Of a DNA stretch of 64,000 nt, positions 1-64,000 are shown piece after piece. The position numbers were made by a program, and so were the translations under genes. The notes below the pieces were generated by a model, which saw only the letters and a program-made list of their open reading frames with translations, had not been told where the DNA came from and ran no database searches. The stretch spans positions 40,583-104,582 of the forward strand of contig JAISOG010000039.1 of the NCBI GenBank assembly GCA_031275795.1, read 5' to 3'. This DNA is from Candidatus Endomicrobiellum incisitermitis. Lineage in GTDB: Bacteria; Elusimicrobiota; Endomicrobiia; Endomicrobiales; Endomicrobiaceae. Numbering within the stretch: position 1 is the stretch's first letter; each line of letters begins with the position of its first letter.

Positions 1-181
1 TTTGTACAACAACAGCATCATTAAAAAGTTGGCATGCTTTTTGGCGAATAATTTTGCCTTCATATACCAGGAAATCGTTATTTAAACCTGTAAGTTTTGG
101 GATTTTATTTCTTTTGATAAGCCAAGCAAGAGTAGGACAACTTAAATAATTTATAAAAACCGTTTTATTTATATATTCCAT
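1..181 (-). CDS. N-terminal part of a hypothetical protein (DUF2779/Cas4-like N-terminus possible), runs off the window edge
   Basis: Reverse-strand ATG at 181-179 overlaps the TAA of the next ORF; reads MEYINKTVFINYLSCPTLAWLIKRNKIPKLTGLNNDFLVYEGKIIRQKACQLFNDAVVVQ with no stop to the edge. Confidence 0.5.
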   Translation of the reverse strand, partial: MEYINKTVFINYLSCPTLAWLIKRNKIPKLTGLNNDFLVYEGKIIRQKACQLFNDAVVVQ

Positions 182-1053
182 TATATCATTAACTTGTTTG
201 ACTGTTTTTGATTTGCCACTTTCAATTCATCTAAGACATAATAAGGCACTTTTATTCTCCCCATAGTGGGAATATCTTTCTTAAATGGCCCATGACAATC
301 GGACCCACCAGTTACAATAAGATTAAATTCTCTTGCTAATGCTAACAATTTCTTCACTAAACCATCTGTATGTTTTACATGCCAAACTTCTATTCCAGCA
401 AGTCCGTTATCAACAAGGTTTTTTAACATATCTTTATCATTATAATGCATATAGTAAGGATGCGCCATAACAGGCAGCCCGCCAACACTTAAAATAAGTT
501 CTATTGCTTCTATAGGACTCATATAATGTTTAGGGACATAGGCAGGTTTGTCATATGACAAATACCTTTGAAAAGCCTCCTGAACACTACCAACAAAACC
601 TTCCATAACTAAAGCTTTAGCAAAGTGAAGTCTTCCTATGGACTGATTTTGTGCATTTTGTATAAAAATTTTATCTTTAAAAACAATATTATGCTCTTTT
701 AATTTATCTAATATTGTCAACGCTCTAGCATAACGTGTTTGCTTAAAAGTTGACAAAATATTTTGAAGTTTTTTAGATTTATAATCTATGAAGTACCCTA
801 AAATATGCATTTCCATTTTTTGCAGGCAATTCTCAACCTGACAAGAAAGTTCTATACCGGGTATAACTTCAATATTATTCTTTTTAGCGACACTTAAAGC
901 TTCATCAATTCCACTCACACAATCATGATCTGTTATACTTATAGCTAACAATTCCACCTTGCTAGCATACTCGATAACTTCTGTTGGTGAAAAAGCACCG
1001 TCGGAATAATTTGTATGAATATGCATATCTATAAACTTATGATCTTGGTTCAT
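181..1053 (-). CDS. PHP domain metal-dependent phosphoesterase (TrpH/RNase AM-like)
   Basis: DMHIHTNYSDG, ITDHD, PGIELS, AHPYY and GGSDCHG motifs typical of the PHP family. Confidence 0.9.
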   Translation of the reverse strand: MNQDHKFIDMHIHTNYSDGAFSPTEVIEYASKVELLAISITDHDCVSGIDEALSVAKKNNIEVIPGIELSCQVENCLQKMEMHILGYFIDYKSKKLQNILSTFKQTRYARALTILDKLKEHNIVFKDKIFIQNAQNQSIGRLHFAKALVMEGFVGSVQEAFQRYLSYDKPAYVPKHYMSPIEAIELILSVGGLPVMAHPYYMHYNDKDMLKNLVDNGLAGIEVWHVKHTDGLVKKLLALAREFNLIVTGGSDCHGPFKKDIPTMGRIKVPYYVLDELKVANQKQSNKLMI

Positions 1054-1062
1054 TTATATCTA

Positions 1063-2364
1063 CTACAATAGCTCTGAAGACAAAGCAGCCAAAGCGCTCC
1101 TTTCACTTTTTGAAAAAGTTATATGCCCAAAAAGTTCTTGACCTTTAAACCTTTCTACTAAATAGCTAAGACCATTTGAAGATGCGTCAAGGTATGGATT
1201 ATCTATTTGATAAGGATCTCCAGTTAAAACTATCTTAGTACCATGCCCAGCACGAGAAGTAATTGTCTTAATTTCGTGAGGAGTCAAATTTTGAGCATCA
1301 TCAATAATAATATACTGTTGTGGTAAAGAACGACCTCTTATATAAGTTAAAGAATCAATCTCTATTTGCCCTGTACTAAAAAGATAGTCAATTTTTTCGT
1401 CTCTTTTTGCATCAGATTGACCCTTGTCCATAAGAAATTCTAAATTATCGTTTATCGCACCCATCCACGCTCCCAGTTTTTCTTCTTTTGAACCAGGCAA
1501 AAATCCAATATCACGTCCCATAGGGATTATAGGTCTAGCTATATAAAGTTTCCTAAAAAGTTTTTCTTCTACAACTTTTTGTAATCCACAAGCAAGAGCA
1601 AGAATTGTTTTTCCAGCGCCAGGCAAACCTATTAACGTTACTAGTTTAATTTCATTACACAGTAACAGCTCTATAGCAAACTTCTGTTCTGTATTTAGTG
1701 GCTTTAGTCCCCAGGGCATAGATTTTTGATGAAAAATTTGGTATAAGACTTTATCTTTCTTTGAATACTTCGTTAAAGCGCTTTTTGAAGAACCAGCCTT
1801 ATCTTTTAAAACAATAAACTCATTAGGATAAAATTCCTCGCCTAAATATAAACTTTCATCTTTATAGAAACTATCTATTTTATCAGCACTAACTTTTATT
1901 TCTCTCCAGCCTGTGTAAAGCTCGTCTATTTTTATTTTAGAAGTTTCATAGTTCTGTGCCGGTATACCTAAAATTTCAGATTTAATTCTTAAATTAACAT
2001 CTTTTGTTATAAAGAATACATTTTCACCTTTTTGTTTCAAACTCAAGGCTATTTGCAATATTTGATTGTCAGCCTTTTGAATTGTAAAATCTGAAGGTAA
2101 ATCTATCTCACGATGGTTCATCTCTATCTTGATAACACCACCTTTCTTAATTTTTACACCATCAGACAATTTGCCATTTACTCTTAAAGAATCAAGTTTT
2201 CTAGATATAAGCCTAGCACTCCGGCCTCTTTCATCATTTAACTTCTTAAAAGAATCTAGTTCTTCAATAACAGTCATTGGAACAACAACTTTGTTATCAT
2301 CAAAAGCAAACATAGCATCTGGATCATACAACAAAACATTGGTGTCTAAAACAAACGTTTTCAT
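1063..2364 (-). CDS. PIN domain + PhoH family ATPase
   Basis: N-terminal PIN (FVLDTNVLLYDPDA), Walker A GLPGAGKTILAL, IIDDAQNLTPHEIK, LTGDPYQID. Confidence 0.92.
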   Translation of the reverse strand: MKTFVLDTNVLLYDPDAMFAFDDNKVVVPMTVIEELDSFKKLNDERGRSARLISRKLDSLRVNGKLSDGVKIKKGGVIKIEMNHREIDLPSDFTIQKADNQILQIALSLKQKGENVFFITKDVNLRIKSEILGIPAQNYETSKIKIDELYTGWREIKVSADKIDSFYKDESLYLGEEFYPNEFIVLKDKAGSSKSALTKYSKKDKVLYQIFHQKSMPWGLKPLNTEQKFAIELLLCNEIKLVTLIGLPGAGKTILALACGLQKVVEEKLFRKLYIARPIIPMGRDIGFLPGSKEEKLGAWMGAINDNLEFLMDKGQSDAKRDEKIDYLFSTGQIEIDSLTYIRGRSLPQQYIIIDDAQNLTPHEIKTITSRAGHGTKIVLTGDPYQIDNPYLDASSNGLSYLVERFKGQELFGHITFSKSERSALAALSSELL

Positions 2365-2439
2365 ATTTAGTCCTCTTTATATTTCGGATTATTAATTCAT
2401 AACTTGATATTCTATTACAAACATTTCTTTTATCGTTAC

Positions 2440-2700
2440 CGTCTAAACCACTTCTTATAACATTTGCTAAAAAATGTCCCCTCAACTTTAGTTAACGCTT
2501 CTTTGGTATTTATAACTCCTAAAGGACTTCCATCATTTAAATCATTTTATGTCTATTATTTTTATTAAATCAGGGTAAGTATCATCTTGGGACAACACAT
2601 CTAAAGCTCTTGCTGACTCTCTTTGGTTTCTACTAAGTCCTGCTGTCTTACATGGTAGAGACAATCATGTTTATATCTTCGAAGTAAATTTACTATTTTA
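2440..2700 (-). pseudogene. Frameshifted gene remnant of unknown family
   Basis: Reverse-strand protein-like segments in shifting frames: KIVNLLRRYKHDCLYHVR / KTAGLSRNQRESARALDVLSQDDTYPDLIKIIDIK / DLNDGSPLGVINTKEALTKVEGTFFSKCYKKWFRR. Confidence 0.5.
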
Positions 2701-3003
2701 CACATCAAAAATTAAATCATACTATATCGTTTTACTTCAAACACACAAATTTATAATTGTTAGAGTCTATCATAACTTCTTGCAAAATACAAGGTTTTAA
2801 CAACACTACAAAAAAGCTAAACTAATTAAAATTATATGCTGCCAAAAAAATTGTTTCATCTTTTCTTTTCGTAGTTTTTGTGGATTAATCTATAAAACAA
2901 TGTAAAACATTTTAAATTTATGCTCTTGAACAATTTGTACGTACACATAATTTTTTGTTAAAATATGTTTTCAAATTTATTGCATGGTAAGTTAGAGGAC
3001 TAC

Positions 3004-3849
3004 GTGAATTTTCAAGAAATTATTTTTAAACTACAACAATTTTGGACAAAACAAGGTTGTTTGATGTGGCAACCTTACGATTTAGAAAAAGGTGCTGGAA
3101 CATTTAATCCTGCTACTTTCTTGCACGTTCTAGGACCAAAGCCTTGGAATGTAGCTTATGTAGAACCTTCAAGAAGGCCAACTGACGGCAGGTATGGAGA
3201 AAACCCAAACAGGTTACAACATTATTATCAATTCCAAGTACTTATGAAACCTGCTCCTAAAGATATACAAACAATTTATTTGAAAAGTTTAAAAACTATA
3301 GGTCTAGACCCTAAAAAACATGATATAAGATTTGTCGAAGATGATTGGGAGTCACCCACGCTTGGTGCTTGGGGACTTGGATGGGAAGTATGGATTGATG
3401 GCATGGAAGCTACACAATTTACATATTTTCAGCAAGTTGGAGGTATACCACTAAACCCAATATCAGCTGAAATCACCTACGGTATTGAACGTTTGGCAAT
3501 GTATGTACAAAAAAAAGATAGTGTTTACGACTTACAATGGAATGATGAGTTAACATATGGAGACATACATAAGAAAGATGAAGTAGAATGGTCTTGTTAC
3601 AATTTTGAACATGCTGACACTAATATATTAAAGCAACATTTTGCAGATTGGGAAAAAGAAGCACAGAAACTTAGCCAAAAAAATTTGCCACTGCCTGCTT
3701 ATGATGCTGTAATAAAATGTTCTCATTTGTTCAATTTGTTAGACGCTAGAGGAGCGATTTCTGTATCTGAAAGAGTTGGATACATTTTAAGAGTAAGAAC
3801 AATTGCAAAAATAGTTGCTGAAAAATATATACAAACAATATCTAAATAA
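3004..3849 (+). CDS. glyQ: Glycyl-tRNA synthetase alpha subunit
   Basis: [39 protein letters not shown]...; probable GTG start at 3004 after AGAGG (ORF track starts at 2965). Confidence 0.95.
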
Positions 3850-3869
3850 CATGTAAATCGGAGCATATA

Positions 3870-5984
3870 ATGAGCATGGCAAATATTCAAACCGCATTGC
3901 TTGAAATAGGCGTAGAAGAAATTCCTACGTCTTATATTGACCATGCTTTAGACCAAATTAAACAGTCTGCAACCGCAACTCTTACAAATTATGGTTTAAA
4001 TTTTAACGACATAAAAACTTACGCTACCCCTAGGAGACTTGTGCTAATTATTGAGGATCTTCATGAAAAAAGTAACGACATAACTGAAGAACTTTTAGGA
4101 CCTTCTATAAAAGCTGCAAAAGATAGTATCGGCAATTTTACAAAAGCAGCGTTAGGATTTGCCACAAAAAATGATACTACAGTAGAAAAACTGCAAACAA
4201 AAGTCACTGAAAAAGGTGAATATCTCTGTTTTACAAAAAAAATTAAAGGTAAAAAAACACAAAAACTTTTAAAAACAATTTTCCCTGAAATTATAAAAAG
4301 TATAAGCTTCCCTAAAAGTATGACTTGGGAGGAAAGTGGCTTTAAATTTGCTAGACCTATAAGAAACATAGTTGCTTTATTTGGCAAAAATATAATTAAC
4401 TTCAAAATTGCAGATGTTACATCTTCTAATTGGACAATAGGCCTTCATTCTTACGATAACAGAAAAATAAAAATAGATTTACCTGAAAACTATCTATCTA
4501 TATTAAAAAACAAATCTGTAATAGTAAATCAAGATGAAAGAAGAAAAGAACTAGAAAGTTCCATTAAATCTTCCATTAACAATATAGGCAACATATTACC
4601 TGACCAAGCACTTATTAACGAAGTAAATTATCTTGTGGAGTATCCTAGTGCAATTTGTTGTTCTTTTGATAATAAGTACCTTAACCTTCCTAAAGAAGTT
4701 TTAACAGTATGTATGAGAAAAAGTCAAAAGTGTTTTGCTGTAAATGACAAAAGTGGAAATTTTTCAAACCATTTTATAGGAATAAAAAATGGTATTTCAA
4801 GATATCAAGACATAGTTAAAGAAGGTTATCAAAAAGTTGTCTCAGCAAGACTTGCTGATGCAGAATTTTTTTATAACAATGACTTAAAAAATGGTTTAGA
4901 AAATAATATTGAAAAGTTAAAAGGTGTTATGTTTCATAAAGAAATAGGAACTGTTTACGAAAAGGTTTTACGTATAAAACAAATTGCCTTGTTCTTGAAC
5001 AAAGAATTCAATTTAAATGTAGACAATGTCTTAATAGAAAAAGCTGCAATGTTGTCCAAAGCAGACTTAGTAAGTGAAATGGTTTTTGAATATCCCCAAC
5101 TGCAAGGTATAATGGGCAAAATTTATGCTTTAAAACTTAAAGAAAGTTTAGAAGTTGCACAAGCATTACAAGAGCACTACTTTCCATTAACTTCTTCCGG
5201 AACTTTACCAACATCTAAACTAGCTTCTATAATATCTATGGCAGACAAAATAGATACTTTAGCAACAAATTTTTCTATAGGTTTAGAACCGTCAGGCTCA
5301 GCAGACCCTTACGGTCTTAGAAGAACAGCCATAGGTTTTATAAGGATAGCTATAGAAATAGTACCATGGGAAGATTTATCGCAAGTAATAAAGCATGTTT
5401 TTGAGTTTATCCCAGATCATATAAAAAATAACATAGCATCAACAAACCTTCAAGATAAATTAACAAACTTTCTATGGCAAAGAATAGAAAGTCTTATTGA
5501 AACTGAAGGATTTGATTCTTCCGAAATTAAAGCTGTTATAAATGAATCAAAAATATATGGAATTAAAAAACTTGCTTCATTAAAATTAAAACTTTTATCT
5601 TTACAAAAAGCAAAACAAAAAGGGGATTTTATTTCTGTTGCTGGCGTGTTTAAAAGAATAAACAATATTTTAAATCAAGCAAAAAAACAAAACATAAACA
5701 TTAAAAGCACAGTAGACAAATCTTTACTTACTGAAGACTCAGAAAAAAATCTCTTTGAAAAAGCCACATTTTCAAAAGATCTAATTGAAAAATACACAAC
5801 AAATAATGATTACGATAAAATATTTGACACAGTCTTAGAACTAAAAACAAGCATTGATTCTTTTTTTGATAAAGTTATGATTATGGTAAATGAAGAAAAT
5901 ATTAAACTTAACAGAATTTCTCTTTTAATGTACATAAAAAATATTTTTTCTGGGTTTATAGATTTTTCTATATTACAGAAATAA
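3870..5984 (+). CDS. glyS: Glycyl-tRNA synthetase beta subunit
   Basis: LLEIGVEEIPTSYI, TPRRLVLII, EFFYNNDLKNGLE, DPYGLRRTAIG; follows glyQ. Confidence 0.95.
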   Translation: MSMANIQTALLEIGVEEIPTSYIDHALDQIKQSATATLTNYGLNFNDIKTYATPRRLVLIIEDLHEKSNDITEELLGPSIKAAKDSIGNFTKAALGFATKNDTTVEKLQTKVTEKGEYLCFTKKIKGKKTQKLLKTIFPEIIKSISFPKSMTWEESGFKFARPIRNIVALFGKNIINFKIADVTSSNWTIGLHSYDNRKIKIDLPENYLSILKNKSVIVNQDERRKELESSIKSSINNIGNILPDQALINEVNYLVEYPSAICCSFDNKYLNLPKEVLTVCMRKSQKCFAVNDKSGNFSNHFIGIKNGISRYQDIVKEGYQKVVSARLADAEFFYNNDLKNGLENNIEKLKGVMFHKEIGTVYEKVLRIKQIALFLNKEFNLNVDNVLIEKAAMLSKADLVSEMVFEYPQLQGIMGKIYALKLKESLEVAQALQEHYFPLTSSGTLPTSKLASIISMADKIDTLATNFSIGLEPSGSADPYGLRRTAIGFIRIAIEIVPWEDLSQVIKHVFEFIPDHIKNNIASTNLQDKLTNFLWQRIESLIETEGFDSSEIKAVINESKIYGIKKLASLKLKLLSLQKAKQKGDFISVAGVFKRINNILNQAKKQNINIKSTVDKSLLTEDSEKNLFEKATFSKDLIEKYTTNNDYDKIFDTVLELKTSIDSFFDKVMIMVNEENIKLNRISLLMYIKNIFSGFIDFSILQK

Positions 5985-6041
5985 TTTTTCTACAAATATC
6001 GTCAATGTAAGTTGGTTTAATAGAGGTTTATTATAGATGCC

Positions 6042-6218
6042 ATGCTAGATGGTGCAGAAATGTTAGTACTTGTTGACAATAAAGGAAATGCAATATTGCC
6101 AATAGAAATTATTGACAGGCATGACAAACACATAATTTTAACCTATCAGCAGATCTCTACATACATTCCTGCTAATCTAATGCCTGACTTGACCATTTGG
6201 GCAAACACTCCACACTGA
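6042..6218 (+). pseudogene. Short orphan ORF, probable gene remnant
   Basis: 58-aa ORF MLDGAEMLVLVDNKGNAILPIEIIDRHDKHIILTYQQISTYIPANLMPDLTIWANTPH, not in the ORF track, next to repeats. Confidence 0.3.
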
Positions 6219-6239
6219 TATTAAACAGTATTACTTGAA

Positions 6240-6471
6240 ACAGAAATAGTTAGTTTGGTCTAGTTTAGAACCTTATCATAGTTACCTAAAAAAGCAGCTT
6301 ATGAGCAACAAACATTTAATATTGCAAATTAGCAGTGTCTGAAGCAAAATTCATTTAAGTCTTTCTTGTCCTTTCATTTTGCGAGTTTGCTAATTTGATT
6401 AAATGTTTGTTGCGATTGCTCTAGTAACATAGTTAAGATTCTAAACTGGACCAAACAAACTATTTCTGTGT
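6240..6471. repeat. Long imperfect palindrome family, copy A (full length)
   Basis: Ends acagaaatag / ctatttctgt are complementary; left arm ggtctagtttagaacctta...gagcaacaaacatttaat mirrors right arm attaaatgtttgttgcgattgctct...taagattctaaactggacc. Confidence 0.85.
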
Positions 6472-6481
6472 CAGTGGATAT

Positions 6482-6852
6482 TGATCTAGTTTAGAACCTT
6501 AACGGAGTTACCTCTAAGAGCATTCTATGAGCAATAAACATTTAATAGTTCAAAAGGGGTCTCTCTAAAAACCCTAATGCCTATAATTGCTGTGAATTTT
6601 TTGACAATGCAAGGCAAAAAACGCAGGGTTTATTGTGTCATAAACACAAGTTTTTTAACGCAGCAGTGTAGAAAAAGGCATAGTAAGGATATGCGTTAAG
6701 GTTTTTAGAGAGACCCTATGCATTGTCTAAAACAAAATTCATTTATGTCTTTCTTGTCTTTTCATTTTGCGAGTTTGCTAAATTGATTAAATGTTTACTT
6801 GCGATTGCTCTTAGTAACGTAGATAAGGTTCTAAACTAGACCAAACAAACTA
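6482..6852. repeat. Palindrome family, copy B (interrupted by a nested element)
   Basis: tgatctagtttagaaccttaacggagttacct...ttagtaacgtagataaggttctaaactagaccaaacaaac with about 160 bp inserted near the palindrome centre. Confidence 0.8.
6557..6716. mobile_element. Nested 160-bp MITE-like element with terminal inverted repeats
   Basis: gggtctctctaaaaacc at the left end and ggtttttagagagaccc at the right end are exact reverse complements over 17 bp; no ORF inside. Confidence 0.7.
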
Positions 6853-6900
6853 CTATATGTCAAACATTGTTATAAAAAAGCAAATAAATAAAAATTTTAA

Positions 6901-9510
6901 CTAATTTACAGAGTTTTTCTTAAATTCTAAAGTTTCATTATCTCTTTTTGACACATCCACTGTTACAGTGTCACCTTCCTTAAAATCTCCTGAAATAATT
7001 TTTGAGGAAAGAGGGTTTAATAAATAATTTTGTATTGCTCTTTTTAAAGGTCTTGCACCAAAAGCAGGATCATAACCTTTTAAAGACAAAAAGTCTTTTG
7101 CTTTGTCTGACAACCTTATATTGATTTTTCTTAACAAAAGACGGTCTTGTAATGTTTTAATTTGAATATCTACAATTTTATTTAGTTCATTAGAGTTTAA
7201 GTTTTTAAATATTATTATTTCATCAATCCTATTTAAAAATTCTGGTCTAAAAAAAGCACGCAATTGTTGATTTATATTAATTTTAATCTCTTCATCATCT
7301 TTACCAGGCTGAATATATTGTGAACCTATATTTGAAGTCATAATTACAACAGTATTTTTAAAATCAACTGTTGTACCTTGCCCATCTGTAAGCCTACCAT
7401 CGTCAAACAGCTGAAGCATAATATTAAAAACTTCCGTGTTTGCTTTCTCAATTTCATCAAACAAGACAACACAATAAGGTCTCCTTCTTACAGCTTCTGT
7501 AAGTTGTCCACCTTCTTCAAAACCAACATATCCAGGAGGCGCACCTATGAGCCGCGAAACGCTATGTTTTTCCATGTATTCAGACATATCAATTCTTACT
7601 ATATTTTTTTCATCATCAAACAAAAGTTCCGCTAAAGCTTTTGCAAGTTCTGTTTTACCAACTCCAGTAGGACCCAAAAACAAGAATGAGCCTATAGGTT
7701 TATTTGGGTCAGAAATACCAGAACGTGACCGCCTTAGAGCATTTGATATAGCAACTATTGCTTCATCTTGCCCTATGACTCTATTATGAAGGTTAGTTTC
7801 CATTTTAAGAAGCTTTTGAACTTCGCTTTGCATCATACGGCTAACAGGGACACCTGTCCACTTACTTACAACTTGAGCAATATCATCTTCATCAACTTCT
7901 TCCTTTAACATCTTTTTTTCTTTTTGAAGCTCAAGAAGTTTCTTGTTTTCCTCTTCAAGCTGTTTTTGCATATTTGGAATTTTTCCATAACGAATCTCTG
8001 CAACTAAGTTCAATTCACCATTTCTTTCAGCTTTTTGTTCTTCAATTTTTATGTTTTCTATCTTTTCTTTAAGATGCCTTATTTGGGAAATAGAATCTTT
8101 TTCCTTTTCCCAATGAACTTTCATATCGGCAGCTTCATGTTTTAGCTCATCTATCTCTTTTTCAATATTTAAAAGCCGCTCTTTAGATCCAGGATCAGTT
8201 TCTTTTTTTACAGCTTGTTTTTCTATTTCAAGTTGTCTTATTTTACGTTCAATAGAGTCTAACTCTGTAGGCATAGAATCTATCTCTATCCTAAGCCTAC
8301 TTGCAGATTCATCAATTAAATCTATTGCTTTATCTGGCAAGTGTCTGTCTGTTATATATCGTGCACTTAAAGTTGCAGCTGACACCAATGCAGAATCCTT
8401 TATTTTTACACCATGGTGCACTTCATACTTTTCTTTTATTCCTCTTAAAATCGCTATTGTATCATCGATAGACGGCTCTCCTGCAAAAACAGGTTGAAAA
8501 CGCCTTTCTAAAGCAGCATCCTTTTCAATATATTTTCTATACTCATCTAAAGTCGTAGCTCCAACAAGACGAAGTTCTCCTCTAGCAAGCATTGGCTTTA
8601 ACATATTAGCTGCATCAACTGCACCTTCAGAAGCACCTGCACCCACTATTGTATGTAGCTCGTCTATAAATAAAATTACAGCTCCGTTTGCACTCTCAAT
8701 TTCCTTTAGAACTGCTTTAAGTCTATCTTCAAACTCACCTCTATATTTGGCGCCTGCTATTAATGAACCTAAATCTAAAGCAATAATTTTCTTATGTTTT
8801 AAACTTTCTGGAACATCACCTGAAACTATTCTTTGCGCAAGACCTTCAACTATTGCAGTTTTTCCTACTCCCGGATCCCCAATTATAACAGGATTATTTT
8901 TTGTCCTCCTTGACAAAACTTGTACACATCTACGTATTTCTTCATCTCTACCTATAACCGGGTCTAACTTTCCTTTTTTGGCTAAATCAGTTAAATCCTT
9001 CCCATACTTTTCTAATGCTTGGTACTTATCTTCAGGATTTTGGTCTCTAACACGCTGATCCCCTCTGATACTTACAAGAGCTTTCAAAATAGAATCTTTT
9101 GAAATACCATATTTTTTTAATATCTTAGAAGACTTTTCTGAACCTTCTTCTGCAATTGAAATTAATATATGTTCTGTAGAAACAAACTCGTCTTTCAAAT
9201 TTTTAGCAACCTTTTCTGAATTGTTTAAAATTTTATTTAAAACTGAAGACAAAAAAAGATTACCACCTGAAACTTTAGGTTTCTTTTCGAGTTCAGAAAT
9301 TAACTCGTTAGAAATGTTTGCTAATAACATAGTCTCTTGACCAGTAGCAGCAATTTTTTTAATTATCGCTCCGACTATACCATCTTGCTGTTTAACCAAT
9401 GCATACAATAAATGTTCTGAAGTTATCTCTTGATTTCCATAGTCTAAAGCTATATTTTGAGCGTCTGCTAAAGCTTCTTGAGACTTAACAGTAAACTTAG
9501 AAATATTCAT
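6901..9510 (-). CDS. clpB: ATP-dependent chaperone ClpB
   Basis: Two AAA modules ([27 protein letters not shown]), middle coiled coil, N-terminal Clp repeat. Confidence 0.97.
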
Positions 9511-9539
9511 TTCTCCTCCTATTAGAAGACTAATAATAA

Positions 9540-12500
9540 CTATTTTTTTGCACTAAACATATTGGACTGTAAGTCTACTAAAAAGTTTTTTATATATTCA
9601 ACTATATTTACGTTATATGTATCTTTTATTAATTTAAAAACATAATGTTTACCAGGAACAAACTCTATTTTATTTGAATAATCATTTATTAACCTTGTAA
9701 TATCTAAATTAGAAAAATCTAAAGTTTTAAAAAAGTATATATATATATACTTAATATCTTCAGAAATTCTTTCTATCCCTATTTTTTGAGCTAAAAGTCT
9801 TAAATTGGTTATATTTAATAACATCTGTGTTTCTTGTGGAATCTTTCCGAAACGATCTAAAAGTTCTAATTTTATACCATCTAATGCTTCTTGACTACTT
9901 GCATCAGAAAGTTTTCTATAAAATAAAATTCTTATATCCTCTTGAGCAATATAATCTTGAGGAATCAACGCATTAATCTGTAAATCTATAACTGTATTTT
10001 CTTGTGTTTCTGTTTTTGCTATGTCCTCATTTCCTTTAAGTTTACTGCCTTCCTCTTTTAAAAGCTTAGAAAACATATCATAACCTATATCTCTTACAAA
10101 ACCGTGCTGGCTTTTAGACAAAATACCACCAGCACCTCTAATTTCTAAATCCTTTAACGCAAGCCTAAACCCAGAACCTAACTCGCTAAAATCTTTCATG
10201 GCCTCAAGCCTTTTAGTTGCTTCATCGCTTAACATTTTATCCTTATACAATAAGTAACAATAAGCCTTTTGTCCATTTCTGCCAATTCTTCCCCTCAACT
10301 GATAAAGCTGTGAAAGACCAAAACTTTCCGCCTCTTCTATTATCATAGTGTTAACTGAAGGGATATCAAGTCCAGACTCTATTATCGTAGTGGCAATCAA
10401 ACCATCTAATTTTAAATTTATAAATTTCCACATTACATTCTCTATGTCTTTAGTGCGCATCTGCCCATCAATAACGCCAAGTCTTAATCCAGAAATAAGT
10501 TTTTCAATAGTGCGCGCTTTTGTTAAAATTGTTTCAACTTTATTATAAACATAAAAAAACTGTCCACTTCTTGATAACTCAGCTTCAATAATAGTTTTTA
10601 CTAAGTTGTCATCATATAATGCAAGGTTTGTCTCTATAGGTAACCGTCCATATGGAGGTGTCTCTATTAAAGACAAATCTCTAAATCCAGACAACGCAGA
10701 AGACAATGTTCGAGGAATTGGAGTTGCTGAAAGTAACAAAATGTCTATATGTTTTTTTAAAGATTTAATTTTTTCTTTTTGTTTTACACCAAACTTATGC
10801 TCTTCATCTATTATTAAAAGCCCTAAATTTTTAAAGTCTACATCTTTCTGCAATAATCTATGAGTACCAACAACTATATCTATTGCACCTTTTTTTAGGT
10901 CTTCTATTGTTTTTTTCTGTGCGTACTTAGACTGAAACTTACTTAAAACAACAACGCGTGTTGGGAAAATAGACAATCTATCAGAAAAAGTATTGTAATG
11001 TTGTTGTGCTAAAACTGTTGTAGGCACAAGCACAGCAACTTGCTTACCATTTGTTACCACCTTAAAAGCTGTGCGTAGCGCAATTTCAGTTTTCCCGTAC
11101 CCAACATCACCACAAATTAGCCTTTCCATGGGATAACTTTTAGAAAAATCATTGTTTATATCTTCTATAGCTTTTAATTGACCTTGAGTTTCCTCATATG
11201 GAAAAGAGTCTTCTAGTTCTTTTTCCCAAGTTGTTTGCTTTTCTAAAGGTAGCCTTTTAACTAAACTTCTCTGCACGTAGAGCTGTAAAAGTTCTTGAGC
11301 AAACTTTGCAACAGCTTCACGTACTCTAGATTTTACTCTTTCCCAAGAAAGAGTATCCATGGAGTACAATTTAGGTTTAACTCCTTCAATGCCAATATAC
11401 TTTTTTACTGTCTTTATCTCTTCAGGAGGGACATAAAGTTTGTCTGAATTTTTATATTCTATACACAAATACTCACTAACACTATTTTGCCTTGAAATTG
11501 TTTTTAGTCCAACGTATCGCCCTATTCCGTATTTTTCGTGTACAACATAGTCCCCTTGCGATATTTCCCAAATCCCTTCTAAACGTCTACCTTCTTTAAC
11601 TTTGGGAAAATTTATAGGCCTTTTTTTATAAAGCATTTGCCTGCTAGAAACAAACAGCGTTTTTAAACTGTCTAAATAAAATCCTTCAGACAAATTACCG
11701 CACAAAAATTCAATATTTTTACAATTTAACTTGCTATCATATAAAATATCTACAATACGCTCTCTTTGGCCATCGTTGGCACAATAAATTTTAATCTTAA
11801 CATTTTGACTTAAGAAATCCTTCAGCAATTTCACAAAAAAGATTGTATCGCCTTGAAAGCCCGTAAAACTTTTATACCCCATATATTTTGATTTCACATT
11901 TAGCGGACTATTAATAAGAAGATCACATTTGTTAAGTTTTTTTTCTTCTTGTTTATCAATTGCATAGTCAAAATATATTATCGTTTCACTTTCTTTATTA
12001 TTGTAAAAGAAATAATCTTTGATAGTAAAACTGGAAGCAGAAATATTTACAGGAAATATCCAAACGTCTTTTAACGTAATATTTGAAAGTTGACTAGCTA
12101 AATCAAAACATCTTAAAGTTTCAATATTATCGTACTCAAAAACAATTCTCACTGGCATATCCAAAGATAATGGCCATACATCTACAATTTCACCTCTAAC
12201 TGCAAACTGCAGTTTTTCTTCTACATAATTTGTTCTTGTATATCCAAAAAAAGATAAAGATAATACAAGTTCGTTTAAAGTATACGATTTTCCTGCAGTG
12301 ATTTTAATGCCTAAATTGTCTTTGGGATTAGAAACTTTTATATTTATTGAATTATCAGTTGCACACACTATAAAATTATTTAACATTTTTATTTTTTCTG
12401 TAGTGACAATTCTTGTTTGCACATCGTCATACGGAAATAAAAAAATGTCGATACTATCTTTAAAAAAACACTTTAAATCATCATAAAAAGAATTTAGTTC

Positions 12501-12623
12501 TTCAGATTTAACAAAAGTGAAAATACGAAGTGTAGAATTGTTTAGACTTTTTACTTGGTTAATATACCTAAACAAAAAATGCGCTTTTGCAGATACGTTA
12601 ACTCCTGACAAATAAGTTATCAT
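9540..12623 (-). CDS. mfd: Transcription-repair coupling factor
   Basis: [17 protein letters not shown] (RID/CarD-like), [47 protein letters not shown]-terminal TRCF domain. Confidence 0.96.
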
Positions 12624-12680
12624 AGCTTATAAAATGAGTTTGTCCTTTTAGTTATAGAGAACTATTAAACCACTAAAGTT

Positions 12681-12830
12681 AATCTAGATATCTACGGTAC
12701 CAGAGCAATCGCACAGACACTCAAATTTTGTATCAGTTCAGTAGTTTTTGGTTGATCTAGTTTAGAACCTTAACTCCGTTACTAGAGCAATCACAATAAA
12801 CAATTAGCAAACTTCCCTCCACCTCATAGT
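12681..12830. repeat. Degenerate/truncated copies of the palindrome family
   Basis: aatctagatatctacggtaccagagcaatcgca (right-arm-like, reversed) and gatctagtttagaaccttaactccgttactagagcaatcac...aattagcaaac. Confidence 0.55.
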
Positions 12831-13050
12831 AGTTAGCTTGGTCTAGTTTAGAATCTTATCGGAGTTACCTCAAAGAGCAGCTTATGAGCAATAAACATTT
12901 AATATTTCAAATTAGCACTGTTTGAAGCAAAATTCACTTATGTCTTTCTTGTCTTTTCATTTTGCGAGTTTGCTAATTTGATTAAATGTTTATTGCGATT
13001 GCTCTTAGTAACGTAGATAAGATACTAAACTGGACCAACAAAACTAATAT
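12828..13050. repeat. Palindrome family, copy C (full length)
   Basis: cttggtctagtttagaatcttatcggagttacctcaaagagc...attgcgattgctcttagtaacgtagataagatactaaactggacc. Confidence 0.82.
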
Positions 13051-13130
13051 ATGTCAGGGGGAGGTGGAGGCAAGTTTGACTGTCTGTGCAGCGTATTAGC
13101 GGTTGCTTAATGACTAGAAAACTATGCTGG

Positions 13131-13262
13131 CTTGATCTAGTTTAGAATCTTAACGGAGTTACCTCAAAGAGCGACTTATGAGCAATAAACAGATAAGTCT
13201 TTTTTGTCTTATTATTTTGCAAGTTTGCTAATTTGATTAAATGTTTACTTGCGATTGCTCTT
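13131..13262. repeat. Palindrome family, copy D (internally deleted)
   Basis: cttgatctagtttagaatcttaacggagttacctcaaagagcgacttatgagcaataaac joined directly to agataagtc...tttgattaaatgtttacttgcgattgctctt; outer right arm missing. Confidence 0.75.
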
Positions 13263-13413
13263 GTAGATTGATAAAAGATTTTTGTCTATCATTCTTTTTC
13301 TTTTATCGCTTTTGAAAGTTAATATAATAAATGTGTATGAGACTAGTTTAATGGTCAATAAAATAAAATATAATTTTGTATAATATGAAAAAATATAAAA
13401 AGGGATATAGAAA

Positions 13414-13911
13414 ATGAAAAAAGCTCTTACTTTGTTTTTAATTTTGTTGTTTGCTGACATTCTTTTATTTGCACAAGACGTAAATATGAATCTTTTTAGA
13501 ATAGAAAGAAATAAAAATAGTAATGTTGTGATGTATGATGTAAGAGTTTTGCCAGATGGTTCTATAGATAAAGAAAATCCAATGGATGCTTATTGGATTA
13601 TGAATGCTGAACAAGGACAACGTGATGAAATTTCTGCTTTTGAAAAAAAAGCTTATGGATATAATATTAAATATAATGATGATGGTTATTATGATTTAGC
13701 TTTAAAAGCAGTTTCAGATAGACCAATGAAAGTTGTAAGTGTTGGTGGGAAATATAAAGCTGAAATTATAATTAATAAAAAAAATGCTTATCTTTCAAGA
13801 GTATATGTTTTTGCAAATGATAGTTTTATACCAAAAGTAGAATATATAATTCTTACTGGTACGGATAAAAAATCTGGTGCTAAAGTGACAGAAAAAATTA
13901 TTACAAAATAA
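13414..13911 (+). CDS. DUF4833 domain-containing secreted protein
   Basis: Signal peptide MKKALTLFLILLFADILLFAQ; LFRIERNKNSNVVMYDVRVLPDG...PMDAYWIM pattern. Confidence 0.75.
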   Translation: MKKALTLFLILLFADILLFAQDVNMNLFRIERNKNSNVVMYDVRVLPDGSIDKENPMDAYWIMNAEQGQRDEISAFEKKAYGYNIKYNDDGYYDLALKAVSDRPMKVVSVGGKYKAEIIINKKNAYLSRVYVFANDSFIPKVEYIILTGTDKKSGAKVTEKIITK

Positions 13912-13988
13912 TTTTAAAAAGTATTTTGTAAATAATATATAATTTCAGATTACATTTGATGGCATTTTTTCAAGGGAGGATTGTAAAA

Positions 13989-14309
13989 ATGGCAAACTTG
14001 AAATCAGTGTTTTATGTCACTGTAGGACTTGCATTAAAAGGTAAAGAAAAGGTTGAAAAAGTCGCTAAAAAGTTTGTAAAAGAAAACAAGATAGAAGAGA
14101 AAGAAGGCAAGAAATTTGTTGATAACGCAATCAAGCATGCTGAAGAAACTAAAAAAGAGTTAGCAAAGAAAATAACAGAGACTGTTAAAAGTACTATAAA
14201 AAAAATGGGACTTATTACCCACAAAGAAGCGCGTAAAATTGCGCAAAGGTTTACTGGTGACAAAGTTAACTTTAAAAAGAGTAAAATCAAATCACGTGTT
14301 AAAAAATAA
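13989..14309 (+). CDS. Small phasin-like helical protein
   Basis: MANLKSVFYVTVGLALKGKEKVEKVAKKFVKENKIEEKEGKKFV...; SD gggagga before ATG 13989 (ORF track starts at 13956). Confidence 0.6.
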   Translation: MANLKSVFYVTVGLALKGKEKVEKVAKKFVKENKIEEKEGKKFVDNAIKHAEETKKELAKKITETVKSTIKKMGLITHKEARKIAQRFTGDKVNFKKSKIKSRVKK

Positions 14310-14327
14310 TTTTTAGATGTAAACTTA

Positions 14328-16433
14328 CTAACCAACATTAATAAATTTTGTTTTACTGGAAAAATGTTTGTTGATAAGATTTTTAAGTGGCAAGTTTTTT
14401 TGTTTTAGAAGATAAGGATCTTCTTTTAAAATATGTTTGGCAATATCTTTACTAATTTCAATTATATCAATATCTGTTGCTAAGTTTCCTGCTTTAAATG
14501 TTGGAAAACCGTGCTGTGTTGTTCCCATTAATTCTCCTGGACCTCTCATTTTTAAATCTTCCTGAGCAACTTGAAATCCATCATTTGTGGACGTCATGAT
14601 GGAAAGTCTTTTATTAGCTTTTTGGCTAGTTGAAGAGCTTATTAAATATGCATACGACTGTTTTGCACTTCTTCCAACTCGTCCTCGTAATTGGTGTAGT
14701 GCAGATAATCCAAACCTTTCAGCGTGTTGGATCACTATAACAGTAGAGTCTGGAACGTCTATGCCAACCTCTATAACAGTGGTTGATACTAAAACATCAA
14801 ACTCTTTATTTTTAAACTTTTGCATTACTAAATTTTTTTCTTTAGGTTTCATTTTCCCGTGCAAAAGACCAACTTTGAAATCTTTAAAATACCCTTTAGA
14901 TAATTTTTCAAAATCTTGTATCGCAGATTTTAAAGTAAGTTTGTCTGACTCTTCTATTATAGGATACACTATATATGCTTGATTACCTTTTTTTAGTTCT
15001 TTAATTATGTTAGAGTATGCTTCGATTTCATCAGTTAAAAAAGTTTTTATAGGCATTCTTCCCTTAGGTAACTGTTTAATTGTTGTTATATCTATTTCTC
15101 CATAAATTGTCATAGCTAGTGCTCTTGGTATTGGCGTGGCAGTCATTATTAAAACATCTGGAGATTTCGCTTTGTATAAGGCAGCAAGTTTTTGTATAAC
15201 TCCAAAACGATGTTGTTCATCAACAATTATTAAAGACAAATTTTTAAATTCTATTGTATCTTCTATTAAAGAATGTGTACCTACAGCAATTTGTATTTGT
15301 CCATTTTTAAGACCTTCTAAAAAATATTCTCTATCTGCTTGTTTGTTTAATGAGGAAGATGTTGCTAAACCTACTGTAACACCTAAATCTTTTATTATGT
15401 TAGCAATTGTAAGGTAATGCTGTTCTGCTAATATTTCTGTAGGGGCAATGACCATTGTTTGATATCCATTTTCTATAGCTAGTAATATGGCGCTTAATGC
15501 AACTATAGTTTTGCCTGAACCGACATCTCCCATGAGCATTCTGTTCATGGTTTTTGTGCTTTGCATATCGGAAAAAATATCGTTTATAGCTTTTTTTTGA
15601 TCTTTTGTAAATTCAAAATTTAAATTGTTTTTAAATGGAGATAACAAAGTTTTTTTTATACTATATTTTTGAACTTTATTGTTTTTTAAGAGATTGTTTC
15701 TTGAAATAAAAAGAGATGTTTGTAAAACTAAAAATTCTTGTAAAGCAAAAGCCTTCCTTGCAAATTCTGCTTCTTGCATTGATTGAGGATGATGTATTTT
15801 TTTTATAGCTTCAGAGATTTTAATTGTATGTTTGCTATAAGAGTCTGGTATCAATTTGGATAAGTCTGGATATAGATCGCTATAAGAATTTAATGTAGTT
15901 TTAATAAATTCTCTTAAAAATTTTTGTTTTAGCCCTTCTGTAGCGGCATATACTGGTACTATCTTTTGAAAATGTAGCGGTGTAGTAAATTCATCTTTTA
16001 CAACTTCATAATCAGTTGCAGTTATTATAATATTACCATAATTTTGTTTAACTTCCCCGTAAATGTATGCAAAAGAACCTTGAACAAATATTCTTTTAAG
16101 ATAAGAGATAGAGTCAACTTTAAATAGTGAGTTTTTATTGCGAAAAAATCTAAGGTATCCGCAAAGTTTGCTATCAAATATTTCTATGTCCAAAACACTT
16201 AATTTTGTAGAGAAGCTTTTTTCATATGAACCCCCTATTTTTACAAGCATGCATCCTTGATTATTACTATAAAGTAAATCTTGCATGGAGACAATGATCG
16301 TTCTATCTTGATAAGAGACTGGGAAAAAAGAAAGGAGATCAAATATAGTATTAATGCCTAACTTGCTAAAGGATTTAGCCCTCTTTGAGGCAACACCTTT
16401 TAAATGTTGTATGGGACTGTCTATATTTAACAT
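14328..16433 (-). CDS. recG: ATP-dependent DNA helicase RecG
   Basis: LMGDVGSGKTIVAL, DEQHRFGVIQ, ATPIPRALAMT, RGRVGRSAKQSYAYLI. Confidence 0.95.
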   Translation of the reverse strand: MLNIDSPIQHLKGVASKRAKSFSKLGINTIFDLLSFFPVSYQDRTIIVSMQDLLYSNNQGCMLVKIGGSYEKSFSTKLSVLDIEIFDSKLCGYLRFFRNKNSLFKVDSISYLKRIFVQGSFAYIYGEVKQNYGNIIITATDYEVVKDEFTTPLHFQKIVPVYAATEGLKQKFLREFIKTTLNSYSDLYPDLSKLIPDSYSKHTIKISEAIKKIHHPQSMQEAEFARKAFALQEFLVLQTSLFISRNNLLKNNKVQKYSIKKTLLSPFKNNLNFEFTKDQKKAINDIFSDMQSTKTMNRMLMGDVGSGKTIVALSAILLAIENGYQTMVIAPTEILAEQHYLTIANIIKDLGVTVGLATSSSLNKQADREYFLEGLKNGQIQIAVGTHSLIEDTIEFKNLSLIIVDEQHRFGVIQKLAALYKAKSPDVLIMTATPIPRALAMTIYGEIDITTIKQLPKGRMPIKTFLTDEIEAYSNIIKELKKGNQAYIVYPIIEESDKLTLKSAIQDFEKLSKGYFKDFKVGLLHGKMKPKEKNLVMQKFKNKEFDVLVSTTVIEVGIDVPDSTVIVIQHAERFGLSALHQLRGRVGRSAKQSYAYLISSSTSQKANKRLSIMTSTNDGFQVAQEDLKMRGPGELMGTTQHGFPTFKAGNLATDIDIIEISKDIAKHILKEDPYLLKQKNLPLKNLINKHFSSKTKFINVG

Positions 16434-16448
16434 TTAGTAATTTTAGAA

Positions 16449-17000
16449 TCACTCTTTAATTATTTTTATAGAGTCTATATAATTTTGTGCTATAGTATCG
16501 CTATCATGCAGCTCTTTAGGGTAAATAACATAAAATTGCCAAAAAATGTTGGTATCTTTTACAAGTTGTTCTTTAATCCCGTACACTTTTTCATTTTTTT
16601 GGTAAGTGCCAGTTAATAGCACACCTTCTAAATCGTTTACTTTATTGTTCACTGTTGTATATTGAAAGTTATAATTTTTAAACACTTTAGCGATTCCTGC
16701 TATAGCGCCATCGAAGTTTACTTGAGCAGGATATTTTGCATACACAATGGAATATTCTATTCCTTTAGCCTTTCCAGTATAAAAGTACACTTCTGCATTA
16801 GGGTCTTTTAGTTCTTTTTTTGCTGAGTTTTCATTATCAGCGTTTCTACTTAGTTTAGGAGCAACAACTGATGTTTTTATATTTGCAAAAGTTTGTTCAA
16901 AAACTTTATTTTTATTAGCTTGGAGTTTATTAGAAACATACATAGCTGAAATTACTGCAGCTATAATTGCTACTAAAATTACTAAAGTGTTTCCTTTCAT
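16449..17000 (-). CDS. Hypothetical membrane-anchored protein
   Basis: N-terminal TM/signal anchor followed by a soluble domain. Confidence 0.5.
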   Translation of the reverse strand: MKGNTLVILVAIIAAVISAMYVSNKLQANKNKVFEQTFANIKTSVVAPKLSRNADNENSAKKELKDPNAEVYFYTGKAKGIEYSIVYAKYPAQVNFDGAIAGIAKVFKNYNFQYTTVNNKVNDLEGVLLTGTYQKNEKVYGIKEQLVKDTNIFWQFYVIYPKELHDSDTIAQNYIDSIKIIKE

Positions 17001-17088
17001 AGTGATTTCTCCCTATATTTTATATAATAAGCTTTTGTGGATAATATACAACAAAAATCAAACAAAATCAAAAGAGTGTTGTTATAAA

Positions 17089-18489
17089 ATGAACATTTTT
17101 AATGTTGTTAAGGAAAGATATAAATGTGCTGGGGGTTATAGGGAGTTTTTGCGTATTGCAGTACCTCTTATAATTTCTACAGGTATAGGAGCTGTTGAAA
17201 TTTTTACTGATAGAGCTTTTCTTTCCTGGTATTCTCAAGAGACTTTTGCCGCTTCTGCTCCTGCGGGTAATATTTACTGGTCGACACTAGCATTTTTTTT
17301 GGGAACACTTTCATATGTAAATATTTTTGTAGCGCAGTATTATGGTAAAAAAGAATATCGTTCAATAGGTCTAGCAATTTGGCAAAGCATTTATCTAACA
17401 TTTATAGCTGCTTTTTTAATTTTTTGTATTTCTTTTTTAGCAGAACCTTTATTTATGAATGTAGGGCATTCTGAAGTTGTTGCATTAGAAGAAATAAAAT
17501 ACTTTAAAGTATTGTCTTATGGTGCATTTTTAGCTATTTCAGAAGCAGTATTTTCTTCTTTTTATTCTGGTCGTGGTAAAACTATAATAGTTTTGATGAT
17601 AGCTATTTTAGGATTAATCGTAAATGTTGTTTTTGATTATTTGCTAATTTTTGGCAAATTTGGTTTCCCTGAAATGGGTATAGCAGGTGCGGGTTGGGCT
17701 ACAAATATATCTTACGTTGTTGTTTGTGTCATATACATAATATTGTTTACGACAAGAAAAAACAATATTGATTATGATACTAGACATATGAAAATAAATT
17801 TAAAGTTTATGAAGAGATTACTTCATTATGGCATACCTAATGGTATAGAATTATTTTTTGATGGCTGTGGTTTTAGTATTTTTATCATTATAGTAGGTAA
17901 TTTAGGCGTTTCAAATCTTGCTGCTAGTAATATTATAGCTTCAATATACAATATAGCTTATATGCCTCTTTTAGGTGCTGGTATGGCTACTTCTGTGATG
18001 GTTGGCAAATATTTAGGTGAAAATAAAGTGTCGTCTGCTAGAGTAAGTGTTAAGTCGGTATTGCATTTGTCGTATGTATATGTAAGTTTACTTGTTCTTG
18101 CAATGAGCTTGTTCCCAGATGCTTTTATCTATCCATTTTCTTATGGTGCCCAAGCAGATTTTATGGGGACTCTAAAACCTGTTGTAAAAAGTTTATTGAT
18201 AATTTTATCGATGTTTTTTGTGTTTGATACAGGAACTGTAATTTTTTCATCTGTTATTAGAGGGGCAGGGGACACATTTTATGTTATGAAAATATTTGTT
18301 TTGTTTTCTTTATTTTTAGAAGTAATACCTGCATACCTTAACGTTGTAGTTTTTAAACAAACTGTATTTGTAGTATGGGGATTCTTTCTCTTTTATGTTG
18401 CAGCATTATGTTTTAGTTTTTATTATAGATACAAGTCTTCTAAGTGGGAAAAAATGCGTGTTATAGAAATGAATGCAATAGATGGGTAA
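17089..18489 (+). CDS. MATE family efflux transporter
   Basis: Multi-TM protein [28 protein letters not shown]...; start at ATG 17089 more likely than 16987. Confidence 0.88.
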
Positions 18490-18494
18490 AAAGT

Positions 18495-20375
18495 ATGATT
18501 AAAATTACTGGATTAAATAAGTCTTTTGGCAGTAGAATATTATTTGATGATTTAAATTTAAACATAAATTCAAAAGAGAAAATTGGTCTTGTTGGAAGAA
18601 ATGGACACGGCAAAACATCTTTATTTAAAATGATTTTAAATAAAATGGACTACGATAGTGGGTCCATAAGTATGCCTAAAAATTATAAGTTAGGCTATTT
18701 AGAACAACACATAAATTTTGTTTGTTCAAACGTTTTAGAAGAAGCTTGTATGGCTTTACCTCAAAGTCAAAAAGATGAAGAGTGGAAAGCAGAAAAAATT
18801 CTTTTTGGACTGGGCTTTTCTAAAAACGATATGTATAAAAATCCTTTAGATTTTTCTGGTGGATATAAAATACGTATCAATTTAGCAAAAGTTTTATTGT
18901 CAGATGTTGACATGCTTATGTTAGATGAACCTAATAACTATTTGGATATTGTTGCTATAAGATGGTTAAGTGGATTTTTGCGTTCTTGGCAAGGTGAGTT
19001 AATGCTTATAACTCACGATAGAAATTTTATGGACAGTGTTATTACTCATTGTGCGGCAATACATAGAACAAAAGCAAGGAAAATTGAAGGAACTAGTTGT
19101 AAACTCTATGAACAGATAGCAAAAGAAGAAGAAATATATGAAAAAACAAGATTAAATATTGAAAAAAGAAAAAAGCAAACTGAGTTATTTATAAGGCGTT
19201 TTAGAGCAAAAGCTAGGCTTGCAGGTATGGTTCAATCGCGTATTAAGTCTTTAGAGAAACAAGAAAATTTGGACAAACTCTCAAAAATAGACAACCTTGA
19301 CTTTTCTTTTTCAGGGTTAGATTTTCATGCATTTAAAATGTTAAGTGTTTACAATTTGTCTTTTGGTTATACAAAAGGTTGTAATTTAATACAAAAGTTA
19401 AATTTTGATGTTTTAAAAAAAGACCGTGTATGTGTAATTGGTAAAAATGGTAAAGGGAAATCTACTTTATTAAAATTGCTTGCAGAAAGGTTAACGCCTT
19501 CAGATGGGATTATAAAGAAACATCCTGACTTAAAAACAGCTTATTTTGTGCAATCTGATAGTGCAAATTTAAATCCTAAGAAAACTGTTTATGAAGAGAT
19601 AGTTGGGTCAAATTCAGATTGTTTGCCTCAAAAAGCAAGAAATATCGCTGGTTCTGTAATGTTTAGTGGAGATGACGCTTTAAAGAAAATAGAAGTTTTA
19701 AGTGGTGGTGAAAAAAGTAGAGTTCTTTTAGGAAAAATTTTAGCAAATCCATGTCATTTGTTACTTCTTGATGAACCTACAAATCATCTAGACATTGAGT
19801 CTTCTCAGAGTTTAATAGATGCAATTAATGAGTTTTCAGGGTCTGTTATTATGGTTACTCACAATGAAGAAATTTTACACAGCGTTGCTACAAAACTTAT
19901 AATTTTTGATAGAAACGAAATTTCAGTTTTTGATGGTACATACCAGAATTTTCTTAATACAAAAGGTTGGGAAGATGAAGGTGGAGTATTAGCAAAGAAA
20001 ACTAATACACAAATAGCTTTTAAAAAAGACAAAAATGAAATAAAAAAAGTTAAAGCTAGACTAATACAAGATAGATCTAAAGTTTTAAAACCTTTAGAAG
20101 AAAAAGTTAAAACAATTGAAAAAGATATATTTGATTTGGAAAAGGAATTAAGTTTAAATACAGAACAACTTGTTGTTGCTTCTAGAGAAGGGAATGTTGT
20201 TTTAGTGTCAGAAAGTTCTAAACTTAACAAAATTTTAAAAAGTAAAATAGAAAACTTATATATAGAACTTGATATAAATACTAAAAAGTTAGAAAAAGAG
20301 TCAGATCGTTTTACACGTCTTATAAATGAACTACAAGAAAGCAATATAAATAATAATAAAGTTAAGGATAATTAA
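18495..20375 (+). CDS. ABC-F family ATPase
   Basis: Two ABC domains ([24 protein letters not shown]), [16 protein letters not shown]-terminal coiled coil, no TM; start ATG 18495. Confidence 0.92.
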
Positions 20376-20378
20376 ATT

Positions 20379-22163
20379 ATGAATATTTTTTCTAAATTAA
20401 AACAAAAAATTATAGGTAATATGAGCCCTGATTCAATAAAAAAAATGAAGCGTTTATGGGTAGTGTACGTTTTACCACAATGGAAACTTTTAGCTTTATC
20501 AATGATTTTCATGGGAATATATTCTGTATTAAATGCTTGGTCTGTGAGTTTACTTAAACCTGTTTTTGATAAAGTTTTTATAGAACAAAATAGAGATGTT
20601 TTGTTTACAATTGCAGTTGAAGTCATAATAGCGTTTGGAGCAAAAGGATTTGCACAATATTTTCAGTCTGTTACAATGACTATGCTTGGGGCAAACTTTA
20701 CAAAAAGGTTGCAAGGTGATTTGTATGATAGGTTTATTGCTCAAGATTTAGAATTTTTTCATAAAAATAATTCGGGCAACTTATTAGTTTATTTTATGGG
20801 CGATTTAAATACAATAAGAGATGTAATAATTAATAGCGTTACAACAGTTGTTAGAGATGCGTGTTCTGTTATTTTCTTAATAGTGCTTATGTTTTGGAAA
20901 AGTTTTGATATGGCAGCAGCTATGTTTATATTGTTCCCTATAGGTTTTTATCCAATGGTATATTTTGGAAAAAAAATAAAACAAATTTTTCATAGTCAAC
21001 AAAATTCGTTTGGAAATTTGTATGCAATTTTAGCACAATCTTTTCAGGGGATAAAGATTGTAAAGTCTTATAATATGGAAGCGTTGGAATCTAAAAAAGT
21101 CAGAGGTAGTGCTGAGTCAATAGCTAATATAGAAGTAAAAATGTCAAGAAATAATAATATTTTAAGTCCTTTAATGGAGTTTTTTGGAGGAATTGCAGCA
21201 GCTGGTACGCTTGCTTATGGTGGGTATAGAATTATGCACGGTACTCTTACTACAGGGGATTTTGTGGTGTTTCTTATTGCTATAGTTGCTGCATACCAAC
21301 CAATGAAATCTTTAGCAAACTTAAATTCTCGCGTGCAGATGGGAATAGTAGGTATTGACCGTGTTTTTTCTGTAATAGATAAAAAACCTAAGATAGTTAG
21401 TAAGCCTGACGCCAAAGTTTTTAAAGCTACTAAAGGTATTATAAAAGTGGACAATGTTAAATTTAACTACAGTGAAGATGTCGAAGTGTTGCATGGTATA
21501 AATTTAGAAGTCAAAGAAGGTGAGAAAGTTGCTGTGGTTGGTGCTGCGGGTTCTGGTAAATCTACTTTAATAAATTTAATATTAAGGTTTTATGATGTTA
21601 AAGAAGGAAGCATAAAAATAGATGGGCAAGATATTAGGGATGTAACAATAGAATCTTTAAGAGATAATATTGCTTTTGTTTCTCAAGATGTTGTGCTTTT
21701 TGATGATACAATTAAGAAAAATATATTAATGGGTAAACCTAATGCCACTGATGAAGAAGCTATAAATGCAGCAAAACATGCAGCTGCACATAATTTTATT
21801 ATGAATCAGGATCAAGGGTATGACACAGTTGTTGGAGAACGCGGTGGCAATTTGTCTGGTGGACAAAAACAAATGATATCCATTGCAAGAGCTATGTTAA
21901 AAGATGCGCCAATACTTTTACTTGATGAAGCAACAAGTTCTCTTGATTCAAAGTCTGAACGCATGGTACAAGAAGGTCTTGAAAGGTTAATGAAAGGGAG
22001 AACTTCAATAGTAATAGCTCACAGACTGTCTACTATTATTAATTCAGATAAAATATATGTATTTGAGTCAGGTAATGTTGTAGAGTCAGGTACACATGCA
22101 GAGCTTTTAGCTTTAAATGGCTACTATGCAAATCTCTATAAAATTCAGTTTATGCAGGATTAA
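20379..22163 (+). CDS. msbA: ABC transporter ATP-binding/permease, MsbA-like
   Basis: N-terminal TMD fused to NBD (GAAGSGKSTLINLILRFYD, NLSGGQKQMISIARAML, LLDEATSSLDSKSE). Confidence 0.85.
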   Translation: MNIFSKLKQKIIGNMSPDSIKKMKRLWVVYVLPQWKLLALSMIFMGIYSVLNAWSVSLLKPVFDKVFIEQNRDVLFTIAVEVIIAFGAKGFAQYFQSVTMTMLGANFTKRLQGDLYDRFIAQDLEFFHKNNSGNLLVYFMGDLNTIRDVIINSVTTVVRDACSVIFLIVLMFWKSFDMAAAMFILFPIGFYPMVYFGKKIKQIFHSQQNSFGNLYAILAQSFQGIKIVKSYNMEALESKKVRGSAESIANIEVKMSRNNNILSPLMEFFGGIAAAGTLAYGGYRIMHGTLTTGDFVVFLIAIVAAYQPMKSLANLNSRVQMGIVGIDRVFSVIDKKPKIVSKPDAKVFKATKGIIKVDNVKFNYSEDVEVLHGINLEVKEGEKVAVVGAAGSGKSTLINLILRFYDVKEGSIKIDGQDIRDVTIESLRDNIAFVSQDVVLFDDTIKKNILMGKPNATDEEAINAAKHAAAHNFIMNQDQGYDTVVGERGGNLSGGQKQMISIARAMLKDAPILLLDEATSSLDSKSERMVQEGLERLMKGRTSIVIAHRLSTIINSDKIYVFESGNVVESGTHAELLALNGYYANLYKIQFMQD

Positions 22164-22245
22164 ATAGAAAAGTAATATTTTCTAATGTTATGTTTTTACA
22201 TATTTATTTAAAAATTTATGTCTGCTTTCTTTACTAGCAGAACAT

Positions 22246-23172
22246 TTAATAAAGTTCCAACAACAATCCTCTTTTTTTTACTGCTTTCCAAAATTTAATG
22301 TTTAATAAAAATAAAGGATGAGCAGCCCAATATTTTAAAAATATTTTAGCAAAAGATTTGCTTTTTGTATAAAAAGAGAAATTTAAATTTTCTTCCCAAT
22401 CTGTCATTTTTGCATATTTGATATACAAACTTTTTAGAGGATGTTGACAAAGTGGATTCCAAGGTTTTGATTCTATATAATGAATAATATAATTATATTC
22501 AATATATTTATCTATTTTGTGTTTGTCATATGGGACTTGATTGTAGTTTTTATAATATAGATTCCAATTCGTAGGTAAAAATAATATATTGTGTCCGATT
22601 ACAGCATTTAAAATAGTTTGATCATAGCATTCAATTTTGTCAATGTTCTTTTCAACATATTCTTTCCATTTATCATGGAAGTTAAACTTTCTCAGCTCAT
22701 ATAAGTTTAAAACCATAACACCAGAGTTAAAATAGCGTTGCCCAATTTCAACACAACCAGCTAAATAGTTGTTGATATTGATATTCCATAATTTCGAAAT
22801 ATCTTCGTTAGCTATTATATCACAATCCAAATATATTACTTTTTCAATTTCAGTAGGCAAAAGTTCTGGTATTAGTAACCTATAATAATTGGCTAATGAT
22901 ACAATTTTGGAATCATCTGTTTTAAAGATAGGCAAATCTTTAAATTGTTCTTCATTTACTTCTATGAATTCTATTTCAAAATCTTGAATTTTTTTTAAAG
23001 AAATAAATTTTCTTTTATTTTCATTAGTTAAATGCCCTATTAGAAAAAAAGTTATTTTATAGTTGTTATTTTCTATTTTGTGATTACTTAAAATAGAAGC
23101 AATTGTTGCTCCACAATGCTTCGCATATTTATCATCAACGCCAAATGCTATCTTGATTCCTCTGTTATTCAT
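22246..23172 (-). CDS. Glycosyltransferase family 8 protein
   Basis: IKIAFGVDDKYAKHCGATIASIL, IYLDCDIIANEDISKLW, YFNSGVMVLNL, DQTILNAVIG. Confidence 0.9.
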   Translation of the reverse strand: MNNRGIKIAFGVDDKYAKHCGATIASILSNHKIENNNYKITFFLIGHLTNENKRKFISLKKIQDFEIEFIEVNEEQFKDLPIFKTDDSKIVSLANYYRLLIPELLPTEIEKVIYLDCDIIANEDISKLWNININNYLAGCVEIGQRYFNSGVMVLNLYELRKFNFHDKWKEYVEKNIDKIECYDQTILNAVIGHNILFLPTNWNLYYKNYNQVPYDKHKIDKYIEYNYIIHYIESKPWNPLCQHPLKSLYIKYAKMTDWEENLNFSFYTKSKSFAKIFLKYWAAHPLFLLNIKFWKAVKKRGLLLELY

Positions 23173-23193
23173 TTTGTCCTTCTATTTATTAAA

Positions 23194-23289
23194 TTATATA
23201 TAATATATGTGTTCTGTCTTGTCTACATATACTGCATTATCTCTTATCAACTTTTCAAATGTCTGCGTTCCTATAGCTAACTTTCTCAT
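23194..23289 (-). pseudogene. Remnant N-terminus of predicted AAA-ATPase-like / PD-(D/E)XK family protein
   Basis: 31-aa ORF MRKLAIGTQTFEKLIRDNAVYVDKTEHIYYI then stop; matches the stereotyped start of the family. Confidence 0.65.
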
Positions 23290-23650
23290 TTCACACCTCT
23301 AAAGTACATATATTTCTCAGTAACTATACCAAATTTTTACTAAAATATCTTTCAAATGATAAATTTGATACCTACATAATGACTTTAATGCAAGTATATC
23401 GGGGCAAAGTGAAATTGGATGTGGGTGCTGTATATTATAGAAACTGGGTTTGTTACCTGTATTGGCTTAATGTTGATCATCATAGTGTAATGGACATGCT
23501 AAGGATTCTGTTGACGCATTCCTTAAGTTTATGTATGCCATTTAGGCATAGAAGTATAGCGTGGATATTAACTTTTGATTGGTGTTGTGTAACATTTGTT
23601 AATTGACTTAAATCTAAAAAAAGGAAGCAGAAATTATTTATATATCTCTC

Positions 23651-23730
23651 TCTTTTAGTTTAGTATCTTAGTAAAGTTATCTTAAAAGCGCAATTTAAGC
23701 GATAAACATTTAATATTGCAAATTTGAAGG
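23651..23730. repeat. Degenerate left half of the palindrome family (copy H)
   Basis: ttttagtttagtatcttagtaaagttatcttaaaagcgcaatttaagcgataaacatttaatattgcaaatt resembles the left arm. Confidence 0.6.
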
Positions 23731-23853
23731 ACAAGATCAGAGTTTAAATTGTTTCTTAAAATACTAAAATATTGTATATAGATAATAGTCAATACATTGT
23801 CTTGGAAGAAACAATAAAATGTAGTATAATATCTTCATTGTATTTTGTTGCTT

Positions 23854-23939
23854 GGGCGGATGGCGGAACTGGCAGACGCACAGGACTTAAAATCCTGAGG
23901 CTCGCAAGAGCCGTGAGGGTTCAATTCCCTTTCCGCCCA
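23854..23939 (+). tRNA. tRNA-Leu (TAA)
   Basis: Acceptor GGGCGGA/TCCGCCC, anticodon loop CTTAAAA, long class II variable arm ggctcgcaagagcc, T-loop ttcaatt. Confidence 0.95.
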
Positions 23940-24018
23940 TTGGTTTTTAGATATTTATAATAAATTTGCTTTGATTTTAGTTGTATTTTTTGTAAAATAT
24001 TTTTATTGTTTTTTTGAA

Positions 24019-24092
24019 GGGCCTGTAGCTCAGTTGGTTAGAGCACTCGACTCATAATCGAATGGTCGTAGGTTCAAGTCCTACCAGGCCCA
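24019..24092 (+). tRNA. tRNA with CAT anticodon, likely tRNA-Ile2 (lysidine-modified)
   Basis: Acceptor GGGCCTG/CAGGCCC; CGACTCATAATCG anticodon arm and TGGTC variable loop resemble E. coli ileX. Confidence 0.85.
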
Positions 24093-24328
24093 ATCCACTG
24101 AACATTTCTTTAGTCTGCAAAAATCTTGTATTGAACATCTCAATTTCAGTCGAAATTTTTTTATGATGTATGATTTGTTAGTTTAATAAATTTATATATC
24201 TAATTTAAAAACATTATAACACCATAAAGTATTTATTAATTTGCTATAATCAAAACGTTTAGTATACTTATTTTGATTTGTATTTTTTATTGTTTTTTTG
24301 TTAATTTATTTTAGTAAATGAGGTATAA

Positions 24329-25039
24329 ATGGAAAATTTGAGACAAGATTTGGAAATGTTATACGAATTGCAAAGTTATGATACTAAAATTGATAATTTA
24401 AAAAAGCAGATACACCAAGCTTTGTTAAGTATTGAAGAAAAAAAGAAAGATTTGCAAAATAAACGTATAGATTTTGAAAGCAAAAAAAAGTCTTTTGTTG
24501 AAATAAATTCTCTAAGGAAAGAGAAAGAGGCTGTTCTTAGTTCTAAAGAAGAGCTAATATCTAAACATTCTCTAGAGTTAAACAAAGTAAAATCTAATGA
24601 AACATATAAAGCGCTTCTTCTGGAGATAGATAAAATAAAAGCAGATAAAAATATAGTTGAAGATGAGATTTTACAACTTATGGACACAATTGACAAAGAA
24701 ATGTTAGTTATTAAAAATTTGGAAAAAGATTTGCAAGATTTTGAGAGTAAAATAAAAAGTGATATTTCAGAAATAGAATCTTTAATTGAAAGTTTAAAAA
24801 AGAAAATAGTTGCAGCAGAAAACAGTAGACAAGAACAGGAATCTAAAGTTAGTAAGTCTATATTTATGCAATACGAAAGATTAAGAGAAGGCCGTGACGG
24901 TGTTGGATTAGTGTTGGTTGATGGAGAAAGTTGTGCTGGTTGTGGTATGATTCTAAGACCACAGCTAATTAATCAAGCTCAGAAAGCTCAAGAACTAGTT
25001 TTCTGTGATAATTGTTCTAGAATATTATTTAAAAGGTGA
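24329..25039 (+). CDS. Coiled-coil zinc ribbon protein (DUF164/CdsZ-like)
   Basis: Long coiled coil followed by CAGCGMILRPQLINQA...LVFCDNCSRILF. Confidence 0.85.
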   Translation: MENLRQDLEMLYELQSYDTKIDNLKKQIHQALLSIEEKKKDLQNKRIDFESKKKSFVEINSLRKEKEAVLSSKEELISKHSLELNKVKSNETYKALLLEIDKIKADKNIVEDEILQLMDTIDKEMLVIKNLEKDLQDFESKIKSDISEIESLIESLKKKIVAAENSRQEQESKVSKSIFMQYERLREGRDGVGLVLVDGESCAGCGMILRPQLINQAQKAQELVFCDNCSRILFKR

Positions 25040-25040
25040 A

Positions 25041-25408
25041 ACCTCCTATAAAGATGGACATGCAATCGCTTTATGCTGTAGTTGTTTAATACAGACTTAA
25101 AGAGGAAAGTCCGAACTTTAACTATGTATCATTTATTTATGCATAGTAAACGGTAGCAGGTAATCCCTGTCGCTTGTGAAAGTAGAGGTGCGAACAGAGA
25201 CGCTTTTTGCAGAAATGTAAAAAGTATCCTTACAACAGGATAAGTTTTGCAGTAATGCAAAATATGAAACGGCTAAATCCTTACCGGAAAGCAAGGCTGA
25301 AGGTGGGCCGCTTGATCGTTAAAAGTAATTTTAACGGCAGAAAAATGATTGCACTTTTAATTTATTAAAAGACAGAATTCGGTGTACAGTTCATCTTTAT
25401 TAGGAGGT
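25041..25408 (+). ncRNA. rnpB: RNase P RNA
   Basis: gaggaaagtccgaac (5' conserved region) and acagaattcggtgtacag (3' conserved region); terminal helix acctcctataaagatg / catctttattaggaggt; cgcttgtgaaagtagaggtgcgaacagag core. Confidence 0.92.
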
Positions 25409-25440
25409 ACATTGAATATAGTTTTTAAGGGTGTGACTTT

Positions 25441-25794
25441 ATGGAAATGATTGTTTGTGTAGTTATAGGTTTTTTAGGTGGTTTTTTTGGAGGAGTGTTT
25501 GGTGTAGGTGGAGCAAGTATTTTAATTCCTCTTATGGTTATAGTTTTAAAGATGACTCAGCACCAAGCTCAGGGTACATCTCTTGCGATAATAGTTTTAA
25601 GTTTTTTTTCTATGTTAGTATATTATAAAAAAGGGTATGTAAACCTTACAGTTGCTAGCTTGATAGGGCTAGGTTTTGTAATAGGTGGTTTTTTGGGGGC
25701 AAATGTTGCTGACATGTTACCAGAAAATATTTTAAAAAAATGTTTTGCAGTAGTACTATTATCTACTGCTGTAAAGATATTTATATCCAAGTAA
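25441..25794 (+). CDS. TSUP (TauE/SafE) family half-size membrane protein
   Basis: GFLGGFFGGVFGVGGASILIPLMV...QAQGTSLAIIV; only 117 aa. Confidence 0.8.
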   Translation: MEMIVCVVIGFLGGFFGGVFGVGGASILIPLMVIVLKMTQHQAQGTSLAIIVLSFFSMLVYYKKGYVNLTVASLIGLGFVIGGFLGANVADMLPENILKKCFAVVLLSTAVKIFISK

Positions 25795-25806
25795 GGTTTA
25801 ATATAA

Positions 25807-26682
25807 ATGTATCATGTTTCTGTAATGCCTTTAGAAGTTTCAAATTGTTTGGTAAATAAATTAGACGGTTTATATGTTGATTGTACTTTTGGTGGTGGTG
25901 GACACACTGCTTATCTTCTTGAGAAATTTCCTAACATAAAAATTATTGCTTTTGACTGTGACGAAGATGCTTATAAACAATTTGTTGAAAATAAAAAATA
26001 TTTTAATAATAGAGTAACTTTTATAAGTGACAACTTTAAAAATATTAAACAAGCTTTATCAAATATAAATGTTTACAAAGTTGATGGCATTTTAGCAGAT
26101 ATAGGTGCTTCATCTAAACAGTTTGACGATTTAACTAGAGGGTTTTCTTTTAATGCTAATGTTTTAGATATGAGAATGGATATTAGAAATCCATTGACAG
26201 CAAAAGAGATAATTAACACTTATTCTAGTAAAGATTTAACAGATATTTTTTATAAGTACGGACAAGAGTATATGGCAAGACAGATTGCAAATGCTATTTA
26301 TGTTAGGAGGCAAAGAGGTATAATAAATACAGCTGTAGAATTACAAGATATAATATGTTCTGTTAAAGGACAATCAAGCAGGATAAACCCTGCTACAAAA
26401 GTGTTTCAAGCGTTAAGAATTTTTGTTAATAAAGAACTTTCAAATTTAGAGCTTTTATTATTGCAAGCTCCAGAAATTTTAAATTCTCAAGGACGTATTG
26501 TAATAATAAGTTTTCATTCTCTAGAAGATAGAATGGTCAAATTAAATTTTAAACAAAATGCACATAATAAAATATATAAACTACTTACGAAAAAGGTTAT
26601 TACAGCTACTTATGAACAAGTAAAAGCAAATCCTAGAAGTAGAAGTGCAAAGATAAGAGCTTGTGAGAAAATTAATGCATAA
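25807..26682 (+). CDS. rsmH: 16S rRNA (cytosine1402-N4)-methyltransferase
   Basis: HVSVMPLEV, YVDCTFGGGGHTAYLLE, GFSFNANVLDMRMD, RIVIISFHSLEDRMVK. Confidence 0.95.
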   Translation: MYHVSVMPLEVSNCLVNKLDGLYVDCTFGGGGHTAYLLEKFPNIKIIAFDCDEDAYKQFVENKKYFNNRVTFISDNFKNIKQALSNINVYKVDGILADIGASSKQFDDLTRGFSFNANVLDMRMDIRNPLTAKEIINTYSSKDLTDIFYKYGQEYMARQIANAIYVRRQRGIINTAVELQDIICSVKGQSSRINPATKVFQALRIFVNKELSNLELLLLQAPEILNSQGRIVIISFHSLEDRMVKLNFKQNAHNKIYKLLTKKVITATYEQVKANPRSRSAKIRACEKINA

Positions 26683-26926
26683 ATCATTCTTTTTTATTTT
26701 ACTTTTAGTTATTAGCTTTTTTGTATATTTGTGGCAACAAAACACTTCAATAAGATTTGCGTATAAGATTAGCGCTTTGCAGACAGAATACAATAATATT
26801 ATTTCTGAAAATGATAATTTGCGGTTAAAAATAAATTCTATGCTTGCCCTTGAGAAGATGTATAAAATAGCTAAAGAAAGAAATTTTGTTGTTGCAGATG
26901 ACCAAAATACTGTATATATTGAGTAA
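26663..26926 (+). CDS. FtsL-like cell division protein
   Basis: Single TM plus short coiled coil between rsmH and ftsI; positional and topological evidence. Confidence 0.65.
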   Translation: MRKLMHKSFFFILLLVISFFVYLWQQNTSIRFAYKISALQTEYNNIISENDNLRLKINSMLALEKMYKIAKERNFVVADDQNTVYIE

Positions 26927-26938
26927 TTTAAATATAAA

Positions 26939-28642
26939 ATGAAAAGAAAAAAATCTCTAAATAGAAAGACTGTTCTAGCGTTTATAGTGCTGTCAGTCTT
27001 TTTTGTTTTGTTTGTAAAGCTTATATATATACAAATTTTTTTACATAATAAAATAAGTCACAGTGTAGGCAGGATGGTAAATCGTCAAACTGTAGAAGTT
27101 CCAAAACGTGGCGATATTTTGGATACAAAAGGCAATATACTTGCTACAAGCGTAAAAAAGTATAATATTTTTTTAGATCCTAAAATTATAGAAGATTTTT
27201 CTAATATAAAAAATATTTTATTAAAAAATGGTATACAAGTTAAAGAGAAAAACTTAAGTGATTTTGGAAATAGAGCTTATGTCCCTGTTGCTTATGATGT
27301 AGACTCAAGTGTGGCCAATAATATAAAAATGATGAAGTTGAGAGGTGTTGGTTTTGAAAGTAAATATGTAAGAAAATATCCAGAAGGTAAAATGCTTTCT
27401 AATATTTTAGGTCTAACTGGCCATGATGGTAATGGATTAGAGGGAATAGAAAAAACATGTAACAATTGTCTTTTAGGTAATAGTGTTATAGCAAGTACGT
27501 ACAGAGATGGAAGAGGTTATATAATACAGAATAAAGTTATTGATCAATCCAAAATTTGTGGCCAAAACGTGATTTTAAGTATAGATAGAAATATACAATA
27601 TATAGCAGAACAAGAACTTAGAAAAAGTTTTGAAAAATATCAAGCAAAAATGGCAACATGCATTGTACAAAATCCGAAAACAGGTAGCATTTTAGCTATG
27701 GTGTCTTTACCAGATTTTGACTATTTAGAAAAAATTAAAGATTTAAGAGTTTTAAGAAACACTGCAATTAGTGATATATACGAACCAGGCTCTACATTTA
27801 AGATAGTTACAGTTGCGTCAGCTTTAGAGGAAAATAAAGTGAAACTTTCAGATACTTTTTATTTGGAAAATGGAAAACTTAAAATAGCAGACCACACTAT
27901 AAGAGATGACCATAAAATAGAGGGGAAAGTGTCTTTGAGCAGGGCAATGGAAATGTCTTCTAATATTGCTATGATAAAAATTGCAAAGAAATTGGGGAAC
28001 AATGATTTTTACGAATATATAAGAAAGTTTGGTTTTTATTCTTTAACAGGCATTGATTTGCCTGGTGAAGCCAAAGGTCTTTTGCTAGACGTTAAACATT
28101 GGAACGCTTTAACACTCCCTACGATTTCTTTTGGTCAAGGTATAGGAGTAACTGCTTTACAGATGATAAATGCTTTTACGGCTATTGCAAATGATGGCGT
28201 ACTTTTAAAACCTTCTATAGTTCAGAGAATAGGTAAGTACAATGAAAATGATACTCAAGAAAATTTTCATACTATGGAAATAAGAAGAGTGGTTTCTAAA
28301 GAAACTGCTTATATGATGAAAAAAATATTAAAAAATTCGGTTGATTTTGGGACAGGCAAAAGTGCAAAAGTTGCTGGATACACTGTGGGTGGTAAAACTG
28401 GCACTTCTCAAAAGATAGATCCATTAACTAAAACTTATTCTAAAAAGTTTTATACAGCTTCTTTTTGTGGAATGTTACCAGCCATGGAACCTGAATTTGT
28501 TGTACTTGTGATAATTGACGAACCTAAAGGACAAAGTTATTATGGTTCTTCTGTGGCGTCGCCTGTTTTTTCTTCTATTGCGCAATCTATTGCTCAATAT
28601 TTGGAAATACCTAAAGATGATATTAGTAAAAATAAAATATAA
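26939..28642 (+). CDS. ftsI: Peptidoglycan transpeptidase FtsI/PBP
   Basis: PBP dimer domain; YEPGSTFKI (SxxK), MSSNIAM (SxN), GGKTGTSQ (KTG). Confidence 0.93.
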   Translation: MKRKKSLNRKTVLAFIVLSVFFVLFVKLIYIQIFLHNKISHSVGRMVNRQTVEVPKRGDILDTKGNILATSVKKYNIFLDPKIIEDFSNIKNILLKNGIQVKEKNLSDFGNRAYVPVAYDVDSSVANNIKMMKLRGVGFESKYVRKYPEGKMLSNILGLTGHDGNGLEGIEKTCNNCLLGNSVIASTYRDGRGYIIQNKVIDQSKICGQNVILSIDRNIQYIAEQELRKSFEKYQAKMATCIVQNPKTGSILAMVSLPDFDYLEKIKDLRVLRNTAISDIYEPGSTFKIVTVASALEENKVKLSDTFYLENGKLKIADHTIRDDHKIEGKVSLSRAMEMSSNIAMIKIAKKLGNNDFYEYIRKFGFYSLTGIDLPGEAKGLLLDVKHWNALTLPTISFGQGIGVTALQMINAFTAIANDGVLLKPSIVQRIGKYNENDTQENFHTMEIRRVVSKETAYMMKKILKNSVDFGTGKSAKVAGYTVGGKTGTSQKIDPLTKTYSKKFYTASFCGMLPAMEPEFVVLVIIDEPKGQSYYGSSVASPVFSSIAQSIAQYLEIPKDDISKNKI

Positions 28643-28791
28643 AGAAGATGCCCACCTTTAATTCTTTTACTTTCTGTAGCTTTTAATATAACTTTTTCAT
28701 AGTAACCCTTTTTTTAATTTGTATATTTAAAATCATAAAAATTTTACATAATGTATCTTAATAATTTCCATTTAAAGGAGATCATTATTTT

Positions 28792-28905
28792 TAAGTCTTT
28801 TTTGTCCTATCATTTTGCGAGTTTGCTAATTTGATTAAATGTTTGTTGCGATTGATCTTAGTAACGTAGATAAGGTCCTAAACTAGACCAAACAAACTAC
28901 TATAG
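28792..28905. repeat. Palindrome family, copy E (right half)
   Basis: aagtcttttttgtcctatcattttgcgagtttgctaatttgattaaatgtttgttgcgattgatcttagtaacgtagataaggtcctaaactagaccaaacaaacta. Confidence 0.78.
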
Positions 28906-28982
28906 GTCATAGTGAGGTGGTGGAGTTTGAGTTGTCTATGCGGCGTATGAGCGGCTGCTTAATGATTTAGGAATTATGCAGG

Positions 28983-29194
28983 ATAGGTCTAGTTTAGAAT
29001 CTTAACGGAGTTACCTCAAAGAGCGGTTTATGAGCTATAAACATTTAATATTGCAAATTAGCATTGTATGAAGCAAAATACATTTAAGTCTTTTTTGTCT
29101 TATCATTTTGCGAGTTTGCTAATTTGATTAAATGTTTGTTGCGATTGATCTTAGTAACGTAGATAAGATCCTAAACTAGACCAAACAAACTACT
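28983..29194. repeat. Palindrome family, copy F (full length)
   Basis: ggataggtctagtttagaatcttaacggagttacctcaaagagcgg...cgtagataagatcctaaactagaccaaacaaacta. Confidence 0.85.
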
Positions 29195-29205
29195 GGAGTG
29201 GGAAA

Positions 29206-29286
29206 GTTTGCTAATTTGATTAAATGGCTACCTTAGTCAATCACTCTGGTGACGTAGATAAGATTTTAAAACTAGACCAAACTCAA
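29206..29286. repeat. Palindrome family, copy G (degenerate right arm)
   Basis: gtttgctaatttgattaaatggctaccttagtcaatcactctggtgacgtagataagattttaaaactagaccaaac. Confidence 0.65.
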
Positions 29287-29380
29287 ATAATACTGTCAAT
29301 ACGAAAACATGCACAAATACCATAAAAAATACTATAATCAAGAGCAATAAGAAAACTAAATATTTATTGGAATAGAAGAA

Positions 29381-30910
29381 ATGAATTTAAAGGAGCTTTT
29401 ACCAGCTTTTGATATGATTGTTGTTGGTGAAGATGATGTTGATGTTTTGGGTGTTTCTTACGACTCAAGAAAAGTTGAATATGGTTTTGCTTTTTTTGCT
29501 TTACCTGGACATAAAACAAATGGTAGTAAATATATTCATGAAGCTATAAATAATGGCGCGATTGTAATTGTTACGACTGAAAGACAGAAAGATTGCCACA
29601 TAACACAAGTTGTCGTTGTGGATATTTTAAAATTTATGGCAGTTTTTTGTGCTAAATTTTACAACTATCCAGATAGACATTTAAATGTTATAGGTGTAAC
29701 TGGTACTAATGGAAAAACCACTGTTTCTTATATGATAGAAAGTATATTCAAGCAATCTAATGTAGATTGTGCAGTTATGGGTACTGTTAATTATAGATAT
29801 AAAGGAAATATATTAGAGGCACCAAACACAAGTCCTCAATCTTTAGATATTTATAAGTTTATGAGAGATGTTGTAAATAATGGTATAAAAAATATAGTAA
29901 TGGAAGTGTCTTCTCATGCGTTGAGTTTGGGTAGAGTTTATGGCATAGAGTTTGATGTAGCAATTTTTACTAACCTTACACAAGATCATTTAGATTTTCA
30001 TAAAGATATGAAAGGATATTTTAAAGCAAAATCTATGTTATTTGAAAGTTTATGCAAGAACAATAAAACTGTTGAAAAGTATGCCATAATTAATGCTGAC
30101 GATAAATACGGCAAAAAACTTGCAAGTCGTGTTACAAATGCACAGGTCAAGTTTTATTCTACAAGAAAAACTGCAAATTCAGATTTGAAAGCATTAAACA
30201 TACGTGTTGAAAATAATGGGACAAGTTTTGATTTAATTTATAATGAGCTAAAAGGAAAAGTTAGCATTAAACATATTGGACTGCATAATGTTTACAATGC
30301 TCTGGCTTCTTTTGGTGCAGCTGTCTATAGTGGTATTTCTTTTGAAGCAGCAATAAATGGTATAAATAATGCAGCTCAAGCGCCTGGCAGACTTGAAAGA
30401 GTTGATGCTGAAGGTTTAGAGTTTGAGGTTGTAGTAGATTATGCTCATACTGACGATGCATTAAAAAATGTTTTATCTGCAATAAAAAAAGTTAAACCAA
30501 AAAGGATTATTACAGTTTTTGGTTGTGGTGGTGATAGGGACAGAGCTAAAAGACCTGTAATGGGTAAAACTGCAGTTGAAATGAGTGATTTTGTTTTTGT
30601 TACTTCAGATAATCCAAGAACAGAAAACCCGAACAATATTTTATTAGATATAGAAGTTGGTATAAAGAGGTCTTATAAGAATAATTATAAAGTTATAGTA
30701 CATAGGCAAGAAGCTATAAAAGAGGCAGTTTTTATGGCTGCTAAAGGTGATGTTGTCTTAATTGCAGGAAAAGGGCACGAAACTTATCAAGTTATTGGTA
30801 CACAAAAAATACATTTTAGTGATGTAGAAATGGCAAGAAAATATATTGATTTAAGAAAACAAAAAGAAAATGCTCGGTCTCTTGATGCTCAAAAGGAGTT
30901 TGTCTTCTAA
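29381..30910 (+). CDS. murE: UDP-MurNAc-tripeptide synthetase
   Basis: GVTGTNGKTTVSYMI, MEVSSHAL, DYAHTDDALKNVL, VFGCGGDRDRAKRPVM, DNPRTENP. Confidence 0.95.
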   Translation: MNLKELLPAFDMIVVGEDDVDVLGVSYDSRKVEYGFAFFALPGHKTNGSKYIHEAINNGAIVIVTTERQKDCHITQVVVVDILKFMAVFCAKFYNYPDRHLNVIGVTGTNGKTTVSYMIESIFKQSNVDCAVMGTVNYRYKGNILEAPNTSPQSLDIYKFMRDVVNNGIKNIVMEVSSHALSLGRVYGIEFDVAIFTNLTQDHLDFHKDMKGYFKAKSMLFESLCKNNKTVEKYAIINADDKYGKKLASRVTNAQVKFYSTRKTANSDLKALNIRVENNGTSFDLIYNELKGKVSIKHIGLHNVYNALASFGAAVYSGISFEAAINGINNAAQAPGRLERVDAEGLEFEVVVDYAHTDDALKNVLSAIKKVKPKRIITVFGCGGDRDRAKRPVMGKTAVEMSDFVFVTSDNPRTENPNNILLDIEVGIKRSYKNNYKVIVHRQEAIKEAVFMAAKGDVVLIAGKGHETYQVIGTQKIHFSDVEMARKYIDLRKQKENARSLDAQKEFVF

Positions 30911-32298
30911 TGGAACCTTGCTATCTTAATGAACTGTTACCTTATGTAAGTATTTCTGGTAAAAATATTTTAGTAAAAGGTGTATCTATAGATTCTAGGA
31001 CTACAGTTAAAGATGATATTTACTTTGCCATTAAAGGAAACCGTTATGATGGGCATGATTTTATAAAAGATGCCGTTTCTAGAGGAGCGTGCGCTGTAAT
31101 ATACTCAAAAGATATGCATTTTGACGAACAAAACGTTGGCAGTTTAAACAAAGTTGCTATGATTAAAACGAAAGATGCTGTTGTCACTCTTGGAGAAATT
31201 GCTAGAGTTTATATTGAAAAATTTAAAAATATTAAAAAAGTTGGCATAACAGGTTCTAACGGAAAAACAACCACAAAAGAGATGTTAAGTTCAATTTTGA
31301 AAACAAAAGTGAAAACTCTTTCAAATAAGGGGAATTTTAATAATAGGATAGGCCTTCCTTTATCTGTATTTAATTTAGATTCATATGTTAACTATGGCGT
31401 TTTTGAAATGGGAACATCTTTTTTTGGTGAAATAAAAATATTATCAAATATTATAAAGCCTGATGTCGGTGTTATTACAAATATAGGTTTTTCTCACATA
31501 GAAGAATTTAAGTCCTTAGAAGGAGTTTTAAGAGAAAAAATAGATTTGTTTTATAATGTAAAAGAAAATGGTGTGTTAGTTGTTAATAATGATGATGAAA
31601 ATTTAAAATATATATCAGATAAAAATTTTAAAAATAAAACAATCATTAGATATTCTTTAAAAACTGCAAGTTCAGATGTTTATGCTAACAATATAAAAAT
31701 GTCACAAAATGGTACTAGTTTTTCTCTTTGTTATAATGAGGAGTCAATAGATATTTTTATTCCAGCTAAAGGTGTTTTTAATGTTTCAAATGCTTTAGCT
31801 GCGGCCTCTTGTGCAATAAGTTTAAATGTGCCATTTGCAAATATTAAAATGGGCTTAGAAAGTTTTATCTCTCCTAAAATGAGAATGGACACTATAACAA
31901 CTTCTAATGCAATTATTTTAATCAATGATTCTTATAATGCAAACCCAAGTTCTACTAAAGCTTCTATTGAAACTATTTTAGAACTATATCCTGACAAAAA
32001 AATTAATCTTGTTTTAGGTGATATGCTTGAATTAGGAGAAAATTCTGATAAATTTCATTTTGAATTAGGCAAATTTATTGATAACAAGAATGTTAACTCT
32101 ATTAGTCTTTTAGGAGATAAGTCTTTAAATGTCGCAAATGCAATAAATAGTAAAAACGTTTTTTATGCTAAAGATAAAGAATCTCTTTTGTTACATTTAA
32201 AAAAGCTTACAGAAAACGATTCTGTCTTTTTATTTAAAGCTTCAAGAGGGATGAAGTTAGAAGAAGTTTACGAAAAATTTTGTGATATCTTACAATAA
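30910..32298 (+). CDS. murF: UDP-MurNAc-pentapeptide synthetase
   Basis: GITGSNGKTTTKEML, FEMGTSFFGEI, NDSYNANPSS. Confidence 0.95.
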   Translation: MEPCYLNELLPYVSISGKNILVKGVSIDSRTTVKDDIYFAIKGNRYDGHDFIKDAVSRGACAVIYSKDMHFDEQNVGSLNKVAMIKTKDAVVTLGEIARVYIEKFKNIKKVGITGSNGKTTTKEMLSSILKTKVKTLSNKGNFNNRIGLPLSVFNLDSYVNYGVFEMGTSFFGEIKILSNIIKPDVGVITNIGFSHIEEFKSLEGVLREKIDLFYNVKENGVLVVNNDDENLKYISDKNFKNKTIIRYSLKTASSDVYANNIKMSQNGTSFSLCYNEESIDIFIPAKGVFNVSNALAAASCAISLNVPFANIKMGLESFISPKMRMDTITTSNAIILINDSYNANPSSTKASIETILELYPDKKINLVLGDMLELGENSDKFHFELGKFIDNKNVNSISLLGDKSLNVANAINSKNVFYAKDKESLLLHLKKLTENDSVFLFKASRGMKLEEVYEKFCDILQ

Positions 32299-32313
32299 GA
32301 GGCAAAATATTTA

Positions 32314-33399
32314 ATGCTATACCACATATTTTACAAATTAAATAATGTTTTTACCTCTTTTAACCTTTTTGGTTATATTACATTTAGAGCAGGCGGAGCT
32401 ATTTTAACAAGTCTTTTAGTATGTTTTATATTTGGCCCATATATAATAAAAAAATTAAAAAATTTTAAAATTAAACAAATTGTTAGAGAATATGGTCCTA
32501 TTCAACATTTAAACAAAAATGGTACTCCAACCATGGGAGGTCTTTTAATAATAATATCTGTGGTTATATCAACTTTGTTGTGGGCAAAACTTGACAATAG
32601 GTTTATTATTTGGCTTTTGTGTGGCAGTATATGGTTTGGCTTTTTAGGTTGGTGTGATGACTATTTAAAATTAAAAAAACATAGTTCTGATGGTCTTTCT
32701 GCTAAAGGTAAACTTTTTGGACAAACTGTTTTTGCTGCAACGTTTGCTGCATATTTAAGCTTTTTCCCTTCAAATCCAGACTATGCAACGCTTGTTAATA
32801 TTCCTTTTTTTAAAAGTTTGTTTGTGAACTTTTCTTTCTTTTATATAGTTTTTGTAATAATTACAGTTGTAGGTAGTTCTAACGCTGTTAATTTAACAGA
32901 TGGTCTGGATGGTCTTGCAATAGGCAATATAATAATTGTTGCGTTTGCTCTTGCATTGTTTTCCTATTTTGCAGGTCATATACAAATAGCTAACTACTTA
33001 AAAATAATCCATGTTTCAGGATCAGGTGAAATTGCAATATTTTTGTGCGCTATTTTAGGTTCTGGACTTGGTTTTTTGTGGTATAACTCTCATCCAGCAG
33101 AAGTTTTTATGGGAGATACTGGTAGTTTGTTTTTGGGTGGAATTTTAGGAATGGTAGCAGTGTTTATAAAACAAGAACTTATTTTAGTTTTACTTGGAGG
33201 CATTTTTGTTATGGAAGCTTGTTCTGTACTACTTCAGGTTTTTTATTATAAAAAGACTAAAAAAAGAATTTTTAGAATGGCGCCTATACATCATCACTTT
33301 GAAATGCTTGGACTTTCTGAAACTAAAGTTGTAATAAGGTTTTGGATTGTAGGAATAATACTTGCAATACTTTCTTTTGCTTCTTTGAAATTGAGGTAG
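32314..33399 (+). CDS. mraY: Phospho-MurNAc-pentapeptide transferase
   Basis: GTPTMGGLLI, GFLGWCDDYLK, NLTDGLDGLAIG, APIHHHFEMLG. Confidence 0.97.
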   Translation: MLYHIFYKLNNVFTSFNLFGYITFRAGGAILTSLLVCFIFGPYIIKKLKNFKIKQIVREYGPIQHLNKNGTPTMGGLLIIISVVISTLLWAKLDNRFIIWLLCGSIWFGFLGWCDDYLKLKKHSSDGLSAKGKLFGQTVFAATFAAYLSFFPSNPDYATLVNIPFFKSLFVNFSFFYIVFVIITVVGSSNAVNLTDGLDGLAIGNIIIVAFALALFSYFAGHIQIANYLKIIHVSGSGEIAIFLCAILGSGLGFLWYNSHPAEVFMGDTGSLFLGGILGMVAVFIKQELILVLLGGIFVMEACSVLLQVFYYKKTKKRIFRMAPIHHHFEMLGLSETKVVIRFWIVGIILAILSFASLKLR

Positions 33400-33403
33400 T
33401 TTA

Positions 33404-34723
33404 ATGAAAAATAATATTAGCGTTTTAGGGCTTGGGAAAAGTGGAATTTCTGCAGCAAACCTTGCGGTTAAATTAGGTAACAACGTTTTTGCTAGCGATG
33501 TTGTAAAGACAAAAAAGTTAGAAACTTTAAATAAAAAAGTTTCAGTGGAACTTGGTTGCCATTCTGACAAGATTTTAAATTCAAATATCATTATTAAGAG
33601 TCCCGGATTGTGTCCGGACATTTCTATTTTAAAAAAAGCTCAAAGTAAAAAAATACAAATATTAAGTGAAGTATCTTTTGCACTTTTAAACTCTAAGTAT
33701 AGAAAGATTATAGCGGTTACAGGTACAAATGGAAAAACTACAACTACTGACTTAATTTCTAAGATAATAAAGTCGGAACATAAAAATTCTATTGCTGTTG
33801 GAAATATAGGCGTTCCATTATCGGATAAAGCTTTAAAAACTACAAAAGATACTTATATAACTATGGAGCTTTCAAGTTATCAATTAGAGGATTCGCCTAA
33901 TTTTAAAGCAAATATATCTGTACTTCTAAATATTACTCCAGACCATCTTAACCATCATAAGACGATGAGAGCTTATATAAAATCAAAAGAAAATATATTT
34001 GTTAATCAAAATAAAAACGATTTTTTAGTAGTAAATTATGACGATAAAATATGTGCTAATTTAGCTAAAAAAGCCAAATCGAAAGTAATATTTTTTAGTA
34101 AAAAACCTTTAAAAAATGGAGTGTTTTATAACGATGGAAAAATAGTTATACAAATTGGCAAAAAATACTTCCAAATGGAACCTAGAATTAATATCTTTGG
34201 AATGCATAATGTAGAAAATATCTTGGCTTCAGTTGCAGCTACTTATGTTGCGGGAATACACTTAAAATCTATAGAAAAAATCATTTCAAAATACAAAGGT
34301 GTGCCTCATAGAATAGAGTTTGTAAAAGCTATAAATGGTGTTAGTTACTATAATGATTCAAAAGCTACAAATGTTGATTCTACCAGGGTTGCTCTGGAAT
34401 CTTTTGACAAAAATATTAATCTTATTATGGGTGGCCAAGATAAAGGGTTTCCATATACGCCATTAAAGCAGCTTATAAAGAAAAAAGTAAAAGCAGTATT
34501 CCTTATAGGGAAAGCTTCAAATAAAATTAAGAAGGATTTACGTGGTGCTAGTACTTTTTTTGATTCTAAAAGTTTAGAACAAGCTTTAAAGCAGGTTTAT
34601 ATGAATTCTAAAGACGGCGATATAGTTTTATTTTCTCCTGCTTGCGCCTCTTTTGACAGTTTTACAAATTTTGAAGAAAGAGGCAACATTTTTAAATCTC
34701 TTGTAAATAAGTTAGGTAAATAG
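33404..34723 (+). CDS. murD: UDP-MurNAc-alanine-D-glutamate ligase
   Basis: VLGLGKSGISAANLA, VTGTNGKTTTTDLI, YYNDSKATNVDSTRVALES, LSPACASFDSFTNFEERG. Confidence 0.96.
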   Translation: MKNNISVLGLGKSGISAANLAVKLGNNVFASDVVKTKKLETLNKKVSVELGCHSDKILNSNIIIKSPGLCPDISILKKAQSKKIQILSEVSFALLNSKYRKIIAVTGTNGKTTTTDLISKIIKSEHKNSIAVGNIGVPLSDKALKTTKDTYITMELSSYQLEDSPNFKANISVLLNITPDHLNHHKTMRAYIKSKENIFVNQNKNDFLVVNYDDKICANLAKKAKSKVIFFSKKPLKNGVFYNDGKIVIQIGKKYFQMEPRINIFGMHNVENILASVAATYVAGIHLKSIEKIISKYKGVPHRIEFVKAINGVSYYNDSKATNVDSTRVALESFDKNINLIMGGQDKGFPYTPLKQLIKKKVKAVFLIGKASNKIKKDLRGASTFFDSKSLEQALKQVYMNSKDGDIVLFSPACASFDSFTNFEERGNIFKSLVNKLGK

Positions 34724-34730
34724 GTTTTTT

Positions 34731-35831
34731 ATGTTTAAAATCGACTTTTCAAAGTACAACTATACTTTAATAATAATAATTTGTATAGGTATCATTTTTG
34801 GTTCTTTTATGGTATTTTCTTCCAGTGTTATAATGGCTGACATAAAGTGGGCAAGTCCTTACAAGTTTTTTGTTAAGCAGATATTATGGACTTGTTTAGG
34901 TTTTGTTGCTATGTTTATTACAAGTTTTTTAATAGATTATAATTTGTATCAAAAGTATTCTAAACTAATATATTTTTTTACATTGGTCTCTATTGTAGCA
35001 GTTTTATTTGTTGGAGAGTCTAGACTAGGAGCAAAAAGATGGTTGTCTGTATCTTTTTTTACAGTACAGCCATCAGAGCTTGCTAAAATTGCTATGGTTG
35101 TAATGATGGCTGATTTTATATCAAGAAAAAAGGATTTAATAGATAAATGGATAGGTCTTTTTGCTCCTAGCCTACTTGTATTGTTAATGCTTGTCCCAAT
35201 AGCTTTAGAACCGGATTTAGGTACACCTGTTTTAATAACAGGCGTGTGTTTTGCAATGCTTTTTTGTGCTGGCATTAAAATGAAAGCTGTACTGCTAGGT
35301 GTAATAAGTATAATAATTTTAATAGCTGAGGAGATTGTAAGAAAACCTTATAGATTCTTGAGGTTTAAAGATTATCTTGCTTCTTTTATAAATATTGACG
35401 CTTCTTCATACCAAGTAAAACAATCTTTAAACGCGTTAGGATCAGGTGGCTTTTTTGGTAAAGGTATTGGTAAAAGTGAAATAAAACTTATGTATTTACC
35501 GGAAGTGCACACTGATTTTATTTTTCCTGTTATTGGTGAAGAGTTAGGATTTATTGGAGCAAGTCTTGTTATTGTTTTTTTTATGTATATATTTTTTAAA
35601 GGTTTGAAAATGAGTAAATGCATGCCAGACACTTTTTCTAAGTATCTGTGTTTAGGGATAACTTGTTTAATAGTGTTTCAAGCTATTACAAATTTGTCTG
35701 CTACTACGGGTGTTTTTCCTGCAAAGGGGTTGACGCTTCCTTTTATTTCTTTTGGGGGCACGTCCTTGGTTATTAATATGGCAGCTGTTGGCATACTAAT
35801 TAATTTATCACAATATTCTAGGTTAAAATAG
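34731..35831 (+). CDS. ftsW: SEDS glycosyltransferase FtsW
   Basis: Multi-TM; GAKRWLSVSFFTVQPSELAKI, FPVIGEELGFIG, PAKGLTLPFISFGGTSL. Confidence 0.93.
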   Translation: MFKIDFSKYNYTLIIIICIGIIFGSFMVFSSSVIMADIKWASPYKFFVKQILWTCLGFVAMFITSFLIDYNLYQKYSKLIYFFTLVSIVAVLFVGESRLGAKRWLSVSFFTVQPSELAKIAMVVMMADFISRKKDLIDKWIGLFAPSLLVLLMLVPIALEPDLGTPVLITGVCFAMLFCAGIKMKAVLLGVISIIILIAEEIVRKPYRFLRFKDYLASFINIDASSYQVKQSLNALGSGGFFGKGIGKSEIKLMYLPEVHTDFIFPVIGEELGFIGASLVIVFFMYIFFKGLKMSKCMPDTFSKYLCLGITCLIVFQAITNLSATTGVFPAKGLTLPFISFGGTSLVINMAAVGILINLSQYSRLK

Positions 35832-35865
35832 TTATATATAGACATCGTTTATAAGTAAGGATTTC

Positions 35866-36939
35866 ATGAAAAACAAAAATGTAATTATTGCTTCAAGTGG
35901 CACTGGTGGACATATTTACCCTGGCGTTACATTGGCAAAAGAATTTAAAAAGAATGGTTATAATCCAATTTTTTTTATAATTAATAATAAAGTTTCTATT
36001 GAGATTTTAGAAAATAACGGTTTTGAATATATTTTGTTTAATCTTTCTGGCATGCCAAGAAAGATTTCTTTTTCATTTGTTTTGTTTTTAGTTAAGTTAA
36101 AATGGTCGTTACTAAGAGTGTTAAAATATATTTTGATATTAAAACCTGTGGCTGTTGTTGGGACTGGTGGGTGCATGTCTGTGCCTACTATTTTTGTGTC
36201 AAAAATTTTAAAGAGAAAAACTTTTATACATGAACAAAACACTTTGCCAGGTAAAGCTAATATAATTTTAAGTAAGATAGTCGACAAAACTTTTATAAGT
36301 TTTGAGTATTCAAGAAAATATTTTAAAAGCAATAACGTTATATTCTCTGGTTATCCTATAAGAGAAGAAATTTTACGTACATCTAAATTAATGGCATTAA
36401 AAAAATTAAATCTTATGGATAATATTTTTACTGTTTTAGTTTTTGGTGGTAGTTTAGGTGCAATAAAACTTAATGAAGTTGCTTGTAAAACTCTTTTAGA
36501 GGTGTCCAAAAATAAACAGATGCAAGTAATACATATTACTGGTTATAAAAACTATTCTCAAATTTTGAAATTAGCAGAACTAAACAAGAACTATAAAGTT
36601 TTTGAATACATGCATAACATATATGATGCTTATGCTGTGAGTGATATTGTTATATGCCGTTCTGGAGCAGGAACAGTTTTTGAAGTAAAAACTTTAGATA
36701 AGCCTACAGTGTTTATTCCATATCCATATGCGACAGATAACCATCAGTATTGGAACGCAAAAGAAGTAGAAGAAGATAAAAAATTTATAGTTATAGAAGA
36801 AAAAAGTTTAAATGAACAAAATCTAAGTAATGCTATAAAAGTTTTATATTCAAATTTAAATGTAAATAGTCATAACGTTTCTTATAAGTTATCTCAAGAT
36901 TTAATATTTAAGGAAATAGTCCAGTGTATAAAATTCTAA
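35866..36939 (+). CDS. murG: UDP-GlcNAc--MurNAc-(pentapeptide) pyrophosphoryl-undecaprenol GlcNAc transferase
   Basis: ASSGTGGHIYPGVTLA, VGTGGCMSVPT, HEQNTLPGKAN, CRSGAGTVFE. Confidence 0.95.
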   Translation: MKNKNVIIASSGTGGHIYPGVTLAKEFKKNGYNPIFFIINNKVSIEILENNGFEYILFNLSGMPRKISFSFVLFLVKLKWSLLRVLKYILILKPVAVVGTGGCMSVPTIFVSKILKRKTFIHEQNTLPGKANIILSKIVDKTFISFEYSRKYFKSNNVIFSGYPIREEILRTSKLMALKKLNLMDNIFTVLVFGGSLGAIKLNEVACKTLLEVSKNKQMQVIHITGYKNYSQILKLAELNKNYKVFEYMHNIYDAYAVSDIVICRSGAGTVFEVKTLDKPTVFIPYPYATDNHQYWNAKEVEEDKKFIVIEEKSLNEQNLSNAIKVLYSNLNVNSHNVSYKLSQDLIFKEIVQCIKF

Positions 36940-37676
36940 TTTCTAATGATGATGGTATGAAAGGCCCAGGTCTTTTACCTCTTGTAAAGGAGTTGTCTAA
37001 AATTGCCAAAGTTTATGTAATTGTTCCAAAATATCAAATGTCTGGTGCAGGACATTGCATAACTATTTCAAAATATAAAAAGGTAGAAAAGATAGAAAAA
37101 GATTTTTATGTAATTAAAGGTGGTACGCCTGCTGATTGTGTAAAGTTTGGACTTTGTTCATTTTTAAAAGGTAAAATAGATTTAGTTGTTTCTGGTATAA
37201 ACAATTGTCCTAATTTAGGTCAAGATGTAATTTATTCTGGTACTGTAGGTGCTGCACGGGAAGGAGCATTAAAAGGCATACCATCAATAGCTGTGTCATC
37301 TGGTCAAATGTATGCTAAAGAATACACGCATTCTGCTATTGCTACAAGGCAAATTTGTGGGATAATATTAGACAATAAAGAAAGGTTTCAAAATGTTTGT
37401 TTAAATGTTAACATCCCTAAAGATTATAAAGGTCTAAAGATAGTTCCGTTAGGGCTTAGAGCTTATGATGAAAATATTGAGACAGTTGTAGATAAAAAAG
37501 ATAAAAAGGGTAACTTTTCTTACAAATTTTCAGGCACATATGTTGCTAATGGCGAAAATAAAAACACAGATGTTGACATGATAGACAAAGGATATATCTC
37601 TGTTACTCCGCTACAAATAGACCAAACAAATTTTAATTTATTAAAGAGATTAAAGTTTAAAAATGGAAAAATTTAA
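36924..37676 (+). CDS. surE: 5'-nucleotidase SurE
   Basis: ILISNDDGMKGPGLLPL, SGAGHCITI, VSGINNCPNLGQDVIYSGTVGAAREGAL; GTG start overlapping murG. Confidence 0.94.
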   Translation: MYKILISNDDGMKGPGLLPLVKELSKIAKVYVIVPKYQMSGAGHCITISKYKKVEKIEKDFYVIKGGTPADCVKFGLCSFLKGKIDLVVSGINNCPNLGQDVIYSGTVGAAREGALKGIPSIAVSSGQMYAKEYTHSAIATRQICGIILDNKERFQNVCLNVNIPKDYKGLKIVPLGLRAYDENIETVVDKKDKKGNFSYKFSGTYVANGENKNTDVDMIDKGYISVTPLQIDQTNFNLLKRLKFKNGKI

Positions 37677-39696
37677 GTTAGTTTCTAAATTTAAGCCTTC
37701 AGGCGACCAACCACAAGCAATAGAAAAGCTTTATAATAATTATTTAAATGGTAAACAATCTCAAGTTTTGCTTGGCGTTACAGGTTCCGGAAAGACTTTT
37801 GTGATGGCAAATCTTATCGAGAAACTTCAAAAACCGACGTTGATAATGTCGCCAAATAAAATTTTGGCTGCTCAAACTTATGCAGAGTTTAGATCGTTTT
37901 TTCCTAATAATGCTGTAGAGTATTTTATATCATATTATGATTATTATCAGCCGGAGGCTTATATACCCTCAAGTGACACGTATATAGAAAAGGATGCTTC
38001 AATAAATGACCATATAGATAGATTACGCCTTAAAGCTACGACTTCTCTGCTTGAAAGAAAAGATGTTATAGTAGTAGCTTCGGTATCCTGCATATACAAT
38101 TTAGGGTCTCCTAAAGATTATCAAAATATGTGTATTAAAATAGTGGTTGGGGAAGACACGTCCATGGATAATCTTTTAAATGAGCTTATATCTAGCCATT
38201 ATGAAAGGAATAACGTTGAGTTTATTCGTGGAAGGTTTAGAGTCAAAGGTGACACTGTAGAAATTTTTCCTGCTTATCTTGAGATGGCAATAAGAGTTGA
38301 ATTTTTTGGTGATACAATAGAAAGTATAAAAGAGTTTAATCCAATCACCAGAGAAATTATTTCTAAAAAAAAGCAATCTTATATTTATCCTGCAAAGCTT
38401 TTTGTAGTAGGTAAAGAAAAAATTGATAAAGCTATAAAAAGTATAGAGATTGAGTTAGAAGAACGTCTTAGAGTGTTAAAATCTCAAAATAAACTTTTAG
38501 AAGCTCAACGTTTAAAACAGAGAACTAAATATGATATGGAAATGTTGAGAGAAACTGGTTTTTGTAATGGTGTTGAAAATTATTCAAGACATCTTTCTGG
38601 GAATTTGCCAGGAGTTAGACCAACTACATTGATAGACTATTTTTTACAAGAAAATGATGATTTTTTAATGATAGCAGATGAATCTCATATTTTGTTACCT
38701 CAGGTAAGAGGGATGTATGAAGGAGATAGAAGCAGAAAACAAACTCTTGTCGATTTTGGATTTAGACTGCCTTCAGCTCTAGATAATAGACCTATGAAAT
38801 TTAGAGAATTTGAGAGTTTAATAAGAAAGTTTATGATGGTTTCTGCTACGCCAGGAAAGTATGAGCTAGAAAGAAGTAAAGATAATATAGTAGATTTAAT
38901 TATTAGACCTACAGGGTTAGTTGATCCAGAAGTTGTTGTACGATCTATTAATGGTCAAGTACGTGACTTGATGGAAGAGGTTCAAAAAACTGTTAATAAA
39001 AAGCAGAGAGTTTTGATAACCACCTTAACGAAAAAAATGTCAGAAGATTTGACGGTTTTTCTTAAAGAAAAAGGTTTTAGAGTGGAATATTTACATTCTG
39101 AAATAGATGCTTTAACAAGAATAGAGTTACTTAAAAATTTACGTCTTGGGAAGTTTGATGTTTTAGTAGGGATTAATCTTTTAAGAGAAGGTTTAGATTT
39201 ACCAGAAGTTTCGCTAGTTGTGGTTTTAGATGCAGATAAAGAAGGTTTTTTACGCTCTGAATCGACTTTAATACAGATTTGTGGAAGAGCAGCAAGGAAT
39301 GTTGATGGGCGCGTCATATTTTATGCAGATGTTATCACAGGTTCAATGCAAAAAGCATTGACAGAGATGGCCAGGCGTAGAAGAAAGCAATTAGAGTACA
39401 ACAAAAAAAATAATATTAAGCCAAAAACAATAATTAAAGCAGTTCATGAACTTGAAGAGTTTAAAAACTTATCAAAAAAAGAATCCCTTAAATATATGAT
39501 GTCAGAAGAAAAGCTTGATTATAAAATTACCAAAAAGAATATAGACTCGATAATTAAAGATATAGAAATGCAGATGAAAACTGCGGCAGAAAATTTAGAT
39601 TTTGAGTCTGCTACTATTTTAAGAGATAGAATGCTGGAACTTAAAAGTATGAAATCTGATAGTACTGTTGCTAAAATGCCAAAACCTGCTAGATAA
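37663..39696 (+). CDS. uvrB: Excinuclease ABC subunit B
   Basis: GVTGSGKTFVMANLI, YDYYQPEAYIP, ADESHILLPQVRGMYEGDRSRK, C-terminal UVR motif. Confidence 0.97.
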   Translation: MEKFKLVSKFKPSGDQPQAIEKLYNNYLNGKQSQVLLGVTGSGKTFVMANLIEKLQKPTLIMSPNKILAAQTYAEFRSFFPNNAVEYFISYYDYYQPEAYIPSSDTYIEKDASINDHIDRLRLKATTSLLERKDVIVVASVSCIYNLGSPKDYQNMCIKIVVGEDTSMDNLLNELISSHYERNNVEFIRGRFRVKGDTVEIFPAYLEMAIRVEFFGDTIESIKEFNPITREIISKKKQSYIYPAKLFVVGKEKIDKAIKSIEIELEERLRVLKSQNKLLEAQRLKQRTKYDMEMLRETGFCNGVENYSRHLSGNLPGVRPTTLIDYFLQENDDFLMIADESHILLPQVRGMYEGDRSRKQTLVDFGFRLPSALDNRPMKFREFESLIRKFMMVSATPGKYELERSKDNIVDLIIRPTGLVDPEVVVRSINGQVRDLMEEVQKTVNKKQRVLITTLTKKMSEDLTVFLKEKGFRVEYLHSEIDALTRIELLKNLRLGKFDVLVGINLLREGLDLPEVSLVVVLDADKEGFLRSESTLIQICGRAARNVDGRVIFYADVITGSMQKALTEMARRRRKQLEYNKKNNIKPKTIIKAVHELEEFKNLSKKESLKYMMSEEKLDYKITKKNIDSIIKDIEMQMKTAAENLDFESATILRDRMLELKSMKSDSTVAKMPKPAR

Positions 39697-39735
39697 GTAT
39701 ATAACTAGCGCGTTTTTGAAAATTATAATATTCTA

Positions 39736-39852
39736 ATGTCTTCAAAAAGATCTCTTAAAAAGTCCAAAATAGTAGAGCTTTATAATCAATTCGTGTTTTG
39801 CAATAAATGCTCTCTTGCGTTGATAAAATTTGTGCGCGGTGAGGAGGTTTAA
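39736..39852 (+). pseudogene. Short truncated ORF, possible type-4 uracil-DNA glycosylase N-terminal remnant
   Basis: 38-aa MSSKRSLKKSKIVELYNQFVFCNKCSLALIKFVRGEEV; CxxCxL pattern only. Confidence 0.3.
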
Positions 39853-39854
39853 GA

Positions 39855-40112
39855 TTGGCAGAAATTAAGAAAACACCTCAAGAAAGACATATCGGCAGAA
39901 TGGCTTTGTATAACAGGACTATAATCCAAGCTATCTCTGACAAATTAGATATTTCAAATGGTGAGGCATTGCAAAAATTTTATAATTCCGAGCTTTATAT
40001 CCAGTATTCTGATGAAGATACAAAGGTTTGGCATTTCAGCTGCAAGGCCCTTGCTGACATGCTTGCCTATGAATTACGGCATGGTAAGCTTGTAATACCA
40101 TCTGAGGTGTAA
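39855..40112 (+). CDS. Small hypothetical protein, possibly partner of the DUF3791 gene
   Basis: 85-aa ORF, TTG start, 3 bp before the next ORF. Confidence 0.5.
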   Translation: MAEIKKTPQERHIGRMALYNRTIIQAISDKLDISNGEALQKFYNSELYIQYSDEDTKVWHFSCKALADMLAYELRHGKLVIPSEV

Positions 40113-40115
40113 ATT

Positions 40116-40331
40116 TTGAAAAATTACAATAACATTGAATTCGTTACATTTTGCATAGAGATTTATGGAGGGGCAAAAGATATTAGTGGCAGGGAAGCTT
40201 ACGAAAAATTAAATTCAACAGGTGCATTAGATTATATAGATGAATGTTACGAAGGGTTGCATGTAGAAACCAATGATGGGATAGTTTGGAATATTGATGA
40301 ATTTATTAATAACAATCAAGTTACTGTTTAA
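40116..40331 (+). CDS. DUF3791 family protein
   Basis: EFVTFCIEIYGGAKDISGREAYEKLNSTGALDYIDECYEGLHVETNDGIVWNIDEFI fits the DUF3791 pattern. Confidence 0.65.
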   Translation: MKNYNNIEFVTFCIEIYGGAKDISGREAYEKLNSTGALDYIDECYEGLHVETNDGIVWNIDEFINNNQVTV

Positions 40332-40717
40332 TTCTATGTGTGTATTCACCTTTGCAGCATAAGTTTATTAGAGCCAATGCTCGCGTTTCCATAGGTTGGC
40401 ATAGTGTTTCTTCTGAACGAAAAATCCTTGTAAAATAAGGCATTTTATAGGTTGGACTGAATTGTTGCGAAAAATAAATCCCAAAGGCGTAGTCAAACAC
40501 TCTATACATTGTTTTAGGTCTGAATCGACCTCTTCCCATGTTTAGCATGAACTAATTTGAAAGACTATTTGGAAATTGGTGTAATTAATCTATCATGCTG
40601 ATATTAAAAATTTTACAAAAATTCAAAAATGCAACCTTAAGATGTAAATTTACTGAAAAAAATTACAGCTTTGGTGATACATATATTTTATGATAGAAAT
40701 TTGATTTATGACGAGGC

Positions 40718-40746
40718 TTGACATGTTTTTGGATTTGTGTTACAAT
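40718..40746 (+). promoter_or_regulatory. Consensus-like sigma70 promoter (TTGACA-N17-TACAAT)
   Basis: gaggcTTGACAtgtttttggatttgtgtTACAATctg. Confidence 0.75.
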
Positions 40747-40754
40747 CTGAAAAA

Positions 40755-41060
40755 ATGAAATCTATTGAATTGATATTAACTATTTCAGTTATTGTTTTAA
40801 CTATCTCTGTAGTTATTGGAGTAGTTTGTTTTGTTTTAACATTGATCAATATAAGGAAAGCGGTAGTACAAATTGAAATAGTAGCTAATAAAATTAATAT
40901 TGAACTTGATCTTATAAATAAGGTTTCTTATAAAGTTGCTTCGATAACTGAAAAGGTTTCATCTCCATTTGTTTCAATGATTTCTCTTCTTTTTTATGCT
41001 GTCTCTAGTATTAATAAAAAGAAAAAACAAGCGCAAGGAGAAAAAAATGAGCGACAATAA
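40755..41060 (+). CDS. DUF948-like membrane protein
   Basis: One N-terminal TM then helical region; first in-frame ATG after the promoter is 40755. Confidence 0.6.
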   Translation: MKSIELILTISVIVLTISVVIGVVCFVLTLINIRKAVVQIEIVANKINIELDLINKVSYKVASITEKVSSPFVSMISLLFYAVSSINKKKKQAQGEKNERQ

Positions 41061-41331
41061 AGATACATTCTTTGCTTTTCTTTTAGGTGGAATAGTTGGT
41101 GCAGCTATTGGTATTTTATATGCTCCTAAATCCGGGAAAGAAACTAGAAAAAATATTAAGAGATTAAGTGAAGATATTGTTGACAATATGAATGATTTTA
41201 GTGAGGATATTGCTAAAACTGGAAAGAGAATTTATGAAGAAGGTCGTGAAAAAGTTTTGTCCGGCAAAGATAAAATAAGTGAAGCTTTTGACGCTGGTAA
41301 AAAGGCTTTTGAAAAATGTAGTAAAAGTTAG
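41046..41331 (+). CDS. YtxH domain-containing protein
   Basis: FFAFLLGGIVGAAIGILYAPKSGKETRKNIKRLSED; start ATG 41046. Confidence 0.85.
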
Positions 41332-41345
41332 TTTAAGTATTTTAT

Positions 41346-41418
41346 GCTGAGGTAGCTCAGTTGGTAGAGCACAGGTCTGAAAAACCTGGTGTCGACAGTT
41401 CGATTCTGTCCCTCAGCA
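41346..41418 (+). tRNA. tRNA-Phe (GAA)
   Basis: Acceptor GCTGAGG/CCTCAGC, anticodon arm CAGGTCTGAAAAACCTG. Confidence 0.95.
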
Positions 41419-41431
41419 TATTTCTATTTGT

Positions 41432-41503
41432 GCCGATGTAGCTCAGTTGGTAGAGCAATTGCTTCGTAAGCAATGGGTCGGAGGTTCAAATCCTCTCATC
41501 GGC
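41432..41503 (+). tRNA. tRNA-Thr (CGT)
   Basis: Acceptor GCCGATG/CATCGGC, anticodon arm ATTGCTTCGTAAGCAAT. Confidence 0.93.
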
Positions 41504-41526
41504 TTTTATATGATTAAAGTAAAATT

Positions 41527-41555
41527 CTTCGCCTATTATGGCGAGGTTTTTTTAT
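41527..41555 (+). terminator. Rho-independent terminator after the tRNA pair
   Basis: cttcgcc-tattat-ggcgagg stem-loop followed by ttttttt. Confidence 0.8.
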
Positions 41556-41661
41556 TTAATTTTAAAATCCATGAAATTTTTTAAAAAAAATTTTTAGTTC
41601 TTTGTTTTATATATGAATTTGTTAAAACAATAATGAAATAGGTCCTTTAGGTTAATTGACA

Positions 41662-41708
41662 AAACTATGTGTATGTTGTAGTATTGTTTGCAATACAACA
41701 TATAGTGT
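41662..41708 (+). promoter_or_regulatory. Candidate tandem NrdR boxes
   Basis: aaactatgtgtatgtt (41662-41677) and atacaacatatagtgt (41693-41708), 15-bp gap, against ACACTATATATAGTGT (about 10/16 and 13/16 matches). Confidence 0.65.
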
Positions 41709-41736
41709 TTTGTTAAACTAAAAGTAAGGAAAAAAT

Positions 41737-42210
41737 ATGAAATGTCCTTTTTGTGGTAGTATTGATGACCAAGTACTAGATTCTCGCCCCGTAGAGCACA
41801 CATCAGCTGTGAGAAGGCGTAGGGAATGTTCTAGCTGCAAAAAAAGGTACACTACTTTTGAACGTCCGGAAGAATTAATGATCATGGTTGTTAAGTCAAA
41901 TAGGTCTAGAGAGCCTTTTGATAGGAAAAAAGTTTGGGTGGGTATAGATAGAGCTTGTAAAAAATGTCAAATTTCTGCCGAAACTATAGATAAACTTGTA
42001 AGTGAAATAGAAAATGAGATACTTAGTGAATATATAATGGAAATTCCGTCTACAATTATAGGTGAAAAAGTTTTAGAAAAGCTTTGGGACATTGATTTAG
42101 TACCATATATAAGATTTGCATCTGTTTATAGAAAATTTACTGATATAGATACTTTTATGAAAGAATTAAAAAAATTAAAAAAAGAACATGGCAAAAGGCA
42201 AAAAATATAG
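41737..42210 (+). CDS. nrdR: Transcriptional repressor NrdR
   Basis: MKCPFCGSIDDQVLDSRP...RRRRECSSCKKRYTTFE zinc ribbon plus ATP-cone. Confidence 0.96.
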   Translation: MKCPFCGSIDDQVLDSRPVEHTSAVRRRRECSSCKKRYTTFERPEELMIMVVKSNRSREPFDRKKVWVGIDRACKKCQISAETIDKLVSEIENEILSEYIMEIPSTIIGEKVLEKLWDIDLVPYIRFASVYRKFTDIDTFMKELKKLKKEHGKRQKI

Positions 42211-42246
42211 AAATATAATGGTTTAAGTACTTAAGGGAGTTTTTCG

Positions 42247-44526
42247 ATGGCAAACAGTAAATTAAATGATTTGTTAAACTACAAAGTAACGTTAGAAAAA
42301 AATGCTTTAACAGTTTTACAAAAACGTTATTTAAAAAAAGATGAGAAAGGAAATATAATTGAAACTCCTGAAGATTTATTTTTTAGAGTTGCCTACAACA
42401 TTGCTAAAGCAGATACTAACTATGATAAAAATGCTGATATTAATGTAACTGTAAAAGAATTTTATTTTGCAATGGCAAATCTAGATTTTTTACCAAATTC
42501 TCCGACGTTGATGAATGCAGGTAGACATTTACAGCAATTGTCTGCATGTTTTGTTTTGCCAATAGAAGATTCTATGGATTCTATTTTTGAAACTTTAAAA
42601 AATACTGCTCTTATACATAAATCTGGAGGAGGAACAGGCTTTTCTTTTTCCAGACTTCGCCCTAACAAGGATGTTGTAAAAACTACTTGCGGTGTCTCTT
42701 CAGGGCCGGTATCTTTTATACACGTTTTTAACTCTGCCACAGAAGCTATAAAGCAAGGTGGTACTAGACGTGGAGCAAATATGGGTATGCTTCGTATAGA
42801 TCATCCTGATATTTTAGAGTTTATATCTTGTAAAGATAAAAATGATAGTTTAAATAACTTCAATATATCTGTTGCTATAACAAAAGAGTTTATGGATGCG
42901 TTAGAAAGTAATACAGATTATAATCTGTATAATCCAAGAAATGGCGAAATTTCGGGTGTTTTAAGTGCAAGAGCGGTTTTTAATAAAGTTGTTGAGCAAT
43001 CTTGGAAAAATGGTGAGCCAGGTGTAGTTTTTATCGATACTATAAATGATAAAAATCCTACTCCAAAAATAGGTAAAATAGAAGCTACAAATCCTTGTGG
43101 TGAGCAACCTTTACTTCCTTATGAATCTTGTAACTTAGGTTCTATTAATTTGGGACATTTTGTAACTAATAAAGATGTTGATTGGATAAAATTAGAAAAA
43201 AGAATTAAAACTGCTGTCCATTTCTTAGATAATGTTATAGATATGAATAATTATCCCATAGAAAAAATAGACGAAGTTACTCGTTCTAATAGAAAGATAG
43301 GTCTTGGTGTGATGGGCTGGGCTGATATGCTTTTGAGTTTAGGGATTGCTTATGGTAGCAAAGATTCTTTAAATTTAGCAGAAAAAGTTATGGGCTTTAT
43401 TCAAAGTAAATCTCATCTTTTTTCGCAGGAGTTAGCAACGAAAAGAGGAGCTTTTATAAATTTTAAGAATAGTGTTTATTCAGATGGAAAACTTATGAGA
43501 AATGCTACAACTACTACTATAGCTCCAACAGGAACAATTGGTATTATTGCTTCTGCTTCAGGGGGTATAGAACCTATTTTTGCGCTTGTTTACAAAAGAG
43601 CACAATGTTTAGATAATGAAGAAATGTATGAAATTAACCCATATTTTGAAAAAATAGCAAAAGAAAAAGGCTTTTATTCTAAAGAACTTATGGATAAGAT
43701 TGCTCAAAAAGGGAGTATTCAAGATTTTGTTGAAATTCCTGAAGATATAAGAAAAATATTTATTACATCACATGATATTTCTCCGGAAAGTCATGTGAAG
43801 ATGCAAGCTGCTTTTCAGAAATTTACAGATAATGCTGTTTCAAAGACTGTAAACTTTCCAAATAGTGCTACAAAAGAAGATGTAAGAAAAGTGTATATTC
43901 TTTCTTATAAAATGGGATGTAAAGGTGTTACTGTTTATCGCGACGGAAGTAGAGAAGTACAAGTTTTAAATATTGCAAATAAAAAAGATGGACTACAATC
44001 AACAAAGGAAGCAAAGCCTAGGGTTCGTCCAAATAGAACAGTTGGTTTTACGTTTCTTATGCGTACTGGATGTGGGAAAATGTATGTGACAGTAAACGAA
44101 GATGATGATGGTGTGTGTGAAGTATTTACTCAACTTGGAAAGTCTGGAGGTTGTACATCTTCACAAGCAGAAGCTATAAGTCGTTTAATTTCTTTAGCAT
44201 TGAGTTCTGGTGTTGATCAACAAACAATTATAGAGCAAATAAAAGGAATAAGATGCCCTTCTCCTACACTTGCAGAAAGTGGGGCTATTTTGTCTTGCGC
44301 AGATGCAGTTGCAAAAGCGTTAGAAGCTTATAATAAAGAAAAAATGTCACCGGATTTATTTACGCAAGAAACAGTGTCTAACTCTTTAAAAGAAAAACAA
44401 TATTCTTATGACCCTGATGCAAATATGTCTGGTGCTTGTCCACAATGTCCTGAATGTGGAGAGATGTTGACTTTTTCTGAAGGCTGTGTGGTTTGTAGAG
44501 AATGTGGATATTCTAAGTGTTTTTAA
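42247..44526 (+). CDS. nrdJ: Adenosylcobalamin-dependent (class II) ribonucleoside reductase
   Basis: LPNSPTLMNAG, SACFVLPIEDSMDSIF, GGGTGFSFSRLRP, NPCGEQPLLPYESCNLGS, C-terminal Cys-rich tail. Confidence 0.94.
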   Translation: MANSKLNDLLNYKVTLEKNALTVLQKRYLKKDEKGNIIETPEDLFFRVAYNIAKADTNYDKNADINVTVKEFYFAMANLDFLPNSPTLMNAGRHLQQLSACFVLPIEDSMDSIFETLKNTALIHKSGGGTGFSFSRLRPNKDVVKTTCGVSSGPVSFIHVFNSATEAIKQGGTRRGANMGMLRIDHPDILEFISCKDKNDSLNNFNISVAITKEFMDALESNTDYNLYNPRNGEISGVLSARAVFNKVVEQSWKNGEPGVVFIDTINDKNPTPKIGKIEATNPCGEQPLLPYESCNLGSINLGHFVTNKDVDWIKLEKRIKTAVHFLDNVIDMNNYPIEKIDEVTRSNRKIGLGVMGWADMLLSLGIAYGSKDSLNLAEKVMGFIQSKSHLFSQELATKRGAFINFKNSVYSDGKLMRNATTTTIAPTGTIGIIASASGGIEPIFALVYKRAQCLDNEEMYEINPYFEKIAKEKGFYSKELMDKIAQKGSIQDFVEIPEDIRKIFITSHDISPESHVKMQAAFQKFTDNAVSKTVNFPNSATKEDVRKVYILSYKMGCKGVTVYRDGSREVQVLNIANKKDGLQSTKEAKPRVRPNRTVGFTFLMRTGCGKMYVTVNEDDDGVCEVFTQLGKSGGCTSSQAEAISRLISLALSSGVDQQTIIEQIKGIRCPSPTLAESGAILSCADAVAKALEAYNKEKMSPDLFTQETVSNSLKEKQYSYDPDANMSGACPQCPECGEMLTFSEGCVVCRECGYSKCF

Positions 44527-44535
44527 GAGGATATA

Positions 44536-45084
44536 ATGGTTAAAAATGATAAATGGATAAAAAAGATGGCTTTAGAACAAGGTTTAATAGAACCTTTTGA
44601 GCCAAATCAAGTTAGAGAAGGAAACATTTCTTTTGGAACTTCTTCGTATGGGTATGATATGCGTGTTTCAAATGAGTTTATGATTATGAACAGAAATGTT
44701 AATATTCTTGATCCTAAAAATGCTGTAGATATATTTAACCCTGTTGTAGTTGAAGACTTTATAGAAATACCTCCAGATTCTACTGTTTTAGGTAAAACAG
44801 TAGAATACTTTAGAATACCTAGGGACATTGTCACAATAGCGTTTGGAAAGTCAACTTATGCAAGATGTGGCATTTTTGTAAATATTACTCCTTTTGAGCC
44901 ACAATGGGAAGGATATGCTACGCTTTCTATAGCAAACACAACGATTTTGCCAGTAAAAGTTTATGCTAATGAAGGAATAGCGCAAGTATTATTTTTACAA
45001 GCAAGTGAGACTTGCGAAGTTTCCTATGCAGATAGAAAAGGTAAGTATCAGGCTCAAAAAACTATAACCCAGGCAAAAATTTGA
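44536..45084 (+). CDS. dcd: dCTP deaminase
   Basis: [42 protein letters not shown]. Confidence 0.94.
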
Positions 45085-45120
45085 TACAATGTAATGGCCT
45101 ACTAAATGTAGAGGATGACA

Positions 45121-46650
45121 ATGATTTTAATATTAAATTTTGGTTCACAATATACACAATTAATTGCAAGGCGTATAAGAGAAGAAAAAGTTTATTGCCA
45201 CATATATCCAGGAAATGAGTCCTTAGATTTCTTGTTAGATTTAAATAATGTGGTGGGTATAATTCTTTCAGGGGGCTATAGTAGTGTTTATTCTAAAAAT
45301 GCTCCTTGGCCAGATCAAAAAATTTGGCAATTAGGTGTACCTATTTTGGGTATTTGTTATGGTATGCAGCTTATTGCACAACATTTCGGTGGTAGAGTTG
45401 CTCCATCAAAACACAGAGAGTTTGGTCTTGCAAAGGTTGACATAAATTGCGACTCTTGTTTATTTGATGGTTTGAGTTCAAAAGAAGTTATGTGGATGAG
45501 TCATGGTGACAAACTCTCAAAAATGCCAAAAGATTTTAAAGTTACTGCAAAATCTGACAATTCCCCTTATGCAGCTATTGAAAATATTTCAAAAAATATT
45601 TATGGCGTACAGTTTCATCCAGAAGTAAAACATTCTCTAAACGGTAGAAAAATTATCCAAAACTTTATATTTAAAATTTGTGGTTCAAAGCCGGATTGGA
45701 CTATTAAGTCTTACATAGTAGATGAAGTTAAAAAAATTAAAGAACAAGTTGGGAAAAGTAAAGTTTTATGTGCTTTGTCTGGTGGGGTAGATTCTTCAGT
45801 TGCAGCATTTATGTTGCATAAAGCTATAGGAAAGCAACTTTTTTGTATTTATGTTGATCATGGGCTTCAAAGGCTTGGGGAAACCCAAAGAGTAAAAAAG
45901 GTTTTTGGGAAAATGTTTGGTAAGAATCTTAAAATTGTTGATGCAAGAAAAATATTTTTATCAAAACTTAAAGATGTAATTGACCCTGAGCAGAAAAGAA
46001 AAATTATAGGTAAAACATTTATAGATGTTTTTGAGAAAGAATCTAAAAAACTTAAAGGTATAGATTTTTTACTTCAGGGTACAATCTATCCTGACATTAT
46101 AGAGAGTGTTTCTATAAAAGGTACAAAGTTGCCGATTAAGAGTCACCATAATGTTGGTGGTCTTCCAGAAAAAATGAAAATGAAACTAATAGAACCTTTA
46201 AAATTTTTGTTTAAAGATGAGGTTAGACTATTAGGACTAGAACTTAAAATTCCTGTAGAAATTATAAATAGACAACCTTTCCCTGGCCCAGGTTTAGCTG
46301 TAAGAACTGTGGGTGAAATAACTCAAGAAAAGTTAAATATCTTAAAAGAGGCAGACAATATAGTAGTAGAAGAAATTATAAATGCTGGTCTTTATGATAG
46401 GATTTGGCAATCATTTGCAGTAATATTACCTGTCAAAACTGTTGGAGTAATGGGTGATGCTAGAACTTATGAATATGTTATAGCTATAAGAGCTGTAAGT
46501 TCTGATGATGCGATGACTGCAGATTGGATAAAGTTACCTTATGAGTTACTTGGAAGAATGTCTTCAAGAATTATCAATGAAGTTAAAGGTGTTAACAGAG
46601 TAGTTTATGATATCTCTAATAAACCACCAGCGACAATAGAATGGGAATAA
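45121..46650 (+). CDS. guaA: GMP synthase (glutamine-hydrolysing)
   Basis: GICYGMQLIAQHFGG, ALSGGVDSSVAA, FPGPGLAVR; ORF track start 45115, ATG 45121 better spaced from the SD. Confidence 0.97.
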   Translation: MILILNFGSQYTQLIARRIREEKVYCHIYPGNESLDFLLDLNNVVGIILSGGYSSVYSKNAPWPDQKIWQLGVPILGICYGMQLIAQHFGGRVAPSKHREFGLAKVDINCDSCLFDGLSSKEVMWMSHGDKLSKMPKDFKVTAKSDNSPYAAIENISKNIYGVQFHPEVKHSLNGRKIIQNFIFKICGSKPDWTIKSYIVDEVKKIKEQVGKSKVLCALSGGVDSSVAAFMLHKAIGKQLFCIYVDHGLQRLGETQRVKKVFGKMFGKNLKIVDARKIFLSKLKDVIDPEQKRKIIGKTFIDVFEKESKKLKGIDFLLQGTIYPDIIESVSIKGTKLPIKSHHNVGGLPEKMKMKLIEPLKFLFKDEVRLLGLELKIPVEIINRQPFPGPGLAVRTVGEITQEKLNILKEADNIVVEEIINAGLYDRIWQSFAVILPVKTVGVMGDARTYEYVIAIRAVSSDDAMTADWIKLPYELLGRMSSRIINEVKGVNRVVYDISNKPPATIEWE

Positions 46651-47513
46651 TGAAAAATTTAGTTTACTGCTTTATAGTGTTTGTTCCATTGTTTTTTGCT
46701 TGTGCGTATGATAATAAAGCTAAAACAGATTCCATACAGATAAAAGGATCTGATACTATTGTAAATCTTATACAGGTTTTGGCTGAAAACTTTGTACAAT
46801 CTCATCCAAATTTAAATATTAGTGTTACGGGCGGTGGTTCCGGCACAGGATTTGCTTCCTTAATAAATAAGACTTGTAATATTGCTATGTCTTCTAGAGA
46901 AATAGAAGAAAAAGAAGTTGCTTTAGCTAAACAAAGTAATGTTGAACCTATAGGTTTTAAAGTAGGTTTAGATGGGCTTGTTGTTATTGTTAATAAAAAT
47001 AACCCTGTAAGCAAATTAACTTTAGCAGAACTTAGAAACATTTTTATGGCAAAAATTACAAATTGGAAAGAAGTGGGTGGTCAAGATAAAACAATAGTTG
47101 TTCTTTCACGAGAAAGTAATTCTGGCACTCATATGTTTTTTAAGGAACGTGTTATAAGAAATAATGATATAAATTCTTCTGACGAGTTTACTATACATTC
47201 TTTAATGATGTCCTCATCTCAAGCTGTGTATGATGAAGTTTTACAAAACCCTAATGCTTTAGGATATGTAGGTATGGGTTTTGTTAATAATAAAATAAAG
47301 GTAATATCTGTTTCTTTAGATAAAGACAATAAATATGTTTATCCAACAGCAAATACAATTATTGATAACTCTTATCCAATTTCTAGGCCTCTATATTTGT
47401 ACACTGATGGAAAACCTAAAGGTTTAGTAGAAATGTTTATTGATTATGCTTTATCTAATGAAGGTCAAAAAGTTGTTATTGATACAGATTTTGTCCCGCT
47501 TAAGAAGAATTAA
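46650..47513 (+). CDS. pstS: Phosphate ABC transporter substrate-binding lipoprotein
   Basis: KGSDTIVNLIQVLAENF, TGGGSGTGFASLIN, RESNSGTHMFFKE; lipobox FACA; start overlaps guaA stop. Confidence 0.93.
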   Translation: MKNLVYCFIVFVPLFFACAYDNKAKTDSIQIKGSDTIVNLIQVLAENFVQSHPNLNISVTGGGSGTGFASLINKTCNIAMSSREIEEKEVALAKQSNVEPIGFKVGLDGLVVIVNKNNPVSKLTLAELRNIFMAKITNWKEVGGQDKTIVVLSRESNSGTHMFFKERVIRNNDINSSDEFTIHSLMMSSSQAVYDEVLQNPNALGYVGMGFVNNKIKVISVSLDKDNKYVYPTANTIIDNSYPISRPLYLYTDGKPKGLVEMFIDYALSNEGQKVVIDTDFVPLKKN

Positions 47514-47524
47514 TAGGATTTAAA

Positions 47525-48394
47525 ATGAGAAAGTCTTTAGATTATATAATTGAAACAATAATTTTTATATGTGGTATGTTATCAATAGTTTTTGTTGTTT
47601 TAATCTTTTCATTTTTACTTAAAGAAGGTTTATCTTTTTTTAAGGATTTTAGTTTTATAAAATTTATTACAAACCAATTTTGGTATCCAAACTCTAAAGT
47701 CCCGTCTTTTGGTATACTGCCTTTAATATGTGGTTCAGTTTTGGTTACATTGGGCGCTTGTTTAATAGCTGTTCCAATTGGTGTGATGTCTGCTCTCTTT
47801 ATAGCTGAAATTGCACCTAAAGGTGTTAGGGATATATTAAAATCTCTAGTTGAACTTATGGCTGCAATCCCTAGTGTTGTTATTGGCTTTGTTGGAATGG
47901 TAACAATAGTACCTTTAGTTAAAAATATTTTTAATCTTCCAACAGGACTTAGTGCTTTTTCTGGCTCTATAATGCTTGGTTTTATGGCTGTTCCTACAAT
48001 TGTTACTATATCTGAAGATGCTATAAGATCTGTACCTTGGCAATATAAAGAGGGTGCTCTTGCCTTAGGTGCTACAAAGTGGCAAGCACTAAGAAGGATA
48101 GTATTAAAAGCTGCAATGCCTGGAATAATAGCCGCTATAATGCTTGGAATAGGTAGAGTAATAGGAGAAACAATGGCTGTTATGATGATAACAGGGAATG
48201 CTGCTCATATACCACACTCAATTTTTGACCCAATAAGAACAATGACTTCCACAATAGCTTCAGAAATGGGTGAAACTGTACGTGGTGGTATGCATTACAA
48301 GTCTTTATTTGCAATAGGACTAGTGCTTTTTTTAATTACTTTTATAGTAAATTTTATAGCAGATTTATTTTTAGGTAAAAATAAAAATTTATGA
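47525..48394 (+). CDS. pstC: Phosphate ABC transporter permease
   Basis: MetI-like TM domain, EGALALGATKWQALRRIVLKAAMPGI. Confidence 0.93.
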   Translation: MRKSLDYIIETIIFICGMLSIVFVVLIFSFLLKEGLSFFKDFSFIKFITNQFWYPNSKVPSFGILPLICGSVLVTLGACLIAVPIGVMSALFIAEIAPKGVRDILKSLVELMAAIPSVVIGFVGMVTIVPLVKNIFNLPTGLSAFSGSIMLGFMAVPTIVTISEDAIRSVPWQYKEGALALGATKWQALRRIVLKAAMPGIIAAIMLGIGRVIGETMAVMMITGNAAHIPHSIFDPIRTMTSTIASEMGETVRGGMHYKSLFAIGLVLFLITFIVNFIADLFLGKNKNL

Positions 48395-49245
48395 TAAAAC
48401 TTAATCCTAAATTGTCTCAAAAACTTTCATATACAGTTCTTTTTATGGCAACAATGTTAGCTATTATTCCAGTTTTGGTAATTATATTTTTGATTATAAA
48501 AAATGGGGCTTCTTCTATAAGTTGGGAATTTTTAACTTCTATGCCAAGAAACGGTATGCGTGCTGGTGGTATACTTCCTGCAATAGTAGGTACTTTTTCT
48601 ATAGTTCTATGTGCAATAATTATTACTCTTCCCATAGGTGTTTGTGCTGCAATTTATTTGAACGAATATGCAAAAGATAATCTTCTTACTAGGATAATCA
48701 AACTTGCAATTGTAAATTTAGCAGGAGTACCTTCTGTAGTTTATGGTCTTTTTGGGCTTGGAATTTTTGTTATGTTTTTAGAACTGGGCGTTTCTATTAT
48801 AGCTGGAGCTTTAACGTTATCTATAATGGAACTTCCTGTTATTATAACTACTGCTAGAAGTGCTTTAAATAGTGTGCCTCAATCTTTTAGAGAAGCAAGT
48901 TTATCTTTAGGTGTGAGTCGTTGGCAGACTATTAGATATGTTGTACTTCCTAATGCGCTCCCTGGGATTTTAACAGGAGCAATTCTTAGCATTGCAAGGA
49001 TTTCTGGAGAAACTGCACCTATACTTTTTACTGCAGCAGTTTTTTATGTACCTAATCTACCAAGCTCAATATTTGACCAAGTAATGACTTTGCCTTACCA
49101 TTTGTATATTGTTTCAACACAAATACCTAATATGCCAAAGAATATTATATATGGTACGGCTTTAGTTTTAATGATGATGGTTTTAACTATGAGTTTTGTT
49201 GCAATTTTTGCACGAGTTTATTTTAGGAAACATAGAAAATGGTAG
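48391..49245 (+). CDS. pstA: Phosphate ABC transporter permease
   Basis: REASLSLGVSRWQTIRYVVLPNALPGILTG; follows pstC. Confidence 0.93.
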   Translation: MIKLNPKLSQKLSYTVLFMATMLAIIPVLVIIFLIIKNGASSISWEFLTSMPRNGMRAGGILPAIVGTFSIVLCAIIITLPIGVCAAIYLNEYAKDNLLTRIIKLAIVNLAGVPSVVYGLFGLGIFVMFLELGVSIIAGALTLSIMELPVIITTARSALNSVPQSFREASLSLGVSRWQTIRYVVLPNALPGILTGAILSIARISGETAPILFTAAVFYVPNLPSSIFDQVMTLPYHLYIVSTQIPNMPKNIIYGTALVLMMMVLTMSFVAIFARVYFRKHRKW

Positions 49246-49991
49246 ATAAAATTCAAGTAAAAAATTTAAGTTGTTATTATAACAAAAAGTGCGTTTTGGA
49301 CTCTTTGACCATTAACGTTGTAAAAAATGAAATTTTGAGTGTAATAGGACCTGCAAATAGTGGTAAAACGACATTTTTAAGAACTTTAAACAGAATGAGT
49401 GATTTGGAGGTGTCATTTAAAAGAACAGGCGACGTGTTTCTTAACGAAGAAAATATTTTTTATATGAATATGGAATTTTTAAGAAAGCGGGTGAGTATGC
49501 TTTTTGCTATGCCTATTCCTCTTCCTATGAGTATATATAACAATATTACATATGCTCCTAAAAGACTTGAATTAGTTAATAAAAAGTCTGATATGGATAT
49601 TCTTGTAGAGCAATCTTTAAAAGATGCGTCCTTATGGAATGATGTTAAAGACAGATTACATACATCAGCTATGAAAATGTCTGGAGGACAACAGCAAAGG
49701 CTTTGTATAGCAAGGATTCTTGCTATTAATCCTGAAGTTATTCTTTTTGATGAGCCTTGTTCTGGTTTAGACCCTATATCTACTGCAAAAGTTGAAGAGT
49801 CTATGTTAGAATTGAAACGGAAGTATACTATATTGCTTGTAACAAATAATGTAAAACAGGCTTCTCGTGTTAGTGACAGGACTGCTTTTTTTCTTATGGG
49901 AAAACTTATAGAAGTTGATAAGACAGAAAAATTATTTATTTCACCAAAAGAAAAACAAACGGAAGATTATATAACAGGAAGATTTGGCTAA
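49239..49991 (+). CDS. pstB: Phosphate ABC transporter ATPase paralogue 1
   Basis: GPANSGKTTFLRTLNRM, MSGGQQQRLCIARILA, ILFDEPCSGLDPIS; Q-loop and H-loop substituted (FAMP, VTNNV). Confidence 0.92.
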   Translation: MVDKIQVKNLSCYYNKKCVLDSLTINVVKNEILSVIGPANSGKTTFLRTLNRMSDLEVSFKRTGDVFLNEENIFYMNMEFLRKRVSMLFAMPIPLPMSIYNNITYAPKRLELVNKKSDMDILVEQSLKDASLWNDVKDRLHTSAMKMSGGQQQRLCIARILAINPEVILFDEPCSGLDPISTAKVEESMLELKRKYTILLVTNNVKQASRVSDRTAFFLMGKLIEVDKTEKLFISPKEKQTEDYITGRFG

Positions 49992-50746
49992 TGTCAAAAA
50001 TTGAAATAAGAAATTTTAATCTTTATTACGCTAACTTTCATGCTCTTAAAGATATAAGTATATCTATAGAAGAAAAGAGAATTACAGCTATGATAGGTCC
50101 GTCTGGTTGTGGAAAATCTACGTTGTTGAGGTCTATAAATAGGATTAATGATACAATAGAAGGAGTAAAAACAGTAGGGGAGATAAATATAGAAGGTATA
50201 AATATTTACAATGATAATATTGATGTTGATTTTTTGCGTAGAAATGTTGGTATGGTTTTTCAGAGGCCTAACCCATTTCCAATTTCAATTTATGAAAACG
50301 TTGCTTTTGGTTTAAGGGTTAACAGAATTGCATCAAGTAAAGAAATTACTGACCAAACAGTTGAAAAGAGTTTAAAGTCTGTCTTGTTGTGGGATAACAT
50401 GAAAGATAAGTTGCATAAATCAGCGCTTACTTTAACGTTAGAACAGCAACAGAGGCTTTGTATAGCAAGAGCCATTGCTGTTGCTCCTCATATTATTTTG
50501 TTAGATGAGCCTTGTTCTTCTTTAGATCCTGTTGCTACAAGGAAAATAGAAGAATTGATGATACAATTGAAAGATGAGTATACGATTGTAATAGTTACTC
50601 ATAACATGCAACAGGCTGCTAGGATTTCTCAGGATACAGCGTTTATGCTTTTAGGCAAACTTATAGAATTTAGTAAAACTGACGAAATTTTTACAAATCC
50701 GTCTAAAAAAGAAACAGATGATTATGTAAGTGGTAGATTTGGATAA
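49991..50746 (+). CDS. pstB: Phosphate ABC transporter ATPase paralogue 2
   Basis: GPSGCGKSTLLRSINR, FQRPNPFP, VTHNMQQA intact; signature changed to LTLEQQQR. Confidence 0.92.
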   Translation: MSKIEIRNFNLYYANFHALKDISISIEEKRITAMIGPSGCGKSTLLRSINRINDTIEGVKTVGEINIEGINIYNDNIDVDFLRRNVGMVFQRPNPFPISIYENVAFGLRVNRIASSKEITDQTVEKSLKSVLLWDNMKDKLHKSALTLTLEQQQRLCIARAIAVAPHIILLDEPCSSLDPVATRKIEELMIQLKDEYTIVIVTHNMQQAARISQDTAFMLLGKLIEFSKTDEIFTNPSKKETDDYVSGRFG

Positions 50747-50787
50747 TTTGGCAGTTGAATTAAAATGTCTTAGTTTAGGAGATATTT

Positions 50788-51453
50788 ATGCGTCATTTTG
50801 ATATTGAAATGAACGATTTGCAAAATCGTCTTCTTGATATGGCTAGTCTTGTTCAAGAGATGATTAGGGCTGCTACTGGAGAACTTTCAGGGAAGGACTC
50901 AAAACAAGTAGAAAAGGTGTATTCTTTAGAAAAAAAAGTTAATATACAAGAAATAGTTATAGATGATAAATGTTTAAAACTTATAGCATTAAACCAACCA
51001 GTTGGTACTGATCTAAGGTTTATTACTTCCGCTATGAGAATTAATAGTGATCTTGAGAGAATGGGTGATGAAGCTGTAAATATTAGCAGAATGGCTAAAG
51101 ATTTAATAAGATATAAAGAATTGAAACCTTTTGAGGATATTTCAAAGATGGTGTTATGTGTTGAGAATATGGTTGTAGAATCTATTAAAGCATTTAACAC
51201 AAGTGATACTGATCTTGCTCTTTTAGTACTTAAAAAAGATGACGAAGTCGATAAATTAAGAGATAAAGTTATTGACGATATTAAAAATATAATGGTAAGT
51301 TCTTCAAGTCCTGAGGTTATTCAAAAAGCTGTAGATTTAATTTTTGTTGCAAAAAGCATCGAAAGAATTGGTGACCATGCTACAAATATTTGTGAAGACA
51401 TTATTTTTATGGTGCATGGTAAGGATATACGCCATCCTAAGACAAATAGTTAA
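50788..51453 (+). CDS. phoU: Phosphate transport system regulator PhoU
   Basis: RHFDIEMNDLQNRLLDMASLVQEMI..., SDLERMGDEAVNI, IERIGDHATNICEDI. Confidence 0.93.
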   Translation: MRHFDIEMNDLQNRLLDMASLVQEMIRAATGELSGKDSKQVEKVYSLEKKVNIQEIVIDDKCLKLIALNQPVGTDLRFITSAMRINSDLERMGDEAVNISRMAKDLIRYKELKPFEDISKMVLCVENMVVESIKAFNTSDTDLALLVLKKDDEVDKLRDKVIDDIKNIMVSSSSPEVIQKAVDLIFVAKSIERIGDHATNICEDIIFMVHGKDIRHPKTNS

Positions 51454-51479
51454 AATAAATAATGACATTGGAGTAAACG

Positions 51480-52757
51480 ATGAGTCATTTTAAAGTAATA
51501 ATATGTTTATCGTTGGTGTTTGTTTTATTTGTTTCTTGTGGGAAAAGTGTTATAAGTTCTGAAGTTGATATTACTGTTTGGCATTGGATGCCTGAGAAAC
51601 AAAAAACTTTTGAAAATCTTGCAAAAAAATATTTACAGGAAACTGGCATAAGAGTAGTTTTTAAAAAATATTATCCAAAAGATGTTTACCGAAACAAAGT
51701 ACTAATAGCTCAAACTTCTAACGAACTCCCAGAAATTTTTAATCCTTTAGCAGGTAAAAGAGAAGTTGCTTCATTCATACAAGAGGGTGTTGTTGCTAAC
51801 CTTTCTAAAGATTTAAATGAAGGTGCTTGGAGAGAAATATTTTTTTCAGAAGCATTATTAAAAGATTATTATGAAAGTAAAAATGAATGGAATATAGAAC
51901 CTGGAATTTATAGTGTTCCATTAGATATGCAATCTTTGATGATTTTTTACAACAAAGACTTATTCGTTAAAGCAGGTCTTAACCCTCAAAAACATCCTGC
52001 TACCTGGCAAGAATTTATTGAGATTGGAAAAAAATTAAATAAAGCAAACATAAAGCCTTTTGTTAGTGGGTTTGGTCAAGGTTGGTTTATTGGATCTTTT
52101 GCTAAATTTTATGAAATGTCTATTTTGGGTGAAAATGGTGTTTTACAAACAATAAACGGTAACTTGCCATATACAAATGAAAAATGGATTACTATATTTA
52201 ATCTTTTTAAAGATATGCAAAATAATAATTTTTTTACGCCAACTATAATGAATATGACTAACAATGAAGCAGAAAAAGAGTTCTCTTTAGGGAAAGTTGC
52301 AATGATATTTGGCGGTTCGTGGGCATTACCTATGTATGTAGAAGATAAAAAGAAAATTAACTTAGGTGTTTTTTTGCCACCGCCAGTTTCTAAAAAAGTT
52401 GATGTTAAAAGTTTTATTGATGGAAGGACATATTTTTATGTAAACCAAGCTAGTGATAATAAACAAAAAGCTATAGATTTTTTAAAATGGCTAACCCAGC
52501 AACCACAGCAAATTTTACTTGCTAAAGAAACGTTAAGTATTCCTGCTAATAAAAAAATAAATAAAGGATTACCTAAAATAGTAAATGTTTTTTATGAGAA
52601 TATGAAAGATGTTTATCCTCCTTTGGCAAAGCAAGAAAGTTGGCAAGTGACTAATTGTTTTAATACGAATTTACAAGCTATTGTAGTTGGTGTGAAGTCT
52701 CCTAGTGAAGCTGCTAGAGATGTGCAGGTAGAAAAGGAAAAACAATTAAAAAATTGA
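51480..52757 (+). CDS. Extracellular solute-binding lipoprotein (sugar-type)
   Basis: Lipobox FVSCG; DITVWHWMPEKQKTFENLAKKYLQETGI...YNKDLFVKAGLNP...GGSWALP. Confidence 0.85.
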   Translation: MSHFKVIICLSLVFVLFVSCGKSVISSEVDITVWHWMPEKQKTFENLAKKYLQETGIRVVFKKYYPKDVYRNKVLIAQTSNELPEIFNPLAGKREVASFIQEGVVANLSKDLNEGAWREIFFSEALLKDYYESKNEWNIEPGIYSVPLDMQSLMIFYNKDLFVKAGLNPQKHPATWQEFIEIGKKLNKANIKPFVSGFGQGWFIGSFAKFYEMSILGENGVLQTINGNLPYTNEKWITIFNLFKDMQNNNFFTPTIMNMTNNEAEKEFSLGKVAMIFGGSWALPMYVEDKKKINLGVFLPPPVSKKVDVKSFIDGRTYFYVNQASDNKQKAIDFLKWLTQQPQQILLAKETLSIPANKKINKGLPKIVNVFYENMKDVYPPLAKQESWQVTNCFNTNLQAIVVGVKSPSEAARDVQVEKEKQLKN

Positions 52758-52775
52758 AAGGAAAATTATTTTTTT

Positions 52776-53390
52776 ATGTCTGATAAAATCATAATTTTTG
52801 ATTTAGGCAATGTTATATTTAAATTTGATTTATTCAAGTTTATTAAAGCTTATGTAAAAAAAATTCCTAATTATAAGGCATCAGACTTTAATATGTTAGA
52901 TTCTGTTTATTTGGAACTTGCCTACTCATATGAGAAAGGGGACATGTCTTCTTTAGATTTTTATGATACACTTGCAAAAAAAACACATTATAGCGGCACA
53001 TATAATGAATTTAGAGTTTTGTGGAACAATATATTTGAACTTATTCCTGAAACAGTGGACGTAATATCTGCTTTATATGGTAAATATTGTTTGGGGATAC
53101 TTTCAAATACTAATGAACTTCATTTTAATTTTTTAAAAGAACGCTATCCTCAAGTTTTTTCTTTATTTGATCAAATTTTTCTTTCTTATCAAATTCACAT
53201 GCGCAAGCCAGAACACGAAATATTTAAACATGTAATAAAACATTATAATGTTTGTCCATCAAGTATATTCTTTTCAGATGACTTAGAAAATAATGTTTTT
53301 GCAGCGCAAAAAAATGGTATAAAAGCATATGTCTATACAAATACGGCAGAACTTATAAAGCAACTTAAGCAGGAACAAATTAAAATATGA
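52776..53390 (+). CDS. HAD family hydrolase
   Basis: IIFDLGNVIFKFDL, LGILSNTNELH, KPEHEIFKHV, FFSDDLENN. Confidence 0.85.
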   Translation: MSDKIIIFDLGNVIFKFDLFKFIKAYVKKIPNYKASDFNMLDSVYLELAYSYEKGDMSSLDFYDTLAKKTHYSGTYNEFRVLWNNIFELIPETVDVISALYGKYCLGILSNTNELHFNFLKERYPQVFSLFDQIFLSYQIHMRKPEHEIFKHVIKHYNVCPSSIFFSDDLENNVFAAQKNGIKAYVYTNTAELIKQLKQEQIKI

Positions 53391-53797
53391 TAGATTTTGG
53401 TGTAACATTAAAAAAGCAAAGTGAACTTGAAAAAAAGTTTGAAAAATATAACATTAAAGAGTCTGACATTGAAGAAAAGTTTATAAGATCTTCTGGTAAA
53501 GGTGGACAAAATGTAAATAAAGTTTCAACAGCTGTTTATTTAAAACATGTCCCATCTGGAGTAGAAGTAAAATGTTCTAAAGAAAGATCCCAAAGAATAA
53601 ATAGATTTTTTGCAAGGCGGTTGTTAGTTGAAAAAATAGAGGAACAAATTTTAGGTATTATCTCTTCTAAGCGTAAAGAAATAGAAAAAATACGTCAACA
53701 AAAAAGAAAACGCTCTAAACGAGCAAAAGAAAAAATTTTGCTGTCTAAAAAGAGAATTTCTATCAAAAAAAAGACAAGAGAAAAAATAATTTATTAA
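53387..53797 (+). CDS. Release-factor-like GGQ domain protein (ArfB-like)
   Basis: FIRSSGKGGQNVNKVSTAVYLKHVPSGVEVKCSKERSQ plus Lys/Arg-rich tail. Confidence 0.85.
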   Translation: MIDFGVTLKKQSELEKKFEKYNIKESDIEEKFIRSSGKGGQNVNKVSTAVYLKHVPSGVEVKCSKERSQRINRFFARRLLVEKIEEQILGIISSKRKEIEKIRQQKRKRSKRAKEKILLSKKRISIKKKTREKIIY

Positions 53798-53802
53798 AAA
53801 GT

Positions 53803-54486
53803 ATGAACAATACTAATTTACATTATGTAGGCCATAGAAGAAGGTTGAAAGATAAATTTTATTTAAATGGGTTACATGCTTTGGCAGATTACGAAGTCTT
53901 AGAACTAATTTTGACGTATGTTATTATAAGAAAAGATGTAAAAGTTTTAGCTAAAGAGCTGATTTCTAATTTTGGAAGTTTGAAGCAAGTTGTTGATGCA
54001 AATGTTGAGGATTTAAAAAAGATTAAAGGCATTTCTGAAAATGTTGCCATCTTTATATTATTTTTAAAAAAGTTTGCTTCTTTGTATTGTTCCTTAGATA
54101 TAAAAGAGAAAAATGTTTTAGACTCTCCACAAAAAGTGTATAGTTATTTAATGTCAACCATAGGTACAGAGCAAGTTGAAAAAATCTATATTTTAAATTT
54201 AAATTCTAAAAATGAAATTTTGTCTTGTTTAGAAATAGAGAGTGGAACTGTAAATAAAACTTATTTAAACACTAGAAAGATTGCAGAAATTGCTTTAAAA
54301 CACAATGCAGTATCTGTTATAATAGCTCATAATCATCCTTCAGGGATTCTTGCTCCATCTAAAAATGACATAGATTCTACTTGCAGTATAAAAAGATCTT
54401 TAGGGATTATAGATATTTTTTTAGTAGACCATATAATAGTTACAAACAATAAATATTTCAGCTTTAAAGAGCATAATTTACTATGA
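53803..54486 (+). CDS. radC: RadC family JAB-domain protein
   Basis: N-terminal HhH, C-terminal AHNHPSGILAPSKNDI and VDHIIVTNNKYFSFKE. Confidence 0.92.
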   Translation: MNNTNLHYVGHRRRLKDKFYLNGLHALADYEVLELILTYVIIRKDVKVLAKELISNFGSLKQVVDANVEDLKKIKGISENVAIFILFLKKFASLYCSLDIKEKNVLDSPQKVYSYLMSTIGTEQVEKIYILNLNSKNEILSCLEIESGTVNKTYLNTRKIAEIALKHNAVSVIIAHNHPSGILAPSKNDIDSTCSIKRSLGIIDIFLVDHIIVTNNKYFSFKEHNLL

Positions 54487-54591
54487 TTATTATGTTGCTA
54501 TGTAATGAAAATTGCTACATTGTCAAAGTAACATGTGTACGTGTCTCTATGCACTATAAGAACCGTGTTTATACGGTAAAAGGAGAGCAAG

Positions 54592-54870
54592 ATGATAAAA
54601 CATGTTGAAGGCTCAAATGACAGACATTTGGTTTTTCTTTACACATTGAGTACTTGTGTTTGGTGTAAAAAAACAAAACAATTTTTGCTTGATATGAGTG
54701 TTAAATACAATTATATTGATGTAGATTTGCTTGAAAGTGCTCAGCAAGACAAGATTATGTCGGAAATTTCTGCAGTTAATCCTAAAGGTGGGTTTCCTAC
54801 AATAGTTATAGATAAAACAAAAATAATAGTTGGTTATCAGCCTGAATCAATAAAAGAAACGTTAGGATAA
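54592..54870 (+). CDS. Glutaredoxin family protein
   Basis: LYTLSTCVWCKKTKQFLLDM (CxxC), GGFPTIVID. Confidence 0.88.
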   Translation: MIKHVEGSNDRHLVFLYTLSTCVWCKKTKQFLLDMSVKYNYIDVDLLESAQQDKIMSEISAVNPKGGFPTIVIDKTKIIVGYQPESIKETLG

Positions 54871-54876
54871 AATATT

Positions 54877-55359
54877 ATGAGCAATATAAAATCACCGCAA
54901 GAATTGCGAGTTTTTTTAGAGAAAAATGCTAAAGATAAGAACTACTATTTAAATCGAGATGTTGCTTTTGTTGACGCTTTGTTGGAAGGCCTAATAAAAA
55001 ATTTAAATCGTTATGGATATTCTTCTTGTCCATGTAGGTTGTCTACGGGCAACTATGAGTTAGATTCAGATCTTATATGTCCTTGTGTTTATATGGAAAG
55101 TGATGTGCAAAAGTATGGGTCTTGTTTTTGCGCTTTGTATGTGTCTAAAGATGTTTATGAAAATAAAAAAGTAATTTCATCTATCCCCGAGAGTCGTCCA
55201 AGAGACAAAATTTTTGATGTTACTTATTCTCAAGTTAATAATGATTCTCAGTCTAATGCGAAGGAATGGAAATGCTCTGTTTGTGGGTACAAACATTTAG
55301 GCGATCACCCTCCAGAAAAGTGCCCTAAGTGTGGAGCATCAAAAAAATTTTTTAAGTAG
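54877..55359 (+). CDS. Ferredoxin-thioredoxin reductase catalytic domain fused to rubredoxin
   Basis: CPCR...CPC...CFC catalytic FTR motif plus C-terminal WKCSVCGYKHLGDHPPEKCPKCGA rubredoxin motif. Confidence 0.88.
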   Translation: MSNIKSPQELRVFLEKNAKDKNYYLNRDVAFVDALLEGLIKNLNRYGYSSCPCRLSTGNYELDSDLICPCVYMESDVQKYGSCFCALYVSKDVYENKKVISSIPESRPRDKIFDVTYSQVNNDSQSNAKEWKCSVCGYKHLGDHPPEKCPKCGASKKFFK

Positions 55360-55369
55360 ATTATTTTTT

Positions 55370-55885
55370 ATGATAATAGTAAATACTGGAAATGGTAAAG
55401 GTAAAACAACTGCAGCGATTGGACAAGTTGTGCGTGCTTTGGGGCATAATTTAAAAGTGTGCATAATACAATTGTTTAAAAGTAGTGAGTTTTATGGAGA
55501 GCAAAATATTTTAAGAAATTTGGAAGGTTTAGATTTTTTTTATTTTGCAAAGGAGCACCCGTATTTTAATCATAATTTAAGTTTAAATGTTGTGCTAGAA
55601 CAATGTTTAGAAGCGCTAGATAAAATAAGAGAAATTTTAAAAGATAATAAAAAGTACGATTTAATAGTTTTAGAAGAGTTTAATGTAGCTTTAAGAGATA
55701 AATTTATAGATGTTAACATTTTTCTAAAATTGATAGAAGAACTGTCTTGTAATTCCAATATTATTGTTACAGGTAGGGGGGCTCCTACACAGCTAATAGA
55801 AGTTGCTGATTTGGTTACTGAAATGAAAGAAGTTAAACATCCATATAGCGTTGGCGCTAAAGTGCAAAAAGGTATAGAGTACTAA
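55370..55885 (+). CDS. Cob(I)alamin adenosyltransferase, CobA/BtuR type
   Basis: NTGNGKGKTTAAIGQVVRALGH, IVLEEFNVALR, VTGRGAP; start ATG 55370. Confidence 0.9.
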   Translation: MIIVNTGNGKGKTTAAIGQVVRALGHNLKVCIIQLFKSSEFYGEQNILRNLEGLDFFYFAKEHPYFNHNLSLNVVLEQCLEALDKIREILKDNKKYDLIVLEEFNVALRDKFIDVNIFLKLIEELSCNSNIIVTGRGAPTQLIEVADLVTEMKEVKHPYSVGAKVQKGIEY

Positions 55886-55894
55886 TTTAGAAAT

Positions 55895-56734
55895 ATGACT
55901 AGAAAAATATTTTTTATTATCTCTATATTATTTTTATTTTTTAGCAAACCTTTCTGTAAAGAGTATAAAAGGATTATATCTTTATCTCCGTCTGTAACGG
56001 AGAGTTTATATGAATTAGGTATGGAATCTTTTGTCAAAGGCATAACAATAGATTCTAAAAAGGGTAGTTTTGGCAAAGAAGTTATAGGAAGTTTACTAGA
56101 ACAAGATATAGAAAAAATAATTTATCTTAAGCCAGACTTAATTATTGCCTCTAAAGATGGTAATATTCAAAAGATGGTTGACACATTAAGACAGTATAAT
56201 TATACTGGTTTTGATATTTATGTAGTGGATTTAGCTAAAAGTTTTGACGATATTTGTACTAATTTCTTAAAGTTGGCAGAAAAGTTGGGGAAATTAGGAG
56301 ATGCTGAAAATATAATTGAGCAAGCAAAAAGATCTGTCGAAGAGTCTTGCAATAAAATAGTTGATTATAAGGATTTAAAACTATTTTGGCAAATAGGAGC
56401 AACTCCTTTATATACTGCAGGAAATAAGAGTTTTATAAACGACTATAACTATTACACAAAAACTAAAAATTTGTATGAAGATATAAATTTGAGATATTTT
56501 CCTGTAAATATTGAAGATGTTCTTGAACGTAACCCAGATATTATAATAATTATTAATATGGGATATTCTGGTATTAAAGAAAAAAAAGTTTGGGGAAAAT
56601 ATAAATTGTTAAACGCTGTAAAAAATAATAAAGTTTTTATTTTAGATGAACAAGATTTGTTTATGTTAACGCCTTTAACGTTTTCGCAAAGTGTAGAAGT
56701 TCTTATTAAAGTTATATACGAAGGTATTAACTGA
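55895..56734 (+). CDS. btuF: Cobalamin-type ABC transporter substrate-binding protein
   Basis: Signal peptide; KRIISLSPSVTESLYELGM, IEKIIYLKPDLIIAS. Confidence 0.82.
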   Translation: MTRKIFFIISILFLFFSKPFCKEYKRIISLSPSVTESLYELGMESFVKGITIDSKKGSFGKEVIGSLLEQDIEKIIYLKPDLIIASKDGNIQKMVDTLRQYNYTGFDIYVVDLAKSFDDICTNFLKLAEKLGKLGDAENIIEQAKRSVEESCNKIVDYKDLKLFWQIGATPLYTAGNKSFINDYNYYTKTKNLYEDINLRYFPVNIEDVLERNPDIIIIINMGYSGIKEKKVWGKYKLLNAVKNNKVFILDEQDLFMLTPLTFSQSVEVLIKVIYEGIN

Positions 56735-57735
56735 TGCTTTTTAATAGAAAAATAATGGTCATTTTTGTATGTTTATTTCTTTTATTAGTGCTTTCAATTT
56801 TAGTTTCGCTTTGGCTTGGAACAATTAATATATCTGTACTTGATGTAGTGGGCTCTTTTATTGGCAATGACGACATAGATTTACGTAAAATGATTTTTTA
56901 TGTTCGTTTACCTAGAGTTGTAATGGCTGTCATGGCAGGTGCAGCTTTAGCAGTCAGTGGTTGCGTTTTTCAAGTTATCCTTAAAAATCCGTTAGCAGAC
57001 CCATTTACCTTAGGTATTTCTGGTGGTGCTGCTTTTGGTACTGCAATAGCCTTTCTGTCAGGCTTGTTTACCATAACATCCATTTTTTTTGTTCCTTTAT
57101 TGGCTTTAGCTGGAGTTTTTGTATCTGTTTTTATAGTTTATGTGTTAAGTTCTTATAAGAATTTTAACTCTAATTCTATGATTTTGTCGGGAGTTGTTGT
57201 AAGTTATATTTTTTCTTCTATCGTAATGCTTCTATACATTTTAGCACCTTCTGGAAGTGTGCATACAGCTCTTGTGTGGCTTATGGGTAGTCTTTCTTAT
57301 GTGGACATTAAGATCCTTCCATTTGCTTCTATTTTAATTTGTGCAGGCGTATTGTTTTTGACTTTTTGTGGAAATACTTTGAATTTAATAGCTTTAGGTG
57401 GAGAAAAATGTAGAACACTTGGTGTGAACATAAATCTAACTATAAAAATATTGTTTATTATAGCTTCAATTCTAACCGCTGTGACTGTTAGTATATGTGG
57501 TATTATAGGTTTTGTAGGTCTTATGATACCGCACATAATGAGAAAATTTGTAGGTGTAAATAATACAGTTTTAATACCAGCATGTGCACTTTCTGGAGCG
57601 GTTTTCCTTTTAGTTTGTGATACTACAGCTAGAATTGTGGTTTTACCTATACAGGTGCCAGTTGGAGTTGTAACAAGCATTGTAGGTGGAATATTTTTTG
57701 TGTTTTTGCTTGTTGGAGTTGAAAGAAAAATATAA
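56734..57735 (+). CDS. btuC: FecCD-family permease (cobalamin uptake)
   Basis: LPRVVMAVMAGAALAVSGCVFQVILKNPLADPFTLGISGGAAFG; GFVGLMIPHIMR. Confidence 0.85.
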   Translation: MLFNRKIMVIFVCLFLLLVLSILVSLWLGTINISVLDVVGSFIGNDDIDLRKMIFYVRLPRVVMAVMAGAALAVSGCVFQVILKNPLADPFTLGISGGAAFGTAIAFLSGLFTITSIFFVPLLALAGVFVSVFIVYVLSSYKNFNSNSMILSGVVVSYIFSSIVMLLYILAPSGSVHTALVWLMGSLSYVDIKILPFASILICAGVLFLTFCGNTLNLIALGGEKCRTLGVNINLTIKILFIIASILTAVTVSICGIIGFVGLMIPHIMRKFVGVNNTVLIPACALSGAVFLLVCDTTARIVVLPIQVPVGVVTSIVGGIFFVFLLVGVERKI

Positions 57736-58511
57736 TGATAAAAGTAGAAAATATATCTGCAGGATACTTGAAAAAACAAGTATTAAAAAATATTACCCTC
57801 AACATAGAAAAAAATAATTTTTTTGGAATTATTGGTAAAAATGGTGTTGGTAAAAGTACGTTGTTAAAGGTTATAGCTAAACTACTTAAGCCTTATAGTG
57901 GTGATGTACTTATAAATTTTGAGAATATAAATTCATTTTCAAAAAAAACTTTTGCGCATAAAGTTTCCTTTTTGCCTCAATATGTGGACACCTCATGTGG
58001 TTTGTTTGTAAAAGATTTTGTTATGTTTGGAAGATATCCATATATGAATATATTTAGAATTCCTGTAAAAGAAGATTATATAGTAGTAAATAAAGTTATA
58101 GACTTTTTAAAAATATCGCATATTGCAAATAAAAAAATAAATGAACTTTCTGATGGCCAAAGGCAAATAGTTCTAATAGCTCAAGTATTAGCTCAAGAAA
58201 CTGATATTATTTTATTTGACGAACCTACATCTCACTTAGATATAGGCAGACAAAATACTGTTTTAGAAATTTTAAGAGACTTGAGTATAAAATTTAACAA
58301 AACTATTATATTAAGCTTGCATGATTTAAATTTAGCTAGTGAATTTTGTGATACAATAGCTTTGATGGAAAATGGAACTATCTATGATTGTGGAACGCCA
58401 AAAGAAGTTTTAAGTGCAAAAAATATAGAAAAGATTTATAATATTAAAGTTATTGTAAGTGAAAATCCAATTTCAAAAAAAGTAGTTGTATTTCCTATAA
58501 CTAAAAAGTAG
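57735..58511 (+). CDS. btuD: ABC transporter ATPase (cobalamin uptake)
   Basis: GKNGVGKSTLLKVI, ELSDGQRQIVLIAQVLAQ, FDEPTSHLDI, LSLHDLNLA. Confidence 0.85.
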   Translation: MIKVENISAGYLKKQVLKNITLNIEKNNFFGIIGKNGVGKSTLLKVIAKLLKPYSGDVLINFENINSFSKKTFAHKVSFLPQYVDTSCGLFVKDFVMFGRYPYMNIFRIPVKEDYIVVNKVIDFLKISHIANKKINELSDGQRQIVLIAQVLAQETDIILFDEPTSHLDIGRQNTVLEILRDLSIKFNKTIILSLHDLNLASEFCDTIALMENGTIYDCGTPKEVLSAKNIEKIYNIKVIVSENPISKKVVVFPITKK

Positions 58512-58515
58512 TACA

Positions 58516-58638
58516 ATGAGAAAAATAATGTTTTTGTGTTTTTTTATTGTTTGTTGTGTAAATGTAGCTTGCAGTAATGAGTTTTTGAAAATATGTCACA
58601 ACATGTATTTAGATAAAATTGATTTATTGAAAGCTTGA
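58516..58638 (+). pseudogene. Truncated signal-peptide ORF downstream of btuD
   Basis: 40-aa MRKIMFLCFFIVCCVNVACSNEFLKICHNMYLDKIDLLKA then stop. Confidence 0.4.
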
Positions 58639-58781
58639 TTACTAAAAGACCAATATTGTAGATTCAAGCTAGGAGTAGGATAAGTTTAGCAAGTTGTTTT
58701 AATTTTTATTAAAAAATTGGTTATGTTCTATATCTAAAATCTTACTATTAGTAAATAAAAATTTCTTTTAAAGGAGTTAGT

Positions 58782-61379
58782 ATGGACTTGGATTTGTTTA
58801 ATGAAAAACAAGAAACTTATATTGTTAATAATGCAAAGACTTTTATAGCAATACCTGATTTACCTAAATCTTTACAACCTTTAATTGATATTGCCAATAA
58901 TATGTGGTGGTGTTGGAATAGTGATGCAGTAGAACTTTTTAGAAGAATGGATAGAGATTTGTGGGAAGAAACTTATCATAGCCCAAAAGCACTTTTTGAA
59001 AAAATTTCTCAAGAAAAGTTAGTTGAGTTGTCGCAAGATGATAGTTTTATTTCTCAAATTGAAAGAGTTAAAAATTCTCTTGATAAGTATATGACTATGC
59101 GTACATGGTATGACCAGGAGTGTGTAGATTATTCTAATTTTAAGTTTGCTTACTTTTCTACGGAGTATGCTATACATGAAAGTCTCCCCATTTATTCAGG
59201 AGGGCTTGGAATACTTTCTGGAGACCACTTAAAATCTGCAAGTGATATGGGGTTGCCACTTATTGGAGTTGGTCTTTTGTATAAGTATGGCTACTTTAAA
59301 CAATTGTTAAGTATTGATGGGCTTCAACAAGAGGAACACGTTAAAAATAATTTTTTGCATATGCCTTTACAAGTTCTCAAAAATGAAGACGGAACAGATT
59401 TAATAGTAGAAATAGAGGCTAATATAGAAAAAATTTACGCTAAAGTTTGGAAAATTCAAATTGGTAGGGTACCTCTTTATTTACTAGATACATATTTAGA
59501 TAAAAATTCTAATGACATAAAAAATATTACAGGCCAGCTTTATGGCGGGGATAGAGATATGCGTATTCGCCAAGAACTTGTTTTAGGTGTTGGGGGAATA
59601 AAACTATTAAAAGCTTTAAATATAGAACCTAACGTTATACACATAAATGAAGGTCACTCTGCGTTTTTGCTTTTAGAAAAAATTAGACAATATGTTAAAG
59701 ATTTTGGTCTTTCTTTTGATGCGGCTTTTGGCGTGGTAAAGAGTACAAGTGTATTTACAACTCATACACCGGTACCAGCTGGGAATGAAGTTTTTTCAAA
59801 TGAGTTGTTTTTAAAATATTTTGACAAACTTTATAAAGAAATTGGGATTACAAAAGAACAACTTTTACAATTAGGAACTTTTCCTACAAAAGATTACAGT
59901 AACTTAAAAGATTTTTCTATGACAGTTCTTGCTTTAAAAACTGCAAACAAAGCTAATGGTGTAAGTAGACTGCACTCAACAGTTTCTAGAAATATGTGGC
60001 AAGGTATTTGGGCAGGCCTTCCTAGAAAAGAAATTCCAATCACTTACATAACAAATGGCATACATACTAACACTTGGCTTTCTTATGAGTTTTCTGGACT
60101 TTTTGACAGGTATCTTGGAGACGCTTGGAGAGACGAGCCTGCAAATCATGCTATTTGGAGTAGGGTTTTACATATACCTGATGCGGAGTTGTGGAGGAGT
60201 CACGAAAGAAGAAGGGAACGTTTAGTTTCTTTTGCAAGAGCACGGTTGTGCCGTCAACTTAAAAGGAATGGTGCTTCACAGAAAGTGTTAAGTTATGCTG
60301 ATGAAGTTTTAGATCCAGACGCTCTTACAATTGGATTTGCTCGGAGATTTGCAACTTATAAAAGAGGAAATCTAATATTTAAAGATTTGCAAAGAATAAA
60401 AAAAATTCTTACTAATAAAAAATTTCCTGTTCAAATAATTATTGCCGGTAAAGCGCACCCTCAAGACAATGCTGGGAAAGCTATAATACAAAGTATAATA
60501 GAATTGTCTAAAGATCCAGATCTTATACATAAAATAGTGTTTTTAGAAGAGTACGATGTAAATGTTGCTCACTATTTAGTGCAGGGTGCAGATATTTGGC
60601 TTAACAATCCCTTAAGACCAGAAGAAGCTTCTGGTACAAGTGGTATGAAAGCTGCAGTAAATGGAGTTATAAATTTTAGTGTTTTAGATGGATGGTGGTG
60701 TGAAGGATATAACGGTAACAACGGCTGGACTATAGGTTCTATAAATTATTATACAGATAGAGCTTATCAAGATGAAGTTGAAAGTAATGACATCTATGAA
60801 GTTTTAGAAAAAGAGATTATTCCACTCTTTTTTACAAGAGGGCAGGACGGTATACCTAGAGGCTGGATAGAAAAGATGAAATTTTCTATGCAGAGTATAG
60901 GTTCAGTATTTAATACTAATAGAATGATTGAGGAATATACAAGAAAATTTTATATACCAACCTCTATACAACATAATAAGTTAGTACAAAACAATTTTGA
61001 ACTAGCAAACAAAAAAGCTCAGTGGTTAAAAAATGTATACGCTAATTGGACTAATGTTAAAATAATTTCCTGTAGTGATAATATGTCTAAGGGAGTAAAA
61101 ATATCAAGTGAGGTTATTATTACGGCTAAAGTGTATTTAGGTGAACTTTCTCTTGAGGATATCATTGTGCAAGTATATAGTGGTTATATAGACACAAACA
61201 ACGCTATAAGTAGCCCTGTAGTAAATGAAATGTATTTAGTTAATAAAGATGAAAATAATTATATTTTTGAAACTAAGACCGTAATTGACAAAGTTGGTAA
61301 ATGCGGCTATACAATAAGAATTTTGCCTCAATACAATGGGGAAATTCAGTATATACCTGAAATAATTAAATGGATGTAA
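58782..61379 (+). CDS. glgP: Alpha-glucan (glycogen) phosphorylase, DUF3417-containing type
   Basis: NNMWWCWNSDAVELFRRMD, YFSTEYAIHESLPIYSGGLGILSGDHLKSASD, RPEEASGTSGMKAAVNGVINFSVLDGWW. Confidence 0.93.
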   Translation: MDLDLFNEKQETYIVNNAKTFIAIPDLPKSLQPLIDIANNMWWCWNSDAVELFRRMDRDLWEETYHSPKALFEKISQEKLVELSQDDSFISQIERVKNSLDKYMTMRTWYDQECVDYSNFKFAYFSTEYAIHESLPIYSGGLGILSGDHLKSASDMGLPLIGVGLLYKYGYFKQLLSIDGLQQEEHVKNNFLHMPLQVLKNEDGTDLIVEIEANIEKIYAKVWKIQIGRVPLYLLDTYLDKNSNDIKNITGQLYGGDRDMRIRQELVLGVGGIKLLKALNIEPNVIHINEGHSAFLLLEKIRQYVKDFGLSFDAAFGVVKSTSVFTTHTPVPAGNEVFSNELFLKYFDKLYKEIGITKEQLLQLGTFPTKDYSNLKDFSMTVLALKTANKANGVSRLHSTVSRNMWQGIWAGLPRKEIPITYITNGIHTNTWLSYEFSGLFDRYLGDAWRDEPANHAIWSRVLHIPDAELWRSHERRRERLVSFARARLCRQLKRNGASQKVLSYADEVLDPDALTIGFARRFATYKRGNLIFKDLQRIKKILTNKKFPVQIIIAGKAHPQDNAGKAIIQSIIELSKDPDLIHKIVFLEEYDVNVAHYLVQGADIWLNNPLRPEEASGTSGMKAAVNGVINFSVLDGWWCEGYNGNNGWTIGSINYYTDRAYQDEVESNDIYEVLEKEIIPLFFTRGQDGIPRGWIEKMKFSMQSIGSVFNTNRMIEEYTRKFYIPTSIQHNKLVQNNFELANKKAQWLKNVYANWTNVKIISCSDNMSKGVKISSEVIITAKVYLGELSLEDIIVQVYSGYIDTNNAISSPVVNEMYLVNKDENNYIFETKTVIDKVGKCGYTIRILPQYNGEIQYIPEIIKWM

Positions 61380-61385
61380 AAATCA

Positions 61386-62024
61386 ATGAGTTACGATTTT
61401 TTAATTTTTGATTTAGACGGAACTTTAGTAGATTCTCAAAATGATTTAACAAATGTTGTAAATTTAATCAGAGCTGACTATGGTTTAAAGCCATTAACCG
61501 TAGAACAAGTTAAGGCTTGTTTGGGCAGTGGAGTCAATACTCTTATGGAGCAAATTGTCCCTTTAAAGCAGGTAAACAATCAAGATTTAGTTAAAAAATT
61601 TAGCTTTTATTATGACAAGCATTTAACAGATTTTACAGTTTTGTATGATGGTGTTAAAGAAATGTTAGACATTTTAAAAAGTAAAAAGAAAGCTATACTT
61701 TCAAATAAACCTCAAAATTTTTGTAAAAAAATTGCATTTAGACTAGCAATTGCAGACTATTTTGTAAAAATTTGGGGAGGAGACACTTTGGAAGTGAAAA
61801 AACCAGATCCAAAAACAATATTTAGTTTGGTTGAAGCTACAAATTCTGATATTAAAAAAACTGTTATGATAGGGGATAGTGCTAACGATTTTTTAGTGTC
61901 TAAACGAGCTGGCATAGACTCTATTGCTGTGTCTTATGGTTATGCTACAAAAGAGCAAACAGACTTTTATAAACCTACTTTTATAGTAAATTCTTTTAAA
62001 GATTTAATTAATATTATTTTGTAA
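61386..62024 (+). CDS. HAD hydrolase, phosphoglycolate phosphatase-like
   Basis: FLIFDLDGTLVDSQNDL, AILSNKPQNF, KKPDPKTI, MIGDSANDFLVSKRAGI. Confidence 0.88.
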   Translation: MSYDFLIFDLDGTLVDSQNDLTNVVNLIRADYGLKPLTVEQVKACLGSGVNTLMEQIVPLKQVNNQDLVKKFSFYYDKHLTDFTVLYDGVKEMLDILKSKKKAILSNKPQNFCKKIAFRLAIADYFVKIWGGDTLEVKKPDPKTIFSLVEATNSDIKKTVMIGDSANDFLVSKRAGIDSIAVSYGYATKEQTDFYKPTFIVNSFKDLINIIL

Positions 62025-63027
62025 TTTTTATAATAATTCCACAAAGTGTATTTTTGTCTTTAATTGCGAGTGCTGTTATTGTAAAACCTTGGAAATGTTC
62101 TGTAACTTTATCATTTAAATTTTGATTTAAAAGAGAAACCATGTTTATAATGGTTGTATTTGACGAACTTTCAAAAATGTGCTTATTTAGTGTGAAATTT
62201 TCTTTTAAGAAAATTTTAGTCTCGTCATAAGCATACACAATTTGTTTAAACGAATCCAAAATTATTAAAGTTAAACTCTTATCTTTATTATGCTCGTTTA
62301 GGTATTCAATAATTTTGCTTAAACTTTTATTTTCTTGTAGGAGAGTTTGTATTTTTTGTGCTTCTTTGTCTTTTTGTTTTATGAAAATGTCTGTAATATC
62401 GTTGTAATTGTCATCATTATGGTCTTTTAAATATTGACTTTCTAAATATTTTTTTGTTCTGTTAAATGGTAGAAGTATTATTAATTTTGCAAGAAAGTAA
62501 AAAACTACAATTGTTAATATAGTTATGCTTGTCATTATAGTATAATACTTTATCTGCCAATATTTTGCGTTTTCTAGTGCTTTTTTTATAGACATAGTGC
62601 AACATAATGTATAATCTAACGTCAATGGTTGTGATATTAATAAAATCTCAGGATTGGTAGTTTTTTGAAGACTATACATTTTTTGTGTTATAGCTATATT
62701 ATAAATTTGAGAAATTTTTTCTGTGTTCCATTGACTTGTATTGTTATGAATAAGCACTTTCTGTTTTGAATCTAATATGAAGCAAGATGTAATATTTTCT
62801 AATTTTGCAAGATTTTCAATGTTTGTAATAAGATTTATATCATCTGAATTCTCAAGCGCTTTGTTAAAATAAGGTAATAATGTAGTTATTTGCGCTTTTA
62901 CTTTTTCTGTTTCTAAAAATTCTAATTCTTTTGCTTTGCTTTTTGAAAGAAAATTAGTTAATGTATAAAAAATTCCACATAAAATTATAAGTAAGAAAAG
63001 TGATAAAAATATAATATTTTTCTTCAT
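62014..63027 (-). CDS. Membrane sensor-like protein, two TMs flanking a periplasmic domain
   Basis: N-terminal TM, about 130-aa extracytoplasmic region, second TM, coiled coil, C-terminal PAS-like region; no kinase or GGDEF motif. Confidence 0.6.
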   Translation of the reverse strand: MKKNIIFLSLFLLIILCGIFYTLTNFLSKSKAKELEFLETEKVKAQITTLLPYFNKALENSDDINLITNIENLAKLENITSCFILDSKQKVLIHNNTSQWNTEKISQIYNIAITQKMYSLQKTTNPEILLISQPLTLDYTLCCTMSIKKALENAKYWQIKYYTIMTSITILTIVVFYFLAKLIILLPFNRTKKYLESQYLKDHNDDNYNDITDIFIKQKDKEAQKIQTLLQENKSLSKIIEYLNEHNKDKSLTLIILDSFKQIVYAYDETKIFLKENFTLNKHIFESSSNTTIINMVSLLNQNLNDKVTEHFQGFTITALAIKDKNTLCGIIIKITK

Positions 63028-63050
63028 AGAGGGAATTATATCATAAAAAT

Positions 63051-63347
63051 ATGAGAATTAATATTGAGATAAAAGTAGCTGAAACTTTTTTTAGTAAGTT
63101 CTTGGGTTTTATGTTTAAAAAAAATGTAAACTATGCATTGTTATTTAAAAATTGTAGGTCAATACACACCTTTTTTATGAGATTTAATTTGGACATAGTT
63201 TTTTTAGATAAAGAAAATAAAGTTATTAAAGTTGTTAGAAATGTTAAACCTTTTAGAGTTGTGCTTCCAATAAAAAACTCATTTTCTATTCTTGAAATTC
63301 CATCAAACATAGAAAATCTTACAAATATTGAAAGTATTGATTTTTAA
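63051..63347 (+). CDS. DUF192 family protein
   Basis: ETFFSKFLGFMFKKNVNYALLFKNCRSIHTFFMRFNLDIVFLDKENKVIKV. Confidence 0.8.
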   Translation: MRINIEIKVAETFFSKFLGFMFKKNVNYALLFKNCRSIHTFFMRFNLDIVFLDKENKVIKVVRNVKPFRVVLPIKNSFSILEIPSNIENLTNIESIDF

Positions 63348-63671
63348 ATAGTTAGGTTTTGATGAGCAGTAATATCTTGACTTGAAAAGTTTTTTAATCT
63401 AGTTGCTTAATGCTTCAAAAGTCTAATATGTTATGAACGCGTACAAGCTGTTGACTAAATCTGCATCTTTATATATTATCAATTATACACAATCTAAATT
63501 TTCAGTGATGTGCTAATCAGCTCAACTCAGTGCAACTAAAAGCAGCTAAATTCAATTTAAAACAAATCAAGTTAATATCCTGATATATTATAAAGCAATA
63601 TTGGACATTTTAGATAAAGATACCAGTTGTAAAGGTTTGAAACAATAAACAATAAGTAAAAGGATAGCACA

Positions 63672-64000
63672 ATGTATAAGATACTAGGGTATAAGAAAGT
63701 TGTAAGTGTGATAATAATGATAAGTATAATGGTGAGTGTATGTAAAGATATAGCGTATGGGAAGGGAGAAGAAGAAAATATAGTAGGGAATGAGGAAGTT
63801 ATTGATAAAGATATAAGAGATATATTAACTGAGGGGCCAATAATAGCCAGTGAATATGGGAAAGTAACAAAAGTAAGAGAAAATGGATTAAGAGGAGAGT
63901 TGGTAGTACAGATACAGGATTTGCACAGTCATGAGGGAGTGCAAAGGAATATAGAGAAGATAATAGAGGTGTTAAGTGAGAAGTATAGAGTAAGAGGGAT
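63672..64000 (+). CDS. N-terminal part of a secreted hypothetical protein, runs off the window
   Basis: ATG 63672, MYKILGYKKVVSVIIMISIMVSVCKDIAYGKGEEENIVGNEEVIDKDIRDILTEGPIIASEYGKVTKVRENGLRGELVVQIQDLHSHEGVQRNIEKIIEVLSEKYRVRG, open to the edge. Confidence 0.65.
   Translation, partial: MYKILGYKKVVSVIIMISIMVSVCKDIAYGKGEEENIVGNEEVIDKDIRDILTEGPIIASEYGKVTKVRENGLRGELVVQIQDLHSHEGVQRNIEKIIEVLSEKYRVRG

Follow-up and report, generated by a model that had tools for sequence, protein, structure and literature searches.

A probable MITE-like palindrome family carrying a nested MITE, and apparently reshaped by recombination, in a clade of Candidatus Endomicrobiellum

The window analysed here is a 64,000-nucleotide stretch (30% GC) of the genome of Candidatus Endomicrobiellum incisitermitis (1.24 Mb in 49 contigs; own genome, G000). 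The palindrome at positions 6236-6473 is a member of a repeat family, here called O, with about 50 copies in this genome. A profile search recovered every copy listed in an earlier note on this stretch, including the degenerate ones (12747-12814, 12689-12718 and 23655-23728). The features of O and of a second palindrome, I, in the window are as follows:

6236..6473, + strand: complete short form of O (type copy A), arms extended on both sides (TGAAACAG...CTGTGTCA); profile score 233 over 6238-6472
6481..6552, + strand: 5' part of O element B (long form); profile hit 6481-6604; direct repeat D2, 82% to copy A
6553..6716, + strand: I element nested in O, a 164-bp palindrome with ends GGGTCTCTCTAAAAACC / GGTTTTTAGAGAGACCC; solo copies with target site duplications (TSDs) elsewhere
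6717..6854, + strand: 3' part of O element B (long form); profile hit 6719-6854; repeats D1/D3
12689..12718, - strand: degenerate O fragment (weak); profile score 11
12747..12814, - strand: degenerate half O in opposite orientation; profile score 53
12828..13047, + strand: complete short form of O (copy C); profile score 221, 91% identical to copy A
13048..13125, + strand: ~79-nt linker between tandem O copies, related to 28902-28980; one of the recurrent 78-79-nt gaps
13126..13265, + strand: O with an internal deletion and a truncated 3' end; profile score 104
23655..23728, + strand: degenerate O fragment; profile score 29.6
28790..28901, + strand: 3' part only of O; profile score 103
28902..28980, + strand: ~79-nt linker, from gaps in the profile search
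28981..29199, + strand: complete short form of O (copy D); profile score 214, 89% to copy A
29202..29283, + strand: degenerate 3' part of O; profile score 46
55885..55893, no strand: empty insertion site; the ortholog in E. roisinitermitis carries a ~407-bp O+I, absent here and in E. cryptotermitis

The core of O is ~210-220 bp long, with ends TTGGTCTAGTTTAGAATCTTA...TAAGATTCTAAACTAGACCAA, and its arms are mutually paired over most of their length, enclosing a conserved inner hairpin (GCAAAAT...ATTTTGC). Longer arms are kept by some copies, extending to GACACAG...CTGTGTC (as at 6236-6473, where arms 6236-6285 and 6424-6473 are 84% complementary) or further to GTAAAAGTCCAAACACATGTTGGAC. The ends are ragged, some copies stopping at TTGGTCTAG and others reaching GACACAG or beyond, often on one side only; the terminal sequence usable for matching terminal inverted repeats (TIRs) is GGTCTAGTTTAGAA. 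The hairpins are far beyond chance, with fold z scores against dinucleotide shuffles of -12.0 (6236-6473), -9.4 (6481-6852), -9.4 (12829-13047) and -5.5 (28981-29198), bearing out the near-complete inverted repeat that the earlier note had described; its statement that the repeat encodes no ORF also holds, no ORF of at least 100 aa being found over the region. Tandem copies stand head to tail, separated by 6-8 nt or by a recurring linker of ~79 nt, and element B follows copy A in this way, 7 nt behind. The linkers at 13048-13125 and 28902-28980 resemble a coding-like repeated sequence beside other O copies, for example to the left of C10:18756 in Endomicrobium sp. Gx481_bin217, and are perhaps a captured host fragment.

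Stretches fetched from the own genome contain 48 left and 50 right ends of O, 30 complete short copies and 16 hits to I, together occupying about 1% of the genome (~13 kb), so that the family extends well beyond the few copies first listed. When 84,980 species were scanned for exact matches to a conserved 23-mer of O, these were found only in E. roisinitermitis (G017), Endomicrobium sp. Gx481_bin217 (G023) and E. cryptotermitis (G060 and G061). With the own genome, O is thus present in four species, all belonging to Candidatus Endomicrobiellum/Endomicrobium (Elusimicrobiota), which live as endosymbionts within termite-gut flagellates (PMC11257099). The end motif GRTCTAGTTTAGAAYCTTA, allowing at most one mismatch, occurs in 4 of 42 genomes of the genus, with zero control matches, and O was not matched in the remaining genomes searched, within the genus and beyond. 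Flanking DNA is mostly 93-97% identical among the four O-bearing species. Wherever flanks are readable, copies lie outside ORFs, the sole exception being an overlap at a contig edge; a plasmid search with the repeat region gave no match, and a scan of viral contigs with the 23-mer found none. As the counts rest on searches and on stretches fetched from the genomes, those for G017, G023 and G060 are minimum values. In the own genome, contigs C8, C19, C29, C33, C35, C44, C48 and C49 end within O or I copies; because so many contigs end there, short-read assembly breaking at repeats, copy numbers of both elements are to be read as lower bounds.

The earlier note had counted 6482-6852 as one more related copy. 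An O element is indeed present there, but the copy is composite: within 6481-6854, the independent 164-bp palindrome I (6553-6716) replaces the TTAGC of the short form. I occupies this one fixed position in dozens of long O copies across the four species, and it recurs in ~15 further places of the own genome, nearly always at the single O position. It also occurs alone, as between a proA-like gene and a small-GTPase-like gene (names from by-eye reading of the translated sequence), a locus common to G023 and G060. Like a MITE, I has terminal inverted repeats, of 17 bp (GGGTCTSTCTAAAAACC at both ends; used in comparison as GGGTCTGTCTAAAAACC), and a target duplication of fixed length, 4 bp and A/T-rich. 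Perfect 4-bp TSDs stand next to GGGTCT...AGACCC at five solo sites (L188, AAAT; L205, TTAT; L203, TAAA; L207, AAAT; L200, TAAA), and are imperfect or absent at the remaining solo sites. A genus member without O (G020) carries at least eight solo copies of varied length and divergence (L190, L200, L202-L205, L207 and L209), which makes I older or more widely distributed than O. Its solo occurrence, its TIRs, its 4-bp TSDs and its presence in the O-less G020 mark I as an independent MITE, and the long form of O as a nested composite. A MITE usually, though not necessarily, has an autonomous relative sharing its TIRs; no transposase gene was found near the examined matches to the I TIR. An IS4-type source for I was tried and rejected: the DDE_Tnp_1 genes of G004 and G020 are without the I TIR.

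Evidence for insertion of the composite comes from position ~55888 of the window, in the interval separating a stop codon from the following gene, where G017 carries O+I and both G000 and G060 have the simple sequence TAATTTAGAAATATG; by parsimony, with these two genomes empty, the element was inserted in G017. The comparison of empty sites in relatives that the earlier note had proposed thus yields a clean empty site, the one found for O. In G017 the site is flanked by ~6 bp that are imperfectly duplicated (AAATTTA/ATTTTA around AATTTA), and as a target duplication this is only suggestive; a clean TSD for O was established at none of the sites, and ends are ragged elsewhere. O is recently mobile, or still mobile. 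It resembles a MITE in being short, non-coding and high-copy, with inverted-repeat ends, and in this insertion polymorphism. Two transposase families were searched for: Y1_Tnp (PF01797) is absent from the own genome, which is 99.9% complete, control genomes being positive, and DDE_Tnp_1 is absent from the four O-bearing genomes.

Variation among copies points to extensive exchange. In 50 aligned short copies of O, mean r2 between variable sites is 0.112 at less than 20 nt and falls to 0.025-0.05 for distant sites, near 1/n (~0.03 beyond 60 nt); by permutation, the contrast between near and far linkage has p 0.0045 with all copies taken together, 0.022 within the own genome and 0.001 in the other two. 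All four combinations are present in 328 of 351 site pairs, a count that recurrent mutation could raise, although recurrent mutation alone would not yield a decay of linkage with distance. Orthologous copies are mostly 84-95% alike, and several (84-87%) resemble each other no more than paralogs do (mean 84-86%), although their flanks are ~95% identical. At orthologous loci, short and long forms of O swap, and some G017 copies look like a long O that has lost I by a short deletion. Between colinear flanks at ~39.7 kb of the window, G060 carries O on the + strand and G017 carries O+I on the - strand, an apparent inversion in place, the alternative being independent insertions at one site. At 39660-40697, where G017 and G060 carry O, the own genome has ~1 kb with two small ORFs, and this looks like a variable locus.

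Clusters of O coincide with breaks of synteny. The 5.8-kb clpB-mfd block (6885-12709) has O clusters at both edges in the window and lies elsewhere in G060 (C28:17487-23321), where its edges are without O; in G017, no match to the block was listed among the 40 candidate places scored out of 277. A 525-bp segment with flanking O likewise occupies different positions in G000 (C19) and G017 (C17). As a separate observation, the window has ~70 bp at 54480-54553 where G060 (~1.8 kb) and G017 hold extra coding-like DNA, consisting of an apparently broken sensor-kinase-like reading frame.

The earlier note had left a choice between a foldback or MITE family and a long RNA hairpin under structural constraint. 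The MITE half of that choice is favoured by high copy number, a position between genes, restriction to one lineage, the empty site and a nested element with TIRs and TSDs, while the RNA half finds neither covariation nor an Rfam match. Transcribed hairpins (3'-UTR, intercistronic or small RNA) whose fold is under selection, for instance for RNase III processing or mRNA stability, would accord with the very stable folds, with a position between genes that are mostly co-directional pairs, and with the orientation of O relative to those genes: O is antisense in 38 of 47 cases and sense in 9 (p 2.5e-5 if independent; the counts take in orthologous loci and are not fully independent), and the own genome taken by itself gives 14:4 (p 0.03). 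Paired columns are also slightly more conserved than unpaired ones (0.94 and 0.90), although the loop is nearly as conserved as the stems. The claim that arms differ between copies yet stay complementary proved essentially unsupported. The RNAalifold covariation term is +0.21, that is, no benefit, and when the full hairpin is imposed, pairing holds in 91.4% of cells, barely more than the 90.7% obtained with partners shuffled between copies. Of four polymorphic column pairs, three show no linkage (r2 0.015, 0.004 and 0.0), whereas 21/204 shows weak linkage (r2 0.144). The proposed check for compensatory changes gave 16 double-change pairs against 10.2 in shuffles, an excess formally beyond the shuffles but tiny, which shared ancestry alone can produce. 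Rfam at the gathering threshold found only tRNAs in the window, and its E-value search only weak, generic microRNA-like hairpin matches far below the cut-offs. As far as these data show, the O hairpin reflects inheritance from a founder rather than active upkeep in each copy; with the presence and form of O also varying between species at a given locus, selection for a structured RNA appears improbable. A role as outward promoter or intrinsic terminator, with orientation kept for that purpose, could draw on the same orientation bias, but a scan of 6000-6900 found neither a sigma-70-like promoter nor a terminator-like site (shuffles expect 3.3 and 0.4) and conservation across the whole arm exceeds what a signal needs, which makes such a role highly improbable. 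The strand bias itself may stem from one-strand insertion at replication forks or from RNA-level selection; local GC skew follows gene strand in short pieces and, because it does so, could not separate transcription from replication as the cause.

Insertion into single-stranded lagging-strand DNA by a RAYT (Y1) transposase, as for REP/BIME elements, would explain both tandem hairpins and strand bias, and agrees with head-to-tail clusters at 6-8-nt gaps and with the lack of a clear TSD for O. The absence of Y1_Tnp from the nearly complete own genome speaks against it, as do O units of ~220 bp rather than 20-40 bp and the DDE-type TSDs of the nested I, and we regard it as very unlikely. Somewhat less remote, though still unlikely, is a single origin of O followed by ectopic gene conversion and segmental duplication with no transposition at all. 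Such a history fits the mosaic structure and linkage decay, the tandem arrays and the carrying along of flanks (the 525-bp segment, the repeated 79-nt linkers), but at ~55888 O+I is placed precisely between stop codon and next gene with nothing else carried, and dozens of copies lie at otherwise unrelated loci with unique flanks. We likewise give little credence to O having been spread and homogenised mainly by DNA-hairpin recombination (for example strand-biased copying at forks) instead of by a transposase, and serving as a recombination module that shuffles gene blocks in a genome-reducing endosymbiont; if this were true, such recombination would have left the strand bias as its signature.

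The reading that we consider probable is that O is a lineage-specific, non-autonomous, MITE-like palindrome which, together with the nested MITE I, was transposed and then reshaped by recombination. O (core ~220 bp, arms sometimes extended) would have spread across the intergenic DNA of one Candidatus Endomicrobiellum clade, presumably moved in trans by a transposase since lost or outside the families searched. I, the wider-spread MITE, would have inserted once into a copy of O, after which the two propagated jointly as the long form beside the short form. Ectopic recombination and gene conversion among ~50 similar copies may dominate present-day evolution, altering copy number, short or long form and orientation, and rearranging flanking DNA. 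The repeats have the look of parasitic DNA, and any service to the host, in RNA processing or chromosome structure, would be secondary or absent. Against this reading stand the failure to find either searched transposase family, the ragged ends of O and the single clean empty site, and the 38:9 strand bias is not predicted by simple selfish spread.

By description, O is like the ERIC (IRU) elements of the Enterobacteriaceae, which are intergenic, palindromic and non-coding, number tens to hundreds of copies and are classed as MITEs (PMC10969869). O shares with them intergenic location, palindromic form, lack of coding capacity and high copy number. ERIC, an enterobacterial and vibrio element, is ~127 bp long, whereas O has a core of ~220 bp and carries the second MITE, I, at a fixed position; we know of no ERIC element with a second MITE at a fixed position. 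The Correia elements (CREE) of Neisseria carry promoters, and inversion has been reported for them (PMC10969869). Like O, they are intergenic, high-copy and hairpin-forming, and inversion of O is suggested at ~39.7 kb. Correia elements duplicate TA, whereas for O no TA duplication was established, and 6000-6900 has no promoter-like site. Rickettsia palindromic elements are also palindromes (~150 bp) amplified in an obligate intracellular bacterium, but they insert in frame within genes (PMC10969869), which O avoids. Another intracellular bacterium, Coxiella burnetii, has the MITEs QMITE1 and QMITE2, one of which yields a very long palindromic RNA, QMITE2 lying mostly in 3' UTRs or intergenic DNA (PMC5896051); the likeness to O is again one of description across different organisms, and QMITE2 has duplications of 7-11 nt whereas O has none that is clear. 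REPs, which like O are clustered extragenic hairpins, measure 20-40 bp and are linked to RAYT transposases (PMC3733652, PMC2817692), whereas the own genome is without Y1_Tnp.

O and I appear to be previously undescribed in this kind of genome: in the passages covered, the principal genome paper on these bacteria names transposons and CRISPRs but no such repeats (PMC11257099). The repeat system is ordinary in kind and unusual in its nesting, mosaic evolution and strand bias. Contigs that end in O or I are a caution for assemblies of these genomes. Short mobile DNA is active, or recently was, in bacteria living within termite-gut flagellates, and a comparison of four close species reveals how it inserts, nests, grows into tandems, undergoes conversion and apparently inverts in place; the system allows tests of how non-coding repeats reshape reduced bacterial genomes.
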